Source: Spiroplasma endosymbiont of Atherix ibis (GTDB lineage Bacteria; Bacillota_I; Bacilli_A; Mycoplasmatales; Mycoplasmataceae). From it: a DNA stretch of 64,000 bases. The DNA is taken from positions 372,001 through 436,000 of the forward strand of contig NZ_OZ026474.1 of the NCBI RefSeq assembly GCF_964020005.1, given 5' to 3'. Shown here piece after piece: positions 1 to 64,000 of the stretch. The notes beneath the pieces were generated by a model. That model was given only the letters and a program-made list of their open reading frames with translations, searched no databases and was not told the DNA's origin. Numbering within the stretch: position 1 is the stretch's first letter; the number at the start of each line of letters is the position of its first letter. Position numbers and translations under genes: made by a program.

Positions 1-1
1 A

Positions 2-1164
2 CAAAGAGTAAATATTCTTTTAAGTTTAATTCATAATTCTGATTTGGTTATATTTGATGAAATTTCAACTGGTCTTGATATTGAAGTTAGAAGTGAAATT
101 TTTGATGTAATTAAAGAAAATGTTATAAATAAAAATAAAGCAATGATTTTAGTCACACATATGATGAATGAAATTGAAGAACTTTGTGAAAAATATATTT
201 ATATTGACAATGGAATAATTAAAGAAAGAGGTTTTGTAAAAGATTTAGTAGAAAAATATGGATCAGTTCATAATTTTACATGAAAAAAATTTAAAGAACA
301 AAAAGCTATGGATATAAAATCTGTATCAGATCATCATAATAATATAAAAAATAAAAATAAACTTGATAAAATAATAAATAGTGAAAAAAATAAAGGTAAA
401 AATATACCTTTAATAAAATTATTATTGAAATATTATTACAAAGGTTTTGCAGTTCATTTTTTCTTATTTTTCTTTCCATTAATTTTATTATTTTTACAGG
501 GAATTGTATCTAAATTAATGCCTGTAGCTGAGGGTCAAAATAAATGAATTTTATTGCATAATTCAATAGGTTCTTTATCGCTTATGCAAATAATATCTGT
601 TGGTATTTTTATAGTTCCTCAAACTATTTTGGAATTTAAAAATAGTGTTCTTATGAAAAGGATAGGAGCTACAAATATAAAACCAATATTTTTTATATTA
701 AATGTTGTTACTATGGGAATATTTTTTATGATAATTGGTTTTTTATGAACATTGCTTTGAGCAGGAATAATGTTTGGTAATGAATTTGGATGAGCAAATG
801 TTGCTTTGCCATATCAATTTGGTCAATCTTTACCTTTTTTACTATTAACTATAGTTCAATCAGTATCATTAGGAATGTTATTTGCTACTATATTTAAATC
901 AACAACAACTTATATTGCTGTTTAAAATGTTCTTTATATGTTAATAATATTTTTAAGTGGAACATTTATTCCAATTGATTTAATTATGGCAAGTAGTGCT
1001 TTAAAATATGTTACTTATTTAAATATTCTATGGACCCATTTATAAGTGCTTGAGCAGGTAGATTTGTTTTTAATTTAACTACAGGAATCTATCTTGGAGT
1101 TTCTCTTTCTATAGTTACTGCATTTACATTAGAAGCTTCATTTAAACTTAAATGAGAATCATAA
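2..1164 (+). pseudogene. ABC-2 type transporter, ATPase-permease fusion (5' end outside window, broken)
   Basis: The window opens inside an ATP-binding domain: the end of the signature region, Walker B LVIFDE with D-loop STGLD, and the H-loop histidine in LVTHMM (positions 20-165). The same frame, read through TGA as Trp, continues into a polar linker (about 280-430) and then hydrophobic membrane segments from about 430, so ATPase and ABC-2 permease are fused. The frame is broken by TAA at 923-925 and by a frameshift at about 1020-1030; after it the frame starting at 1030 reads MDPFISAWAG and ends at TAA 1162-1164. Sequence outside these lesions still reads as a sensible membrane protein, so the decay looks recent. 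Substrate unknown. The half before the window is not visible. Confidence 0.75.
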
Positions 1165-1234
1165 TATAAAATAAGTTTTTAAAATTAAAATGAAGTTAGC
1201 ACTTTTTATTTATTTTTTTATATTTATTTTTTGT

Positions 1235-1240
1235 TATAAT
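1235..1240 (+). promoter_or_regulatory. -10 box of trmFO, leaderless arrangement
   Basis: A perfect TATAAT lies seven bases before the ATG at 1247, and no Shine-Dalgarno sequence is present. Transcription would start at or next to the A of the start codon, so the message is probably leaderless. No convincing -35 box is seen. Confidence 0.5.
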
Positions 1241-1246
1241 TTATAA

Positions 1247-2565
1247 ATGGAAAAAATAGTTAATATTATTGGAGCAGGTCTTTCAGGTTGTGAAGTAGCT
1301 TATCAATTATCAAAAAGAAATATAAAAGTAAAATTATATGAAAAAAAACTATTGAAAGGAATCCTGTTCAAAAATTGAATTATTTTGCAGAATTAGTTTG
1401 TTCAAATACTTTAAGATCTACAGATTTAAAAAATGCTGTAGGTACTCTTAAAGAGGAAATGAGAATGTTTGACTCATTAATAATAAAAGCAGCAGAATTT
1501 AGTCAAATTCCAGCTGGTGGAAGTTTAGCAGTTGATAGAGATAAATTTTCAAAGTATATTACTGATGCAATAAAAAATGATAATAATATTGAAGTCATTG
1601 AAAAGGAATATACAAAAATTAATAAAAATGAAATAACTTTAATTGCATCAGGACCTTTAACAAGTGAGAATTTACAAGTTGAGATTGCTTCATTAATTGG
1701 TGAAGATTATTTTTATTTTTTTGATGCTGTTGCACCAATTATTACAAAAGACTCTATTGATATGAATATTGCTTTTAGAAAAAATAGATATGAAAAGGGT
1801 GAAACACAAGATTATATAAATTGCCCTATGAATAGAGAACAATATGAGTTATTTTACAATGAACTTATAAATGCTCAATTAGCTCCAGTTCATTTAGAGT
1901 CAGAAAAAAATTTAAAATATTTTGAAGGTTGTATACCTGTTGAAGTTATGGCAAAAAGAGGTTTTGATACATTAACTTATGGTCCATTAAAACCTGCGGG
2001 ACTTAGAAATTTAGATGGAAGCAATAATTTTGCAGTTGTTCAATTAAGACAAGATAATGCAGCTGATAATTTATATAATTTTGTTGGTTTTCAAACAAAT
2101 TTAACATGAGCTGAACAAAAAAGAGTGTTTAGATTAATTCCGGGATTAGAAAAAGCTGATTTTATAAGATATGGTGTTATGCATCAAAATAATTTTATTA
2201 ATTCACCAAAACTTTTAAATGAGTTTAATCAATTAAAATTAAATCCAAATATTTTTTTTGTTGGACAAATAACAGGAGTTGAAGGTTATGTTGAATCAAC
2301 TTCTTCAGGAATAATTGCAGCAATCAATATAGCAAGAATGATTGAAAGAAAAGAACTTAAAAAATTTCCAAAAGATACTGTAATGGGAGCATTACAAAAT
2401 TATATAATTTCAACTAATTCAAAAAATTTTCAACCAATGAAAGCAAATTGAAGTATTGTTGAAAATTTAGAAATTAAGTTTAAAATTAAAAAAGAACAAA
2501 AGAAGGAATTTTATTCAAATAGAGCAATAAATTCAATGAAACAGTTTATTAAAACTCTATTTTAA
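1247..2565 (+). pseudogene. trmFO: TrmFO, folate/FAD-dependent tRNA (uracil-54) methyltransferase, frameshifted
   Basis: TrmFO makes ribothymidine at U54 of tRNA using methylenetetrahydrofolate and FADH2. The FAD-binding GAGLSG motif is at residues 9-14. Cysteines at repaired positions 52 (ELVCSN) and 229 (EGCIPVEV) match the two functional Cys of the Bacillus enzyme. The reading frame shifts at a run of eight A (1341-1348): one more A would join the 1247 frame to the frame that continues YFAELVCSN. Repaired length is about 439 aa, normal for the family. Everything after the slip is intact through several TGA-Trp codons to TAA 2563. Whether this is a real mutation, a sequencing slip, or is rescued by transcriptional slippage on the A run cannot be told here. 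Confidence 0.9.
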
Positions 2566-2581
2566 TAGATGAAAGGTAAAA

Positions 2582-4180
2582 ATGAAAGAAATTGATAAGC
2601 AAAGCATTTTTTGATTTGGATTGCATAATTTAGTTCAAGAAAATGCTCAGTTAAAATATTATATTACTACTCAAAAAGAACTTATCTATAATTTATATCC
2701 AGTAGTTTATTTAGGAGTTATTCAATATTCTCTTTATAGAGGAATTGTTTTAGATGAAATACCTTTAGAGGAAAGCAACTCCTATACTGAATATATTTTA
2801 GAAAGATATGATGAAATTTATAAAACTAGGTATAGATTTGTAAAAGATAAGCCTAAAAAAGCTAATTTAAAAGATATTGAAATATATCATTTATGTGAAG
2901 AAATAATTTCAGATTTATTGCTTCCTTATATAAATGAATATTGTTTTAGAACTTATGATATGTGAAAAAATTTGGCTCAAGCATATATAAGAGAATGTAC
3001 AATAAATTACGAATATGATATAAACCATAAATCAGATGATGGAAAAACAAAAACTTCAATGCTTTATCCATTTTTCTTTACATTAAGTTTAATTGTTATA
3101 CAAGAAAAACAAGGTCTATATCAAAGAATTGAAAAATGTTATAAAAAAGAAGTTCTTTTAAGAAAATTTAATTTAGGAAGAGAATGACAAGCAAAAGAAT
3201 TAGATTATTTAACTGAAACATATGAATTAATTAAAAATGATGAAGAGTGATTGTTATTTTTAAGTAATTTTTCCTCATCAAAATGAGATAATTTTGATTT
3301 AAAAGAAAGATTTAAAGCTTTATTTCAATTAACAAAATTAACAACAATATTAATGAAAGATGAAATTAGTGCAGTTACAATGCTTGATGATGGTGAAGAA
3401 TTATTTGATCAAGTTAAAAATTATTTACCTTTATTTATTTTTGAAGATAAAGTATTTAAAAGTAAAAATGAACTTAAAAGAAATTTTAAAAATTCAAAAA
3501 TAAAAGTATTATCACCTTTTGCAAATCAAAATATAAATGTAGAAGTTTTAATACCATATATTGAAACAAAAGGTGAAAGATTTGTAAATTATAATAAAGA
3601 TACTTTAATAAGAACTTCAGAAATTATATATACTGTTCTTGCAAAATTAAGGTTAGTATTATTAATTCATGAATATTTACCTAATTTAATTGATTCTAGA
3701 ATATTGCCAAATAAAAAATTATTTGTAGATGTTCTTAATTTATTTGAAGAATTAAAAGAAGGTAAATTTAAAAGAAATTTAGATGTTGATAATTTATTAG
3801 TATCAGATTTTTTAATTACAGAGGATGATATTAATGAAATTTTAGAATTAAAATATACAAATATTGATGATTTTTATAATAAAGCTTGTTTTTATAAAAT
3901 AGGAAAAATTATGAGCTTAATGCTTGGTGTTGAAAGTAAAACAGCATTTAACATGAATTATGATTTATTTGAATTGTTTAAAAATATAATAATTTTAATG
4001 GGACCTCATCCTCTTGATCATACAGTTCAAACACATGAAGTTATTGAAAAATTATACTCAAATTTTAAATTAATGTGTTTTGAATATGAAAAATTACTGG
4101 AAATAAATTTACTTAAATCAAAAAAATATATTTCTAATTTGGAGTTGCCTTTAAAATTACTAAGATGAAAAAAAGATTAA
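2582..4180 (+). CDS. Unknown 532-aa protein
   Basis: A single open frame read with TGA as Trp runs from ATG 2582, 16 bases after trmFO, to TAA 4178-4180. A weak GAAAGG-type site lies just upstream. The protein is charged, rich in Lys, Glu, Leu and Asn, with no signal peptide or convincing membrane span, and looks largely alpha-helical. I recognise no domain. Close spacing to trmFO suggests co-transcription. There is no terminator before the tRNA gene that follows, so the transcript may run through to the terminator at 4322. Likely a cytoplasmic lineage-restricted protein. Confidence 0.75.
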
Positions 4181-4232
4181 AAATAAATAGTATTAGTTAA
4201 AAAAATTTGCTATTATTATTTTGTCTTATTTT

Positions 4233-4309
4233 GCCCACGTAGCTCAGTAGGATAGAGCATGCGCCTTCTAAGCGTAGGGTCAGAAGTTCGAATCTTCTCG
4301 TGGGCGCCA
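4233..4309 (+). tRNA. tRNA-Arg (anticodon UCU)
   Basis: The acceptor arms GCCCACG and CGTGGGC pair perfectly. The D arm contains GCTC and GAGC, the T arm is AGAAG TTCGAAT CTTCT. The anticodon loop is CTTCTAA with anticodon TCT, which reads AGA, the dominant Arg codon of this genome. CCA is encoded. A strong terminator follows 12 bases later. Confidence 0.97.
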
Positions 4310-4321
4310 TTAAGAAAATAT

Positions 4322-4350
4322 ATACTAGTTTACGAACTAGTATTTTTTTT
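4322..4350 (+). terminator. Terminator after tRNA-Arg
   Basis: Perfect 9-bp arms (ATACTAGTT and AACTAGTAT) flank a 4-base loop and run into eight T. Confidence 0.9.
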
Positions 4351-4362
4351 ATAATTTTGTAA

Positions 4363-4368
4363 TATAAT
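4363..4368 (+). promoter_or_regulatory. -10 box before the GNAT gene
   Basis: TATAAT 31 bases upstream of the ATG at 4399, just after the tRNA terminator; a GGAG ribosome site lies at 4387-4390. Confidence 0.5.
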
Positions 4369-4398
4369 AGTGAATAGAAAAAATCAGGAGCATATATT

Positions 4399-5166
4399 AT
4401 GAAATTAAAATATAATCAGAAAATTTCAAATAATGATAAATATAATTTAATAGCAACGACCTACTTAAGTTATTTTGTAGATCCAGTTTATAATCATTTT
4501 AATAGAATAAAATTAAATGATTTTGAAATATTAGAGTGTGATAACCATTCAAATGCAATGATTACAAGTAATTGAAATTATAAAAGTAATTTTTCAGAGG
4601 AAATAAAAAAATATAAACCAAAATATTTAATTAATTTTACTGAGAAAGCTTATAATAAAGAAATATTAGAAGATATTAAATTTAAGGGTAGTTATAAATT
4701 TATGTCACTAAATTTAAATAAAGTTAAAAAATTTAGTAATTATGAAATTGAAAATACTCATTTCTTAAAATTAGATGATATAAAAGAATTAGACTCATTT
4801 ATAAAAATAATAACGTAAGTATTTAGTGATGAAGTAAGTGATTCTAATAAATTTTATGGAATTTTTGATGAATATAAGCAAATAAGTGAATTATTTATTG
4901 TTAAACATAACAATAAAATTGTTGGAACAGGTCATTTAATAAATTTGGATAATAAATGTACAATTATTGATGATATTGCAATTAGTGAAACTACAAAGGG
5001 GAAAGGTATTGCAACATTTTTAATGAAAGCTCTTATAAATTGAGTTTTAGAAAAAAATCAAAATGAACTTTATTTATTTGCAAGTGAAAAGGCTTTTAAT
5101 ATTTATAAAAAACTAGGTTTTAAAGAAAAAAAATTTTGAATTGAACAATTTCAATTCAAATATTAG
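4399..5166 (+). pseudogene. GNAT-family N-acetyltransferase, interrupted by one TAA
   Basis: The C-terminal half carries a GNAT fold: a strand reading IVGTGHL, then the acetyl-CoA loop KGKGIA at about 4996-5013 followed by an amphipathic helix, and a final KKLGFKEKKF. The N-terminal 140 residues are not recognisable. One in-frame TAA at 4816-4818 separates the halves; no other lesion is present and the frame ends at TAG 5164. The substrate cannot be inferred. Candidate explanations are recent nonsense mutation, two separate polypeptides, or base-call error. Confidence 0.75.
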
Positions 5167-5195
5167 TTTATTAAAGAAAAGTTAGGAATGAAGAA

Positions 5196-6333
5196 ATGAA
5201 AAAATTTAGTATACAATTGGTATTTATATGTTTGTTATTTTTTATGTATTATTTTTATAATGCATGAGTAAATAGTTTTGATAAAACAGATTTAATGTTT
5301 CAATTATTTGATCCTTTTAAATTAATTTTATTGGGTATGATTTTTACTGTAATTTATGCAGCTATTAAAAATCTATTATTTTCTAGATTTGTCAATTTGA
5401 AAAATTATAGAAAAAATTTAAGAAATAATATATTATTTGAGTTTGAAAATACAATAACTTATATTGAAAGTTTAAAAAAAATTATTAATCATAATGATGC
5501 TTTAGAAGCAAAAAAAGCTTTAAAACACTTTAAAACAATAAGTTATAAACCTATTTATATTTCAAATTTTATGGAAGTTTTAGCAAATGCACTTTTAATG
5601 GAAAAAGATATTTCTGTATATGCTAATTCTGTTGAAGTAATTTTAGAAAATATTAATACTAATTTTAAATTAGAAAGAGAAAGAATTCTTAAAAATCAAA
5701 AAGGAATGATGGAAATAAAAATGTCTGAATCTTATTTTACAAATAGTAGTTGAGATTCAATTAAATATAATTTAGCTTTAAATAATCTAGATAATAGCAA
5801 ATCAAGTAGATGAAAAATCTCTAGTTTATATATTTCCAAATTTAAAAATTCACTTTTTATATCATTTATGATTAATATTGTAATTTTTTCTTTTGTAGGA
5901 ATTGGAATGTACATAAATAAAGTGACTTTTAACAACTATGTATTTGTAGTTTTTATTGTTTCATTGCTTTTAATTGCTATGATTCATTACAATCTTTCAA
6001 TATTTTTATCTTCAAGAAAAATTAATATAAATATTTATTGAACTCATTTATTTGTTTACTATTTAATAATTATAATAATATTTGCAAATATTATTTTGAA
6101 TGTTATTAACATATGTTTTTGGTGGTCTTTTAGAGTTGTTAGAAAATAGTAAATTTAACTGAAAAAGTTCTATTGAAACTTTTATAGTACCTTTAATTAT
6201 ATTTATAACTACTTTAACTATAAATATAATGTCAATTAAAAGTGATAATAATAGTTTATATATAATAAATTTTGCTATATTAGTATTATTTTGAGTTTTC
6301 ACAGGTATATGAAATAAATTTTTCTCAAAATAA
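5196..6333 (+). pseudogene. Multi-span membrane protein of unknown function, frameshifted
   Basis: ATG 5196 opens a protein with an N-terminal membrane segment, a second span at about 5316-5370, a helical cytoplasmic region (about 5395-5840) and more spans at about 5850-5990 and 6030-6110. The starting frame ends at TAG 6147-6149. A neighbouring frame, entered somewhere in 6060-6110, continues as another hydrophobic stretch and ends at TAA 6331-6333, giving a coherent C-terminus of two more spans. This looks like a frameshift in an AT repeat region rather than two genes. No family recognised. Confidence 0.6.
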
Positions 6334-6394
6334 TTAAAACTTAAAAATATTTTTATAAGACTAAAATTTTATATTAAATAAAATCATTTAGCAT

Positions 6395-6412
6395 AAAGTC
6401 AATAAAGACTTT
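6395..6412 (+). other. Small hairpin upstream of the 46-aa gene
   Basis: AAAGTC and GACTTT face each other across a 6-base loop, extended by one A-T pair. There is no T run, so it is a weak candidate for a terminator or a leader structure. Confidence 0.3.
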
Positions 6413-6426
6413 AATATTAAAACGTT

Positions 6427-6567
6427 ATGAAAAGAAGTATACATACTAAAGTTTGTTATAAATGTAAATTAAAAATTGATGAAAAGGAATTATATAAATA
6501 TTTTGAAGAAGAAGATATTTTTTCTAATAGGGTAATATTTTATGCTCATGAGGAATGTTTAAAATAA
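6427..6567 (+). CDS. 46-aa Cys-rich (zinc-ribbon-like) protein
   Basis: A short frame from ATG 6427 encodes 46 residues with a CYKCK pair near residue 10 and a His/Cys pair (HEEC) at the C-terminus, a spacing that could bind one zinc ion. The stop codon lies inside the 5' arm of a strong terminator, which supports a real expressed unit. There is no clear Shine-Dalgarno sequence. Small proteins of this type occur elsewhere as adaptors or nucleic-acid binders; function unknown here. Confidence 0.55.
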   Translation: MKRSIHTKVCYKCKLKIDEKELYKYFEEEDIFSNRVIFYAHEECLK

Positions 6568-6604
6568 GTATGTTAAGTAATTTAACTTGACATACTTATT
6601 TTTT
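6566..6604 (+). terminator. Terminator before rpsP
   Basis: A 13-base arm starting AAGTATGT pairs with a matching arm ending ACATACTT (one G-U, short loop), then a T run. It separates the small Cys-rich gene from the rpsP operon. Confidence 0.85.
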
Positions 6605-6648
6605 AGTTTATTATTATTAATGTTATTAAATAGAAAAAAGGAGGAAAC

Positions 6649-7017
6649 ATGGTTAAATTAAGATTAAAAAGATCTGGTAAAAAAAGAGCAGCATTTTATA
6701 GAATTGTTGCTTCTGATGCTCGTGTTAAACGTGATGGAGAATATATAGAATTAATTGGAACTTATAATCCAATTAATGGCGAAGTAAATGTTCAAAAAGA
6801 AATAGCATTAAAATGATTACAACAAGGTGCACAACCAACAGATACTGTAAGAAATATTCTTTCAAAAGAAGGTGTTATGACTGATTTACACAATGCTAAA
6901 TTAGCAAGTAAAAACACGCAACCTAAAAAAGAAAAAATTTCTAAAAAGCCTGTAGCTAAAAAATCAACAACTTCAGCTAAAAAACCAGCAAATAAAAAAG
7001 AAGTTTCTGCAGAATAA
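6649..7017 (+). CDS. rpsP: 30S ribosomal protein S16
   Basis: Starts [20 protein letters not shown], the diagnostic S16 N-terminus, with an AGGAGG ribosome site at the right distance. The conserved core covers the first 85 or so residues; one TGA encodes Trp in KWLQQGAQP. A Lys/Ala/Ser-rich tail of about 35 residues extends beyond the usual length, common in mollicutes. Total 122 aa. S16 is an early assembly protein of the small subunit. First gene of the rpsP-KH-rimM-trmD-rplS operon, only two bases ahead of the next ATG. Confidence 0.97.
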
Positions 7018-7019
7018 TT

Positions 7020-7277
7020 ATGAAAAATGTTTTTAAAACATTAGAAGAATTTTTAAAAAATATTATTCCATCTGAAATTAAATATGTTTTTAAAGAAAAA
7101 TATGAAACTGATCAAAAATATGAATTTATATTAGTAATTGAGAAAAAAGATTTTATTCTTTTTAAAGATAAAAAACTAAATCTTATTGAATCAGTTACTA
7201 ATATCTGCAATTCTCAAGCATCAACTTTTTTAAAAAAAATAGTTATAGATTTAGAGGTATTAGAATCATATGTTTAA
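7020..7277 (+). CDS. Degenerate KH-domain protein (KhpA/YlqC position)
   Basis: An 85-aa protein sits exactly where the small KH RNA-binding protein lies between rpsP and rimM in Firmicutes. Length and the final strand (KKIVIDLEVLE) fit a KH fold, but the GxxG loop needed for RNA contact is absent: the corresponding stretch reads FKDKKLNLIESV. It overlaps rimM by eight bases and starts two bases after rpsP, so translation is coupled. Assignment rests on synteny, size and pattern; RNA binding in the usual way is doubtful. Confidence 0.6.
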   Translation: MKNVFKTLEEFLKNIIPSEIKYVFKEKYETDQKYEFILVIEKKDFILFKDKKLNLIESVTNICNSQASTFLKKIVIDLEVLESYV

Positions 7278-7764
7278 TAATCTAAAAAAAATAGGAAAAA
7301 TTGTTGGAACTCATGGTTTAAAAGGAGAAATTAAGTTCAAATTAGAAAATAATTTTATTCTTACTGGTAATTTTGAAAATAAGCAATTTTTTTTAGAAAA
7401 TAGTTTAAAAAATTTAGATGTATTTGAAGTTAAGAAATCTTATTTCTTAAATAAAAAACATATAATAGCTCTTGAAAATATAACAAATATTGATAGTGCT
7501 CAGAAATTAATAAATAATATAGTTTATGTTAAAAAAGATTCTGAATTTGTTGAAGAAGCATTTAGTTATATAAATTTTCAATGTTTTTACAATGGTCAAC
7601 TTTATGGAAAAGTTATTGATGAAATGTTCAATGGAGCACAAGATTTAATTAAATTAAAAACTAAAACTAATGAATTTTGGATTCCTTGTGTTGATTTTTA
7701 TCTTCAAAAAGTTGATGTAATGAACAAAGAAATATATTTAAAAGAAATTGAGGTTTTATTATAA
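7270..7764 (+). CDS. rimM: Ribosome maturation factor RimM
   Basis: Begins with the family hallmark [16 protein letters not shown], then a beta-barrel N-domain (about residues 1-90) and a PRC-barrel C-domain with GAQDLIKLK and EFWIPCVDF. RimM helps mature the 30S head near S19. 164 aa, normal size. The ATG lies inside the upstream gene (8-base overlap) and the stop TAA shares its last A with the start of trmD. A TGG Trp codon is used at 7678-7680, rare here. Confidence 0.95.
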
Positions 7765-8495
7765 TTAAATTTTCAATTATTACTTTATTTTCAAATTTAA
7801 TTAATTCATATATTTCAGAGTCAATTATTAAAAAAGCTATTGAAAAAAATAGTATTGAAGTTGAAATTATTAATATCAGAGATCATACAAATTTTAAGCA
7901 CAATCAAGTTGATGATTATCAATTTGGTGGAGGTAAAGGTATGGTTCTAATGGTTGAACCCGTTGTAAATGCAATTGAAAGTTGCAAAAAAGAAAATAGT
8001 TTAGTTATTTTAACAAGTCCTCAGGGAAAAACCTGAAATAAAAATCTTGCAAGAGAGTATGCTTTAACTAAAGAACACATAATATTAATTTGTGGACATT
8101 ATGAAGGTTTTGATGAAAGAATTTTAGAATATGTAGATTTAGAATTATCAATTGGAGATTATGTTTTAACAGGTGGAGAAATTCCAAGTATAGCAATTTT
8201 AGATTCAATAACAAGATTGATTGATGGAGTTATTGCAAAAGATTCTCATCTAAATGATAGTTTTGAAAATAATTTATTGGATCATCCAGTTTATACTAAA
8301 CCAATTAATTTTAAAGGAAAAATTGTTCCCGAAGTTCTAACTAGTGGACATCATGCAAATATTGAAAAATTTCGTCAAGAAGGTAGATTAAAAAATACTT
8401 TAATTAAAAGACCAGATCTTTTAGAGAAAAGTAAGTTATCAAAAACAGATTTAGAATTTATTGAAAAATTAACAAAAATGAAAGGAGAAAATTAA
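7764..8495 (+). CDS. trmD: tRNA (guanine-37-N1) methyltransferase
   Basis: TrmD methylates G37 next to the anticodon using S-adenosylmethionine and prevents frameshifting. The trefoil-knot motifs [10 protein letters not shown] and [12 protein letters not shown] are present, followed by the C-terminal [11 protein letters not shown] segment. 243 aa. No ATG, GTG or TTG is available upstream of the conserved IKFSIITLF start; the best start is ATT at 7764, overlapping the rimM stop by one base as TAATT, or ATA at 7761. This unusual initiation probably depends on translational coupling to rimM. Confidence 0.95.
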
Positions 8496-8497
8496 AT

Positions 8498-8899
8498 ATG
8501 AATATGTTAACAAAAAATACAAAAGCTTTAATTGATGAACAATTAAATAATAATATTCCAAATTTTACATCAGGAGATACTATTAAAGTTAATGTAAAAA
8601 TTAAAGAGGGAGAAAAGTATCGTATTCAAGCTTTTGAAGGTGTAGTTATTAAAAATCAAGGAAGTGGAATTTCATACTCAGTATGTGTAAGAAAAAACTC
8701 AAATGGTGTTTTTGTTGAAAGAACATTTCCAGTTCATTCACCAATTATTGAGTCAATTGAAATTATTAAATGTGGACGTGTAAGAAGAGCAAGAATTTAC
8801 TATATTAGAAAATTATCAGGTAAAGCAGCACGTATTAAAGAAGTTATTAATAATAAATCAAAAGATACTAATTCAATGAAAAAAGCAGTTAAAAAATAA
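8498..8899 (+). CDS. rplS: 50S ribosomal protein L19
   Basis: 133 aa with the L19 signature: [12 protein letters not shown], then [17 protein letters not shown] and [10 protein letters not shown]19 sits at the 30S-50S interface. It starts two bases after trmD in the same operon and is followed by a strong terminator that closes the operon. Two Cys residues (VCVRKN, IKCGRV) are unusual for bacterial L19 but lie within otherwise conserved segments. Confidence 0.97.
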
Positions 8900-8918
8900 G
8901 CAGAAGCTTATTTTTTTT
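8891..8918 (+). terminator. Terminator of the rpsP-rplS operon
   Basis: AAATAAGC and GCTTATTT pair across the loop AGAA and lead into a T run; the rplS stop lies in the 5' arm. Confidence 0.9.
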
Positions 8919-8943
8919 ATATATAATGAAAAAACTTATATGC

Positions 8944-8949
8944 TATAAT
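8944..8949 (+). promoter_or_regulatory. Isolated -10-like box
   Basis: TATAAT about 205 bases before the next gene (ATG 9154). If used it would give a long leader or a small RNA from about 8956; no structure or open frame is evident in the 8920-9153 gap. Confidence 0.3.
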
Positions 8950-9153
8950 TTTTTAGTTACAGATATTTTTTAAATATTTTGTTTTTTTAGTTTTTCTCTA
9001 TATTTTAATTGTGAAGTACTTATATATATTTAAAATTAAAAATTTATTATTAAATAGTAATCAAAAATTGAATAAACTTAAAAATAGTTTCAGCTTTATT
9101 TAATGTAAAGGTGAATTAAAAAAGGTAAAATATAAGATATTAAGAGGTGAAGT

Positions 9154-9897
9154 ATGAAAAATTACTATGATGAAATATTGCAAAAAGTTTTAGAATCTGA
9201 AGAACAAAATAATTTGCAAGAAGCTTTAAAATTAATTTCAGAAGAATTAGATGCACCATATGTACCTCAAGATTTTTTAGAAAAACTTCAAAAAATAGAA
9301 ATTAGATTAATAGAAAAAATAAATTCAAATAAAAATAATTCATTTAATTGAAATATTGATAAAGTTTTAGAAGCTATGTCTAAAAAACTTAATCAGGATG
9401 TTCAATTAATAGCTTTTGATGCTCTTAGAGGTTTGAATGCAAGACTTATAATTAAGGAAATAAAAGAGTATTTACAAAATCCAGAAATTAATTCAGAGTA
9501 TAAAAGTTTTTTAATATTAGTTTTAATTGAACAAGCAATAGATGAAGATTTAATTGTGCAAAAAAATAATCAAAGTATTTTAATAAATCCATTAAAGTAT
9601 GATTTATTAAAAACACAAGAAATTTTTAAAGATTTAGAGTTAAAAATAGAACAAGTTGTATATTATAGTAATCCCAGTTTATTTAATATTTGTGAAAATG
9701 TTGCAAATACTTATTTTTACCATGTTTTTCCTATATTTAATTTTGATGATAATACTTTAAATGATTTGGCTATGGCTATAATTATGAAATCATCAAATTC
9801 ACTTGGTTTAGAATGAAATAAAAAATTAGAATTAGAATTAAATTTTAATAAAGAAAATACAATGTTATTATTAAATGAGTTGAATGAAATTATTTAA
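9154..9897 (+). CDS. DUF3196-like protein
   Basis: 247 aa, starting MKNYYDEILQKVLESEE after an AGAGGTGA ribosome site. The first 60 residues describe a helical repeat (QEALKLISEELDAPYVPQDF), followed by helical pairs. Layout and the phrase with APYVPQDF resemble the uncharacterised mollicute family DUF3196 (TPR-like helical fold), recalled from memory and not searched. The reading frame crosses two TGA-Trp codons. It is followed 15 bases later by a Cys-rich protein and then obgE, likely one transcript. Cytoplasmic; role unknown. Confidence 0.6.
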
Positions 9898-9912
9898 AAG
9901 AGGAAAAATATT

Positions 9913-10263
9913 ATGAAAAAAACAACTTTTACAGAAGAAGATTTTATAAAATATGAAGATCCAAAAAATGTTATGATGCAGTTATTTGGAATAACTTGTT
10001 CAGTTTGTGGAATTGATGAAATTGATTTTATTGATGAAAAAGCGCCTAAAACTTTGGGACAAGTTGCACAAGAAATATTAGAGGAAAATCCAGAAATTAA
10101 TGATGATGATTTAAATGAAATGATAGAACCTCAAGTTGAAGCTTGACAAAAATTAGATGATTATAATGCTTCAATTGGTATTCCAACGTTTTTATGCTAT
10201 AACTGTAATGATCAATTAATTAATGGAGAGATTTCAATTTCAATTAACAATGATGAAAAATAA
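9913..10263 (+). CDS. Acidic protein with two CxxC pairs
   Basis: 116 aa, very acidic, with CSVC near residue 37 and CYNC near residue 96. The four cysteines could form one zinc site, so a zinc-ribbon fold is plausible. A middle stretch of Asp/Glu separates the pairs. It starts 15 bases after the DUF3196-like gene with an AAGAGG site and is followed 22 bases later by obgE, suggesting one operon. No family recognised. Confidence 0.65.
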
Positions 10264-10285
10264 TATCTTTTAAGGAGAAAAGTTC

Positions 10286-11578
10286 ATGAAATTTGTAGAT
10301 TTAGCACATTTTAATATTAAATCAGGCAAAGGTGGCGATGGAGCTGTCTCTTTTCGTCATGAACTTTATGTTGCAAATGGTGGACCGAATGGTGGTGATG
10401 GTGGCAAAGGTGGCGATGTTATTTTTATTGCAGATGAAGGAAAATCTTCACTATTAGATTTAAAATTACAAAAATTTTATAGTGCAGAAGATGGTCATAA
10501 AGGTGATATAAAAAATATGCACGGTAAAAATGGTAAAGATATTTATATTAAAGTTCCTGTGGGAACTATAATATATAATGTAGATACTAATGAATTATTG
10601 CATGACTTTATAAGTGATGGTCAACAAGAAATAGTTGCTTTTGGTGGAAAATGTGGAAGAGGAAATGCAAGATTTGCAAATTCAAGAAATAAGGCACCAA
10701 CAATTTTTGAAGCTGGAGATCCAGGACAAGAAATAAATATTAAAGCAGAATTAAAAGTTTTAGCAGATGTTGGTTTTGTTGGATTGCCAAATGCAGGAAA
10801 ATCTACATTATTGAGAAATATTTCAAATTCAAAGCCACAAGTTGAAGATTATCCCTTTACAACTTTAAATCCACAATTAGGAGTTTCAAGAGATAAACAA
10901 GGAAGAACTTTCACGGTAGCTGATTTACCAGGATTAATTGAAGGAGCAAGTTTAGGAAAAGGATTAGGGCATGAATTTTTAAGACATATTGAAAGATGCA
11001 AAATTATTTGTCATGTAATTGATATGTCAGGAAATTATGCAACAGAAGATGTAATAAATAATTATGAATTAATTAGAAAAGAACTTATTGAATACAATTA
11101 TAATTTAGAAAAAAGAGAAGAAATAATAGTTGCTAATAAAATGGATATTGATGAAGCTCAAATAAATGTTTTATATTTTAAAGAAAATTATAAAAATAAA
11201 AAAATTATTGAAATTTCAGGCTTAAATAAAATTAATATTGATCTATTGCTTTTAGAAATTGGTTCAACATTAGAAAAAGTCAAAGATATTCCTCTTTGAG
11301 AAATTAAAGAAGAAAATGATCAGGACTATAAAGTTTATACATTTGAATCTGATTTAAAAGATATACAAGTTAAAAATCTTGGTAATGGTAGATGAAAAAT
11401 TGATGGAGAATATGTTTATAAAATTTATCAAAAAACTCCTATTTCAACTTATGATAATTTATTATTATTTAATGAGAAATTAAAAAAATTAGGAGTTTAT
11501 AATATTTTAAGAGAAAAAGGCGCACAACAAGGTGATATTGTTAAAATATTTGATATAGAATTGGAATGAATGGATTAA
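10286..11578 (+). CDS. obgE: GTPase ObgE/CgtA
   Basis: Large Obg GTPase acting in 50S assembly and stress control. The glycine-rich Obg fold covers residues 1-158. The G domain shows G1 GLPNAGKST (166-174), G3 DLPG (213-216) and G4 NKMD (284-287). After TGA-Trp near residue 338 the frame continues into the C-terminal OCT domain (about 340-430), so full length is 430 aa. Strong AAGGAG site. The stop is separated from nadE by one base. Confidence 0.97.
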
Positions 11579-11579
11579 T

Positions 11580-12308
11580 ATGAAAATAAAGGATTATTTA
11601 AACTATTTAGTTGAATGAATAAGAGAAGAAGTAAAAAAAGCAAATCAAAAGGGCGTTATTGTTGGAATAAGTGGAGGAATTGACTCTGCAGTTGTAGCTG
11701 CACTTGCAAAAAAAGCATTTCCAAATGATTATATTACATTATGAATGCCTTGTAATTCAAGTGAGTTAGATGAAAAATGCAAAGAAGAGTTAATTAAAAA
11801 GTTAGATTTAAAAAATGTTACAGTTGATTTAATTAAACCATTTGAAAGTATATCAAATTCGTTAAATGATTCAGGAATTAACCAGTCAAAATTAGCACTT
11901 GCTAATACTAAAGCAAGATTAAGAATGTCTTTGCTATATTCAATGGCTCAAACTCATAATTATTTAGTTTTAGGAACAGATAATGCAGATGAGTGACACA
12001 TTGGTTATTTCACAAAATTTGGTGATGGTGGTGTGGATTTATTGCCAATAATTAAACTTTTAAAAAGAGAAGTAAGAGAAGCTGCAAAAATTTTAGGAAT
12101 TCCAGATTCTATTATAAATAGAGCTCCAACTGCAAGTTTATGAGAAAATCAAACTGATGAATCTGAAATTGGATTTAGTTATGATTTAATAGATGATTAT
12201 TTAAGCGGAAAACAAGTAAATAATGAAGTAAAAGAAAGAGTTGATTATTTACATAAAATTTCTGAACATAAAAGAATAAGTGCACCAATGCCAAAAAATA
12301 TAAGATAA
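11580..12308 (+). CDS. nadE: NAD synthetase (ammonia-dependent)
   Basis: NadE converts deamido-NAD to NAD with ATP and ammonia. The PP-loop SGGIDS is at residues 31-36, and the substrate-binding segment [20 protein letters not shown] follows, with Trp encoded by TGA. 242 aa matches short bacterial NadE lacking a glutaminase domain. It begins one base after the obgE stop, so it is translationally linked. With pncA at 15,885 it belongs to nicotinamide salvage. Confidence 0.96.
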
Positions 12309-12387
12309 AATAAATAAGTTTATTTAGAAATTTTATCAATTAATATCTTTTTTTGTTAGATAATTAAATAAATAAGGAGAAATAAAA

Positions 12388-12879
12388 ATGACAGAATTAC
12401 AAGCAAATAAAATAAGTGAATTTATTGATAGTTTGCCAGATGAAACAACAGATAAAATGTTTGAAGAATTAATTGCAGGAATGAGTTTATACTTTGCAAT
12501 AGTTTTATTTGGAGAAGAAATTGAAAAAAATTATGAAGCTTTAAAATTAGATGGAAAATCATTAGAAGAAATAGCAAAAACAGTTAAGGAAACAGAAATT
12601 GGAGAAGAAGAAATTTATTCTGCATTAATGGGATCTTTACAAGAAGAATCTGATGCTAAGTTATTTGCTGAAGACTGTGTTCAATCAATAGCATTTAGTC
12701 CAGAATATCCTGAAGAAATAATAGTTAAATTAAAGGAACTAGATATTGAAATTAATGATTTTTCAATGAATTTAATTATTACATTAAAAGATGAATTTAT
12801 AGATTTCTTTGTAAATGATCTTGATGTTGAAGAGTGAAAAAGCGATATTATTGACGCATTAGTAGCAAGCTGAGATTAA
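12388..12879 (+). CDS. Unknown acidic 163-aa protein
   Basis: Starts at ATG 12388 after AAGGAG and ends just before a strong terminator, so it looks like a single-gene or end-of-operon unit. Strongly acidic and helical with no signal peptide, membrane span or cysteine cluster that suggests a family. Two TGA-Trp codons lie near the C-terminus (EEWKSD, VASWD). Soluble cytoplasmic protein of unknown role. Confidence 0.75.
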
Positions 12880-12884
12880 AAAAT

Positions 12885-12917
12885 AAAAAAATCTAGATTA
12901 AAATTTAGATTTTTTTA
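12885..12917 (+). terminator. Terminator after the acidic protein gene
   Basis: An A-rich arm ending AAATCTA pairs with TAGATTTTTTT across a short loop, then T residues. Confidence 0.8.
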
Positions 12918-12933
12918 TTAAATATTATGTTAA

Positions 12934-12939
12934 TATAAT
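12934..12939 (+). promoter_or_regulatory. -10 box before a small membrane-protein gene
   Basis: TATAAT lies two bases before an ATG at 12941. That ATG would sit within the promoter, which argues for the downstream start at 12992. Confidence 0.5.
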
Positions 12940-12991
12940 TATGATTGTAGATAGGGTAATTTACAGTTGGGCTAAAATAAAGGTGATTTTT

Positions 12992-13264
12992 ATGAAAATA
13001 TTATTATTCAGTGGAACACTTTTTAAAGTATTAGATTTTGAACTTTCTTTGACAGTTGTTTTGATTATTTTTACTATAATCGCTACAATAGCTTTAGTAA
13101 TTTATTTGTTGATTCTTTTTCGAAAAAATAGAAAATTCTATTTTGAAAAAGAAGAGGTTTCAGGTGATGAATTTAAAAGACTTGAAAAATTTGAAGAACA
13201 AAGAAATTATTTTGAATTAGAAATTGCTAAAATTAAAAAAATTCAAAAAGAAAGAAAAAAATAA
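12992..13264 (+). CDS. Small single-span membrane protein
   Basis: 90 aa. A hydrophobic segment at about residues 20-42 (VVLIIFTIIATIALVIYLL) is followed by a basic and glutamate-rich tail likely in the cytoplasm with coiled-coil character. The start ATG 12992 is chosen over ATG 12941 because AAAGGTGA sits 6 bases before it and the upstream ATG overlaps a promoter. It precedes the Asn/Gln-rich membrane protein. Function unknown. Confidence 0.6.
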   Translation: MKILLFSGTLFKVLDFELSLTVVLIIFTIIATIALVIYLLILFRKNRKFYFEKEEVSGDEFKRLEKFEEQRNYFELEIAKIKKIQKERKK

Positions 13265-13280
13265 TACGTTTTAAGCTTAT

Positions 13281-13299
13281 AAAAAAGGGGGCTTTTTTT
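13281..13299 (+). promoter_or_regulatory. Shine-Dalgarno buried in an A6G-CT6 hairpin
   Basis: AAAAAAG at 13281-13287 can pair with CTTTTTT at 13292-13298, leaving GGGG in the loop directly before the ATG at 13300. The ribosome site is therefore part of, or exposed by, a hairpin that also resembles a terminator. Confidence 0.4.
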
Positions 13300-14796
13300 A
13301 TGAGTGGATTATTTAATCCTTTTAAAAAAGAAAATTTAAATCAAAATGATAACCAACAAAATGTTGGAAATTTTGATTTAAATCAAAATCCTTATAAAAA
13401 TCCAAATTATCAAAATGAAACAGCAATGTATCAAAAAAATTTGATTGAATCAAAAAATGAAGGTTATATAATACCAAGACAAAGAAATTTTGAAAACAGT
13501 TATTATGATCAAGTTCAAAATATTCCTCAATATAATAGAAGTGAAAATAATGGTGCAAATAGACCTGAATTAATTAATAGTCCGTATTTACAAAATAATC
13601 AAATGCAATATCAAAATCAACAGATGTATCAAAAACCTCAACAATTTCAAAATGTAAATAATTATAATAATTACCCAAATCAATATAATAATAATTTAAA
13701 ACAGGAATATTTAGATTTTGAGAATAATTCAAGAATTGATTATGGAAATTTTAGAGATGAAAATCAATATAATAGAATGGTTTATTCTCCAAATAATCAT
13801 ATGAATAATATTCAAAGAAATAAAAATTATAATAGACCTTTATATGAAAATTATAATGTACCTAATAATAATATGCATTATGGTTATAATGATTTTTCAA
13901 ATAATAATCAATTTTATAATCAAAACTCTCCATATGGTTATAATCCAGAAATAGATTATGCACCAGTAAGTTCAAACAATTATAATCCATATGATAAAAG
14001 TACTTACACTCAAAGATATAAGTCAGCAAGAATGATGCCAAAAGAAATTGGAAAAGAAGTAAGAAGTGAAAAATTAAGAATCTTTTTAATCTTTTTAATA
14101 GGATTAGTTGGAATAGTTACTTCATCTATAATGTTAGCTATTTTTTATAAAGCTGGAAATAATGGAACTTATATTGGAGTTAAGCGTGATCAAGTAATGT
14201 ATCCATTTTTCTCAATTTTACTATTAATATTTTCATTAGGTTTTTTTGCTATAAGTCTTACAGATTTTGGATTTATTTTTTCTAACGTTAAAAAGTATTC
14301 AAGAGATTTATATTACGGAAAAGAGTCAGTTCCTTATTTTATAACAAGAAACTATAGAAGTTTAATATCAAGAGCAGTGTATTTAAATTGAATTGCTTTT
14401 TGCATATATATTTTTGGAGCTATTTCTCTTGGTATTATGTATGGACTTCAAAGTCAAGTTGAAACATTTTATTTCCTATTTTGAAAAATTCAGTTAAAAT
14501 CATTAAACTCAGAAATTCAAACTAATATAATTGTTCTATTTGTAACTTTAACAATTCATATCTTAAATATTGTTACAACTAGAACTAGAAAAAATAATAT
14601 TATAGGTTATTATGGCTATGAAATAATTCCTCAACAAGAAATTAAAGAAATTAGAAAAAGAGCAAATAAAATATGTATGATTATTTTCTTTATAACATTA
14701 GCAATTATATTATTTTTAATTGTTATTCCTTGACTAATTATTAGAAAAAAAAGAGGTCTTTCACTTAAACCTTGAGGAACAGTAGCTAATGGATAG
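13300..14796 (+). CDS. Asn/Gln/Tyr-rich N-terminal domain plus four-span membrane protein
   Basis: 498 aa. Residues 1 to about 245 are low complexity, dominated by Asn, Gln, Tyr and Pro in repeats such as NNYNNYPNQYNNN, resembling a prion-like or intrinsically disordered domain. The rest contains membrane segments at nucleotides about 14080-14140, 14200-14280, 14390-14450, 14520-14575 and 14680-14735, ending with a basic tail. No enzyme motif is seen. The frame passes through several TGA-Trp codons. It overlaps hemW by eight bases. Possibly a cell-shape or surface-associated membrane protein; this is conjecture. Confidence 0.75.
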
Positions 14797-15883
14797 AAAA
14801 ATTAATAGTTTATATGTTCACATTCCTTTTTGTGAACATATTTGCTTTTATTGTGATTTTGTTAAAGTTAAAAAGCCTCAAGATCCAAAAATTATTGAGA
14901 AATATCTTGATAAGCTTCAAGATGAATTAGATTCTTATAAAAATAGATTAGATGATATTCAAAGTATTTATATAGGTGGGGGAACTCCAAGTTGTTTAAA
15001 TCATGAACAAACTATTAGAATGTGTGAAATTTTGTCAAAATATACTGAAAAGAAAAATTTTGAATATTCAATAGAATTAAATCCTGAATCAGTAACTTAA
15101 GAAAAATTAAAGATTTATAAAAAATATAATATAAATAGAATTAGTATGGGAGTTCAAACTTTTGATAATGAATTATTAAAAAAAATTGGAAGAATTCATG
15201 ATAATTCTATTGCAATTGAAGCATATAAACTAATAAGAAAAGTAGGTTTTAAAAATGTAAGTATTGATTTAATGTATAACTTATATGATCAAACAAGAAA
15301 GAACATTTATATAGATTTAGGTTATATTGAAAAACTAAAACCAGATCATATTTCTTGATATTCATTAATAATGAAAGAAAATTCAGTTTGAGGTAGAAAA
15401 AAAATGAAAGTTCCAGAAAATGATGAATTATTTGATGAAATAGTAAATGAATGATTAGAAAAGTTAGGCTATATTAGATATGAAATATCTAATTATGCTT
15501 TAAAACAAGAGAGTAAATCTTTTCATAATATAACTTATTGAAATAACTCTATTTTTGCAGGTGTTGGAATAGATGCAACTGGTTTTGAACAAAAAGAGGG
15601 TAAATATTATTTGACTAAAAATGAAGGAAACATTTTAAGCTATAAAAAGCAATTTCAACTTTTAACTAAAAATGATTATTATTTTAAAATAATTATGATG
15701 GGATTAAGATTAGTTGAAGGAATAGATTTAACATTAGAAACCAATCAAAAAGTTTATAAATTTTATGAGCAAATTATTAAAGAAAAAATTAATAGTAATT
15801 TATTGGAAATATCAAATAATAAACTAAAATGCACAGAAAGAGGATTTAATATCTTAAATGAGATATTAATAGATTTTTTATAA
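14789..15883 (+). pseudogene. hemW: HemW-like radical SAM protein, one in-frame TAA
   Basis: The radical-SAM cluster motif CEHICFYC (CxxxCxxC) near residues 15-22 and the downstream GGGTPS identify the HemN/HemW family; in organisms without haem synthesis HemW is proposed to be a haem chaperone. TAA at 15098-15100 interrupts after ELNPESVT; the same frame continues EKLKIYKKYNINRISMG and then to TAA 15881 with no other damage. A codon for Lys, Gln, Glu or Trp there would restore a normal 364-aa protein. Starts inside the upstream gene; pncA follows one base later. Confidence 0.9.
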
Positions 15884-15884
15884 T

Positions 15885-16376
15885 ATGAAAAAAGCTTTAA
15901 TAGTAGTAGATTATCAATATGATTTTGCAGATCCTAAAGGAAAATTATATGTTCCTAATGGAGAAAATATTAAAAAAAATATTGAAAAAAGAATTATAGA
16001 ATATAAAAATAATAATAATTTAGTAATTTTTTCAGGAGATTTTCATCCTAAAAATCATATTTCTTTTTCTCAATGAGGAGAGCACTGTCTTGTTAATTCA
16101 AAGGGAGCAGAATTTTATGTTGATTCTTCAAAAGTAGATTTGTTTATTAAAAAAGGTACTGAATTAAACTATGATAGTTACTCAGCATTTTATATATCCC
16201 AAGATTTAGAAGTCGAATCTAATCTTGACTTGTGATTAAAGAAAAATAATATATTAGATTTAGAAATTTGTGGACTTGCATTAGATGTATGTGTTCAAGC
16301 AACTTATGATGATGCAATTAAAAAAGGATATAATGCTTTTATAAATTTTGATCTTTCAAAAAAATTAAAAAGTTAG
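15885..16376 (+). CDS. pncA: Nicotinamidase-like isochorismatase-fold hydrolase
   Basis: PncA converts nicotinamide to nicotinate for NAD salvage. The catalytic Asp lies in IVVDYQYDF (D9), the metal-binding DFHPKNHISF segment follows, and the nucleophilic Cys is C136 in CGLALDVC. At 163 aa it is 10-20 residues shorter than typical, with the C-terminal helix ending soon after the Cys region (NFDLSKKLKS). It may be full length or slightly truncated at the long T/A tract right after its TAG stop. Starts one base after hemW. Confidence 0.85.
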
Positions 16377-16408
<32 letters not shown>

Positions 16409-16438
16409 CAGTCAATTAATTAGTATGGAGGAAAATTT

Positions 16439-17193
16439 ATGATTAAAGAAATAATTAATAAAGATGAGAGTAATTTAATTTTCTCAAAAATTGCAAGTGA
16501 GAAAGAAATAGCAAATTTTAAAGATATAATCTACAATTTTTTAAATCAACCTCAAGTAAAAATAGAACAGAAATATGATTTACTTTTTTCTAAAGCTATT
16601 AAAAAAATTGTTTTAAAGATTTAGTTAAAGAGCTTGAATTGGATTTTAAAACAAATTTTGTTTTATGAAAATTAACAGAGAAAATATCTTATTGAACAAC
16701 AATGTTTTTTTCTAGTAAATTTAAAAATGAAAATGGTTTTAAATTACTGCAAAAAATATTTATTTTAAAACAAGTTTTTTTAGCTCAATTAAGATATAAT
16801 TCAAATATTTGATTAAAATTGAATACAAATCAAACTTTAAAAATAAAATCAAAAAGAAAAGAAACAGAAATAAATTATAAACTTTTACTTCTAATGTATG
16901 ATTTTAGAGAAGATAATGAAGATTCTTTTGTATTATTAAATGAAAATCAAAGAGAGATTTTAGACTTAGTTTTAAAATCTAATAATATAGAAGACTTTGT
17001 TAAATTGAGAGAAAAAATTAAAATAGATTTATTTAAATATTTACCAATAAATATGATGCTTTTGCAAGCAAAAGTTATTAAAAATAGTTCAAAATTAAAT
17101 TTAAAAGAAAAAGCTAAATTATCGTATTTAACATTTATGCAATTGTTTTGTATATTTGTAGAACAAAATTTATCTAGAAAAAAAATGAATTAA
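16439..17193 (+). pseudogene. Unknown protein, frameshifted
   Basis: ATG 16439 follows a good GGAGGA site. The starting frame ends at TAG 16622 after 61 residues. The +1-related frame immediately picks up as FKDLVKELELDF and continues, through TGA-Trp codons, to TAA 17191, giving about 250 residues in total. The slip lies within 16590-16616 in a run of A and T. Rich in Lys, Leu and Asn, helical, no recognised domain. The neighbouring long homopolymer block and this slip may both reflect polymerase slippage or sequencing error. Confidence 0.6.
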
Positions 17194-17195
17194 TT

Positions 17196-17225
17196 AAAAA
17201 ACACTATTTTCAAAGTGTTTTTTTT
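17196..17225 (+). terminator. Terminator before the clpB regulatory region
   Basis: AAAAAACACT pairs with AGTGTTTTTT, followed by T. Nearly the same hairpin occurs at 34954-34983. Confidence 0.85.
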
Positions 17226-17243
17226 AATATTTTTTTAATTAAA

Positions 17244-17270
17244 TTAGCACTTTGATATTGACATTGCTAA
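17244..17270 (+). promoter_or_regulatory. CIRCE operator 1 of clpB, overlapping the -35 box
   Basis: TTAGCACTT, nine bases, then CATTGCTAA: the first arm matches CIRCE at 8 of 9 and the second at 7 of 9, with the exact N9 spacing. The -35 hexamer TTGACA (17258-17263) lies inside it, so HrcA binding would block the polymerase. Confidence 0.7.
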
Positions 17271-17288
17271 AACAAGATGTATTATAAT
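17258..17288 (+). promoter_or_regulatory. clpB promoter
   Basis: -35 TTGACA at 17258-17263 and -10 TATAAT at 17283-17288 with a 19-base spacer, flanked on both sides by CIRCE elements. Confidence 0.75.
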
Positions 17289-17293
17289 AATGA

Positions 17294-17320
17294 TTAGCAA
17301 ATAAGGTTATAGAGTGCTAA
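17294..17320 (+). promoter_or_regulatory. CIRCE operator 2 of clpB
   Basis: TTAGCAAAT, nine bases, then a perfect GAGTGCTAA. It covers the expected transcription start and lies 19 bases before the start codon. Confidence 0.85.
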
Positions 17321-17339
17321 TAAAAAAGGAGGAAATTTT

Positions 17340-19487
17340 ATGGATTTTACACAAAAACCTAATACTTTAAATGATCCAGAAATATTAAATAAATATACAA
17401 GAGATTTAACTATGGATGCAAAAGAAGGAAAAATAGATCCTATCATTGGTAGAGATGATGAGATTATGAGAGTAATTAGAATTTTAAGTAGAAAAACAAA
17501 AAATAATCCAGTTCTTATAGGAGAACCAGGAGTTGGTAAAACAGCTATAGCAGAAGGTTTAGCTCAAAGAATTAACAAGGGAGATATTCCTAGCGTATTA
17601 AAAGATAAAAGAATTCTTGAATTAGATATGGGAAGTGTTATGGCAGGAGCAAGTTTTTTAGGAGATTATGAAGCAAGAATTAAAGGTATTGTAAATGCAA
17701 TTCAAAAAGAAGAAGGTCAAGTAATTTTATTTATTGATGAACTTCACTTAATAGTTGGAGCAGGAAAAACTGGAAATGGAGGAGGAATGGATGTTTCTAA
17801 TCTATTAAAACCTTCACTTGCTAGAGGTGGAATTAAAGTTATTGGAGCTACAACTTTAAAAGAATACAGAGAATATATTGAAAAAGATGCAGCACTTGAA
17901 AGAAGATTTCAAAAGGTAATTGTTAGTGAACCAACAATTGAAGAAACAATATCAATTTTAAGAGGTTTAAAAGAAAGATTTGAAACTTATCATGGAGTTA
18001 GAATTCATGATAATGCATTGGTTGCAGCAGCACAATTAAGTGATAGATATATTTCAGATAGATTCTTACCAGACAAAGCAATTGATTTAGTTGATGAAGC
18101 AAGTGCAACAATAAAAACAGAACTTGCATCAGTTCCTACAGAGTTATATCAAATTGATAGAAAAGTTATGCAATTAGAGATTGAAAAAGCTGCTCTTTCA
18201 AAGGAAAAAGATGAGAAATCTCAAGAAAGATTAGATCAAGCTGAAAAAGAATTAAATATATTAAAGAAAAAACAAACAGAATTTAATGATAAATGAAATG
18301 CTGAAAAAAAATCTTTAGAGAAAATTAATCAATTTAGATCAACAATAGATTCTTTAAAAATTGAATTAGAGCAAGCACAAAGTCAAGCTAATTATCAAAG
18401 AGCAGGAGAAATACAATATTCTTTACTGCCAGCTTTAGAAAAACAACTAGAAACAGCTTTAAATACTAATAAAGAAAAGTTGATATCAGAAGAAGTAACA
18501 GAAAATGAAATTGCATCAATTGTATCTAGATGAACTGGAATTGAAATGGAAAATTTAATAGAAAGTGAAAAACAAAAACTTTTAGGATTAAATATGCAAT
18601 TGAAAAAAATGGTTAAGGGTCAAAATCAAGCAATTGAATTAGTATCTGATGCAATTATCAGAAGTAGAAGTGGTATTAAAAATCCAAATAAACCAATTGG
18701 AAGTTTCTTATTTTTAGGTCCTACAGGTGTTGGTAAAACTGAAGTTGCAAAATCACTTGCAAGAAATTTATTTGGAAGTGAAAGAAAAATGTTACGTTTT
18801 GATATGTCTGAATATATGGAAAAACATTCAGTTTCTAAATTATTAGGATCTCCTCCAGGATATATTGGTTATGAAGAAGGGGGTAAATTAACTGAAGCAG
18901 TTAGAAGAGCACCTTATTCAATATTATTATTTGATGAAGTAGAAAAAGCACATCCTGATGTATTTAATATTTTTTTACAAATACTAGATGATGGTAGAGT
19001 TACTGATTCGCTTGGAAAAACAATTGATTTTAAAAATACAATTATTATTATGACTTCAAATATTGGTTCTGATTATTTAATTTCAACTCCATCAGAATTA
19101 ATAGATCAAGATATTTTAAATGAAAAACTAAAGCAATTCTTTAGACCTGAATTTTTAAATAGAATTGATAATATTGTAAATTTTAATTCATTATCAAAAG
19201 AAGTAATTAAAGAAATTATCTTAAAGACACTTGATGAATTAAAAGAAAGAGTTCTTTTAACAAATGAATATATTTTAAATTTTACAGAACAAACAATTCA
19301 AAAAATTTTGGATGAAGGATACGATCAACTTTATGGAGCTCGTCCAATTAAGAGATATATTGAAAGAAATATAGAAATTTTAATTGCAAGAGCAATAGTT
19401 GGGGGAGAAATGGAACCAAAAAGAAATTATGTAGTTGATGTAAATGATGGAAAATTTATTATAACAACTTCAAATAAATTAAATTAG
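17340..19487 (+). CDS. clpB: ClpB disaggregase lacking the N-terminal domain
   Basis: AAA+ disaggregase that rescues aggregated proteins with DnaK. NBD1 has GEPGVGKT (61-68) and LFIDE (130-134). A coiled-coil middle domain (about 270-390) marks it as ClpB rather than ClpA or ClpC. NBD2 has GPTGVGKT (460-467) and the [19 protein letters not shown] segment. At 715 aa it starts directly before NBD1, so the usual 140-residue substrate-binding N-domain is missing, as in other mollicutes. Strong AAGGAGG site. Two CIRCE sites imply tight HrcA control. Its TAG stop lies inside the next CIRCE element. Confidence 0.98.
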
Positions 19488-19510
19488 CACTTGATTATTA
19501 AGAGTGCTAT
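19484..19510 (+). promoter_or_regulatory. CIRCE operator of hrcA-grpE-dnaK, overlapping the clpB stop codon
   Basis: TTAGCACTT, nine bases, GAGTGCTAT: 8 of 9 matches in each arm with exact N9 spacing. The TAG in TTAGC is the clpB stop, so one sequence serves both purposes. Confidence 0.9.
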
Positions 19511-19549
19511 TGATAAACTAGATATGTATTGTTATGGAGGTGTTTTTAA

Positions 19550-20569
19550 GTGTTAACAGAGCGTCAAGAATTGATATTAAAATCAATTATTGAAGAATAT
19601 ATTAAAACGGCATTACCAGTTGGATCTAAAAGAATTCAAGAAGTGTTAACAATAGAAGTTTCTTCTGCAACAATTAGAAATGAATCGGCATTTTTAGAAG
19701 AAAAAGGATTTTTGGAAAAAGCTCATACTTCTTCAGGAAGAGTTCCATCAACAAAAGGTTACAGATATTATGTTGATAATTTAATGGAATCAAATAATAT
19801 TGATGATATTAAATTACAAATAAATGAAATTTTTAAAAAAAGAGGAGCTACAATTGATGAGATTTTAGAACAAACTTCCTTAATCTTAAGTGAAATGACA
19901 AAGTTAGCAACTGTTGTGGCAACTTCTGAGCAAAATGATGAGTTACTACTATCAAAAGTTGAACTTGTTCCAATTTCATCTAAATCTGCTATAGTAATCT
20001 TTATTATTTCAAATGGAACAATTCAAAATAAAACAATAAATTTAGAATCAGTTTCATTAGAAGAATTAAAATTATCTATTGATTTATTTAATGAAAGATT
20101 AGTTAATTCAAAAATATCTGAAATTCAAACTAAATCGCAAGCAATTATACCTGTATTGAAATTACAAGTTAAAAAATATGAGTTTATTTTGCAAACATTA
20201 GTAGGTGCTTTGATTCATACAGATTCTAATAAATCAAAAACAAGAGGTGTTAAATATTTATTGGAAAATCCAGAGTTCAATGATCCAAATAAAATTAAAA
20301 ATATTATTGAATTTATTGAAAATGCTTCTCCTTTTGCTTGATTTAATTATCAAAGCAAAACAAATAAACCTGTTGTAGCTATTGGATTAGAAACAGGCAA
20401 TGAAAATGATGATATAGCTGTTATTGGTACTAACTTCCCCACTAAAGTTGGGGGGAAAGGTGCGTTAGTACTAGTTGGTCCTAAAAGAATTGAATACGAT
20501 AAAGTATCAAAACTTTTAGAATGAATTAGCAATAAAATTGAAGAAAAATTTTTATTGGAAGGAGAATAA
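19550..20569 (+). CDS. hrcA: Heat-inducible transcription repressor HrcA
   Basis: HrcA binds CIRCE and represses chaperone genes. It opens with the winged-helix MLTERQELILKSIIEEY and the recognition segment SSATIRNESAFLEEKGFL, with SGRVPSTKGYRYYVD following, all family hallmarks. GTG start at 19550 is ten bases after GGAGG. The frame passes TGA-Trp at 20339 and 20521 and ends at TAA 20567, total 339 aa. First gene of the operon with grpE and dnaK, so it autoregulates through the CIRCE at 19484. Confidence 0.97.
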
Positions 20570-20571
20570 TA

Positions 20572-21171
20572 ATGGAAAAAGAAAAACAAAAAGAAATTTT
20601 GAATTTATTTGAAAGTGTTAAAAAAGAACTGAAAGTAAAATCAAAACAAACAAAGGAAAGTAAAGAAAATAAAAAAGAAGAAGAAGAAGAAGAAGAGCTT
20701 TCTGCAATTGAAAAGTTAGAATTAGAATTTGTAGCTTTAAATGAAGAAATTGCAAGATTAAAAGAAGCAAAATTAATAGCAATTGCTGATAATCAAAATA
20801 CAGTTAGAAGATTTCAAAATGAAAGTATTTTAGTTAGAAAATATGGTGGAGAAAAATTAGCTTCAGAATTAATACCAGCTATTGATATGTTTAGAGGAGT
20901 TTTAAAATCAACTCCAGATAATCCTGAAATTAAAAATTATTTAATGGGATTTGAAATGATTATAAATCAAATAGATCAAGGTTTAACAAATGCTGGTGTT
21001 TCAATGATAGATGTAAAACCTGGAGATGATTTTAATCCTGAATTACATTCAGCAATTGAACAAATAAAATCAGATGAATTTGAAACAGGAAAAATTGTAA
21101 TTATTGTTTCAAATGGATATAAATTACACGATAGAGTTATAAAACATGTTGCTGTTAAAGTAGCAGAATAA
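20572..21171 (+). CDS. grpE: Nucleotide exchange factor GrpE
   Basis: 199 aa. A Glu/Lys-rich leader with a run of six or more Glu (about residues 34-42) precedes the long helix and the conserved beta-cap ending ... FNPELHSAIEQ and HDRVIKHVAVKVAE. GrpE drives ADP release from DnaK. It starts two bases after hrcA and lies directly before dnaK. Confidence 0.96.
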   Translation: MEKEKQKEILNLFESVKKELKVKSKQTKESKENKKEEEEEEELSAIEKLELEFVALNEEIARLKEAKLIAIADNQNTVRRFQNESILVRKYGGEKLASELIPAIDMFRGVLKSTPDNPEIKNYLMGFEMIINQIDQGLTNAGVSMIDVKPGDDFNPELHSAIEQIKSDEFETGKIVIIVSNGYKLHDRVIKHVAVKVAE

Positions 21172-21186
21172 TTAAAAATTAAATAA

Positions 21187-23007
<1,821 letters not shown>

Positions 23008-23061
23008 TTTTAAAAAAAACTGTTAGTAGTTGTTTTTTAAAGATAGAAATGAGGTGTATTT

Positions 23062-24174
23062 ATGGCTAAAAGAGATTATTATGAAATCTTAGGTATTGTA
23101 AAATCAGCATCAGAGGATGAAATAAAAAAAGCTTATCGTAAATTAGCTAAAAAATACCATCCCGATATTTGTAAAGAACCAAATGCAGAAGAAAAATTTA
23201 AAGAAGCTACTGAAGCAGCTGAGGTACTTTTAGATGCAAATAAGCGTCAAGCCTATGATCAATTTGGTCATGAATGTCTAAACGATATGGGTTCTGGTTT
23301 TGGTGGTGGATTTGGAGACTTTTTCTCAAATATGGGTGGAGCAAGTGATTTTTTCTCAGATATTTTCTCTAATTTTTTTGGAGGAAGAGGAGGCTCTTCT
23401 AGAAAGCGATCATCAAGAGGTAAAGATATTGTAATAAGTGTTAGTTTGAAACTTAAAGAATTATTATTTGGAGTAGATAAAGAAATTGATTTAGATTTAA
23501 TTTCTAAATGTGATGATTGTGATGGAATTGGAGCAAAAAGTAAATCTGATATAGTAGAATGTGAAGTATGTAAGGGTCATGGAGTAGTTACAATATTACA
23601 AGATATGGGTATTGCTAAATTCCAAACTCAACAAACTTGTCCAAAATGTAAAGGAAATGGAAAAGAAAATAAAAATCCATGTAAAAGTTGTAGAGGTGAT
23701 GGAACAGTAATTAAAAAAGAAAAAGTTATAATGCCAATACCAAAAGGCTTAGCACCAGATCAACAAATTGTTTTAAGAAATGCTGGTAATTATTCTATTG
23801 AAGGAGGAGAACGTGGTCATTTATACGTAGACGTTCATTTAAAAGCTTCAAGAAACGTTACTATAGTTAATGATTTTGATATTAAATTTAAATTTGATAT
23901 TAGTTATTTAGATGCTCTTTTGGCAAATGAAATCTCAATTAAAACTTTAGATGGAAATATTAATATAAAAATTCCAAAAGGTATTAAAAATGGGGAAATT
24001 ATAAATGTAAAAAATCATGGTTTATACAAAGGTGTTAAATCATCGCATAGAGGTAATTTATTATTACAAGTAAATATAGTTATTCCAAAAGAAATTGATA
24101 AAAATGAAAAAGAAAAACTAGAAAATATTTTAAAATCAACTGATTTTAAAGTTACAAATAATTTAGAAGAATAA
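23062..24174 (+). CDS. dnaJ: Co-chaperone DnaJ (Hsp40)
   Basis: J-domain with HPD at residues 33-35, a Gly/Phe-rich region (about 75-115), four CxxCxGxG zinc motifs between residues 150 and 213 ([32 protein letters not shown]) and the C-terminal substrate domain. 370 aa, type I DnaJ. It delivers substrates to DnaK and stimulates its ATPase. GAGGTG site. No CIRCE of its own was seen in the 54-base gap after dnaK, so it likely depends on read-through. Confidence 0.98.
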
Positions 24175-24193
24175 CCTTAGGGTTATTTTTTTG
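24170..24193 (+). terminator. Terminator after dnaJ
   Basis: AATAACC pairs with GGTTATT across a 4-base loop, then seven T; the dnaJ stop lies in the 5' arm. Confidence 0.9.
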
Positions 24194-24228
24194 TCAAAAG
24201 TATTTATTTTGATTTAAATTAATTATTG

Positions 24229-24234
24229 TATAAT
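24229..24234 (+). promoter_or_regulatory. -10 box for the 24253 gene
   Basis: TATAAT 18 bases before the ATG, directly after the dnaJ terminator. No good -35 at the usual distance. Confidence 0.5.
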
Positions 24235-24252
24235 CAATGAGTGGAGGTTTTT

Positions 24253-26600
<2,348 letters not shown>

Positions 26601-26652
26601 TTAGTAAAAAATAAGTTAAAATTAATATGATTTTAAGAAAGAGGAATTTTGC

Positions 26653-27282
26653 ATGATATTAAGTAGTAGTATAAGTACAATAGTTATTGGAGTTGTAGTG
26701 CTAGTTGTTTTAGTATTTGTTATTGTTTCATCAATAACAAGTAAAAAAGCACAAAAAGTTGAACAACAAAAAAGAAAAAAAGTTGTTAAAGAAGAAATCA
26801 AAAATTATCTTGCAAAAAGTCAAAATATTAAAAATATTAAAGTGGAATATGAAAAAGTTTATGCAAGAAAAGGTCCAGAATATAAATATAGAGACGTATT
26901 TGATGTTGTAGTTCAAATGTATGAACCAAAAACAAACAAATTAATATCTACTAATGCTTATGAAGTAGAAGGTATAACTACAAAGTCTGGAAAAAATAAT
27001 TATGTAACTGCATGACAAGTTAATGGTGAAATAGATCTTGAAAATACAAAAAGAAGAATAGCTATAGCTGAAAAAAAAGTAAAACTTACAAAACAAGAAA
27101 AAGTTGTATTAAAAAAAGAAGAAAAAGAAAAAGCTATTGAACATAAAATTCAAATTAAAGAAGAAATGAAAAATATTAAAGAAGAGAAAAAAAATCAAAA
27201 AGAAAATAAAGATGCTAATCTTCAAATGGATAAAGCAATTAAAGCAACAACAGTTAAGTTCATACCAAGAAGAAATAAATAA
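26653..27282 (+). CDS. Membrane-anchored basic coiled-coil protein, unknown
   Basis: 209 aa. One N-terminal membrane segment (residues 8-28, VIGVVVLVVLVFVIV) is followed by a Lys-rich region, a small domain at about residues 45-125 and a long Lys/Glu coiled coil. Orientation with the charged part in the cytoplasm is likely. Ribosome site AAGAGG. Followed by a terminator. No family recognised. Confidence 0.7.
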
Positions 27283-27304
27283 CATATTTAAAATATGTTT
27301 TTTT
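27281..27304 (+). terminator. Terminator at 27.3 kb
   Basis: AACATATTT and AAATATGTT form a perfect stem with a T-run; the upstream stop codon abuts the stem. Confidence 0.85.
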
Positions 27305-27323
27305 GTTTAAAAGAGGTGAAAAA

Positions 27324-29411
27324 ATGAAAAATAATATAAAAGTTTCAAAAGAAGATTTTAAAAGATATATGAGTGAATGTCCTAAAATAGCTTGAATCTT
27401 TTATAGTATTGATAACTTTAAGCGTGTAATTGATTTAAAAAAGAAAAAAATAATTGAAACCCATTATAAAGTTTCTCTTGACAGTGATGAAGATTGAGAT
27501 ACTTCATCTGGTTTTAATGCTCTAGATTTATATTCAAATCTTTTAGAAAAAAGTGATCATGAATTAACAAAATCAGAACTTGCTCAAAAAGAAATACTTA
27601 TAAAACAAATGGAAGATATAAATGGATTTGAAATTTCTGGACTTCCAGCTGAAACTATAGTTGATGGTAATGCAGTTGGAGATGCAGCAAGAGAATATTT
27701 TATAGAAGAACTTTATAAAGAAAATTTAAAAAACAAAACTAATTATGAATATTTAGATTTTCAAGAAAAAACTTATCAGGAAAGTATTGAAGAAACTAAA
27801 GAAGCGTTAAAAGGTAATAAGATTAAATATTTGTTTGAACCTTCATTTGAATATATGAATGAAATGTTAAAAGTAAGATGTGATATTCTTATTAATCATG
27901 GAAATAGACATGTGACAATAATTGAATTTAAAGCTTCAACAACTTCTAAAATAGTTCATTTTTTTGATGTAATGTATCAAAAAAAAGTTCTTGAAAAAAA
28001 TGGATATATTGTTGATGATGTAAAAATTGGTTTAATAAATAAAAATTATGTAAGAGGAATTGGTATAGATGAAAATAGAACAAATTTCTCTATAATTTCA
28101 AGAAAATTAGATTTTGAAAAAGATATAAAACCTTTTTTAAAAAATTTGTTTATTCCAAAAAGTGATGAGTCAGATTTAAATTATAAAGAACTAATAAGAA
28201 TAACAACAAAATTAGAAACTTCTAAAAAAAATATTGGTATTAATGAAATGATAATTTGTATGGAAGAGAATGGTTTTGATTTTGATGAAAAAATCTTAGA
28301 AATTTCAAAATATCTTCAAGATTCCAAAAATATTTTTAATATTGAGTGTGAAAAAGTAGCTTTTGAATATGCTAAAAAATCCTATAAAATGAAAAAATCT
28401 ATTTGTTATCATATTGTTTCTTATTATGATAAAGAAAAATTTAATTTATATGAATTAACAAGATTTAAATCAAATGCAGCTATTATTCATTCTAGAAAAC
28501 CAGATAGTATTTATATTGAAAATATTAATAATTTTACAGATAGTATTTTTTTTGAAAAAGATAAACTTTTATTTGGTCAAGATGAGTTAAGAATTTTGCA
28601 AAATGTTCAAAGTTATTTAAAAAAAGGATTTCTTTCATCTAAAGAAATTATTAAAGAAAATGCTTATGATACTTTAATTAATTTATTAAAAGATTATTAT
28701 AAATATCCTGTTTATATGTATGATTTTGAAACAGTTAAATGAGCTGTTCCCAAATATGATAATTCATGATCTTATGAACAAATACCATTTCAATATTCTA
28801 TTCATGTAATAAATAATCCTAATTATGATTTTAATGATTCAAAAAATACAATGGAGCACTCAAACTTTATTGCAAATAAACAAGAAGATCCAATACCAGA
28901 ATTTTTATTTAATTTTATAAAAGATTGCTTTGCTTATGGACCTGGAATATATGTTGCTTATAATAAATCATTTGAAAGAAGTGTTATTAAAAATTTAATA
29001 TATTCTTATCCTGATTTTTCAGCTCCTTTAGAATTTATTTATAATAACACGATTGATTTAATGGAATTTTTTAAAAAAGGAAAAAATAATTGAATTATTT
29101 ATCATCCTGATTTTAGAGGATCATATTCAATTAAAAAAACTCAACCAGCACTTGATCATTCATTAAGTTATAAAGATTTAAAAATAAATAAAGGAGATAA
29201 AGCAAGTCAAACTTTTAGACAATTTTTGGACAATGTAATTAATCAGCAAGAATATGAAGTTATCTTGAAAGAAGATATGCTTAAATATTGTGACAGAGAT
29301 ACACTTGCTATGATTGTAGTATTGCAAAAGATTGTAGATATTGTAAAACAATATAATCCTGATTTTATGAAAGATATTAATAGATTATTGGAGGAAGAGA
29401 AAAATGTATAA
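27324..29411 (+). CDS. DUF2779-family protein: Cas4-like nuclease fused to DEDDh-type exonuclease domain
   Basis: 695 aa. The N-terminal half has the PD-(D/E)xK pattern of Cas4/RecB nucleases: GNAVGDAAREY near residue 115, D187 in VRCDIL, and E201/K203 in IIEFKAS. The C-terminal half has an RNase-H-like exonuclease pattern: D467 and E469 in YDFET, AYNKSFE, and YCDRDTLAM near residue 657. This architecture is that of DUF2779 proteins, from memory. No CRISPR array or cas gene is in the window. AGAGGTGA site. Overlaps fmt by eight bases. Substrate unknown; a role in nucleic-acid turnover is inferred. It lacks an obvious Cys cluster for an iron-sulfur site. Confidence 0.8.
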
Positions 29412-30351
29412 AGTAGTATTTTGTGGAACACCTCAAATCTCTGTTGAAATTTTAAAAGCATTAGAAAAAATAAATGTAGAAATTGTAGGTGTAATTACTC
29501 AACCAGATAAACAAGTTGGACGAAAAAAAGAAATAAAATTCTCTGAAGTAAAAGAATATTGTTTAACAAAAAAATATAAATTATTTCAACCTTATAAAAT
29601 ATCTGAAATTGAAGATCAATTAAAAGATTTAAAACCAGATTTTATGTTAACTTGTGCTTATGGTCAATTTATTAGTGATTCAATTTTAAACATATTTAAA
29701 AATTGTATAAATACTCATGCAAGTATTTTGCCAAAATATCGAGGAGGAAGTCCTATTCAGTTTGCAATTATGAATGGAGATAAAAAAACAGGTATTTCTT
29801 TAATGAAAATGGTTAAAAAAATGGATGCAGGAGAAGTTTATTATCAAGAAGAAATAGATATTGATGAAAATGATGATTCAGCTACTTTATTTGAAAAAAT
29901 GGCAATTCTTGGAAAAAAAATGATTAAAGAAAAATTAATGGCTATATTTGATGGAAAATTAGTTGGACAAAAACAAGATGAAAGTAAAGTTACTTTTGCA
30001 TATAATTTAAAAAATGAAGAAGAAAAAATTAATTGAAATAAATCTGCTGTTGAAATCAATAATTTTATAAGAGCTTTAAGTCCTAAACCTATAGCATTTA
30101 CTTTTTTTAATAATGAAAGAATAAAAATTAAAAAATCTAGAGTTATTAAAGATAAAGAGAATTTAATAACAATTAATAAAACATTTTCAACAGGAGAAGT
30201 TGTTTTAATAGATAAAGAAGGTATTATTGTAAATACAGCAAATGGTTATCTAAAAATTTTGGAATTACAAAGACAAGGAAAAAATATGGTAAAAGCTTCT
30301 ACTTTTTATGATCCTAATTCATTAATAAAAATAGGAACTAAATTTGAATAG
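29404..30351 (+). CDS. fmt: Methionyl-tRNA formyltransferase
   Basis: Fmt formylates initiator Met-tRNA using 10-formyl-tetrahydrofolate. The catalytic triad is N103, H105 (NTHASILPKYRGG) and D141 (KKMDAGE). N-terminal formyl-transferase fold residues 1 to about 190, TGA-Trp at about 212 and a C-terminal OB-like tRNA-binding domain to residue 315. ATG lies in the end of the upstream nuclease gene, with GGAGGAAG upstream, so coupling is likely. Confidence 0.97.
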
Positions 30352-30428
30352 TAAATAAAAAAATATAATAGCATTTTTATATTTAAAATTAATTAAGTTA
30401 ATATCTACTAAATATATATTTTTTTATA

Positions 30429-30434
30429 TATAAT
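30429..30434 (+). promoter_or_regulatory. -10 box for efp
   Basis: TATAAT 31 bases upstream of the efp ATG; AAGGGAG site in between. Confidence 0.55.
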
Positions 30435-30465
30435 TTACTTATAAATACTAAAGGGAGATTAATTT

Positions 30466-31023
30466 ATGTCAGTAAACGATTTAAGACCTGGAAATACATT
30501 CTTATATGATGGAAATATTTTTGTTGTTTTGGAAAACTCATTTTCTAAAACAGGAAGACAACAAGGAAAAGTAACAGTTAAAGTTAAGAATCTTAGAACT
30601 GCTGCTAGAGTTGAAATTACATTTACAGGTGGAGAAAAAGTAGAAAAAGCTTTAATTGAAAAAAAAGATATGCAATTTTTATATAATGATGGAAAAAATT
30701 GTGTATTAATGAACATTGAAACTTATGAACAAGTTGAAATTGCATCATCAAAATTAGAGTTAGAACTTAAGTTTATAACTGATGGAATTATGGTAAAAAT
30801 GACAGAATATAATGGTGAAATTTTAGGAATTACAATTCCTGAAAAAATTGAACTTACAATAGTAGAAGCAGAACCTGCTGTAAAAGGCGATACAACTAGT
30901 GGTGCTCAAAAAAAAGCAAAAGTTGAAACAGGATTAGAAATTACAGTTCCTTTATTTATTAAAGAGGGAGAAAAAGTCCTAATTAATACAACAGATGGTA
31001 AATATTCTGGAAGAGCAAATTAA
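30466..31023 (+). CDS. efp: Elongation factor P
   Basis: EF-P relieves ribosome stalling at poly-proline. 185 aa with MSVNDLRPGNTFLYDGN at the start, the domain I loop KTGRQQGKV and the domain II/III segments AEPAVKGDTTSGAQKKA and VPLFIKEGEKVLINT, which are strongly conserved. The tip of the domain I loop reads GRQQGK, so a Lys or Arg could be the modified or contacting residue. Followed after 26 bases by the Asp23-family gene. Confidence 0.97.
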   Translation: MSVNDLRPGNTFLYDGNIFVVLENSFSKTGRQQGKVTVKVKNLRTAARVEITFTGGEKVEKALIEKKDMQFLYNDGKNCVLMNIETYEQVEIASSKLELELKFITDGIMVKMTEYNGEILGITIPEKIELTIVEAEPAVKGDTTSGAQKKAKVETGLEITVPLFIKEGEKVLINTTDGKYSGRAN

Positions 31024-31049
31024 AAAATAGAATAATAGAGGTATTGAAA

Positions 31050-31340
31050 ATGTACATTTCTATAGAAAGAAATTCTAGAGGTTTTCTAGAAATAGATGAA
31101 AAAATATTAAGCAAAATAATTGAATTTGATGTTCGTTCAAATGCAAAAGGATTTAGAGATATTCAAGCTTCAGTAAGTATTCATCAAGAAACTAATTTAT
31201 TTATTGTTGTTAGAATTTATACTATGGAAAAAGGATTATTTTCTATGGATGGTGCAAAAGTAACTTCAATAATTAATGATTCTTTTTATAAAACCTTAGG
31301 AATTAAACCAAAAAACATAGCATTTGCATTTATAAAATAG
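31050..31340 (+). CDS. Asp23/Gls24 family protein (MMB_0454-like)
   Basis: 96 aa. The pattern IQASVSIHQETNLFIVVRIYT and the C-terminal alternating strands resemble the short Asp23/Gls24 family members found beside efp in mollicutes and Firmicutes. The start is ATG 31050, seven bases from AGAGGT; the in-frame TTG at 31044 would be only one base from the ribosome site. Role unknown; family members are envelope-stress or cell-envelope associated in Gram-positive bacteria. Confidence 0.75.
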   Translation: MYISIERNSRGFLEIDEKILSKIIEFDVRSNAKGFRDIQASVSIHQETNLFIVVRIYTMEKGLFSMDGAKVTSIINDSFYKTLGIKPKNIAFAFIK

Positions 31341-31362
31341 GTTTAAAATTAACCTATTTTTT
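31334..31362 (+). terminator. Terminator of efp operon
   Basis: AAAATAGGTT and AACCTATTTT pair across seven bases, followed by T. The TAG stop lies in the 5' arm. Confidence 0.9.
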
Positions 31363-31415
31363 ATATACTATATATTATATATTGTGTTATGCTATTAAAA
31401 TATAAAGAAATAGTG

Positions 31416-31421
31416 TATAAT
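31416..31421 (+). promoter_or_regulatory. -10 box before 31451 gene
   Basis: TATAAT preceded directly by TG; 29 bases upstream of the chosen ATG and compatible with the GGAGG site at 31438-31442. Confidence 0.6.
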
Positions 31422-31450
31422 TATTTTGTATTTAAATGGAGGTACTTGGT

Positions 31451-33337
31451 ATGGCCGTAGCTAAAAAAACAACTAGTAATAAAAAGCCTGGTACAAGTGA
31501 ATATAAAAACCAAAAATTTGGTCCAAAAGCATTAGCATTAATTAATAAATATAATTTACAAACAGATAATAACTATAAAAAATTAATTTCATCATTTGAA
31601 AGAATTAACTCATTACCAAAAAATGATCCAAGAAGATCTAATTTAGTTAATTTATGAGAAGGAGAATTTAATAGAATTTTTAAACACTTTTGAAATAATT
31701 TTGCAAATGGCAAAAGAAAACAAGAAATTGGTGTTGCAGGTTGAAAAGACAGATTAAATATTAAAACAGTTTCAATGTCTCCAGATGAGAAGAGAAAAGA
31801 TTTATTGCAAAAACTTTCTCCTAATGTTATTTTTTCAAATAGAAATACAAAAGAAAATATTCTTTCAAGAGCTGGATATCTTAGTCAAGTTAAAAAAGAT
31901 CAATTTAATTTTACAGCAGCTTCAAAAAGTGGACAAAATATTTATGAAATTGAAAACTTATTAAGTAGTAGTGTAGATAAAAAAGTTATAAGTCAACCAA
32001 CAAATATTTTACAAAATGCTTTTAATGTATCTCCAAAAAAAGAGATAAAGCAAGAGGGAATTGAAGTTTCAAATTCAATTTCTAATTCAGAACCTATTGC
32101 TGATGAAAAAACTGAAATTGTAGTTTCAAAAGTTGTGCCAGATCCAAATTTATTGGAGTTTATAAATGATGGAAAAGTTCGACCTAAATTAAGTGTAGAA
32201 GAAATAAAGAATATAAAATTAGAAGAGCAAACAAAAGAAAATGAAAATATTTCAAATCTAAAATTATACTCTAATGCAACAACAATGCAAGAATATAGTG
32301 CAAGAGAAAATATGATAAGAGAAGAATTTAATAGAGAAAATAATATTCATATAGACCAAAATCAAATTGAAAGTGAAAGTCAAAATCTTGCTCCTATTGA
32401 ATTAGGAAGCGAATTTTTTGAAAAACATTTAGTACAGAATTTAAATTCTAAAAAATATACTAAAGTTGATAAAGTATTTGCAAAGAGAGAATATACTATT
32501 AAAGATGAAGGAATTGATCCAGAAAAAAGAAATATTCTTTCAAAAGAAGTTTTTGAAATTAATATTGATGAGGATAAAAAAGATTTATCAGAAAAAAGCT
32601 TATATGAATATAAAAGTTCTATTTCTAAATCAAAACCATATCATGAAGAAAATCCAGTAGGTTATTATCCAATGACTTATGATTTGTCAAAAAGACCTAT
32701 AATGCAAGAATTAGTTGATTCTCATGAAAGAGAAGGCCAAGTCTTTGATGAAATGAAAGAAAAAATAGAATTTTTAAGAGAATTAAGAAATGAGCGTCGT
32801 CATAGAATTAATATGGTGAAAATTGAACGTGCAAACAGTTATATTGTTGTACGAGCAAGAAGGTTAGCAGAAGCTAGAGAATTAAGAAGATTAAAAAAAC
32901 GTGAAGACTTTAATCTAAAATCTATTGAAAAAACAGAAAGATTAAGAAGATTACAAGAGAGTCAAAAATTAATTGAATTAATGAAAGAAAGACACTTAAA
33001 AAGATCAGAAGAAAAACGTGTTGCTGCAGTTTTAAAATTAGAGCGTGAGAGACGTCTTGAAAGAGATGCAAGATATAGAACAGAAATTGCATCAATTGAT
33101 GCTCAAATTAGATATGAGCAAGAAATGATAAAACGTACTGAATTAAAAATGAAAGCTTACTTTACAAAAGTTCATGATGACGAATTATTTGATAAATCAT
33201 TAAAAGTTGCAAAATCAGCTACTCTAAATTATAAAGCAATTGAAGATAAAGCAGAACTTATTCATCAATTAGAAGAGAAAAAACGTAAAGAAAGAGTAGA
33301 AAAAATAACTAAAAAATTTATAAAAAATATTGAATAG
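31451..33337 (+). CDS. Unknown 628-aa protein with long Arg/Glu-rich coiled coil
   Basis: ATG 31451 is chosen because TGGAGGT lies eight bases before it; an ATG at 31436 would overlap that site. The N-terminal 130 residues are basic with three TGA-Trp codons (LWEGEF, HFWNNF, GWKDRL), the middle is acidic and disordered, and residues about 430-628 form a continuous coiled coil rich in Arg, Glu and Lys (RLERDARYRTEI). No signal peptide. Codon use is like the neighbours except for more CGT in the coil. No family recognised; a structural or cytoskeletal role is conceivable but unproven. Confidence 0.75.
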
Positions 33338-33345
33338 TTAAAATC

Positions 33346-33380
33346 ATGGACAAGAATTTATTTAAACTTGTCCATTTTTT
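33346..33380 (+). terminator. Terminator at 33.36 kb
   Basis: ATGGACAAG and CTTGTCCAT form a perfect stem with six T following. Confidence 0.9.
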
Positions 33381-33457
33381 GTATAAATTTAGTTAAATTT
33401 AAGTCAATATAAAGAAAATGCATTTGATAGTGTTTAAAAAGAAATAGGAGATAAAAA

Positions 33458-34697
33458 ATGGCAAAAAAGAATCAAATAAAATTGGAAGAGGATTTTCAAT
33501 TATTATCACCAAAAGTAAAAAATAGAATTAAAAGTTTAATTGAAAAAAGATTAAATAGTCAAACTATAATGTTATTTGCAAAATAGTATGAAGGCTATGA
33601 TTTTGAATTTAGAGAAACTTTAGTTGAGTATATTAATTTTTTAATGAAAATTGAAAGAGAGAAATGATTAAAAGAATCAAGCTATTTATATGAAAAACAT
33701 ACTGGAAAAGCATTGCCAAATTCAAAAGAAATACAATTTAATCAAACTCAAGAAAATCTTAAAAAATTTCAAAGTTATCTTAAAACATATATAAATTCTT
33801 CTTTAAAAAAAGTAAATGATTTAGATAAAGAGAAAAAAAATCATTCAAAGATCTGAAATTTTTAAACCTTTTGAAATTTCAAATTTAAATGAAACTGAAA
33901 ATCAAGATAAAAAGCAGCAAAATAAATAGGTTAAGGAAATTAAAAAAGAAAAAGTAATTAAAAAACAAAAAAAACAATTGAGTGCATTAGATAAAATGCT
34001 TTTGGAAGCAAAAATAAGAGAAGAAAAAGAAGCAAAAGAATTATCTCAAAAAGAATTAAAAGAAAAAAACTTGCAGAGGAAAAAAGAATTGAGGAAAAAA
34101 GAAAACTTGTAGAAGAGAAAAAACTTCAAGCAATTCGTAAAGCAGAATTAAAAAAACAAAAACTTTTAGAGAAAGCAGAAAAAAATAAAGCAAAAGAAAA
34201 AAGTTCTAAACAAGTAAATTCAAAAACTTTTACTACTCTTGATATAAAACCATTTAATATAAAAAGAGATTATGAAAAAGAACAAGCAGAAAAAGAAAAA
34301 CTTTGAAAATAATTATATGGAAAAACAAGAAAAGAATCATTAAAAGATAGAACAAATGATAATTCTAAATTGCAAAAACATGTTGAATATGATAAAAAAC
34401 CAAATTTTAATCCAGAATCTGAGCTGCAAGAAACTTTTACAATCTTAGATCATACTTTTTCTATGCAAGAAATTATAGATCCAAAAAATAAATATTTTAA
34501 TTTTTGATATAATTTGAAAAAAAGAACTGGAACATCAAATATAACTGTTTGATTGAAGACTTATCCCAATAAACAAAAGTTTATTCTTAATAAAAGATTA
34601 AAATATCAAGAAAATAATGGGTTTTGGGAAAAAATCTGTGAAATTAAAAACAGCACAAAAGCAAAAAGGTTTAAAAGAAGTGGCAACAAAAAAATAA
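33458..34697 (+). pseudogene. Eroded Lys/Glu-rich protein gene
   Basis: ATG 33458 follows AGGAG. The frame is stopped by TAG 33584, shifts near an A run at about 33840, meets TAG 33927, shifts again at an A run near 34066, meets TAA 34310 and shifts near 34620. Stitching the frames gives a roughly 410-residue basic protein with a Lys/Glu coiled-coil centre (LEEKRIEEKRK-like) and an end reading GLKEVATKK before TAA 34695. It resembles its upstream neighbour in composition and layout but I see no clear sequence identity. More decayed than any other gene in the window. Confidence 0.6.
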
Positions 34698-34953
34698 CCC
34701 AAAAGTCAAGAAAATAAATAATTAAAAACTTGAATATAAACAATATTTTTATAAAATAATTTTGTTAATATATATTAATAAAATTTGATAGTTTATTTTA
34801 TTAATGATCACAATCAAAAATTTTTAAAAATCAGATGATAGATTTATGTAAAAATATAAAGTTTCATTTTATGACAATATAATAATATATATTGTATTAT
34901 TAAAAAAATATTTCAATAATATACAAAATGTAATTATTTGATGAAATTAATTT

Positions 34954-34983
34954 AAAAAAACACTATTATAAAGTGTTTTTTTA
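34954..34983 (+). terminator. Terminator in the gap before tig
   Basis: AAAAAAACACT pairs with AGTGTTTTTTT. Almost identical to the terminator at 17196, although about 260 bases separate it from the nearest upstream gene. Confidence 0.75.
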
Positions 34984-35092
34984 AATTTTCTAAATATTAA
35001 TAGTAATTTTTATTTTTTAATAAAATGAGTAAATAAAGAAATTAACTATTCTAATAAAAGCTAAAATAGTTAACAATATATAAATATTTGTT

Positions 35093-35098
35093 ATAATT
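35093..35098 (+). promoter_or_regulatory. -10 box for tig
   Basis: TATAAT 33 bases upstream of the ATG at 35131, with AGAGGAG between. Confidence 0.55.
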
Positions 35099-35130
35099 AA
35101 AAAGTTATATATAAAAGAGGAGAAATTTAT

Positions 35131-36420
35131 ATGAAATTTAGTGCAAAAAAGCTTGCTGATAAAGGGCAAGGAATATGAATAGTTACAATAGATGGAAAAG
35201 AATGAGAGGAAGCAATTAAAAAGGGTAAAAATAAAGTATCTGTAAATATGGAAATACCAGGTTTTAGAAAAGGTAAAATACCTAAAGAAAAAATTGAACA
35301 ATATTTAACTCCAGTTAAATATTTAAATGCAGCTGTTCAATCAGTAATTGAAAAGTCTTGAAATTTTGCAAAAGAACAAAAAACTGATGTTGAACCATTT
35401 AATTCACCAGTTCCAACACCAGTTAAAATTAGTGAAAAAGAATGTGAATTGCATTTTATATTTGATTTAAAACCTGAAATAAAAATAGGAAATTACAAAG
35501 GAATAAAATATAAAGATTTAGTTAAAGAAGAAGTAAAAGTTGAAAAAGAAGATTTAGATAAAGCAATTGATCAATATAGAGAAAGATTTGTAATGGAAAA
35601 ACAAAAAGAAAAAGTAGAAAAAATAGCTAAAGGTGATTCTGTTATTTTTGATTTTGAAGGTTTCATTGATAATGTTGCTTTTAAAGGTGGAAAAGGAATT
35701 GATTTTAAATTAGTTATTGGAAGTGGACAAATGATTCCTGGTTTTGAAGAAAAAATGATTGGTAAAACATTAGGAAAATCATCAATAAATGTTACTTTCC
35801 CAGAAAATTACACTCCTGAATTAAGTGGAAAAAAAGCAGAATTTAAATTAGATATAAAAGAAATTAAAGAAAGAGTTTTACCTTCAAAAGATGATGAATT
35901 ATTAAAAGATTTAAATTTACCAGGAATTAAAACTTTTAAAGAGTTAGAAGATAGTCTAAAAAAACAAATTTTGGAACAAAAGTTAAATCAATCTAAAAAT
36001 ATTTTTGTAAATAATGTAATAGATATAATAAGAAAAGATTCAAAAATTGAAATTCCAAAATCTGCAATTAATAAAGAAATAGATAATTTATATAAAGAAT
36101 TTGAAGCAAAAGTACAAAGTCAAAAAATTACTATAAAAGAATATAAAAAACAAACAGGTTTAAGTGATCAAGACATTAGAAATGAATTATTTCAAGATGC
36201 AAAAAAACGTATTGAAAGTTATTTAATTACAGATCAAGTAAGAAATACAGAAAAATTTGAAGTTTCTAAAGAAGAAATGGAACAAAAATATAGTTCTTTA
36301 GCTAAAAATTTTGGAGTAGAACCTGATTTTATTAAAGAATCTTTAATACCAGAAGTGCAAATTAAAGAAGAAATAATTAGAGAAAAAATTGTTGATTTTT
36401 TATATTCAAATAATGGTTAA
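35131..36420 (+). CDS. tig: Trigger factor
   Basis: Ribosome-associated chaperone and prolyl isomerase. The N-terminal ribosome-binding signature is NMEIPGFRKGKIPKEKI (from about residue 41), the FKBP-type domain begins near residue 160 (GDSVIFDFEGF), and the helical C-domain follows. Four TGA-Trp codons near the N-terminus hide the true start from a standard-code reading. 429 aa, full length. It precedes lon, but a terminator and a CIRCE site separate the two. Confidence 0.97.
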
Positions 36421-36445
36421 AAAATACAATTAATTGTATTTTTTT
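36421..36445 (+). terminator. Terminator after tig
   Basis: AAAATACAATT and AATTGTATTTT are perfect complements with no extra loop bases, then T. It runs straight into the lon CIRCE. Confidence 0.8.
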
Positions 36446-36470
36446 AGCACTTAGCACTTGCAAGTGCTAA
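36444..36470 (+). promoter_or_regulatory. CIRCE operator of lon with a duplicated half-site
   Basis: TTAGCACTT, nine bases, AAGTGCTAA: a perfect palindrome at exact N9 spacing. The spacer itself begins AGCACTT, so TTAGCACTT is tandemly repeated with a 2-base overlap. Confidence 0.9.
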
Positions 36471-36510
36471 AAATTGTGTTATCATATTTTTGTACCTAAG
36501 GAGGAATAAT

Positions 36511-38886
36511 ATGAATAAAAAATTACCTATGCTAATAACACGTGGAAGTTATATTTATCCAACATTTGATCAAGTATTAGAAATTGGAAGAGATAAAACA
36601 ACACTTGCTGTTAAGGAATCTGTAAAAAAATATGAAGGAAAAATTTTGATGGTTTCACAAAAAAAACCATTAGAAGATGAACCAAAAATTGAAGATTTAT
36701 TCAAATTTGGAATATTAGCAGAAATAAAAATAAAAAAAGAATGAAAAGATGGTACATTAACTGTAAATATAAAATCAATTTCACGTGCTGAAATTAGTGA
36801 TATTGAATTAAACGATTTTTATATTGCAAATTATAAAGTAAAAGATAGCCTAAAAAGCTCAAATAAAGAAGCATTAGATAAAATTACAAAATATATAAAA
36901 GCAATGATAAGTTCGCAAGATGAATTTCCATCAGAAGTTGAAGAAATTATTAATTCTGCTCCAAAAGAAGTAGATCCAAACTTTATTGTTGATAGTGCAG
37001 CAAACTTAATGCCTTTTATGCCTATTGAAAAGAAACAAGCAATTCTTGAAGAATTTGACCCAATAAAAAGAATTGAAATAATTAATGACTTTTTAGATGA
37101 AAAACGTCAATCAGCTGATATTGAATCATCAATTAGTAAAAAAATTAAATCAAGAGTTGATGAACAGCAAAGAGAATTTTATTTAAGAGAAAAATTAAAA
37201 GCAATTAAAGAAGAATTAGGAGATATGGATGGAGAGGGAGATGATTTAGCAAAATATAGAAAACGTCTAGAATCAGAACCATTCCCAGAAAATATTAAAA
37301 AAAGAATACTATCAGAAATAGAAAAATGTGAAGGTATGCCAGCAGCTTCATCAGAGGCAAATATTATAAGAACCTATATTGATTGAATGATGCAAACTCC
37401 TTGATGACAAAAAACAGAAGAAAAAACAGATTTAAAATTTGCAAAAAATATTTTAGATAAACACCATTATGGTTTAGAAAAAGTTAAAGAAAGAATTATA
37501 GAATATTTAGCTGTTAAACAAAATACTAATAAAGTTAAAGGTCAAATAATTACTTTAGTAGGACCTCCAGGAGTTGGTAAAACAAGTTTAGCAAAATCAA
37601 TAGCTGAATCAATGGGAAGAGAGTTTATAAAAATGGCTCTTGGTGGAGTTAAAGATGAATCAGAAATTAGAGGTCATAGAAAAACTTATATAGGAGCTAT
37701 GCCAGGTAGAGTAATACAAGGAATGAAAAAAGCAGGAGTTAAAAATCCAGTTTTCTTACTTGATGAAATTGATAAAATGGCAAGTGATTATAGAGGAGAT
37801 CCAGCTTCAGCAATGTTAGAAGTATTGGATCCAGAACAAAACTCAAAATTCTCAGATCATTATTTAGAAGAAGAATATGATTTAAGTGATGTTGTATTTA
37901 TTGCAACAGCAAATTATCCAGAAAATATTCCTGAAGCATTATATGATAGAATGGAAATTATTGAGCTTTCAAGTTATACTGAAATTGAAAAAATGAAAAT
38001 TGCAGAAGAATATTTAATACCAAAAGTATTAGATGATCATGCAGTTTTTAAAGATCAAGTAGTTTTCACAAAAGAATCAATTAATGAAATTATAAAACAC
38101 TATACTAGAGAAGCTGGTGTAAGACAATTAGAAAGATGAATTGCATCAATTGTTAGAAAATTTGTTGTAAAAATGTTAAATAAAGAAATTGAAACTTTAA
38201 AAGTAACTCCAAAAATAGTTAATGAATTATTGAAAAAACGTATTTTTGAACATACTGAAAAAGAAAATGAAGCACAAGTTGGAGTTGTTACAGGACTTGC
38301 ATATACTCAATTTGGGGGAGACATTTTACCAATAGAGGTAAATCATTTTCCAGGAAAAGGTGGTTTAGTATTAACTGGTAAACTTGGAGATGTTATGAAA
38401 GAATCTGCAACTATTGCATATGACTTTGTAAAATCAAATTATAAAGCATTTGCAATACCTAAGGAAGTATTTAATGAAAATGATATACATATTCACGTTC
38501 CTGAAGGAGCTGTTCCAAAAGATGGACCAAGTGCTGGAGTAACAATTACTACTGCAATTGTATCTGCACTAACAAATAAACCAGTTCCAAAAGAAATTGG
38601 TATGACAGGTGAAATTACACTAAGAGGTTTAGTATTTCCAATTGGTGGATTAAGAGAAAAATCAATTTCAGCTCATAGAAGTGGATTGAAAAAAATCTTG
38701 ATACCATTTAAAAATACAAAAGATATAGAAGATATTCCTGAAGAAGTTAGAAAAGAATTGGAAGTTGTTCCTGTTCAAAAATATTCAGAAGTATATGAAA
38801 ATGTATTTGGAATAAAATTAAGTGATTTAGTTAGAGAATTGCCTATAGCAACTTCTTCAAAAGAAGAAACTAAAAAACCTCATTAA
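36511..38886 (+). CDS. lon: ATP-dependent protease Lon
   Basis: Lon degrades misfolded proteins. N-terminal substrate domain, Walker A GPPGVGKT at 351-358, FLLDEIDK Walker B, and the Ser-Lys dyad S674 (DGPSAGVT) and K717 (LREKS), 43 residues apart as in E. coli. 791 aa. Start ATG 36511 is eight bases from AAGGAGG. The CIRCE places lon in the HrcA regulon with clpB and dnaK. Confidence 0.98.
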
Positions 38887-38892
38887 TAATTT

Positions 38893-38922
38893 AAAAAACA
38901 ACTCTTTTTGAGAGTTGTTTTT
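38893..38922 (+). terminator. Terminator after lon
   Basis: AAAACAACTCT and AGAGTTGTTTT with a 5-base loop and T run. Confidence 0.9.
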
Positions 38923-38972
38923 CTATTATTTGTGATAATATTTCAATATTAAAAAAGGAAAGGAAAAATAAA

Positions 38973-40832
38973 ATGGATCAATCGTTTAGTGCAACAAATA
39001 TGCCAATTAGTGATGTTAATATTCCAAATCCAAAACCTGATTCTAAGGAATATATACCAGATGATAAAATTTATAAACTTGTTAAAGAAAAGAACAAACT
39101 TAGGTTTTCTTGAATTGTATTAATTTATGGATGAAAGTATAAAGCATTATTTTTAAGTGTTGTATTTGTAGTTACTTTTAGTGCTTTTTTGGTAAGTTTA
39201 AATACTTTATTTTTAAGTTATGTACTTCAAGCAACAAGACAAGAAAAAGTATATGGTCTTGCTTGATATGGATGAATGGCTATAACAGTATCTGATCTTG
39301 TTTTACTTTATATATGCACTTATATTAGAAACTCTTGTTCAATTATGTTAGCTGTAAAAATAGAAGTTGAGTTAAGAAATTTAACAATTAAAAGATTATT
39401 AGAACAAGATATAAGTTATTATTCAGATAAAAAAATTGGTAAACTAATGACAAAACTTGTTGGAGATACTAATGTAATTGGAAATGAAATTTCAGGTATG
39501 ATAGCTTGAGTTATTCAAGCACCACTTGTAATTGCAATGGGAACCTCAACTTTATTTATTTTACATTGACAATTAGCTTTAATAGCAAGTTTGTGTGTTT
39601 ATTCATTAGCAATTTTAGTTATACTATTTTCATTGCAATATCAGAAAAAAGTTAAAATTGTAAGAGAAGTAATTTCAGATGTTAATGGAGATGTTATTGA
39701 TAGAATTGGAGCAATTAAATTAGTAAAAGCAACAGGAACTAGAAAATATGAAGAATCTAGATTGAATGGTTTGCATGAACCTTATATAAAAGCTTTTAAA
39801 CCAATTTCAAGAATTGATGGAACTTTATTAGCTATTTTAATTGCCTCTGATGTTCTTATAAATTTAATAATGATAACAGTAGCAATTTTATTTTTTAATA
39901 ATTCAGAAATGATGAATGTAACTTTACCAGCATTTATTTCTGCAATGATAGGATTAACTCGTCCATTATGACAAATAGCTGCTATTATTCCAGGTCTTTC
40001 AAGAGCATCTGCTTCTTCAAGACAAATATATGAAGTTATTGAAAAAGAACCAATTTTAGATGATAAAGATAAGTCAGTAATTTTATTCGATGAAAATATT
40101 TCAAAAATAGAGTTTAGACAAGTTAAATTTAATTATCCTGAAAAGCCAGAAGTAAATATTGTTCCAAAGTTAAATATTACTCTTGAAAAAGGAAAATCTT
40201 ATGCTTTTGTTGGTGAAACTGGAAGTGGTAAGTCAACTATTTCTAAATTACTTTTGAGATTTTATGATCCAACAGAAGGATGTTTATTAATCAATGATAA
40301 AAATATTAAAGATTTTAATTTGAAAAGCTACTTAAGTCATGTGGGCTATGTTGAACAAGAACCTTCAATTATTTTTGGAGATGTTTATGATAATGTAAGA
40401 TATGGTCATTTTCAAGCAACAGAAGAAGAAGTTCATGAAGCATGTAAAAAAGCTCAAATTGATCAAATAATTAATAGTTGACCTTATGGATATCAAACAA
40501 TTTTAGGAGAACGTGGGTTACTATTGAGTGGTGGACAAAAACAAAGACTTGTTATTGCAAGAATTTTATTAAGAAATCCTGAGTTATTAATTCTTGATGA
40601 AGCTACAAGTGCTTTGGACAATATTGTTGAAAAAGAAATTCAATCTCAATTAAATGAATTAATGAAAGAAAAAACATCAGTTATTATTGCTCATAGATTA
40701 AGTACAATTAAAGATGTAGATCAAATATTTGTTTTAGTTTCTGGTAAGGGAATTGTACAACAGGGAACTTATAAAGAATTAATTAAAATGCCAGGTAAAT
40801 TTAAAGATTTACATGATGCAGGAAATTCATAA
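38973..40832 (+). CDS. ABC exporter half-transporter (membrane domain plus ATPase)
   Basis: 619 aa. A 50-residue polar leader, six membrane spans (about residues 55-370), then an ATPase with Walker A GETGSGKST (414-422), signature LSGGQ (518-522), Walker B LLILDE and the H-loop His in IIAHRLST. This is the layout of type IV lipid or multidrug exporters acting as dimers; no partner gene is adjacent, so a homodimer is likely. Substrate unknown. Ribosome site AAAGGAA. Flanked by terminators, so it is monocistronic. Confidence 0.93.
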
Positions 40833-40861
40833 AAAACTAATCAAAATGGTTAGTTTTTTTT
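40831..40861 (+). terminator. Terminator after the ABC exporter gene
   Basis: AAAAAACTAATC and GGTTAGTTTTTT pair with one G-U, five-base loop, then T. Confidence 0.85.
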
Positions 40862-40893
40862 ATGCTATTATTCAATTATAGGAGTTGAAAAAA

Positions 40894-42144
40894 ATGAATA
40901 AACCTTTAAGTTTTCTTTTAAGACCAAACTCTTTAAAAGATATAGTTGGACAATCTCATTTAATTAATAATAAATATGGAATGATTTCAAGAATGATAGA
41001 GAAAAATTTTCTTACGAATTTAATTTTTTATGGTGCTCCTGGTGTGGGAAAAACATCAATGGCAATATCAATTGCAAATGATTTAAATACTAAATATGAA
41101 TTTTTTAATTCCTCAAATGATAAGAAAGAAAAACTTAAGAAATTAATTGAATCTTCAAATCATGAAGAACAATTGATATTAATAATTGATGAAATTCATA
41201 GAATGAATAGAAATATTCAAGACTATTTACTTGAATATATTGAATCTAAAAAGGTAATTGTTTTTTTAACAACTACTGAAAATCCTTATTTTGTAATAAA
41301 TCCTGCTATTAGAAGCAGATGTACTATTTTAAAATTAAAAGAAATTAATTCTATGGAAATGAACGAAGGAATTAAAAGAATTTTAAAAAATAATGATATT
41401 ATTTTGAATATAAAAGAAAGTGCATTTGAAAATCTTTGTGAACTTGCTAATGGAGACTTAAGAGTTGCTTTAAATGCGATTGAAATCTTAACTACTCTTT
41501 ATTCAAATGAAAAAATAAATAAAGATATTATGTCTTCAATATTTGATCAAGCAGTTACAAAAGGAACTGGAGAGGGAGATGAATATCATGATCTTAAATC
41601 TGCTCTTCAAAAATCAATAAGGGGAAGTGACGTAGATGCATCACTTCATTATTGAGCTAGATTAATGCAAATTGGAGATTATGAAGTATTAATGAGAAGA
41701 ATGATTATAATGGCATATGAAGATATAGGATTGGCAAATCCAACAATTCCTTTAAGAGTTTTTCAAGCTTGTCAAATTTTTAGACAAGTTGGAATGCCAG
41801 AGGGAAGAATTATATTAGGACTAGCTATTATTGAAATGGCTTTAAGTGAAAAATCTAACTCTTCTTATATGGCTTTAGAAAAAGCTTTAGAAGATGTCCA
41901 AAAAGGACTAGCACCACCAATTCCCATGTATTTAAGAGATAATCACTATAAAAATGCTCATAAACTTGGTAGTGGAATTGGATATAAATATCCTCACAAT
42001 TATGAAAATGACTGACTAAAACAGCAGTACTTACCTGATCAAATAAAAGACATAAAGTATTTTAATTTTAAACCACACAGTATTTATGAAAAAAAATTAA
42101 TGGATATATATACAAGATTTACAAATAAAAATAAGTTAAAATAG
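40894..42144 (+). CDS. rarA: Replication-associated recombination protein RarA (MgsA)
   Basis: AAA+ clamp-loader-like ATPase that works at stalled replication forks. LRPNSLKDIVGQSHLI at the start, Walker A GAPGVGKT (47-54), Walker B LIIDEIHRMN, sensor TTTENPYF and the C-terminal tetramer domain with YEDIGLANP and PPIPMYLRDNHYK. 416 aa. ATG 40894 lies nine bases from AGGAG; TTG 40885 would be at one base. TGA-Trp codons at 41653 and 42010. Confidence 0.96.
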
Positions 42145-42168
42145 TAAAAAGGAAGTTGGTTTTTAAAT

Positions 42169-42948
42169 ATGAAAACAAGTACACAATTAAAAGAAGAACT
42201 TGCAAGTCAAGGCTATATTTGAATGCCCAATTACAAAGATATATTAGAAAAAGTTTGATCTCAAACAGAAACTTATTTTGACGAAGATGAAGAAGTTTTG
42301 TCAGCACTTTGAGCTAGTTTTAAAAGATATGAAGATGAAATGATTGGAATTGTTTTTATTACAACAAAAAGAACATTTACTTTAGAAATTTTGGACAATG
42401 ATACAAGTAAACAAATAAGATATTTACCATTTGATTCGTATTCACTTCAAAAAATTCAATTACAATTTTCAAAAAATTCTGGAGGATTGCATTATGTTTC
42501 ACTTCAAAATGACAGTTTTGGAAATGGAGTAACTTTTGCAACTCCAAGTAGAGAAGTTGCTCAACATTTTGTTGATACTTTAGCTGGAAGAACAAATGGG
42601 GAGATTGAAATACTTCCAGATTCAGATAATCCACTATTAGCAGAAAATGAAAAAGAGCAAGCAATAGATGAAGATTTAAATAAGGTAAAAGAAAAAATTC
42701 CTCATAAATTTGAAGAAAAACATGAAGAAATTAAACCTATGAAAGAACAAGAGGGTTGAAGAAAAGCACCAGTTGAAGCTAAAGAAAAGGTTGTAGAAAT
42801 AAAAGTAGTTCCTCCCAAAAAAGTTAAACCAAAAAAAGATAAAAAAGGTACTTATGGATCAAAATGAAATTCTAATTTATGATTATTATGATTTTTATTT
42901 CCAATATGTACTTTGGGATCTGTTCTTGCGATTATGATTTTAGTTTAG
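42169..42948 (+). CDS. Tail-anchored protein with PH-like N-terminal domain
   Basis: 259 aa. Residues about 55-145 alternate strand-like segments (IGIVFITTKRTFTLEIL, YVSLQND) and end in a helix (EVAQHFVDTLAG), the pattern of bacterial pleckstrin-homology-like domains; this is an inference. Then a Lys/Glu/Pro linker and a single C-terminal membrane span (LWLLWFLFPICTLGSVLAI) with almost nothing after it, so it is a tail-anchored protein. Starts 24 bases after rarA with AAGGAAG upstream. Confidence 0.7.
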
Positions 42949-42981
42949 CAAGAATTCTACTTAATCATTATGAATTAAAAT

Positions 42982-43014
42982 AACTACTATTTGAAAAAAC
43001 ATAGTAGTTTTTTT
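42982..43014 (+). terminator. Terminator after the tail-anchored protein gene
   Basis: AACTACTAT and ATAGTAGTT, perfect 9-bp stem, then T run. Confidence 0.9.
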
Positions 43015-43326
43015 ATTATTCATTTTAAAATTAAGCAATAAATCTTTTGCTTTATTTAAATTAACTAAACTATTTAATATGCAAATTTATTATTTAATTC
43101 TTGACTTGCATTTTGAATTATAGATTTTTTTTAAAAAGTTGAAGAAATTTCAACTAAACTAGTTTATATATTAAAGTTCTTAAATTGTTAAAAATGTTAC
43201 AACTTGTAACTTTTAATGCTGATGCTATAATTAAAATTATTTTTAAAATAGAGATTAAACTTTTATTTTCTTGATGACTTCTTTATAAAATTTATAAAAA
43301 AAAAAAAAAAACTAAAAATTTAACTT
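43015..43326. other. 312-base gap holding a relic and a 16-A tract
   Basis: Besides the lipoprotein relic (43082-43270) it contains sixteen consecutive A at 43296-43311. Nothing else is recognised in it. Confidence 0.6.
43082..43270 (-). pseudogene. Relic of the 5' end of a second lipoprotein gene
   Basis: On the minus strand 43101-43160 matches 45598-45657, the early part of the intact lipoprotein gene, at 51 of 60 positions. Most differences are C-to-T or G-to-A in the relic. Upstream, around 43196-43215, a lipobox-like VTSC is still readable. A TAA inside the matched part (IST F then stop) and loss of the start codon show it is dead. The rest of the gene is gone. Confidence 0.7.
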
Positions 43327-45771
43327 TTAAATTTTTTTAATAGAGTTAATTTGTCATGAATCTTCATTAATCTTTAAGACTAAATTAACTTCATAATTTA
43401 TATTCGCTTTAGAAAAGGGATCTTTATAAGTTGTTCTATAAGTTATAGATTGTTGCTTATTTGTATCAATATCTGAGTAATTTATTATTTTTGTTTCAAA
43501 ATTTTCATTTTCTATTAGTTTTTTATAAATATTATTAGAAATATTCTCATTTATTGTTTGAATATCTGTAAAACCTCTTGTAAGATCATTTAAAATATTA
43601 ATAATTATTTCATCATCAAATATTTTTTCAACTCCTGTTAATAAACTATTATCTCTAAAATTTGTTTTTTGATTACCATTTTGATCGTAATCTGTTCCTA
43701 AAGCATACATTGCTGCTTTTGAACCTTTAATATTTTCATTAATATCATTGTCTTCTATTTTTAGATACATTCCGTTTTTAGAATAATAAATTATCATAGC
43801 TTGTAGTGCATTATATTTTCCTCACTCATTTGTGCTATTTTTCTTATATTGTACAAAATTATTTGAACTCTTATAATAAAGAGTATAGTTATCGTTAACT
43901 AATTCTTTAGACAAAATATCTAAACCAGTTCTTAATTTCTCTGTATTTATTTCTTGTTCATTACCATTTGAAGCAATATTTTTGTATATTAAATCAATAA
44001 TATCTATAATTTTAATTGAAAGAATGATTTCTTCATTAAAAATAGAATATAAAGTAATTTCTTTTCCAAATAAATCTTTTAAAAGAGTTGAATTTTCATC
44101 ATAAAAAGCATTAAACAAATGTTTTAATTGTTCTGTTGTTTGTTCACTTACTTTTAAATTAATTTCAACTCCCACTTCTTTTAAACTCTCTATTACTTTA
44201 TTTAATCCACTAAAATCAGAGTTATAGCCAAGTCCATCTCCAATTACTCATCTAATTAAATTTCCTACTTGACATGGTCCAATACCTGTAAAAGATCAAC
44301 CTTTTCAAATAGCTACTCCTTTTCCGATACCATATAATAAAGAAGAATAATTATTTTTTTCACTAGTTCAGATCACAGAAGGATTTAGGTTTCATAATAG
44401 TGAAAATAAATTTATATTTGAATCAATTTCAGTAGCTTTTTGTCCAGAATTAAACAACATATAAAATAGTTTTTGAAGTTGTTTTCCATTGGCATTTGTT
44501 TTTACATTTATAATTGTTGATATATTTTTAAAGAGAGTTTCAGTTTTGAATCGATTTTCCTTTAAGATTTTATTATTTATTTCTTCTAAAAATTCATTAT
44601 TTGATGTAGTAGAACTAAATAAATTTTTATCATCTTCAGGAACAAAATCAGAGAAATTAATTGAAGAGATATATTTTAAAAGTCCTGAAATTATAAATAA
44701 AATATCAGTAATGTTTTCAGGAGATTTTAATAAAGAAAATAAAACTGACTTAAAATCAAAATTACTAAAATTAGTATTTAAATTTAAACTTTTTAAAAAG
44801 TTACCCAATAAATCCCCTAAATCTTCATCAAAATTTTTACTTAATGTTTCATAAAGATTTGAAGAATTAATTATTTTATCTTCTTGGTTTGTAACTCTTG
44901 CTAAAATATTACTAAAACGATTTAAAGAAGAGTTCAGAATCATTTGCCCAGTTAATTCTTGTTCATTTTTATCTTGTGTAAGTAATTTATTAATTAATTC
45001 TTCAATTAGTATATCTAAACTATTTAATTTTACTTCATTTATAAACTCTTTAACTCATTTTGTTGTATTTGCTATATTTTTTTCTTTATTTGAATTTTCA
45101 AAATCTGAATTAAAGAAATTTTTTAAAATAGCATAAAATAAATTTGATTGTTGTAAAAAACCTAGAATTTTTGTTAGAGGTTCATTTGTTTTTTTAATTA
45201 AATTTGAAATAGATTTTAATAATTCACTATTTAATATATTTGCCAAATCATCTTTTAAATTTAATTGAGGTAATAAACCTTGAATTAAACCTGAAATACT
45301 AGGATGAATTCCTCCATTTGTTTTTAAAATACTAGAGAATAAAATAAATTTTGAAGAAAAATCATCTGTTGAACTATTAGGAGATTTAACATTTTTTGTT
45401 AAAAAATCACTATTTAAAGAATTAATTGAATCTCTGTCAAAATTTTGATTTGTAAAGTATGTGTCTTTTAAATTTTTCATTGTTGTTTGTGCATCTGTTT
45501 TAAAATTTGGAATAAGTTTATTTGCTTTTGAGTTATTAATAAGAGAGTTTAAATAGTTTGAATCATATGCAAGAGTATCAGAATTTGCATTTTGATTTTG
45601 ACTTGCATTTTGAACCATAGTTCCTCTTAAAAGAGTTGAAGAAATTTCAACTAAATTGTTAATCTTATTTTTTATTGATTGAGCTTTATAATTTACTAAA
45701 CTGCAAGATGCAACAGTAAAAGTTGAACTTATTAATGCAAAAGCTGAGATTATACTTAATAATTTTTTCAT
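43327..45771 (-). CDS. Large surface lipoprotein
   Basis: 814 aa. The N-terminus MKKLLSIISAFALISSTFTV is a lipoprotein signal; the lipobox VASC gives lipidated C23. The mature protein is Asn/Leu/Ser-rich with many TGA-Trp codons in the region 44170-44400 (for example VIWTSEKN, WKGWSF), which suggests a folded, aromatic-rich domain after a helical N-terminal part. Start ATG at 45771 has GGTGA eight bases upstream. It is divergently arranged with the giant permease, a common pairing of surface lipoproteins with FtsX-type ABC systems in spiroplasmas. Stop TAA at 43327. Function unknown. Confidence 0.85.
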
Positions 45772-45867
45772 TTTTTCACCTAATATGCATATTATATTTA
45801 TTATTTGCAATAAATTATTTTTAAAATACTAAAATATTTTTTTATTTTTAAAAAATTTTTTTACGTG

Positions 45868-45894
45868 TTGTAAAAAAAAAAAAAAAACTATAAT
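45868..45894 (+). promoter_or_regulatory. Permease promoter with a 16-A spacer
   Basis: A -35-like TTGTAA at 45868-45873 and a perfect -10 TATAAT at 45889-45894 are separated by 15 bases made almost wholly of A; the run of sixteen A spans 45872-45887. A change in run length would change promoter spacing. Confidence 0.55.
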
Positions 45895-45914
45895 ATCATA
45901 CTTAATTGTAGTCG

Positions 45915-48900
45915 GTGGATAAAATAATTAAAAAATCAATATTTTTATATTTAAAACAAGGAATAAAAGGTGTTATAAAATTCAAAATACAATTTATTGT
46001 AATTATTATTTTGAGTTTTTTAGCTTCTTTTATTTTGAGCGTTTCTTTATCATCAACAAAAAGAATTAGTGATGACTATCATAATACAACATCAAAAATG
46101 AATCCATTTGATTATGTAAGTTAAAAAGTTGTTAATGTTAATTCTTCTGATGTTTCTGGAACAGATATTATAGATCCTATGGATATAATGAACAGTCAGT
46201 TTATTTATTCAATAGATTCAGAAAATCCAACAAGTAAAAATAATAAAGCACTTGATATAAATTATAATTTGAGTTTTTTTTCAGAAAGTAATTTAAGTGG
46301 ATATAATCAAAAAACTTTTTTGACAGAAACTTTTGAAGATAAAACAGTTCAAGAAAAATTTTTAAATATGATTACAGATTCAGATTATTGAAAAGATATA
46401 TTTGGTTATGAATATGATCCTGAAAAAGACTTATCTACTTGAGAACCTTATAGATCTGTTAATTATTGGTCAGATGCTACTTCTTTTACATATTTAAAAA
46501 AAACTGCAGCTAATCATGCTGGAAAAATTAGTAATTTTTATATTTATATAATTGAAAAATTAAAATAAAATTATTTAAAAGACTTGTTTTTTGAAAATGA
46601 AAGTATTCCAAATTATATTAAAAATACTTTATTTTATGAACTTAAAAATAAAGGTTTTATAACAGAAGAAAATTTTAAAATGAATATTGCAAAAGTTGAA
46701 TATGATAATGAAAATAAAAATCAAGTTATAAGTATATCTGATAATGGAGATAATGATATTTATAACAGATATTTATATTTTTCTCTTGAAGCTTATTTAA
46801 GACAAATAATTAGAGCAACTACAGAATATCCAGCATATTGAGTTAATCAAGCTATTATTACTTCAAAAGATTCAAAAGAAAGAAAAGATATTATTAAATA
46901 TTTTAATGATTTAAATGAAAATAATAAAATAGGTTTTAATTTTATAGATAGAAATAGTTCAGAATTACAATCTGATCTTAAAAATTTTGGAGTAACTATT
47001 TTTACATGAATTTTTGGTTTTAAACCAGAAATTCAAGGATATGATAGTGTTGAAATAAAAAAAGAATTTATAGTAACTGAACAAAATACTCCTTGAAGAA
47101 ATAGTGTAGATATTTCTTTAAAAGATGATAGTTATCAATATTTAAAAAGTAAAAAAGAAGTTTATGACAAAGGAATGAGAGGATCTCTTACTCAACTTAT
47201 TGTTAATAAAAATAATAAAAATAATAATATTATTAATGTTGATAAAACTTTTAATACAAACTATTTAAGACATTTTGAAAATTCAAGTATTGATAAAGAT
47301 CTTGGAAGATGATCTAATTTTGACGATTTAGATTATTATGATAAACATAGCTATGAAAATATTAGTAGAATAAAAGGATATTTTATGAAAAATGAATTAC
47401 TTGCAAAAGTAACAAATTTTGATTATAAAGCTAGAGCTGAAGTTGAATATACTGATAATGTTTCTGAAATTACTTATAGAATTGTTGATATTGAAAATCA
47501 ATGAAAAAACTCAATTACTTTATATGAAGGTAATTTGCCAAGAACCTCAAATGAAATTCTTATTAATACACAATTTACAAGAGCAAATAAATATAAAATA
47601 GGTAAAAATATAAAAATTGGAGGAAATAATTTTGTTATTTCTGGATTTGCATCAGAACCATTGACATATTATCCAATTGCAAATACTACAAATCCTCTTC
47701 CAAATAGTAAAAAAAATGCAATTATATATGCAAATAAAAATAACTTAGATAAGATAATAACAATAGATTTAGATAAGTCCACAACAAAGATAGTTTATTC
47801 TTTTTTAACTTATAAAAATAAAGATAATCCTGAAGATATGCAAAATGATATTGACAAATTTAGAGCATATTCATTTACAAACCTTGTTTAAGTATATAAT
47901 TCTTATGAATTTTTAACTGGGAAAAGCGAATTTAAGGAAAATAATATAATAGATAAATATAAAAGTTTTTCTTCTAGTAATTTAAAATTAAATTGACTTA
48001 TAGCACCTAAAATTATTTATGGTTTTAAAATTTTTTCCATTATTTTTTGTGTACTAATTTGTTTAATTGCAATATCAGCTGCAATTATTGCTATTAAAAA
48101 AACTGTTGAAATAAATGCTGGAGAAATTGGTATATTAAAGGCAATGGGAGCTAAAAGTTAAGAAATTTCTTTATCATATTTATCATATGGGATAATTGTT
48201 ACATTATTTGTAATTCCTTTTGCTTGAATTGTGGGTGCATTTGTTCAAGAATTTATAGCAAAAGTTTTTATATAATTCTCTGGTGGCCGTTCAAATATAT
48301 TAGTTTTTAGTCCAATAGCAATTGTTATTTCTATTTTATGTTTTGGAGTAATTTTATGTTTAATTTCATTTTTTACAGCTTTTATATTAGTGAAAAGACC
48401 AACATTAGAAATAATAAACAAATTAGAGAAAACTAAAAAAATTTATTGATTGAATCAAGTTAAAAATGCAGTAGTTAAAAATAGATCATTTTCAACAAGA
48501 TTTAGTTTAGAATTAGCTGTTTCTGGTTTATCAAAAACTATTCTTTCTGCAACAACTATATTTATGGCTGGATTCTTAGTTTCTTTTGGTCTGACTATTC
48601 CAGGACTTGTTCAAAATGTTGTTGGAAGTTATTATAAAAATGTTCTTTATTCAAACTACTATGAAAATAGAGATTTAATAGGTAATGCTCCACTTGCAAA
48701 AAACTCTTTATCTCCTACAAAAGAAGTTGATGAATATGAAAAAAATTTAATTGACAGTAAATCAATTTTTGGTTCTGGTATTATCAATATTTCTAAAAAT
48801 GTAACTGATTTTGCACCAATACCAGATGCTTCAGCAATACCTCAAATTTTACTTTCTCAAAATTCTTCAAAAGAACTAACTGCAAAATTAATTTATGATT

Positions 48901-51237
48901 CAATTACTAATTCTGCATCAGGTCAATATAATAAATTATATCAAGAACAAAACTCAGTAATTTCAATTATTGCAAGTTTACTTGGAAATAATATAAGTAA
49001 ACTTGTTGGTAAAGGAATTTCAATTGAAGATATGCAAAAAATATTGGAATGAACAATTCACTCAAATTCTAATGAATTTAAAAATTCAACAAACAGTGAT
49101 GAGGGAATTCAAAAAAGAATTAAGAAAATTAATGATTTATCAGAACTTTTAACAAATGGATTACCTCAATTATTAACTAACTTTATTAAAGGTTCTTCAA
49201 TATCTGAAGGAGAATGAAAAGAACAAATTATAGAAATTATTATTGCTCAAACTCCAGCATATATTAAACAATATCTTGCAAAATCAGAAAATAGATTTAA
49301 TAATTTCTCACTTGGATGACAAATAAATAAGTATATACCTGGTGTGGATAACCTATATACAAATCTTCTAGTATCATCAAAAAATAATTTAAATTTAAAT
49401 ATTACAGGTTTACAAAAAACTCAAAATGCATATAAAATTTCAGAGAAAATAAGCAATAAAGTATTTATTAATGAATATCAATCTAAAATTTTAGAAAAAG
49501 TTTTAAATGATAAGCCTCAAGAGCAAATATCTACAAAAGAATTGGAATCAATTAAAGATATTTATAATAAAGAAACTCAAGAACTTACTATTCCAGTTGT
49601 AGCAAATGATCAAACAGATTTTGTTTTAAATAATGATTGAAATAATTTATCAAATCCTTTAATTAATAAATCTAGATTGGTTTTAAGAAATGGTTTAGTA
49701 AATATACCAAATCAAGCATGAATTTATGATGATGGTGATTGAATTAGATATAATAAAAATTCTCAAAAAAATAGTACAGATAATGGTTATATTGAAATGC
49801 AATCTTTATCTCCAAGTAAATTTACATATGCTCCTATTTTTGATCAAACTGGATTTAATTTAATTAATGAACAAAAAAATCGTGAAAATATAAATCTTAT
49901 GGATAATTCATATGGTTTTTATAACTTAACTTCAATTCCAACAGAAAAAGGTGAAGAGTTAAATTTATAAATAAGACCTTACTATTCTTTTGATAATATT
50001 ACAATGTTTATTCCTAACTTTTATAAAAGTGATTTTGAAATTTTAAAAGAAAAGGGTAATGTAGATTCATCACAATGATGAAAAGATGATGTTACAAAAG
50101 TTCCACAAGAAACTAAAGAAGCTTGAGAAAAAATAAATCCAAATATTTCTAATGATAGTTATTTTGCAATAAAACCTTATTCATTTTATTTTGATAGTTC
50201 AGGAAATTATAAAAGAGAATTAAAAAACTTATCAGGAACTCCAACTGAAACTATTGCAAAGGGATATTATAATTTTTATGCAAGAACTTTAAGAGATAAT
50301 AATGGACCAATAACTTTTGGAAATGCAGATATGAATTGAATATCAGGAAAAAATGTTAAATCTATAAAATTTGAGAAAGTTAGTTCAATAGATGTCTATG
50401 GAAATCCACTTGTTATTGCAGATCAAGATATTATTAATATTTTGAGTGGATATGGTATTTCTAAATATATTCCATTTAATTTGCAATACGAGGATTTAAC
50501 AAAACCTGTTGAAAATTATACATATAATGATGTAAAAGTTAACACTTACAGTTATATAAATCCTATTGAGTATTATAGTTATAATAAAAATTTAACACAA
50601 AAAAATTTAGTTTATGGAAATGATAATTTTGAAAGAAGTATACGACCTAGTATTTGGTATACAGGTATTTTTTTCAAATGCTGAAGAACCTTACTTTATA
50701 ACTTCACAAGCTTCATTTACTAGAGATACAAAATCTGGAGTAGATACAATAAATGGAGATAATTATGGAGCAAGTAGTTTAGAAATAGAAGGTACAAAAT
50801 TATTAAGTCAACAAAAAGCACTTATAAATCAATTATCTGTAATAATTTTAAACATTGCTACTATTGCAATTGCACTACTTATAATTATTATGATATTAAC
50901 TATTACTTTAATTAATGATTTATATGTTAATCAATATAGAAAATTTATGATTGTTATGAAATCTTTAGGATATTCAAATTGAAAAATTATTAAATATACA
51001 TTTGCAACTGTAACAATTCTTTCTCTTTTATTATATATTTTAAGTGTGGCTACTAATTTTACTATAATAGCAATTAGTTTTAATATTATAAGCCACAAGT
51101 TAGGTTCAATTCCTTTTGGATTAACTTGGTGAACACTAATTGTTGCTATTTTACTTGTATTTGGTGCATTTTTCTCTTCAATTGCAATTACAACAAAAAA
51201 AATAAGAAGAGAATCACCTTCAGTATTGATGAAATAA
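45915..51237 (+). pseudogene. Giant FtsX/MacB-type ABC transporter permease, six TAA codons and one frameshift
   Basis: About 1,773 codons. GTG 45915 follows a weak site; a membrane span at about 45985-46045 is followed by a large outside domain, three or more spans at 48010-48390 with the FtsX motif EIGILKAMGAKS, a second outside domain (48600-50800) and final spans (50835-51200) ending KKIRRESPSVLMK. In-frame TAA occur at 46122, 46566, 47889, 48159, 48273 and 49968, and one frameshift lies in a T run near 50667. Between lesions the protein is fully conserved in style, and TGA-Trp codons are abundant. No ATPase subunit gene is adjacent. Probably a recently dead or contingency-silenced export system for surface lipoproteins. 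Confidence 0.8.
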
Positions 51238-51253
51238 AAAAATAGAAATATGT

Positions 51254-51259
51254 TATAAT
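51254..51259 (+). promoter_or_regulatory. -10 box before the 51287 gene
   Basis: TATAAT 27 bases upstream of the ATG; AAAGGA site between. Confidence 0.55.
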
Positions 51260-51286
51260 TTTACTGATTATAAAGGAAGACTTAAA

Positions 51287-51799
51287 ATGAGTGAAAAAGT
51301 ATATCAGTTGAATTCTGATCAAATTGGAGTAATAAATTTTCCAGAACCTTGATTTTTAGCTCACTTTGAAATTGAAGGTGAGTTAGAACCTTATCAAATC
51401 TTTTTTCCTTCATTAACAGAAGGAATTCAAAATTTTTCAATTTTTTTCGAAAAAAAAATTATTAATTATTGATTAGCACAAGGAGATAATGGGAAAATAA
51501 AAATTAATAAACTAAGAAATTACTTATTAACCACATGAATGAATCCTGGAATTGAAACCATAAGAGAAATAATGTATCAAAATTATGGTAGTTCAGATTT
51601 TAAAGAAAAAACTGCTAATGAATTAATTGAAAATGGATATGATTTTATGGGAATAACTATTGCTCATATTTGTTTAAAATATAATAAAAATCATTTCTAT
51701 TTTGATGTTTTACATATTTCTGTTAGAGCTGTAGATAAAATATTGGCTGTTAATTTTTGATCAAAAATTAAACAAGAAACAGTTAATAAAATTGATTAA
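51287..51799 (+). CDS. Unknown 170-aa soluble protein
   Basis: Frame from ATG 51287 (AAAGGA upstream) to TAA 51797, with TGA-Trp codons in EPWFLA, NYWLAQ, TTWMNP and NFWSKI. The DFMGITIAHICLKYNKNHFYFD segment suggests alternating strands. No membrane span or motif known to me. Transcribed from its own promoter and ended by the bidirectional terminator. Confidence 0.7.
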
Positions 51800-51812
51800 T
51801 TAGAAATAAAAT

Positions 51813-51875
51813 AAAAATATAAAAATTGTTCAAATGTAAAAAATACTTTATGAGGACAATTTTTATATTTTTTTA
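51813..51875. terminator. Bidirectional terminator between convergent genes
   Basis: Two arms of about 18 bases (AAATATAAAAATTGT and ACAATTTTTATATTT cores) flank a 23-base loop with A and T runs on the outside, so it can end transcripts from both directions. Confidence 0.75.
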
Positions 51876-51891
51876 TTATTTAAAGGTCTAT

Positions 51892-52314
51892 TTATTTTAT
51901 TGTTTTTAAAATATCTTTTTGTTTTATATTTAAAAACTTATTCATATTATTTGCTAAAACATAAATTGCAATTGTTTTATTGTGATATTTTGTCATTTTG
52001 TTTGGACTAAAGTTTGAATAAGTTTCTATTACTTTATTTTTAATATCACAAAATACAACATCTACTTGTTCTTTAAAACCAAAAGAATTAAATCCTTTAG
52101 AATAAACAAGTTTAAAACCATTTTCACTAGAAAATTTTTCTTTGAATATTAAAGAACTAAATTTATTTGACGAGTTTCTAACTGTTCTTATATTCATATC
52201 TAATATTTTTTGATTATGTATTAATTTTGAAGAATAATTTTCTTTAAAAATATCTTTATTTTTACCTTCTTTAAATATTCTTATAAAACTTATTATTTTT
52301 CTAATTGAAAGCAT
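51892..52314 (-). CDS. DUF192 (COG1430)-like protein
   Basis: 140 aa on the minus strand. The core reads NSFGFKEQVDVVFCDIKNKV, matching the DUF192 pattern in which a hydrophobic strand is followed by IDIIFLD and V; the end AIYVLANNMNKFLNIKQKD fits its final strand and helix. The start ATG 52314 is favoured by AGGTGA six bases upstream; GTG 52323 overlaps that site. A basic N-terminal leader of about 20 residues is present. Function of the family is unknown. Divergent from the DJ-1 gene. Confidence 0.65.
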   Translation of the reverse strand: MLSIRKIISFIRIFKEGKNKDIFKENYSSKLIHNQKILDMNIRTVRNSSNKFSSLIFKEKFSSENGFKLVYSKGFNSFGFKEQVDVVFCDIKNKVIETYSNFSPNKMTKYHNKTIAIYVLANNMNKFLNIKQKDILKTIK

Positions 52315-52331
52315 TAAGATCACCTAAAACT

Positions 52332-52359
52332 ATTATAACTAAAAAAATAATAGTATAAT
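52332..52359. promoter_or_regulatory. Divergent -10 boxes between DUF192-like and DJ-1 genes
   Basis: TATAAT occurs on the minus strand at 52337-52332 and on the plus strand at 52354-52359, serving the two opposed genes. Confidence 0.5.
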
Positions 52360-52383
52360 AATAAAAAGAGAAGAGTGATAAAT

Positions 52384-52959
52384 ATGGCAAATGTGGCTAT
52401 TTTTGTTGCAAATGGTTTTGAAGATACAGAAGTTGTAGCAACAGTTGATGTTTTAAGAAGAGCAGAAAAACTATTTAATGGCAGTTTTCCTGTTGTAGAT
52501 ATTGTTTCAATAAGTGATTCTAAACAAGTTAAAGGTTCTTGAAATATAGAGATAAAAGCTGACAAGCTAATTAGTGAAATAGACTTTTCAAAATATGATT
52601 GTTTAATTTTACCTGGTGGATTAGTTGGAGTAGAGCATTTAAAAGAAAATGATGTATTAATGAATGCAATTGAAAAACACGCTAAAGAGAATAAAGTTGT
52701 TGCAGCTATTTGTGCAGCTCCTCAAATTTTAGGTAAATTAGAGCTTGTTAATGGAATTGAAGTTACTCATTATCCAGGATGTACACAATATTTAGATAAA
52801 GCTATTAAAAAATCTCACATGTCAGCAATTGCTGATAAAAATATTATTACAGGAAGTTCAATTGGAGGAGTATTACAATTTGCTTTACAAATTGTTGATC
52901 ATTTTACTTCAACAGAACAAATGTTAAAATTACATGAAACGTTAGTATTTAATTATTAA
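52384..52959 (+). CDS. DJ-1/PfpI family protein
   Basis: 191 aa. The nucleophile elbow Cys is C110 in AICAAP and the partner Glu is E13 in NGFEDTE, the DJ-1/YajL pattern; GSSIGG and the C-terminal helix complete the fold. Members act as deglycase-like or chaperone-like stress proteins; the precise activity here is open. A TGA-Trp occurs at GSWNIE. Ribosome site is AGAAGAGTGA. Intact. Confidence 0.92.
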
Positions 52960-53010
52960 TAATAATTTTAAAGTTTGCTTTTTATTAAAAAAACTTAAAT
53001 CTTAATTAAT

Positions 53011-53025
53011 GGTTGGATGGGTGGG
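53011..53025 (+). promoter_or_regulatory. G-rich stretch upstream of the chitinase gene
   Basis: GGTTGGATGGGTGGG has four G runs of two or three, a two-layer G-quadruplex pattern very unusual in this AT-rich sequence, 27 bases before the ATG at 53052. Confidence 0.4.
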
Positions 53026-53051
53026 TCTGTTGAAAGAAAGGGCAAAAAATA

Positions 53052-54111
53052 ATGAAAATATTATTATCACTTATAGGATCTACTGGATTAACAGGATCAA
53101 GTGCCTCTGTTTTTATTGAAAAAACAAGTTTAGATATTCAAATGAAGGAAAATCAAATTTTAATTGGTTATTGACATAATTTTGATAATGCAACAGGTTA
53201 TAAAGGAGGAAATGCAAAATATATTGATTTAACAGAAGTTCCAGAAGAATATGATGTTATTCAAGTATCATTCTTTAAATCTTATGGAGATGGACAAATT
53301 CCTACATTTATTCCTTTAGTAGCCACACATCCAGAAATGAATCAAGAACAGAAAGATGATTTTTTTTGCAAATGAAATAGAACAATTACATAAACAAGGG
53401 AAAAAAGTTGTTATTTCACTTGGTGGAGCAGATGCTCATATAAATTTATATGAAAATCAAAAAGATGAATTTGTAACTGAAATTTTAAGACTAGTTGATA
53501 GATTTGGTTTTGATGGAGTAGATATTGATTTAGAACAGACTGCAATTGATGCAGCAGATAATCAAAAAGTTATTCCAGAAGCATTAATTGAAGTTAAAAA
53601 AATTTTAGCTGAAAAAAATATAGATTTCATTATCTCAATGGCTCCTGAATTCCCATATTTAAAAGTAAATAAAACTGGAGCAAGTTATATTAAATATTTA
53701 GAAAAATTAGAAGGATATTATGATTATATAAATCCACAATTTTATAATCAAGCAGGTGATGGAATTAATATCCAAGAAGAAGATAGAAAAGATTTGGGAT
53801 TGAATATTTATTGATTACCTCAAAATAATAACAAATTAAAATCAGAATTTTTATATCTTATTGCAAAATATATTGTAGAAGGTAAAGATAATTTTTATCA
53901 AATTAATGCTGATAAATTACTATGAGGTTTACCATCAAATTAAGATGCTGCAGCAAATGGTCAAATTCAAAAAAATAATATTAAAAATGCTACTAATTAT
54001 TTAGTTAAAAAAGATATCTATTTAAAAGGTCTTATGACTTGGTCAATTAATTGAGATAAAAACTCAAATTGGATTTTTGCAAATTATTATATAAATGAGT
54101 TTTATAAATAA
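53052..54111 (+). pseudogene. GH18 chitinase-like protein, frameshift plus TAA
   Basis: The glycoside hydrolase 18 signature DGVDIDLE (DxxDxDxE, catalytic Glu at 53533) and GLMTWSINWD near the end identify a chitinase-type TIM barrel. The N-terminal residues look like a weak signal peptide (LLSLIGSTGLTG). A T run at 53360-53367 has one base too many, shifting the frame after KDDFF; TAA at 53941 interrupts GLPSN before DAAANGQIQ. The rest is intact to TAA 54109, about 352 residues if repaired. Catalytic residues are all present, so the damage looks recent. Confidence 0.85.
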
Positions 54112-54168
54112 TGATTTAAAAAATATTAATTATTTTTAAATAAATTCTATATTTTGTTAAAAATTAGT

Positions 54169-54174
54169 TATAAT
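54169..54174 (+). promoter_or_regulatory. -10 box for the nusA operon
   Basis: TATAAT; transcription would begin near 54181, at the foot of the leader hairpin. Confidence 0.6.
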
Positions 54175-54175
54175 T

Positions 54176-54244
54176 AAAATGTCATATTTAATTAAAAGAA
54201 GGCGCAAGTCTTCTTTTCTATTTATTAAATAAAATTGACATTTT
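54176..54244 (+). promoter_or_regulatory. Extended three-segment hairpin in the nusA leader
   Basis: Three nested pairs: AAAATGTCA (54176-54184) with TGACATTTT (54236-54244), TATTTAAT (54185-54192) with ATTAAATA (54224-54231), and AAAAGAAG (54194-54201) with CTTCTTTT (54210-54217). Loop GCGCAAGT. No T run follows. It sits between promoter and ribosome site. Confidence 0.7.
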
Positions 54245-54274
54245 ATTAAAAGTTAAACAGGAGGATAAAAAACC

Positions 54275-55618
54275 ATGATTGATGGTGCACAATTATTAGA
54301 TGCTATTTATGAAATCGTACAAGATAAAAAAATTGATAAAGAAGTTATTTTAGAAGGAATTAGAGAAGGTTTTCAAAAAGCTTATGAAAAATTCTTTGAT
54401 CCAGAAGCTATTGTTAGAGTAGATATTTATCAAAATACAGGGCAAATTAAAGTATTTAAGGAATTATCAGTTGTTCAGAAAATAGAAGATGAGTGATTAG
54501 AAATTGGTTTAAATGCTGCAAAAGAAAAATACGGAGATAATATTTCTATTGGAGATAATGTCTATGAACCAGTAGAATTTACAATGGAATTTTCTAAATT
54601 GGCAGTAATGCAAGTTGGACAAATTATTAAACAAAAAATTCGTGAAGGTGAAAAGAATAAAATTTATCAAGAGTTTTTATCAAAAAATCACGAAATTGTT
54701 GGAGGATTTGTAAAAGATATTACTGAAACTAGTTATTTAGTGGATGTTAATGGTTCAATAATTCCAATTTGGAATAAAAAAATAATTCCAGGAGAAGATT
54801 TTGAAATTGATCAAAGAATTTGTTTTTATATTGAAGAGGTTTCAAAAGATAATAAACACTCACAAATTCAAGCTTCAAGAATTCACCCTGAATTTTTATC
54901 AAGATTAATGGAAACAGAAGTTCCTGAAATTTTAGAAGGAATAGTAGAAGTTAAATCTGTTGCAAGAGAGCCAGGACATAGAGCTAAAATTGCTGTTTTC
55001 TCATACGAAGAAGGAATCGATCCAATTGGAAGTTGTGTTGGAGCTTTAGGAAGTAGAATTAAAAATATTACTAAAGAATTAAATGGTGAAAAAATAGATG
55101 TAGTTTTATGAAGTGAAGATCCTAAAACTTTTGTAATGAATTCATTAGCACCTGTTAAAGTAATTAGTATTGATATTAATGAAGAAAATAATGAATGTTT
55201 TATAGTTGTTCCAAATGAACAATTATCATTGGCAATTGGAAAAAGAGGAATGGCAGCTAGATTAGTTGCAAATCTTGTAAATATGAAAATAAATATTTTT
55301 TCACTTGATAGTGCAAAAGAAAAAGAAATTGAAATTTTGTGAAATGGAAATATTAGTGAAAAGGAATTAAATGATCCAGAATTTTTAAATAAAGTTAATA
55401 AAAGAAGAGAAAAAACTTTAAAAAATAATGTAAAAGAAAATATTGTTACTAAAAAAGAAACAGAAGAAGAAATTGTATTTGTTGAACATGACAAATCAAT
55501 TGATGAAATTCAAGCATCAATTGCAGCATTTGAAAGTCTAAATAGTGATGATAATACTTTTGAATATGAAGAAAGTATTGACAATGATGATGAATATGAT
55601 TCATATTATCAGGATTAA
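54275..55618 (+). CDS. nusA: Transcription termination/antitermination factor NusA
   Basis: NusA binds RNA polymerase and nascent RNA. N-terminal domain residues 1-125, S1 domain near 140-200, and two KH domains, with EPGHRAKIAV and VGALGSRIKNITKELNGEKI in the first and QLSLAIGKRGMAARLV in the second. An acidic tail (to residue 447) follows. AGGAGG site. First gene of the nusA-ylxR-ylxQ-infB-rbfA operon; the rimP gene that usually precedes it is not adjacent. Confidence 0.97.
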
Positions 55619-55626
55619 TTTAAAAA

Positions 55627-55896
55627 ATGACAAAAGACATAAATTTTAGAAAAGATGCTGCATCTAATAAGATGTATCCTAAAATAGAATTAATAAGAAT
55701 TGTTAAAAATAAAAATGGTGAAGTTTTTATAGATAATACTAAAAAAGCTCATGGTAGAGGAGCCTATATAAGACCAACACTAGAAGCTGTTGAAAAAGTT
55801 AAGAAAACTAAAGCTTTAGAAAGAAATTTAAGAACTACTTTAAATAATGAATTTTATGAAAAACTTATAGATGAGGTAAAATTAAATTGGGATTAG
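55627..55896 (+). CDS. ylxR: YlxR family RNA-binding protein
   Basis: 89 aa with KIELIRIVKNKNGEVFID and KKAHGRGAYI, the YlxR (DUF448) core. The usual CVACR N-terminal segment is replaced by a different sequence. In Firmicutes YlxR is a nucleoid- or RNase P-associated protein. Starts 9 bases after nusA and overlaps ylxQ by 10. Confidence 0.9.
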   Translation: MTKDINFRKDAASNKMYPKIELIRIVKNKNGEVFIDNTKKAHGRGAYIRPTLEAVEKVKKTKALERNLRTTLNNEFYEKLIDEVKLNWD

Positions 55897-56195
55897 ATTT
55901 AGATAAATTATTAGGTTCTTTAGGAATAATTTCATCTACTGGTAAATTAGTTTATGGAAGTAAATTATTTGATCAAATTAAAAATCAAAAAGTTAAAATT
56001 ATATTTACAACTTCTGATATGGGAAAATCTCAATTAAAAAAAATTAATGATAAAGCTAACTTCTATAATATAAAAATTATTAATAATTTATTTGATTCTG
56101 AAAAGTTAAGTAAAGCAATTGGTAAAACTAATATTAAAAGTGTTGGTGTTTGTGATGAAAATTTTGTAAAGTTACTTTTAAATAAAATTGAATAA
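55887..56195 (+). CDS. ylxQ: L7Ae-family protein YlxQ
   Basis: 102 aa. The kink-turn RNA-binding L7Ae fold is suggested by LDKLLGSLGIISSTGKLVYG and by the end strand IKSVGVCDENFVKLLLNKIE. TTG start at 55887 overlaps ylxR. The SD is GAGGT about 10 bases before. It overlaps no further and lies directly before infB. Position between ylxR and infB matches the Firmicutes operon. Confidence 0.9.
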   Translation: MGLDLDKLLGSLGIISSTGKLVYGSKLFDQIKNQKVKIIFTTSDMGKSQLKKINDKANFYNIKIINNLFDSEKLSKAIGKTNIKSVGVCDENFVKLLLNKIE

Positions 56196-56211
56196 GAAGG
56201 GAAATGTAGTT

Positions 56212-58083
56212 ATGGCAAAAAAAACTAAAACAAATAGTAATAATAACAATAAAATACAAGCCAAAAACAAATCCAAAGCACATAGTGCTAATTTAAAAAG
56301 CCAATTAAAACAAACAACTGAAACAGGATTAATTGATGGAATTTTTGTTTATACAGAACCATTATCAATAGCAGATTTTGCAAAAAAATTAAATAAAGGT
56401 CCTGCAGAAATTGTGAAGTGATTTTTCACAAATGGTTCAATGGTAACTCAAAATCAGATTCTTTCAGAAGAACAAATGGGAGAATTGTGTATTGAGTTTG
56501 GATATGACTTTAAAAAAGAAACAACAGTTACAAAAGAAAATATTTTTGAAACTTTTAATGAAAAAGATGATCCAAAAGATTTAAAAGAAAAACCACCAAT
56601 TGTTACAATTATGGGACATGTTGATCATGGTAAAACTACTTTGTTGGATTCTATAAGAAATGCAAATGTAACTGATGGTGAATTTGGTGGAATTACTCAA
56701 CATATTGGAGCTTATCAAACAACAATTAAAAATAATAAAATAACTTTTATTGATACTCCTGGTCACGAAGCTTTTACAGAAATGAGAGCAAGAGGAAGTG
56801 AAGTTACAGATATTGTAATTTTAGTTGTTGCAGCAGATGATGGGGTTATGCCTCAAACAGAAGAAGCTATTGACCATGCAAAAGCAGCTGATGTACCTAT
56901 TATAGTATTTGTAAATAAAATAGATAAACCTGGAGCAGATCCAAGTAAAGTAAAAATGGAATTAATGAATTATGGTATTGTTGCAGAAGAGTATGGTGGA
57001 GATATTCCATTTATTGAAGGATCTGCAAAATCAAAAATGGGTTTAGATAATTTATTAGAAACAATTTTATTAATTTCAGAACTTAAAGATTTAAAAGCAA
57101 ATCCTAATAAATTTGCTCGTGGAACAGTTATTGAAGCAAAATTAGATAAAAATAGAGGACCAATATCTACTATTCTTGTTCAAGAGGGAACTTTAAGAAT
57201 GAGAGATATACTTATAGCAGGAGGTACTTTTGGTACTGTTAAAGATTTGGAAAATGAAAATAAGTCTAAATTAAAAGAAGTTTTACCAGGACAACCAGCT
57301 GTTGTAATAGGATTAAATGAAGTTCCAAAAGCAGGGGATAAGTTTATTGTAGTTGTAGAAGAAAAAATGGCTAGAGATATTGCTAAAGCTCAATTTGAAA
57401 AACAACAAAACGAAGCAAGACAAAAAAATCAAACATTCACTTTAGATTCAATTAAAAATAAAATTGAATCTGGTGAATTAAAATCAATTAATATTATTTT
57501 AAAAGCAGATACACAAGGAACTGTTGAAGCTGTTAGAAATTCAATGTTAAAAATTAGTATTGAAGGTGTAAAAATTAATGTTATTAGAGCAACTGTTGGT
57601 GCGATTTCAATAAGTGATGTTACATTAGCATTAGCATCTGATGCTCTAATCTATGGATTTAATGTTAGACCAACTGCTCAAGTTAGACAAAAAGCAGAAG
57701 AAGATGGAGTTGAAATAAGACTTCACAATATTATTTATAAATTAATTGAAGAAATTGCAGAAGCTGCAACAGGTATGCTTGATCCTGTTTTTGAAGAAAA
57801 ATCACTTGGAGAAGCTGAAGTTAGACAATTATTTAAACATTCACAAGTTGGAACAATTGCAGGTTGTAGAATTATTAGTGGAGTAGTTCCGCGTGGTTCT
57901 AAAGTACATATTTTACGTGATGGTATAGTTGTTTATACAGGAGAATTATCATCATTAAAAAATAAAAAAGATGATATTAAAGAAGCAAAAGAAGGCGCAG
58001 AATGTGGACTTACAATAAAAAACTTTAATGATTTGAAAGAAAATGATATTATAGAAGCATATAAGATAGAAGAGGTTAAATAG
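56212..58083 (+). CDS. infB: Translation initiation factor IF-2
   Basis: GTPase that brings fMet-tRNA to the ribosome. The short Lys/Asn-rich N-domain (1 to about 65) is followed by an IF2-N-like domain. G1 is GHVDHGKT (135-142), with DTPGHEAF and NKID after it, then domains II-IV. 623 aa, a compact mollicute IF-2. Start ATG 56212 follows GAAGGGA; an in-frame upstream start (56188) lies in the ylxQ end. Confidence 0.98.
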
Positions 58084-58085
58084 TT

Positions 58086-58430
58086 ATGGCAAAAGATATT
58101 AAAATTGAAAGAAATCAGTCAACTATTTTAAGAGAATTAAATTTGATTTTACAAAGAGAATTTCCAGATTGTGAATATTTAAATTCACTTATAATTCATG
58201 AAGTAAGACTATCAAATGATATGAGTCATGCTAAAATATTTTATTCATTTTTAGATTCATCAGCAGATCAAAAAGCTGTTCAAGCTGAAATTAATGAAAA
58301 TTTAAAAGAAATTAGAATGATTTTAGCAAGTAAAGTTGAAATGAGAAATGTTCCTGAATTAACTTTTGAATATGATAAAACTTTAGAAAATGCTAATAAA
58401 ATTGAAGAAATTTTAAAAGAAATTAAATAA
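58086..58430 (+). CDS. rbfA: Ribosome-binding factor A
   Basis: 114 aa with the RbfA pattern: helix, LIIHEVRLSNDMSHAKIFYS strands and RNVPELTFEYDKTLENANKI. It aids 16S maturation in the cold. Starts two bases after infB and is closed by a strong terminator, so the operon ends here and not at truB. Confidence 0.95.
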   Translation: MAKDIKIERNQSTILRELNLILQREFPDCEYLNSLIIHEVRLSNDMSHAKIFYSFLDSSADQKAVQAEINENLKEIRMILASKVEMRNVPELTFEYDKTLENANKIEEILKEIK

Positions 58431-58460
58431 AAAAAATCTGCATATTTGCAGATTTTTTTT
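58431..58460. terminator. Terminator after rbfA, shared with the convergent gene
   Basis: AAAAAATCTGCA and TGCAGATTTTTT with loop TATT and T run; the minus-strand gene ends inside it. Confidence 0.9.
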
Positions 58461-59137
58461 ATTTAAATAGCAATTTATCAGTTAATAATTGAATTCTATT
58501 AGTTGTGAGTGTGAATAAAACAATTGCAAATAAATCAAACACCATAAAGGCCAGTCAAGAATTTATAAATTGTATAAATCCATATACTGTTCCAAATTCA
58601 ATATACATTCTTATAAAACTTAGAAATGCTGAACTTAATGGTCCAAAAACAAATACTATAAAAGCTGAGAATATAAGAGATAAATTTTTATTTAAAGAAC
58701 GCTCTTTATTATAAACTCGAAAAATTTTATCGTACATTAATCAAAACAGTAATACTCAAATTGCTAATCCAATTCCATATGTGAACCTAAATAATAGGCT
58801 CATACCTCAGATTAGAAATTGAAGTAAACTATCTAACAAACCTATTATCATACCCCAGTATATACCTACCACTTGAAAGCTTATAGCAATAACAAAATAT
58901 TTTAAGACAAATCCTACGTTTACACCATTTATTACTAGTGGAATAACAACATTTATCATACTAACTAGCTGTGGATATACTTAGTAACAAACTGACAAGA
59001 GTTATTTTTAGAGTCTCACTCTTAAACCTTGTTCGTTTGTTTGTTTTGTTAAGTTTGCTGATTTCATAATCAATATCTATTTGATCAAAATTACTAATCA
59101 AATTAGATTCCTGATTATTTTCATCAGTTTTCTTCAT
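58459..59137 (-). pseudogene. Membrane protein resembling an ECF transporter S-component, frameshifted
   Basis: Minus strand from ATG 59137 (AAGGAG upstream): a 45-residue polar leader, then hydrophobic spans. The starting frame stops at TAG 58963-58961, but the frame 1 base over resumes as LVSMINVVIPLVING and gives six spans to TAA 58459. The alternation and a Tyr-Gly membrane segment resemble substrate-capture S-components of ECF transporters, but ligand and class cannot be assigned. Base composition is more GC-rich and includes one TGG, unlike neighbours. Confidence 0.5.
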
Positions 59138-59208
59138 CGGTTAATTTCTCCTTCTAAACAAACAATTGTGCAGAATTCAATATATATTCACCTCAATTAA
59201 TATTATAT

Positions 59209-59214
59209 TATAAT
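59209..59214 (+). promoter_or_regulatory. -10 box for rsmE
   Basis: TATAAT 22 bases before the rsmE ATG in the intergenic space with the divergent membrane gene. Confidence 0.5.
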
Positions 59215-59236
59215 ATATAAGGTATTGGAGAGTATT

Positions 59237-59950
59237 ATGCATAGTTTCTTTTTAAAAAAAATAAATTTTGATGTTTTTGAAATTGAAAATGAAGATTTTC
59301 ATCATATAAAAAATGCAATAAAATTAAAAGTTAATGAGCAAATTATTTGTGTATATGAAAATCAAAAGTATTTATGCACTATTAGTAGTATTTTAGAAAA
59401 TTCTTATTTAGCTAAAATAGTTTCAAAAATTAATTTTTCTGAAAAGAATTATAAAGTTAATTTAATTATAGGCTTAATCAGAGAACAAAAATGAGATTTT
59501 GTTCTTCAAAAAACTACAGAATTAGGAGTTGATACTATAATTCCTGTTGAATTTAAAAGAAATGTAGTGAAAATTGATCCTAAAAAACAAGAAAATAAAA
59601 TTAATAGGTGGTTGTCAATTTGTTCTAGTGCTGCAAAACAATCAAAAAGAAGCAGTATTCCTAAAATAACAAATTTAGTTAAAGATTTATCAGAATTAAA
59701 TAAATATAAAGCAGATTTAAATTTAGTTTGTTGAGAAGAGGAAAAAAATAATTTTGTTAAAACTGAACTTAAAAAAGAATTTAAAACAATAAATATAGTA
59801 ATAGGACCAGAAGGAGGAATAAGTGTTGATGAAATAGATAAATTAAAATCTATGGGCTATATTATGGTTAGTTTAGGTGATAATATAATGAGAGCAGAAA
59901 CAGTTCCATTATTTTTATTAAGTTGTTTAAATTATGAAAAAGAGGTTTAA
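59237..59950 (+). CDS. rsmE: 16S rRNA (uracil-1498-N3) methyltransferase RsmE
   Basis: SPOUT methyltransferase of 237 aa. N-terminal PUA-like domain (1-70), then the knot: GPEGGISVDE from residue 190 and SLGDNIMRAETVPL, the motif I/III equivalents; the usual arginine-threonine in RILRTETA is NIMRAETV here. Trp codons are TGA. ATG 59237 chosen over TTG 59225 because the GGAGAG site lies six bases upstream. Four bases before the nucleotidyltransferase-like gene. Confidence 0.93.
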
Positions 59951-59953
59951 ATT

Positions 59954-61078
59954 ATGAATGAAAATTTTAGTAAAATGATCACATCTGATTTAAAAAAAAT
60001 TAATAATCAAATTCAGACTTATTCTATTGATAAAGATTTTAAAATTTTTATCAATAAAAATATAAATTTTATTAAAAGAAAACTTAAAAATTTAGTTCAA
60101 ATTAAAACTCATGGTTCTTATGCAACAGGACAAGTATATAAATTTGAAAAAGTATTAAATGTTGATTTATTAGCAATTAAATATGTTAAAAATAGTACTT
60201 ATAAATTATATGAAAATCAAATTGAAACAAAAACTCATTTTAAAAACTGTTGAATTTGCAAAACTAATGAAGATATTTATAAAATTCTTGAAGATATTTA
60301 TAAAATTTCAGAGGATGTAAAAATTAGTTGAAATGAGAAAAAAAATATAGATTCTAATTTAATAGATCCAATTCTTTTTAAAGATTCTTTAAAAATTGAA
60401 TTTTATAAAGAAAATCAATTAGGATTTTCTATATTAATTAGAACTACTATTAAACATAGTGAATATCCATTATTAATTTGTAGTAAAAAAATCTATAAAA
60501 GAAGCTTTACTTTAGAATATTTAAAAAAGTTTAGAACTTTAAATAGTTTATTAATTAAAAAATTACAAATTCTATTTTATAAAATAACAAAAAAATTTAA
60601 AAAAATCTTAACAAAAAAAGAATTACTTATTTTAAAATTATCTATAATATCAAATATTCAATATAGTTTAGTAAAAAATATTTATCTACAAAAATGACTT
60701 GATCTTTCATTTTATCATTATTTTTTAAATGAAAAAAATGTTGATAGTGCTTTTGAATCAAAAAACTTATATTATAAAAGACAAAAAAAAATATCAAAAT
60801 TTTATAATTCTTTTAAATTGAAAAATTTAAAATGAGTTTTTATTAAAAGTTATTCAAATACAAAAGAATTTTTAAATAAGTATTTGGAATATTCAAACAA
60901 TTTTATTAATAATAAAAATGAGTATATAAAAGAGAATTTTTATTTTTGATATAATTCTATTGCTTATTTAAAAAATACAATAGGTTCATCAACCATTTCA
61001 ATTAAAAAAGAAAATCAAAAGTTTGATAATTTAGATATTCAAATTTATTCAAAAACTATATATCCAACTGATAAATAA
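59954..61078 (+). CDS. Nucleotidyltransferase-like protein A
   Basis: 374 aa, starting three bases after rsmE. The segment HGSYATGQVYKF (G54, S55) followed by NVDLLAIKY (D71) has the layout of the helix-strand catalytic signature of DNA-polymerase-beta-type nucleotidyltransferases (G-S then D-x-D), but the first Asp of the D-x-D pair is Asn (N69). The rest is helical and Lys/Asn-rich with TGA-Trp codons. A likely third-Asp strand reads FSILI, with no Asp. So it may be a degenerate or non-catalytic NTase. It shares the N-x-D-hydrophobic-AIKY block with the next protein, making them paralogs. Confidence 0.6.
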
Positions 61079-61136
61079 AATGGATTGTTTTTAATATTTT
61101 TACAGTATTTTAATTTTGAAATAGAATAGGATTAAT

Positions 61137-62471
61137 ATGAAATTAAATAAAGATATATGAAAATTTAATATTACAGTAAAAAAATTAACTTCTGAAAATA
61201 AAGAAATTATTGAGAAAATTAATTTTTATTTTAATGAACTGAAAGATTTATTTTTTAAAGAAAAAATTCATTTAAGAAAAGTAGGGGATTTTTCATATAA
61301 TTCTTATAAAGAAACCGAAAAGAATTTTAATCTAGATATTTGTGCTATAAAGTATATTTCAAAATCAACTTTTGATTTTAACAAATTTATGGATTTAATA
61401 TTAGAAGTTTCTAAAAAATACAAAGGAATTCCTGAAATTCGTATAATTAAAAATTATTTAAATTTAATTTTTAATTTTAGAAATAAAAAAATAAATTTTA
61501 GAATTGTTCCTATTACTGTAAGAAAAAATAAAGAAAAATTTATATGTAAAGTTAATAGAAATGACAGAATTTATGAAGATTTAATCTTAAATTTAACATC
61601 TGATTTTAAAAATGCAAATAAATTAAGCTCTGGACTATTAATTTCACTAAAAAGAATTATAAATTATATAATGAAAGGTGAATTTAATTACTCTTATGAT
61701 ATTGATTATCTTTTATTAAGATGATTTTATGAATATATTTCAAAAACATTGGAAAATTTTATTTTCAAAAAATATAATAAAAAAGAATTAGATTTAAATA
61801 TTGAAAAATTTATGAAAGCTGAAAATTTTAGAAAATGAATTAAAAAAAATGTAAGTTTTTTAGATCTTACAAATTTTATTTTTTTAAAGTTAGATTCAAA
61901 AAATACATATTATTTTAGTGAGTTTGATTTTAGATATGAAGAAATATTTGAAGGAATATCTAGATATTCTATAAATTCTAATTCGAACTTTAAATTACCT
62001 ATAAATTATTTATCAGAAATTAAATTATTTGATACAAATTTACTTAATAATAAAATTTATATTCAAAATAATCTTTCAAATGAAAATTGTTTATCATTAG
62101 TATCATGAGAAAAATTTAAAAATGAGAGTTAAAGATATATAGTATCTCCATTAATAAAAACTGGTATTTCTAATTGACCTATGTTTCAAAAATGATTAAC
62201 TGTTAAATCAAATGAATTATATATGAAATTAAACTCAGATTTAAAATCAGAAATTAAATCTACAAAACAAAGAGAAGCAATGAGTGAATTAAATCAAATA
62301 GCAAATGAATGATTAACAAAATATAGCTTAAAATTAAAATATTTACAACCTTATTTTGATAAAAAATATCCTTTTGTATCAAATTATAAAATTGAACAGT
62401 TAGTTTTACTGATTATTCAAACAATTGATAAAATTGATTCAAAACAATGAATAATAAAAAATGATAACTAA
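61137..62471 (+). pseudogene. Nucleotidyltransferase-like protein B, one in-frame TAA
   Basis: Paralog of the preceding gene: G50 then NFNLDICAIKYISKS (N65, D67), aligning with NVLNVDLLAIKY-type residues of protein A. The strand at 119-124 (NFRIVPI) occupies the usual place of a third Asp and has Arg instead. In-frame TAA at 62130-62132 splits the protein near residue 332; after it the frame continues RYIVSPLIKTGISNW and ends at TAA 62469 with about 443 codons in all. Interpretation as degenerate NTase is inference from motif layout only. Confidence 0.55.
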
Positions 62472-63004
62472 TAGTAATCATCATCGTCATTATATTTATT
62501 TTTTATTAAATAATTATTTCTTTTTTTAATATAGTCTTTTTCTGGTTTTCCAATTTCATGATATTTATCACGACTTGCTTTAATTCTTAATTTTTTAAGT
62601 TCTTCATCACAATAAACTCATGTTAATCACACTATATGAAAGTGTCTTAAATATTTAATTTCTCTTTCATTATACATTTCAAAACTTAATGCTTGTGCTT
62701 CTCTTTGAGCATAGTCTATTCATTTTTGAGGATCAATATTTTCATTATATGCTTCTTTTGCCAATGCTTGATAAGATAATGCTTTTTTTACAATTATATC
62801 CTCTAAAGACTGAAGTGTATTTGCAATTTCTGTAACAATTGCTTGATCGGATTCATCATAAGATTTAAATTGATGTTTTGATAAATAAAACATTTTGATG
62901 CTTAGATTACTTGCAGGATTACCTCAAGTACCTAAGTGTTCTCTTTCTGAAATGATTTTAAATTCTGTTTCAATTTCTTTAAAAAACTCTGATTTAATTT
63001 GCAT
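62468..63004 (-). CDS. Unknown 178-aa protein
   Basis: Minus-strand frame from ATG 63004, with GGTGA seven bases upstream, to TAG 62468; read with TGA as Trp. The protein is helical, with REHLGTWGNPASN near the N-terminus and a repetitive acidic end (DDDDYY). No signal peptide or membrane span. Its stop codon overlaps the stop of the convergent gene by three bases. No family recognised. Confidence 0.6.
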
Positions 63005-63085
63005 TACATCACCGCTCTATCCCAACATTAATTATATTATAACATATTTTTTTAAAAAATTAACAGTCTAGAGTTAAAGCAGTTG

Positions 63086-63091
63086 TATAAT
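63086..63091 (+). promoter_or_regulatory. -10 box for truB
   Basis: TATAAT 31 bases before the truB start. It shows truB has its own promoter instead of being in the nusA operon. Confidence 0.55.
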
Positions 63092-63121
63092 AATATATGT
63101 AATAATTTGGAGGTGGCTATG

Positions 63122-64000
63122 ATGGCTAATAAGTCAGGAATTTTTTTAATAAATAAACCACAAAATATAACATCAAATGATTTAATTCAAAAAATTAAAA
63201 AAAAATTAAGTATAAATAAAATAGGTCATGCAGGAACATTAGATCCATTAGCAACAGGTCTAATGGTTATTTTAATAAATCAAGCCACTAAGATTTCTAA
63301 TTTTCTTTTAAGTAGTGATAAAAGTTATATTGTTACAATGAAATTATTTGTTCAAACAGATTCACAAGATATTACTGGAAATATTGTTGAAGAAGAACCT
63401 TTTAAAAAAATTTCAAAATCCTTAGTTAAAAAGATTATAAAAAAATATAATGGTTATATATATGATCAATATCCACCAGTATATTCAGCTGTTAAAGTAG
63501 ATGGAAAAAAGTTATATGAATATGCAATAAAAAATCAAGAAGTTGTTATAAAACCAAGAAAAGTTACAATAAAAGAATGTGAGTTAATAGAGTTCAATCA
63601 AAAACTTGGAACAATTAAATTAAAAGTTAGATCAAGCAAAGGAACTTATATTAGAAGTTTGGTTTCTGATATTGCAAAAGATTTAGAAACTATTGCAACT
63701 GTTTCACAACTTGAAAGAATTAGTTCTGGAGGTTTTTTACTTAAAAATGCAAAAGGAATTGATGAAATTAAATTTTCAGATTTAATTAGTATGTACGATT
63801 CTTTAATGATTAATCAACATCCTATTGTAGAATATCATAGAGTAAAAGATATTAAACAAGGAAAAACTATTACATTGACTGGAATTAATTACCCTATAGT
63901 TTTTATCATAAATGATAAAAAAACTGTTATTGCAATTTATAAACATATTGCACATGATTTATATAAGTGTCAAAGAGGACTGTGAGATGAAACTCCTTTA
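63122..64000 (+). CDS. truB: tRNA pseudouridine-55 synthase TruB (3' end outside window)
   Basis: TruB isomerises U55 in the T loop. GIFLINKPQNITSND opens the protein and the catalytic Asp is D41 in AGTLDPLATG. The segment QYPPVYSAVKVDGKKLYEYA and RSSKGTYIRSLVSDI are strongly conserved. Two ATGs (63119, 63122) follow GGAGGTGG; the second gives the better spacing. The last codons read the end of the protein and leave the window without a stop. Confidence 0.95.

Follow-up and report, generated by a model that had tools for sequence, protein, structure and literature searches.

A sixteen-A promoter spacer before a decayed giant permease gene in a Spiroplasma endosymbiont: a candidate for vlp-like length-dependent transcription

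The locus raises the question of whether a homopolymeric run between the two hexamers of a promoter could act as a switch for the gene behind it, as in the vlp genes of Mycoplasma hyorhinis. It is situated in a stretch of 64,000 nucleotides (the window) from a Spiroplasma endosymbiont of Atherix ibis, designated G000 here; other genomes are denoted in the same way. A sequence-only reading had described the site as TTGTAA, sixteen A and TATAAT, followed by a GTG start codon of a surface-transport operon. Direct reading of positions 45868-45894 gives TTG-T-A16-C-TATAAT (Table 1). The run of 16 A between TTG and TATAAT stands, but one of its ends had been counted twice: the AA of TTGTAA belongs to the run, a C precedes TATAAT, and the spacer from TTGTAA to TATAAT is 15 nt (14 A and the C), not 16. 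Compared with the sigma-70 consensus the -35 hexamer matches in 4/6 positions and the -10 hexamer in 6/6. A generic sigma-70 scan, which takes spacers of 16-18, did not have the site among its matches, 15 nt being short for a spacer of this kind. The run has the length of the homopolymer, about 16-20 A between -35 and -10, that is characteristic of a vlp-type promoter. Dinucleotide shuffling of the window, done 100 times, gave an expectation of 0.00 for the composite motif; bare A16 runs, of which the window has 4 against 0.45 expected (3/100 shuffles reach 4), are above expectation, though not extremely.

Table 1. Coordinates of the features discussed (window positions, except for the last line).
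Feature	Position	Strand	Remarks
-35-like element TTGTAA	45868..45873	+	TTG at 45868-45870; final AA shared with the A run
A16 tract, putative promoter spacer	45872..45887	+	exactly 16 A
-10 element TATAAT	45889..45894	+	single C in front
Ribosome-binding-like motif GGTGG	45914..45918	+	overlaps the GTG proposed as start
Broken giant FtsX-type permease gene, about 1,770 codons	45915..51237	+	frame reading, orthologue comparison, Pfam
Divergent lipoprotein gene	43327..45771	-	frame intact; own TATAAT about 20 nt before ATG
TATAAT of the divergent lipoprotein gene	45791..45796	-	direct reading; separate from the A tract
Second A16 run, TTAT-A16-CTAAAAA	43296..43311	+	just past the lipoprotein gene end; without good -35 or -10
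C5 cytosine DNA methyltransferase gene	L089:198-1448, genome about 719,197-720,447		intact 417-residue frame in G000

The gene behind the site is a broken one. Read from the GTG at 45915, the permease frame contains six in-frame TAA codons (46122, 46566, 47889, 48159, 48273 and 49968) and one frameshift between about 50614 and 50723; TGA is used as Trp in this genome, which, like its gene content, points to a mollicute. The Pfam domain FtsX (PF02687) was found in both halves of the permease (E 8.9e-06 and 1.1e-13). The giant FtsX-like permeases of mollicutes (MG468 type) are very long proteins with FtsX domains; great length and the FtsX domains are common to both, whereas the G000 gene is broken and an adjacent ATPase was not found. 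The GTG is unconvincing as a start, as it lies inside the GGTGG motif and relatives start further on. The start position of the orthologues is 12 nt 3' of it, after a GG-rich ribosome-binding-like motif (in G019, GGTGG and then ATG 8 nt later), and at this position G000 has a codon other than ATG, GTG or TTG.

Long orthologues of the permease are present in 15 genomes of the genus, G000 included. The nearest relative, G019, with 71-73% identity in the permease, also has a broken gene, with one frameshift and two TAA counted; the one stop which can be placed in the alignment falls in a column different from those of the G000 stops. G018 has one TAA. The other 12 orthologues are free of TAA and TAG inside their best match, a second, paralogous match in G013 having one TAG, and the permease is intact in G007, G009 and G017. 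It was considered that TAA might be recoded as an amino acid in G000. The residues found in 13 aligned relatives opposite the six stops are mixed, mostly Glu, Gln or Ser, which argues for decay and not for recoding; recoding is further ruled out by the lack of in-frame TAA in most orthologues. Because the gene has decayed, a flip of the promoter would yield no intact protein in G000, and the intact surface gene which belongs downstream of a vlp-type promoter is not found here. What was designated a "surface-transport operon" is in G000 a decaying FtsX-type permease gene, and a co-transcribed unit is unproven: no obvious partner ATPase was found adjoining the permease among the eight proteins scanned, and between the permease and the ABC exporter at 38973-40832 stands the divergent lipoprotein gene. 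A paralogous giant permease is found at genome positions 973569-977922 (L056, L058); it is TAA-free in the matched parts, and immediately 5' of its ribosome-binding motif there is an A16 run, which is not part of a promoter spacer.

The layout of the site is found again at orthologous permease genes. Five species of one clade have TTG-(T)-A(n)-(C, CC or TC)-[T/A]ATAAT before the permease, with n = 16 in G000, 16 in G019, 19 in G009, 18 in G007 and 17 in G017. The run is separated from the -10 element by C in G000, G019 and G017, by CC in G009 and by TC in G007, and the spacers are 15 (G000), 14 (G019), 18 (G009), 17 (G007) and 15 (G017). TTG forms the upstream edge of the tract in 5/5 of these members, and the layout stays while the flanks further upstream are largely diverged. 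The proposal of a sigma-70-type promoter with the tract as its spacer is supported, the layout being kept, at varying length, in four relatives of one clade. On a distant branch G015 has TTGAC-A16-G-TAAACT before the permease. Of the two tandem permease copies of G002 only one is preceded by a run, a T18, and no tract was found before the permease in eight genomes (G001, G003, G004, G005, G008, G010, G013 and G018), so that 9/15 orthologues are without this promoter type. The simplest account would be that the clade had the tract from its ancestor and that it was lost once later, on the branch leading to G002/G001/G004/G010; in the protein tree, however, the branch uniting these four with G000/G019 has a support of only 0.568.

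The arrangement also recurs at other genes and in other genomes. The strict motif TTG-N(0-3)-A13-N(0-3)-TATAAT, a pattern which fails to match longer runs, for instance in G007 and G009, gave 10 matches in 9/320 genomes of the order and 0 in the reversed control. Judged from their translated starts, the proteins behind these matches include exported or adhesin-like ones in other mollicute genera, some of which we take to resemble P97/P102. TATAAT beside A13 was rejected as a stand-alone signal, with 21 against 14 match rows in the reversed control (overlapping rows counted), and the excess over control became clear only once TTG was added to the motif. A sample of 196 A/T runs of at least 14 was then classified in six Spiroplasma genomes (G019 with 30 of its 83, the other five with all of theirs), a promoter-type placement being one in which TTG precedes the run by 0-2 nt and a -10 element (at least 5/6) follows it within 0-5 nt. 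There were 47 such placements against 1 in the reversed-flank control, and 27 against 1 when G000 was left out. It should be noted that one tract of G017 is scored on both strands in the 47, and that the 20 placements among the 60 tracts of G000 are inflated by paralogous lipoprotein copies. The promoter architecture is more than chance. The spacers are not only A runs, some being T runs on the coding strand, and the genes behind them code for lipoproteins, a C5 methyltransferase (PF00145), PTS EIIC (PF02378), arginine deiminase (PF02274) and a short-chain dehydrogenase. Roughly one run in four belongs to another type, which follows a hairpin of 6 or more and looks like the U tract of a terminator (51 such runs, and 13 in the control).

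In G000 the same layout precedes several genes of a surface lipoprotein family, as it would in a vlp-type system. Of 22 T-run sites of the lipoprotein-promoter type which were examined, most with TTGA or TTGC ahead of the run, 19 lead to a lipoprotein-like start; 14 of these 19 frames have, by reading, an interruption in their first 250 codons. In-frame TAA codons or frameshifts, as in the permease, affect most members of the family (e.g. L016, L027, L084), and gene decay is apparently ongoing in this genome. The possibility that the TTGAC-T16 sites are promoters of an insertion sequence was rejected, most of them having a lipoprotein start about 65 nt downstream. A mobile element does recur near lipoprotein promoters (L024, L027, L030 and other G000 loci); its transposase is, by reading of the frames, IS3-like and spread over two frames, and the element is a separate feature with a T14-16 run of its own at one end. 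The methyltransferase gene of Table 1 is preceded in G000 by TTGT-A16-T-TAAAAT, with the run at genome positions 720478-720493. Three further species share this promoter type, the run being A18 in G007, A17 in G002 and A18 in G018. The methylome might possibly be phase-variable, if the promoter behaves as its sequence suggests.

The lengths of the runs were counted genome-wide. The G000 genome, 1,072,050 bases in one contig, has 67 A/T runs of at least 10, with lengths of 10 (5 runs), 11 (2), 14 (1), 15 (15), 16 (43) and 17 (1), and 43 of the 60 runs of at least 14 are exactly 16. By this distribution the long runs form a class of their own, to which the A16 tract belongs. Lengths of 12-13 are absent from G000 and also from the five relatives with comparable cut-offs. 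The numbers of runs of at least 14 and of at least 17 are 60 and 1 in G000, 83 and 34 in G019, 31 and 12 in G017, 25 and 18 in G009, 29 and 23 in G002, and 21 and 21 in G007. Typical length is specific for the genome: 16 in G000, about 17 in G002 and G009, and 17-27 in G007. These sharp peaks look like a genome-specific set-point or an effect of the assembly. After these counts, the length differences between species were rejected as proof of switching: they cannot be read as on and off states because they largely follow a genome-wide set-point, and for switching at this site they are weak evidence.

Within a genome, the promoter-type runs do not stand out in length. The mean in G000 is 15.87 for promoter-type runs and 15.65 for the others, and there is no difference in 5/6 genomes; in G007 the promoter-type runs are shorter, 18.7 against 21.7, with a p of 0.038 uncorrected for six tests. 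As length is nearly uniform whatever the context, it may be set by mutation and not by promoter function. Length does vary among copies of the mobile element: at one of its ends, runs of 14 and 15 occur between identical 200-nt flanks in G000 copies, and the end runs of 12 copies are 14 once, 15 seven times and 16 four times. A comparison of two subcultures of one S. turonicum strain reports one 1-bp homopolymer indel, for which a sequencing error is possible (PMC5034139). The window also has a perfect T16A16 palindrome without a G+C stem at 16377-16408, directly after the stop codon of the gene 15885-16376; further T(n)A(n) palindromes are T15A16 at genome position 580914-580944 in G000 and T17A16 at 434026 in G019.

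We consider it probable, at about 0.62, that the site is a vlp-like sigma-70-type promoter with a homopolymer spacer, in which slippage alters transcription, and that it is one of a genome-wide class. Replication slippage in living populations would add or remove A's in the spacer, the distance between -35 and -10 would shift by one base per slip, and transcription would move between stronger and weaker states, so that the length of the run would set expression wherever such a site is used as a promoter. At the permease of G000 the switch, if working, would idle, with no intact protein as product. The same promoter type stands before an intact permease in G007, G009 and G017, and genome-wide, candidate A- or T-run promoters precede lipoprotein genes, the DNA methyltransferase and transporters. 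On the opposite strand the tract is a T16 which, lying upstream of the divergent lipoprotein gene on the coding strand of that gene, could be its terminator or a leader element; the T16 is, however, about 100 nt upstream of the lipoprotein ATG and outside the lipoprotein TATAAT, and a terminator scan found no stem-loop there, which makes this very improbable. A lipoprotein gene divergent to the orthologous permease is also present in G007, G009 and G017.

The promoter might instead be constitutive, with the A tract as a rigid, bent spacer which is kept for strength or DNA shape, length changes switching nothing of importance. Promoter function alone would suffice for conservation of the tract, the orthologues have spacers of 14 to 18 (with an intact gene at 15 in G017), and run lengths are equal in places which are not promoters. 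The same layout is nevertheless found before surface lipoproteins and a methyltransferase, which are typical contingency genes, and since some spacers are T runs on the coding strand a single requirement for shape does not fit; we regard the constitutive promoter as rather unlikely. It is also conceivable that the runs are a by-product of mutation, growing to an equilibrium specific for the genome wherever selection allows, with promoters and terminators as permissive places and the length of 16 in part an assembly effect. The sharp length distribution of each genome, the absence of runs of 12-13 and the many runs in terminator-like places would agree with this. For neutral runs one would expect neither the 47 to 1 excess of placements between TTG and a -10 element nor retention at orthologous sites despite diverged flanks, and such a by-product seems improbable. 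The reading as a promoter with a slippage-prone spacer remains the one we prefer.

Among the mycoplasmas of vertebrates, the surface of which is exposed to antibodies, phase variation is a familiar phenomenon; Spiroplasma live in insects and other arthropods. A search of the open-licence literature found no report of phase variation or of a homopolymer promoter switch in Spiroplasma. We tentatively suggest, and hold it to be possible and not more, that a clade-wide contingency system new to the genus may exist, with many A/T-run-spacer promoters (lipoproteins, a DNA methyltransferase as possible phasevarion, sugar transport, arginine deiminase) held at a genome-specific set-point. If so, single-base slips would switch promoters one by one, and because run lengths are at such a set-point altered slippage or repair could move many of them at once. 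Were there a conserved set of homopolymer-spaced promoters, that of a DNA methyltransferase included, one would have to ask what purpose such switching serves in an associate of arthropods. With its broken gene the A16 permease locus is ill suited for a test, and the intact methyltransferase and the lipoprotein promoters would be better loci.

Several known systems can be compared with the site. In Neisseria meningitidis a homopolymeric adenosine tract in the promoter region of nspA is reported to influence a phenotype (PMC6389960). N. meningitidis is a Proteobacterium, and the likeness is that of a homopolymeric A tract in a promoter region. The vmm gene of Mycoplasma mycoides has a repeat inside the promoter spacer which changes in length, as is the case here; unlike ours it is a dinucleotide repeat, and it is described for one gene (Persson 2002, via PMC10502178). 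The closest parallel is vlp of M. hyorhinis: these surface lipoprotein genes have a homopolymeric A tract in their promoter region, and changes in its length set transcription (Citti and Wise 1995, via the review PMC10502178). Spiroplasma is another genus, its candidate promoters have T as well as A runs and precede non-surface genes (methyltransferase, arginine deiminase), the A16 copy stands before a broken permease, and switching is here what we infer. The two have in common the class Mollicutes and a lipoprotein family that carries homopolymer promoters, and the parallel drawn by the sequence-only reading is strengthened in that the layout recurs ahead of a methyltransferase gene and of many genes for surface proteins, the kind of context in which the vlp switch is found.

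Follow-up and report, generated by a model that had tools for sequence, protein, structure and literature searches.

The window, a 64,000-nucleotide stretch, comes from a 1.07-Mb single-contig mollicute genome and was read with genetic code 4, in which TGA encodes Trp. The interval between rbfA and truB holds a membrane-protein gene, rsmE, two adjacent genes (A and B), and a convergent gene, D. An initial annotation had placed A and B inside the nusA-truB block, and that is where they lie. rsmE is the first gene of an apparent operon, and its stop codon is 3 bases upstream of gene A. The features of the region, including the positions that align with nucleotidyltransferase (NTase) motifs, are as follows.

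59240..59950, + strand: rsmE, 16S rRNA m3U methyltransferase (Pfam PF04452, E 4e-46; from sequence)
59954..61078, + strand: gene A, putative pseudo-NTase paralog, 374 codons up to an in-frame TAA (code 4 ORF, relatives' alignments)
60113..60118, + strand: A, G54-S55 loop of the NTase motif (family alignment)
60158..60166, + strand: A, N69-V-D71, aligned with the D-x-D metal site (family alignment)
60440..60442, + strand: A, R163, where the third metal-binding Asp would probably lie, aligned less surely than in B
61079..61129, + strand: A, recognizable remnant of the conserved C terminus past the stop (sequence compared with relatives)
61137..62132, + strand: gene B, first 331 codons, putative pseudo-CD-NTase core (residues 1 to ~185) and start of the helical domain
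61284..61289, + strand: B, G50-D51, loop matching the G-S of NTases (family alignment)
61329..61337, + strand: B, N65-L66-D67 at the D-x-D position (family alignment; hhalign alignment)
61500..61502, + strand: B, R122 replacing the third metal-binding Asp (family alignment; aligned with the CD-NTase strand)
62133..62471, + strand: B, remaining C-terminal 112 codons, in the same frame (relatives' alignments)
62468..63004, - strand: gene D, conserved helical protein of 178 aa without a family match
63122..64000, + strand: truB, right border of the block, continuing beyond the window end

Between 59954 and 62471, alignment to relatives shows two genes. Positions 59954-61126 align to the full A profile with 5 TGA codons and 1 TAA; the in-frame TAA is at 61076-61078, and A is ~17 residues longer in relatives. 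Positions 61137-62468 cover all 444 positions of the B profile, interrupted by a single TAA at 62130-62132. On this alignment, the last ORF, 62181-62471, is no separate gene but the C-terminal quarter of B.

The two genes share a block, recognized in the initial annotation and present where it was reported, in which N-x-D and AIKY come ~15 residues after a Gly loop (HGSYATG...NVDLLAIKY in A; VGDFSYN...NLDICAIKY in B). The loop had been described as Gly-Ser in both proteins, which holds for A but not for B, where it is Gly-Asp. BLASTP aligned A with B over the shared block only (33% over 52 aa; E 1e-4). Comparison of the two family profiles with hhalign extended the match to the first 170-200 residues (E 8.9e-8), and the A profile alone retrieved B genes in three genomes (E ~5e-6 to 3e-5). 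The C-terminal domains of A and B, when compared, had no mutual similarity. We concluded from the profile alignments that A and B are tandem paralogs over the N-terminal domain, as had been proposed.

We compared the B profile with a reference profile of 12 CD-NTases by using hhalign. The match scored 55.4 (E 9e-7) over 173 columns, a collinear stretch that takes in the G/D-x-D motif, the strand of the third Asp, and the first helices. As nulls, 60 column-shuffled profiles scored 13.8 +/- 2.0, with a maximum of 18.9, and the reversed profile scored 14.3. Eight unrelated neighboring families put through the same test scored no higher than 16.6. The score of B against a minimal-NTase profile was 15.0, which is the null level. 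Among the direct searches, the only match to a CD-NTase model was made by one B ortholog, that of genome G046: it matched the NCBIfam model NF041116 ("CBASS oligonucleotide cyclase") with an E value of 4.8e-4, residues 36-169 aligning to model positions 34-171, although at 19 bits against a cutoff of 200 bits. A whole-genome search with NF041116 also recovered this gene. An AlphaFold2 model of B from the Citri clade had low confidence (mean pLDDT, 41; pTM, 0.34), its alignment consisting of only four sequences (window sequences plus three Citri loci). Residues 20-135 of this model, mostly at pLDDT 50 to 72, have the helix-strand-strand-helix-strands order expected of an NTase. All 50 PDB matches listed for this low-confidence model were NTase-fold proteins (best E, 1.7e-4); they included CdnE, CdnB, CdnC, cGAS, NF90-NF45, and DNA polymerase beta, with CdnE, CdnB, and cGAS the best. 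Together, these comparisons indicate that the first ~185 residues of B are homologous to CD-NTases, and, within the NTase fold, they place B in the cGAS/OAS/CD-NTase branch rather than among the minimal NTases. The NTase fold had been expected for both proteins. It is supported for B; A matched the CD-NTases marginally in a direct comparison (score of 22.3 versus a null maximum of 19.9; E 0.045), its structure prediction (pLDDT, 35) was unusable, and its fold is probable mainly by virtue of its paralogy to B. The window proteins themselves gave nothing significant in Pfam, NCBIfam, PADLOC, or PDB sequence searches, and the C-terminal domain of B matched nothing known. A viral origin is unsupported: relatives of A and B are absent from IMG/VR, and a viral fold search gave no match at an E value of ≤0.001.

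The relatives of the window genome sort into Spiroplasma-type groups. Among 60 sampled genomes of the family, A is present in 26 and B in 39; a profile search of 298 genomes of the order found neither beyond the family. The only B match in the order outside the family, in G118, was rejected as chance, since it lies in a lipoprotein-like gene and was gone in the profile search. All 20 genomes sampled from the window's genus carry A, which also occurs in g4, g5, g6, and g9. The same genomes, apart from the g6 draft genome, carry B, and so do 14/14 genomes of the Citri clade (g8; named loci from Spiroplasma phoeniceum [two records] and S. poulsonii), where A is absent and B stands alone. Beyond the window's genus, the A-B pair is found in most of the sister genera. 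Each gene has one copy per genome, at a fixed chromosomal site and in a vertical pattern. In Apis-type genomes, rsmE and A are separated by 2 to 79 nt, and in 16 relatives the gap between A and B is operon-like (-8 to +16 nt). Hence, the predicted conservation of the pair beside rsmE holds for the Apis-type genera but fails in the Citri clade. There, B mostly follows the gene for formate-THF ligase and in most genomes is followed by a homolog of D and by coaBC. D therefore keeps its place beside A/B or B in each of the two Spiroplasma branches despite the different other neighbors, and it is possibly a functional partner of B. In one Citri-clade genome (G025; locus L076, G025:C1:944354-945671), B is broken up by a frame change and several stops, and that genome yielded no homolog of D. 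In a draft genome that is 85% complete (L158, G006:C29), the end of A and D face each other, and B was not found.

Between G041 and G039, approximate dN/dS values (dS, ~1) were 0.075 for A and 0.094 for B, compared with 0.065 for truB and 0.049 for infB. Between the window genome and its nearest relative, G035, they were 0.24 for A and 0.17 for B. The ratios indicate that purifying selection acts on A and B in relatives, and therefore that both proteins are useful there.

Bacterial CD-NTases are known mainly as phage-defense cyclases, and the CD-NTases of CBASS are the closest homologs. A and B could thus derive from a defense cyclase locus and now be defense proteins, or remnants of one without an effector. 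A related genome, G046, has a separate, interrupted frame resembling a canonical CD-NTase (GSFGRGTVI...DLDI), which is compatible with such an origin. Defense islands, however, are usually patchy and mobile, whereas A and B are single-copy, vertically inherited genes under purifying selection at a fixed site with ribosome and tRNA genes. Neither protein has a PADLOC cyclase match, and no recognizable effector or accessory gene adjoins them, the neighbors being rsmE, D, truB, fhs, and coaBC. Because no effector, PADLOC cyclase match, or mobile context was found, we consider decayed defense unlikely. The G046 frame itself (L085, ~1500-1850; G046:C1:694257-694538) is possibly a real CBASS-type cyclase in this group.

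We counted the residues at the metal-binding positions in family alignments of 26 B and 23 A sequences. In B, the first position is Asn in 18 sequences, Asp in 4, and Glu in 4; the second is Asp or Glu in all 26; and the third is Arg in 22, Tyr in 3, and Asn in 1, being acidic in none. In A, the first position is Asn in 10 of 23 and otherwise Lys, Val, Ser, Thr, Ile, or Glu, and the second is Asp or Glu in 22. The third, where the alignment is less secure than for B, is Arg in 20 and Leu, Val, or Ala elsewhere, and never acidic. Asn in place of the first Asp, noted earlier for both window copies, is thus real in those copies but is not a family signature, and the Arg reported at the third position of copy B is indeed there (R122). 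The Ser of the G-S loop is Asp or Glu in 26/26 B sequences and is kept as Ser in 19/23 A sequences. Active CD-NTases have an hG[GS] loop, which B lacks, and D/E-x-D/E with a third D/E, a set found in neither A nor B. In these alignments, no relative of A or B keeps the complete metal triad. The proposal of a small, lineage-restricted, degenerate NTase-fold family is borne out for B by the NCBIfam match, the profile match with its nulls, the predicted topology with its PDB fold matches, and the loss of the third carboxylate, and it extends to A through paralogy. As a separate observation, B of G031 (L072, 4225-5745, - strand) has an insertion of ~60 residues directly after the third-Asp strand.

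The proteins could instead be unusual nucleotidyltransferases that are still active, relying on the carboxylates that remain, with Arg in third place. The near-universal acidic second position would fit this, as would the 8 of 26 B sequences that keep two carboxylates (D-x-D, D-x-E, or E-x-E), for which weak activity is possible. E-x-E occurs in Citri B, and D-x-D or D-x-E in part of the Apis-type B proteins. Against it, the third carboxylate is gone in every member and the first in most, the B loop is G-D/E, and a single Asp-to-Asn change at either D-x-D position of a CD-NTase, D73N (giving N-x-D) or D75N, has been described as inactivating (PMC13424991). The D75N variant still bound ATP tightly (PMC13424991). 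Because carboxylates have been lost and because of the behavior of the D73N and D75N variants (PMC13424991), nucleotidyl transfer by any A or B member is unlikely, whereas binding of a nucleotide is possible. Conservation in B is also greater outside the core: mean values are 0.35 to 0.51 across residues 1-140, compared with 0.67 to 0.69 at residues 161-200, 0.66 at 261-280, and 0.67 at 381-400, and the strongest conservation lies beyond the catalytic core (residues 141-200, 261-300, and 361-420). Since conservation peaks after the core, selection on B appears now to act mainly at another surface. We therefore regard continued catalysis as improbable.

A point absent from the earlier description is that, judged by these alignments, recent stops truncate both copies in the window genome. 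In the other genomes of the window's genus, A is always one open frame of ~391 codons or more and B is always one of ~444 to 506 codons. The interruption of B is recent, because its C-terminal piece retains 96% identity to the nearest relative and has a dN/dS of 0.04. Relative to G035, stops or frame changes interrupt 13 of the ~54 genes in the window (2-1161, 1247-2562, 4399-5163, 5196-6330, 14789-15880, 16439-17190, 45927-48743, 49251-51234, 51287-51811, 53052-54108, 58462-59137, A, and B), while genes such as dnaK, infB, nusA, rbfA, rsmE, and truB are open. The interruptions would stem from sequence errors or from gene decay that is recent and genome-wide. Because dnaK, infB, nusA, and similar genes are open while 13 others are interrupted, decay under relaxed selection fits better than random sequencing error. 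The stops in both window genes, and the fragmented B of the Citri-clade genome, raise the reading that the pair is a functionless pseudogene relic; it fits the window genome only, given full-length matches that are open in other genomes (24 for A and 37 for B) and their low dN/dS, and is highly improbable for the family. That the resemblance to NTases is a coincidence and A and B have another fold, as the missing Pfam and PDB sequence matches and low-confidence models might suggest, is most unlikely, with a profile match far above every null, an independent match to a curated model, and PDB fold matches that are uniformly NTases.

We conclude that A and B are probably vertically inherited pseudoenzymes of the cGAS/CD-NTase branch that provide a noncatalytic binding platform. 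The dead core would not join nucleotides but would serve as a platform for nucleotide or RNA binding and for dimerization, and this platform would serve the C-terminal domain of B (~260 residues). Gene order suggests that in Apis-type lineages A, in a tight operon with rsmE and B, is likely the partner of B; in the Citri clade, B would work without A. Only the neighbors point to a role near translation or RNA modification; the translation-type neighborhood would fit an RNA-related role but is weak evidence because the neighbors differ in the Citri clade. In the window genome, the function of A and B would be in the course of being lost or be dispensable, because both genes were recently interrupted amid wider gene decay. 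By analogy, noncatalytic binding of RNA or a nucleotide is our best guess for the activity.

In animals, OASL and NF45-NF90 are known examples of dead proteins from the cGAS/OAS/CD-NTase branch. A bolder possibility, to which we give low probability, is that A and B are a bacterial counterpart of these. Dead CD-NTases, originally from a defense-type cyclase, would have taken on a housekeeping function across the genus, with A and D as partners; in this bacterium, whose genome is reduced, the factor would act on RNA or in the maturation of ribosomes. If so, the cGAS-branch fold would have been turned into a noncatalytic factor in bacteria as well as in animals, a claim that would rest on a triad-less family that is core-chromosomal in nearly all sampled Spiroplasma and is under purifying selection. 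Two Spiroplasma families now without a Pfam match can be given a name by annotators, and protein D is flagged as a possible partner.

Among known systems, the minimal NTases (PF01909; MNT/HEPN pairs) have the NTase superfamily in common with A and B, but the profile score of 15 is at the null level. A HEPN-MNT toxin-antitoxin pairing with D was dropped, since D has no conserved HEPN Rx4-6H motif and is convergent and the MNT profile is at that level. CD-NTases and CBASS cyclases (SMODS, PF18144; NF041116; CdnB, CdnC, and CdnE) are collinear over their NTase core with the N-terminal ~185 residues of B, which resembles them in the G loop, the D-x-D position, the third-Asp strand, and the helices that follow; in about half of B members, as in CD-NTases, this strand is followed by Pro. 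Unlike CD-NTases, B has a G-D/E loop and the extra C-terminal domain, and A and B lack a complete triad; unlike CBASS, A and B have no effector genes and occupy a core-chromosome location. The DZF-domain pseudo-NTases NF45-NF90 of animals are dead, belong to the same branch, and work as a paralog pair, as A and B probably do, and the PDB matches of the low-confidence Citri B model include an NF90-NF45 structure. In contrast to them, A and B are bacterial, no DZF or dsRBD similarity was found, and the pairing of A and B, absent in the Citri clade, is proposed from gene order only. As paired pseudo-NTases, NF45 and NF90 bind RNA with higher affinity when dimerized (PMC11952958). OASL has ubiquitin-like domains, none of which were found in A and B, but it is a dead NTase of the OAS/cGAS branch, as A and B probably are, and its dead OAS domain is kept for dsRNA binding (PMC4446440), a role to which that of A and B may be analogous.
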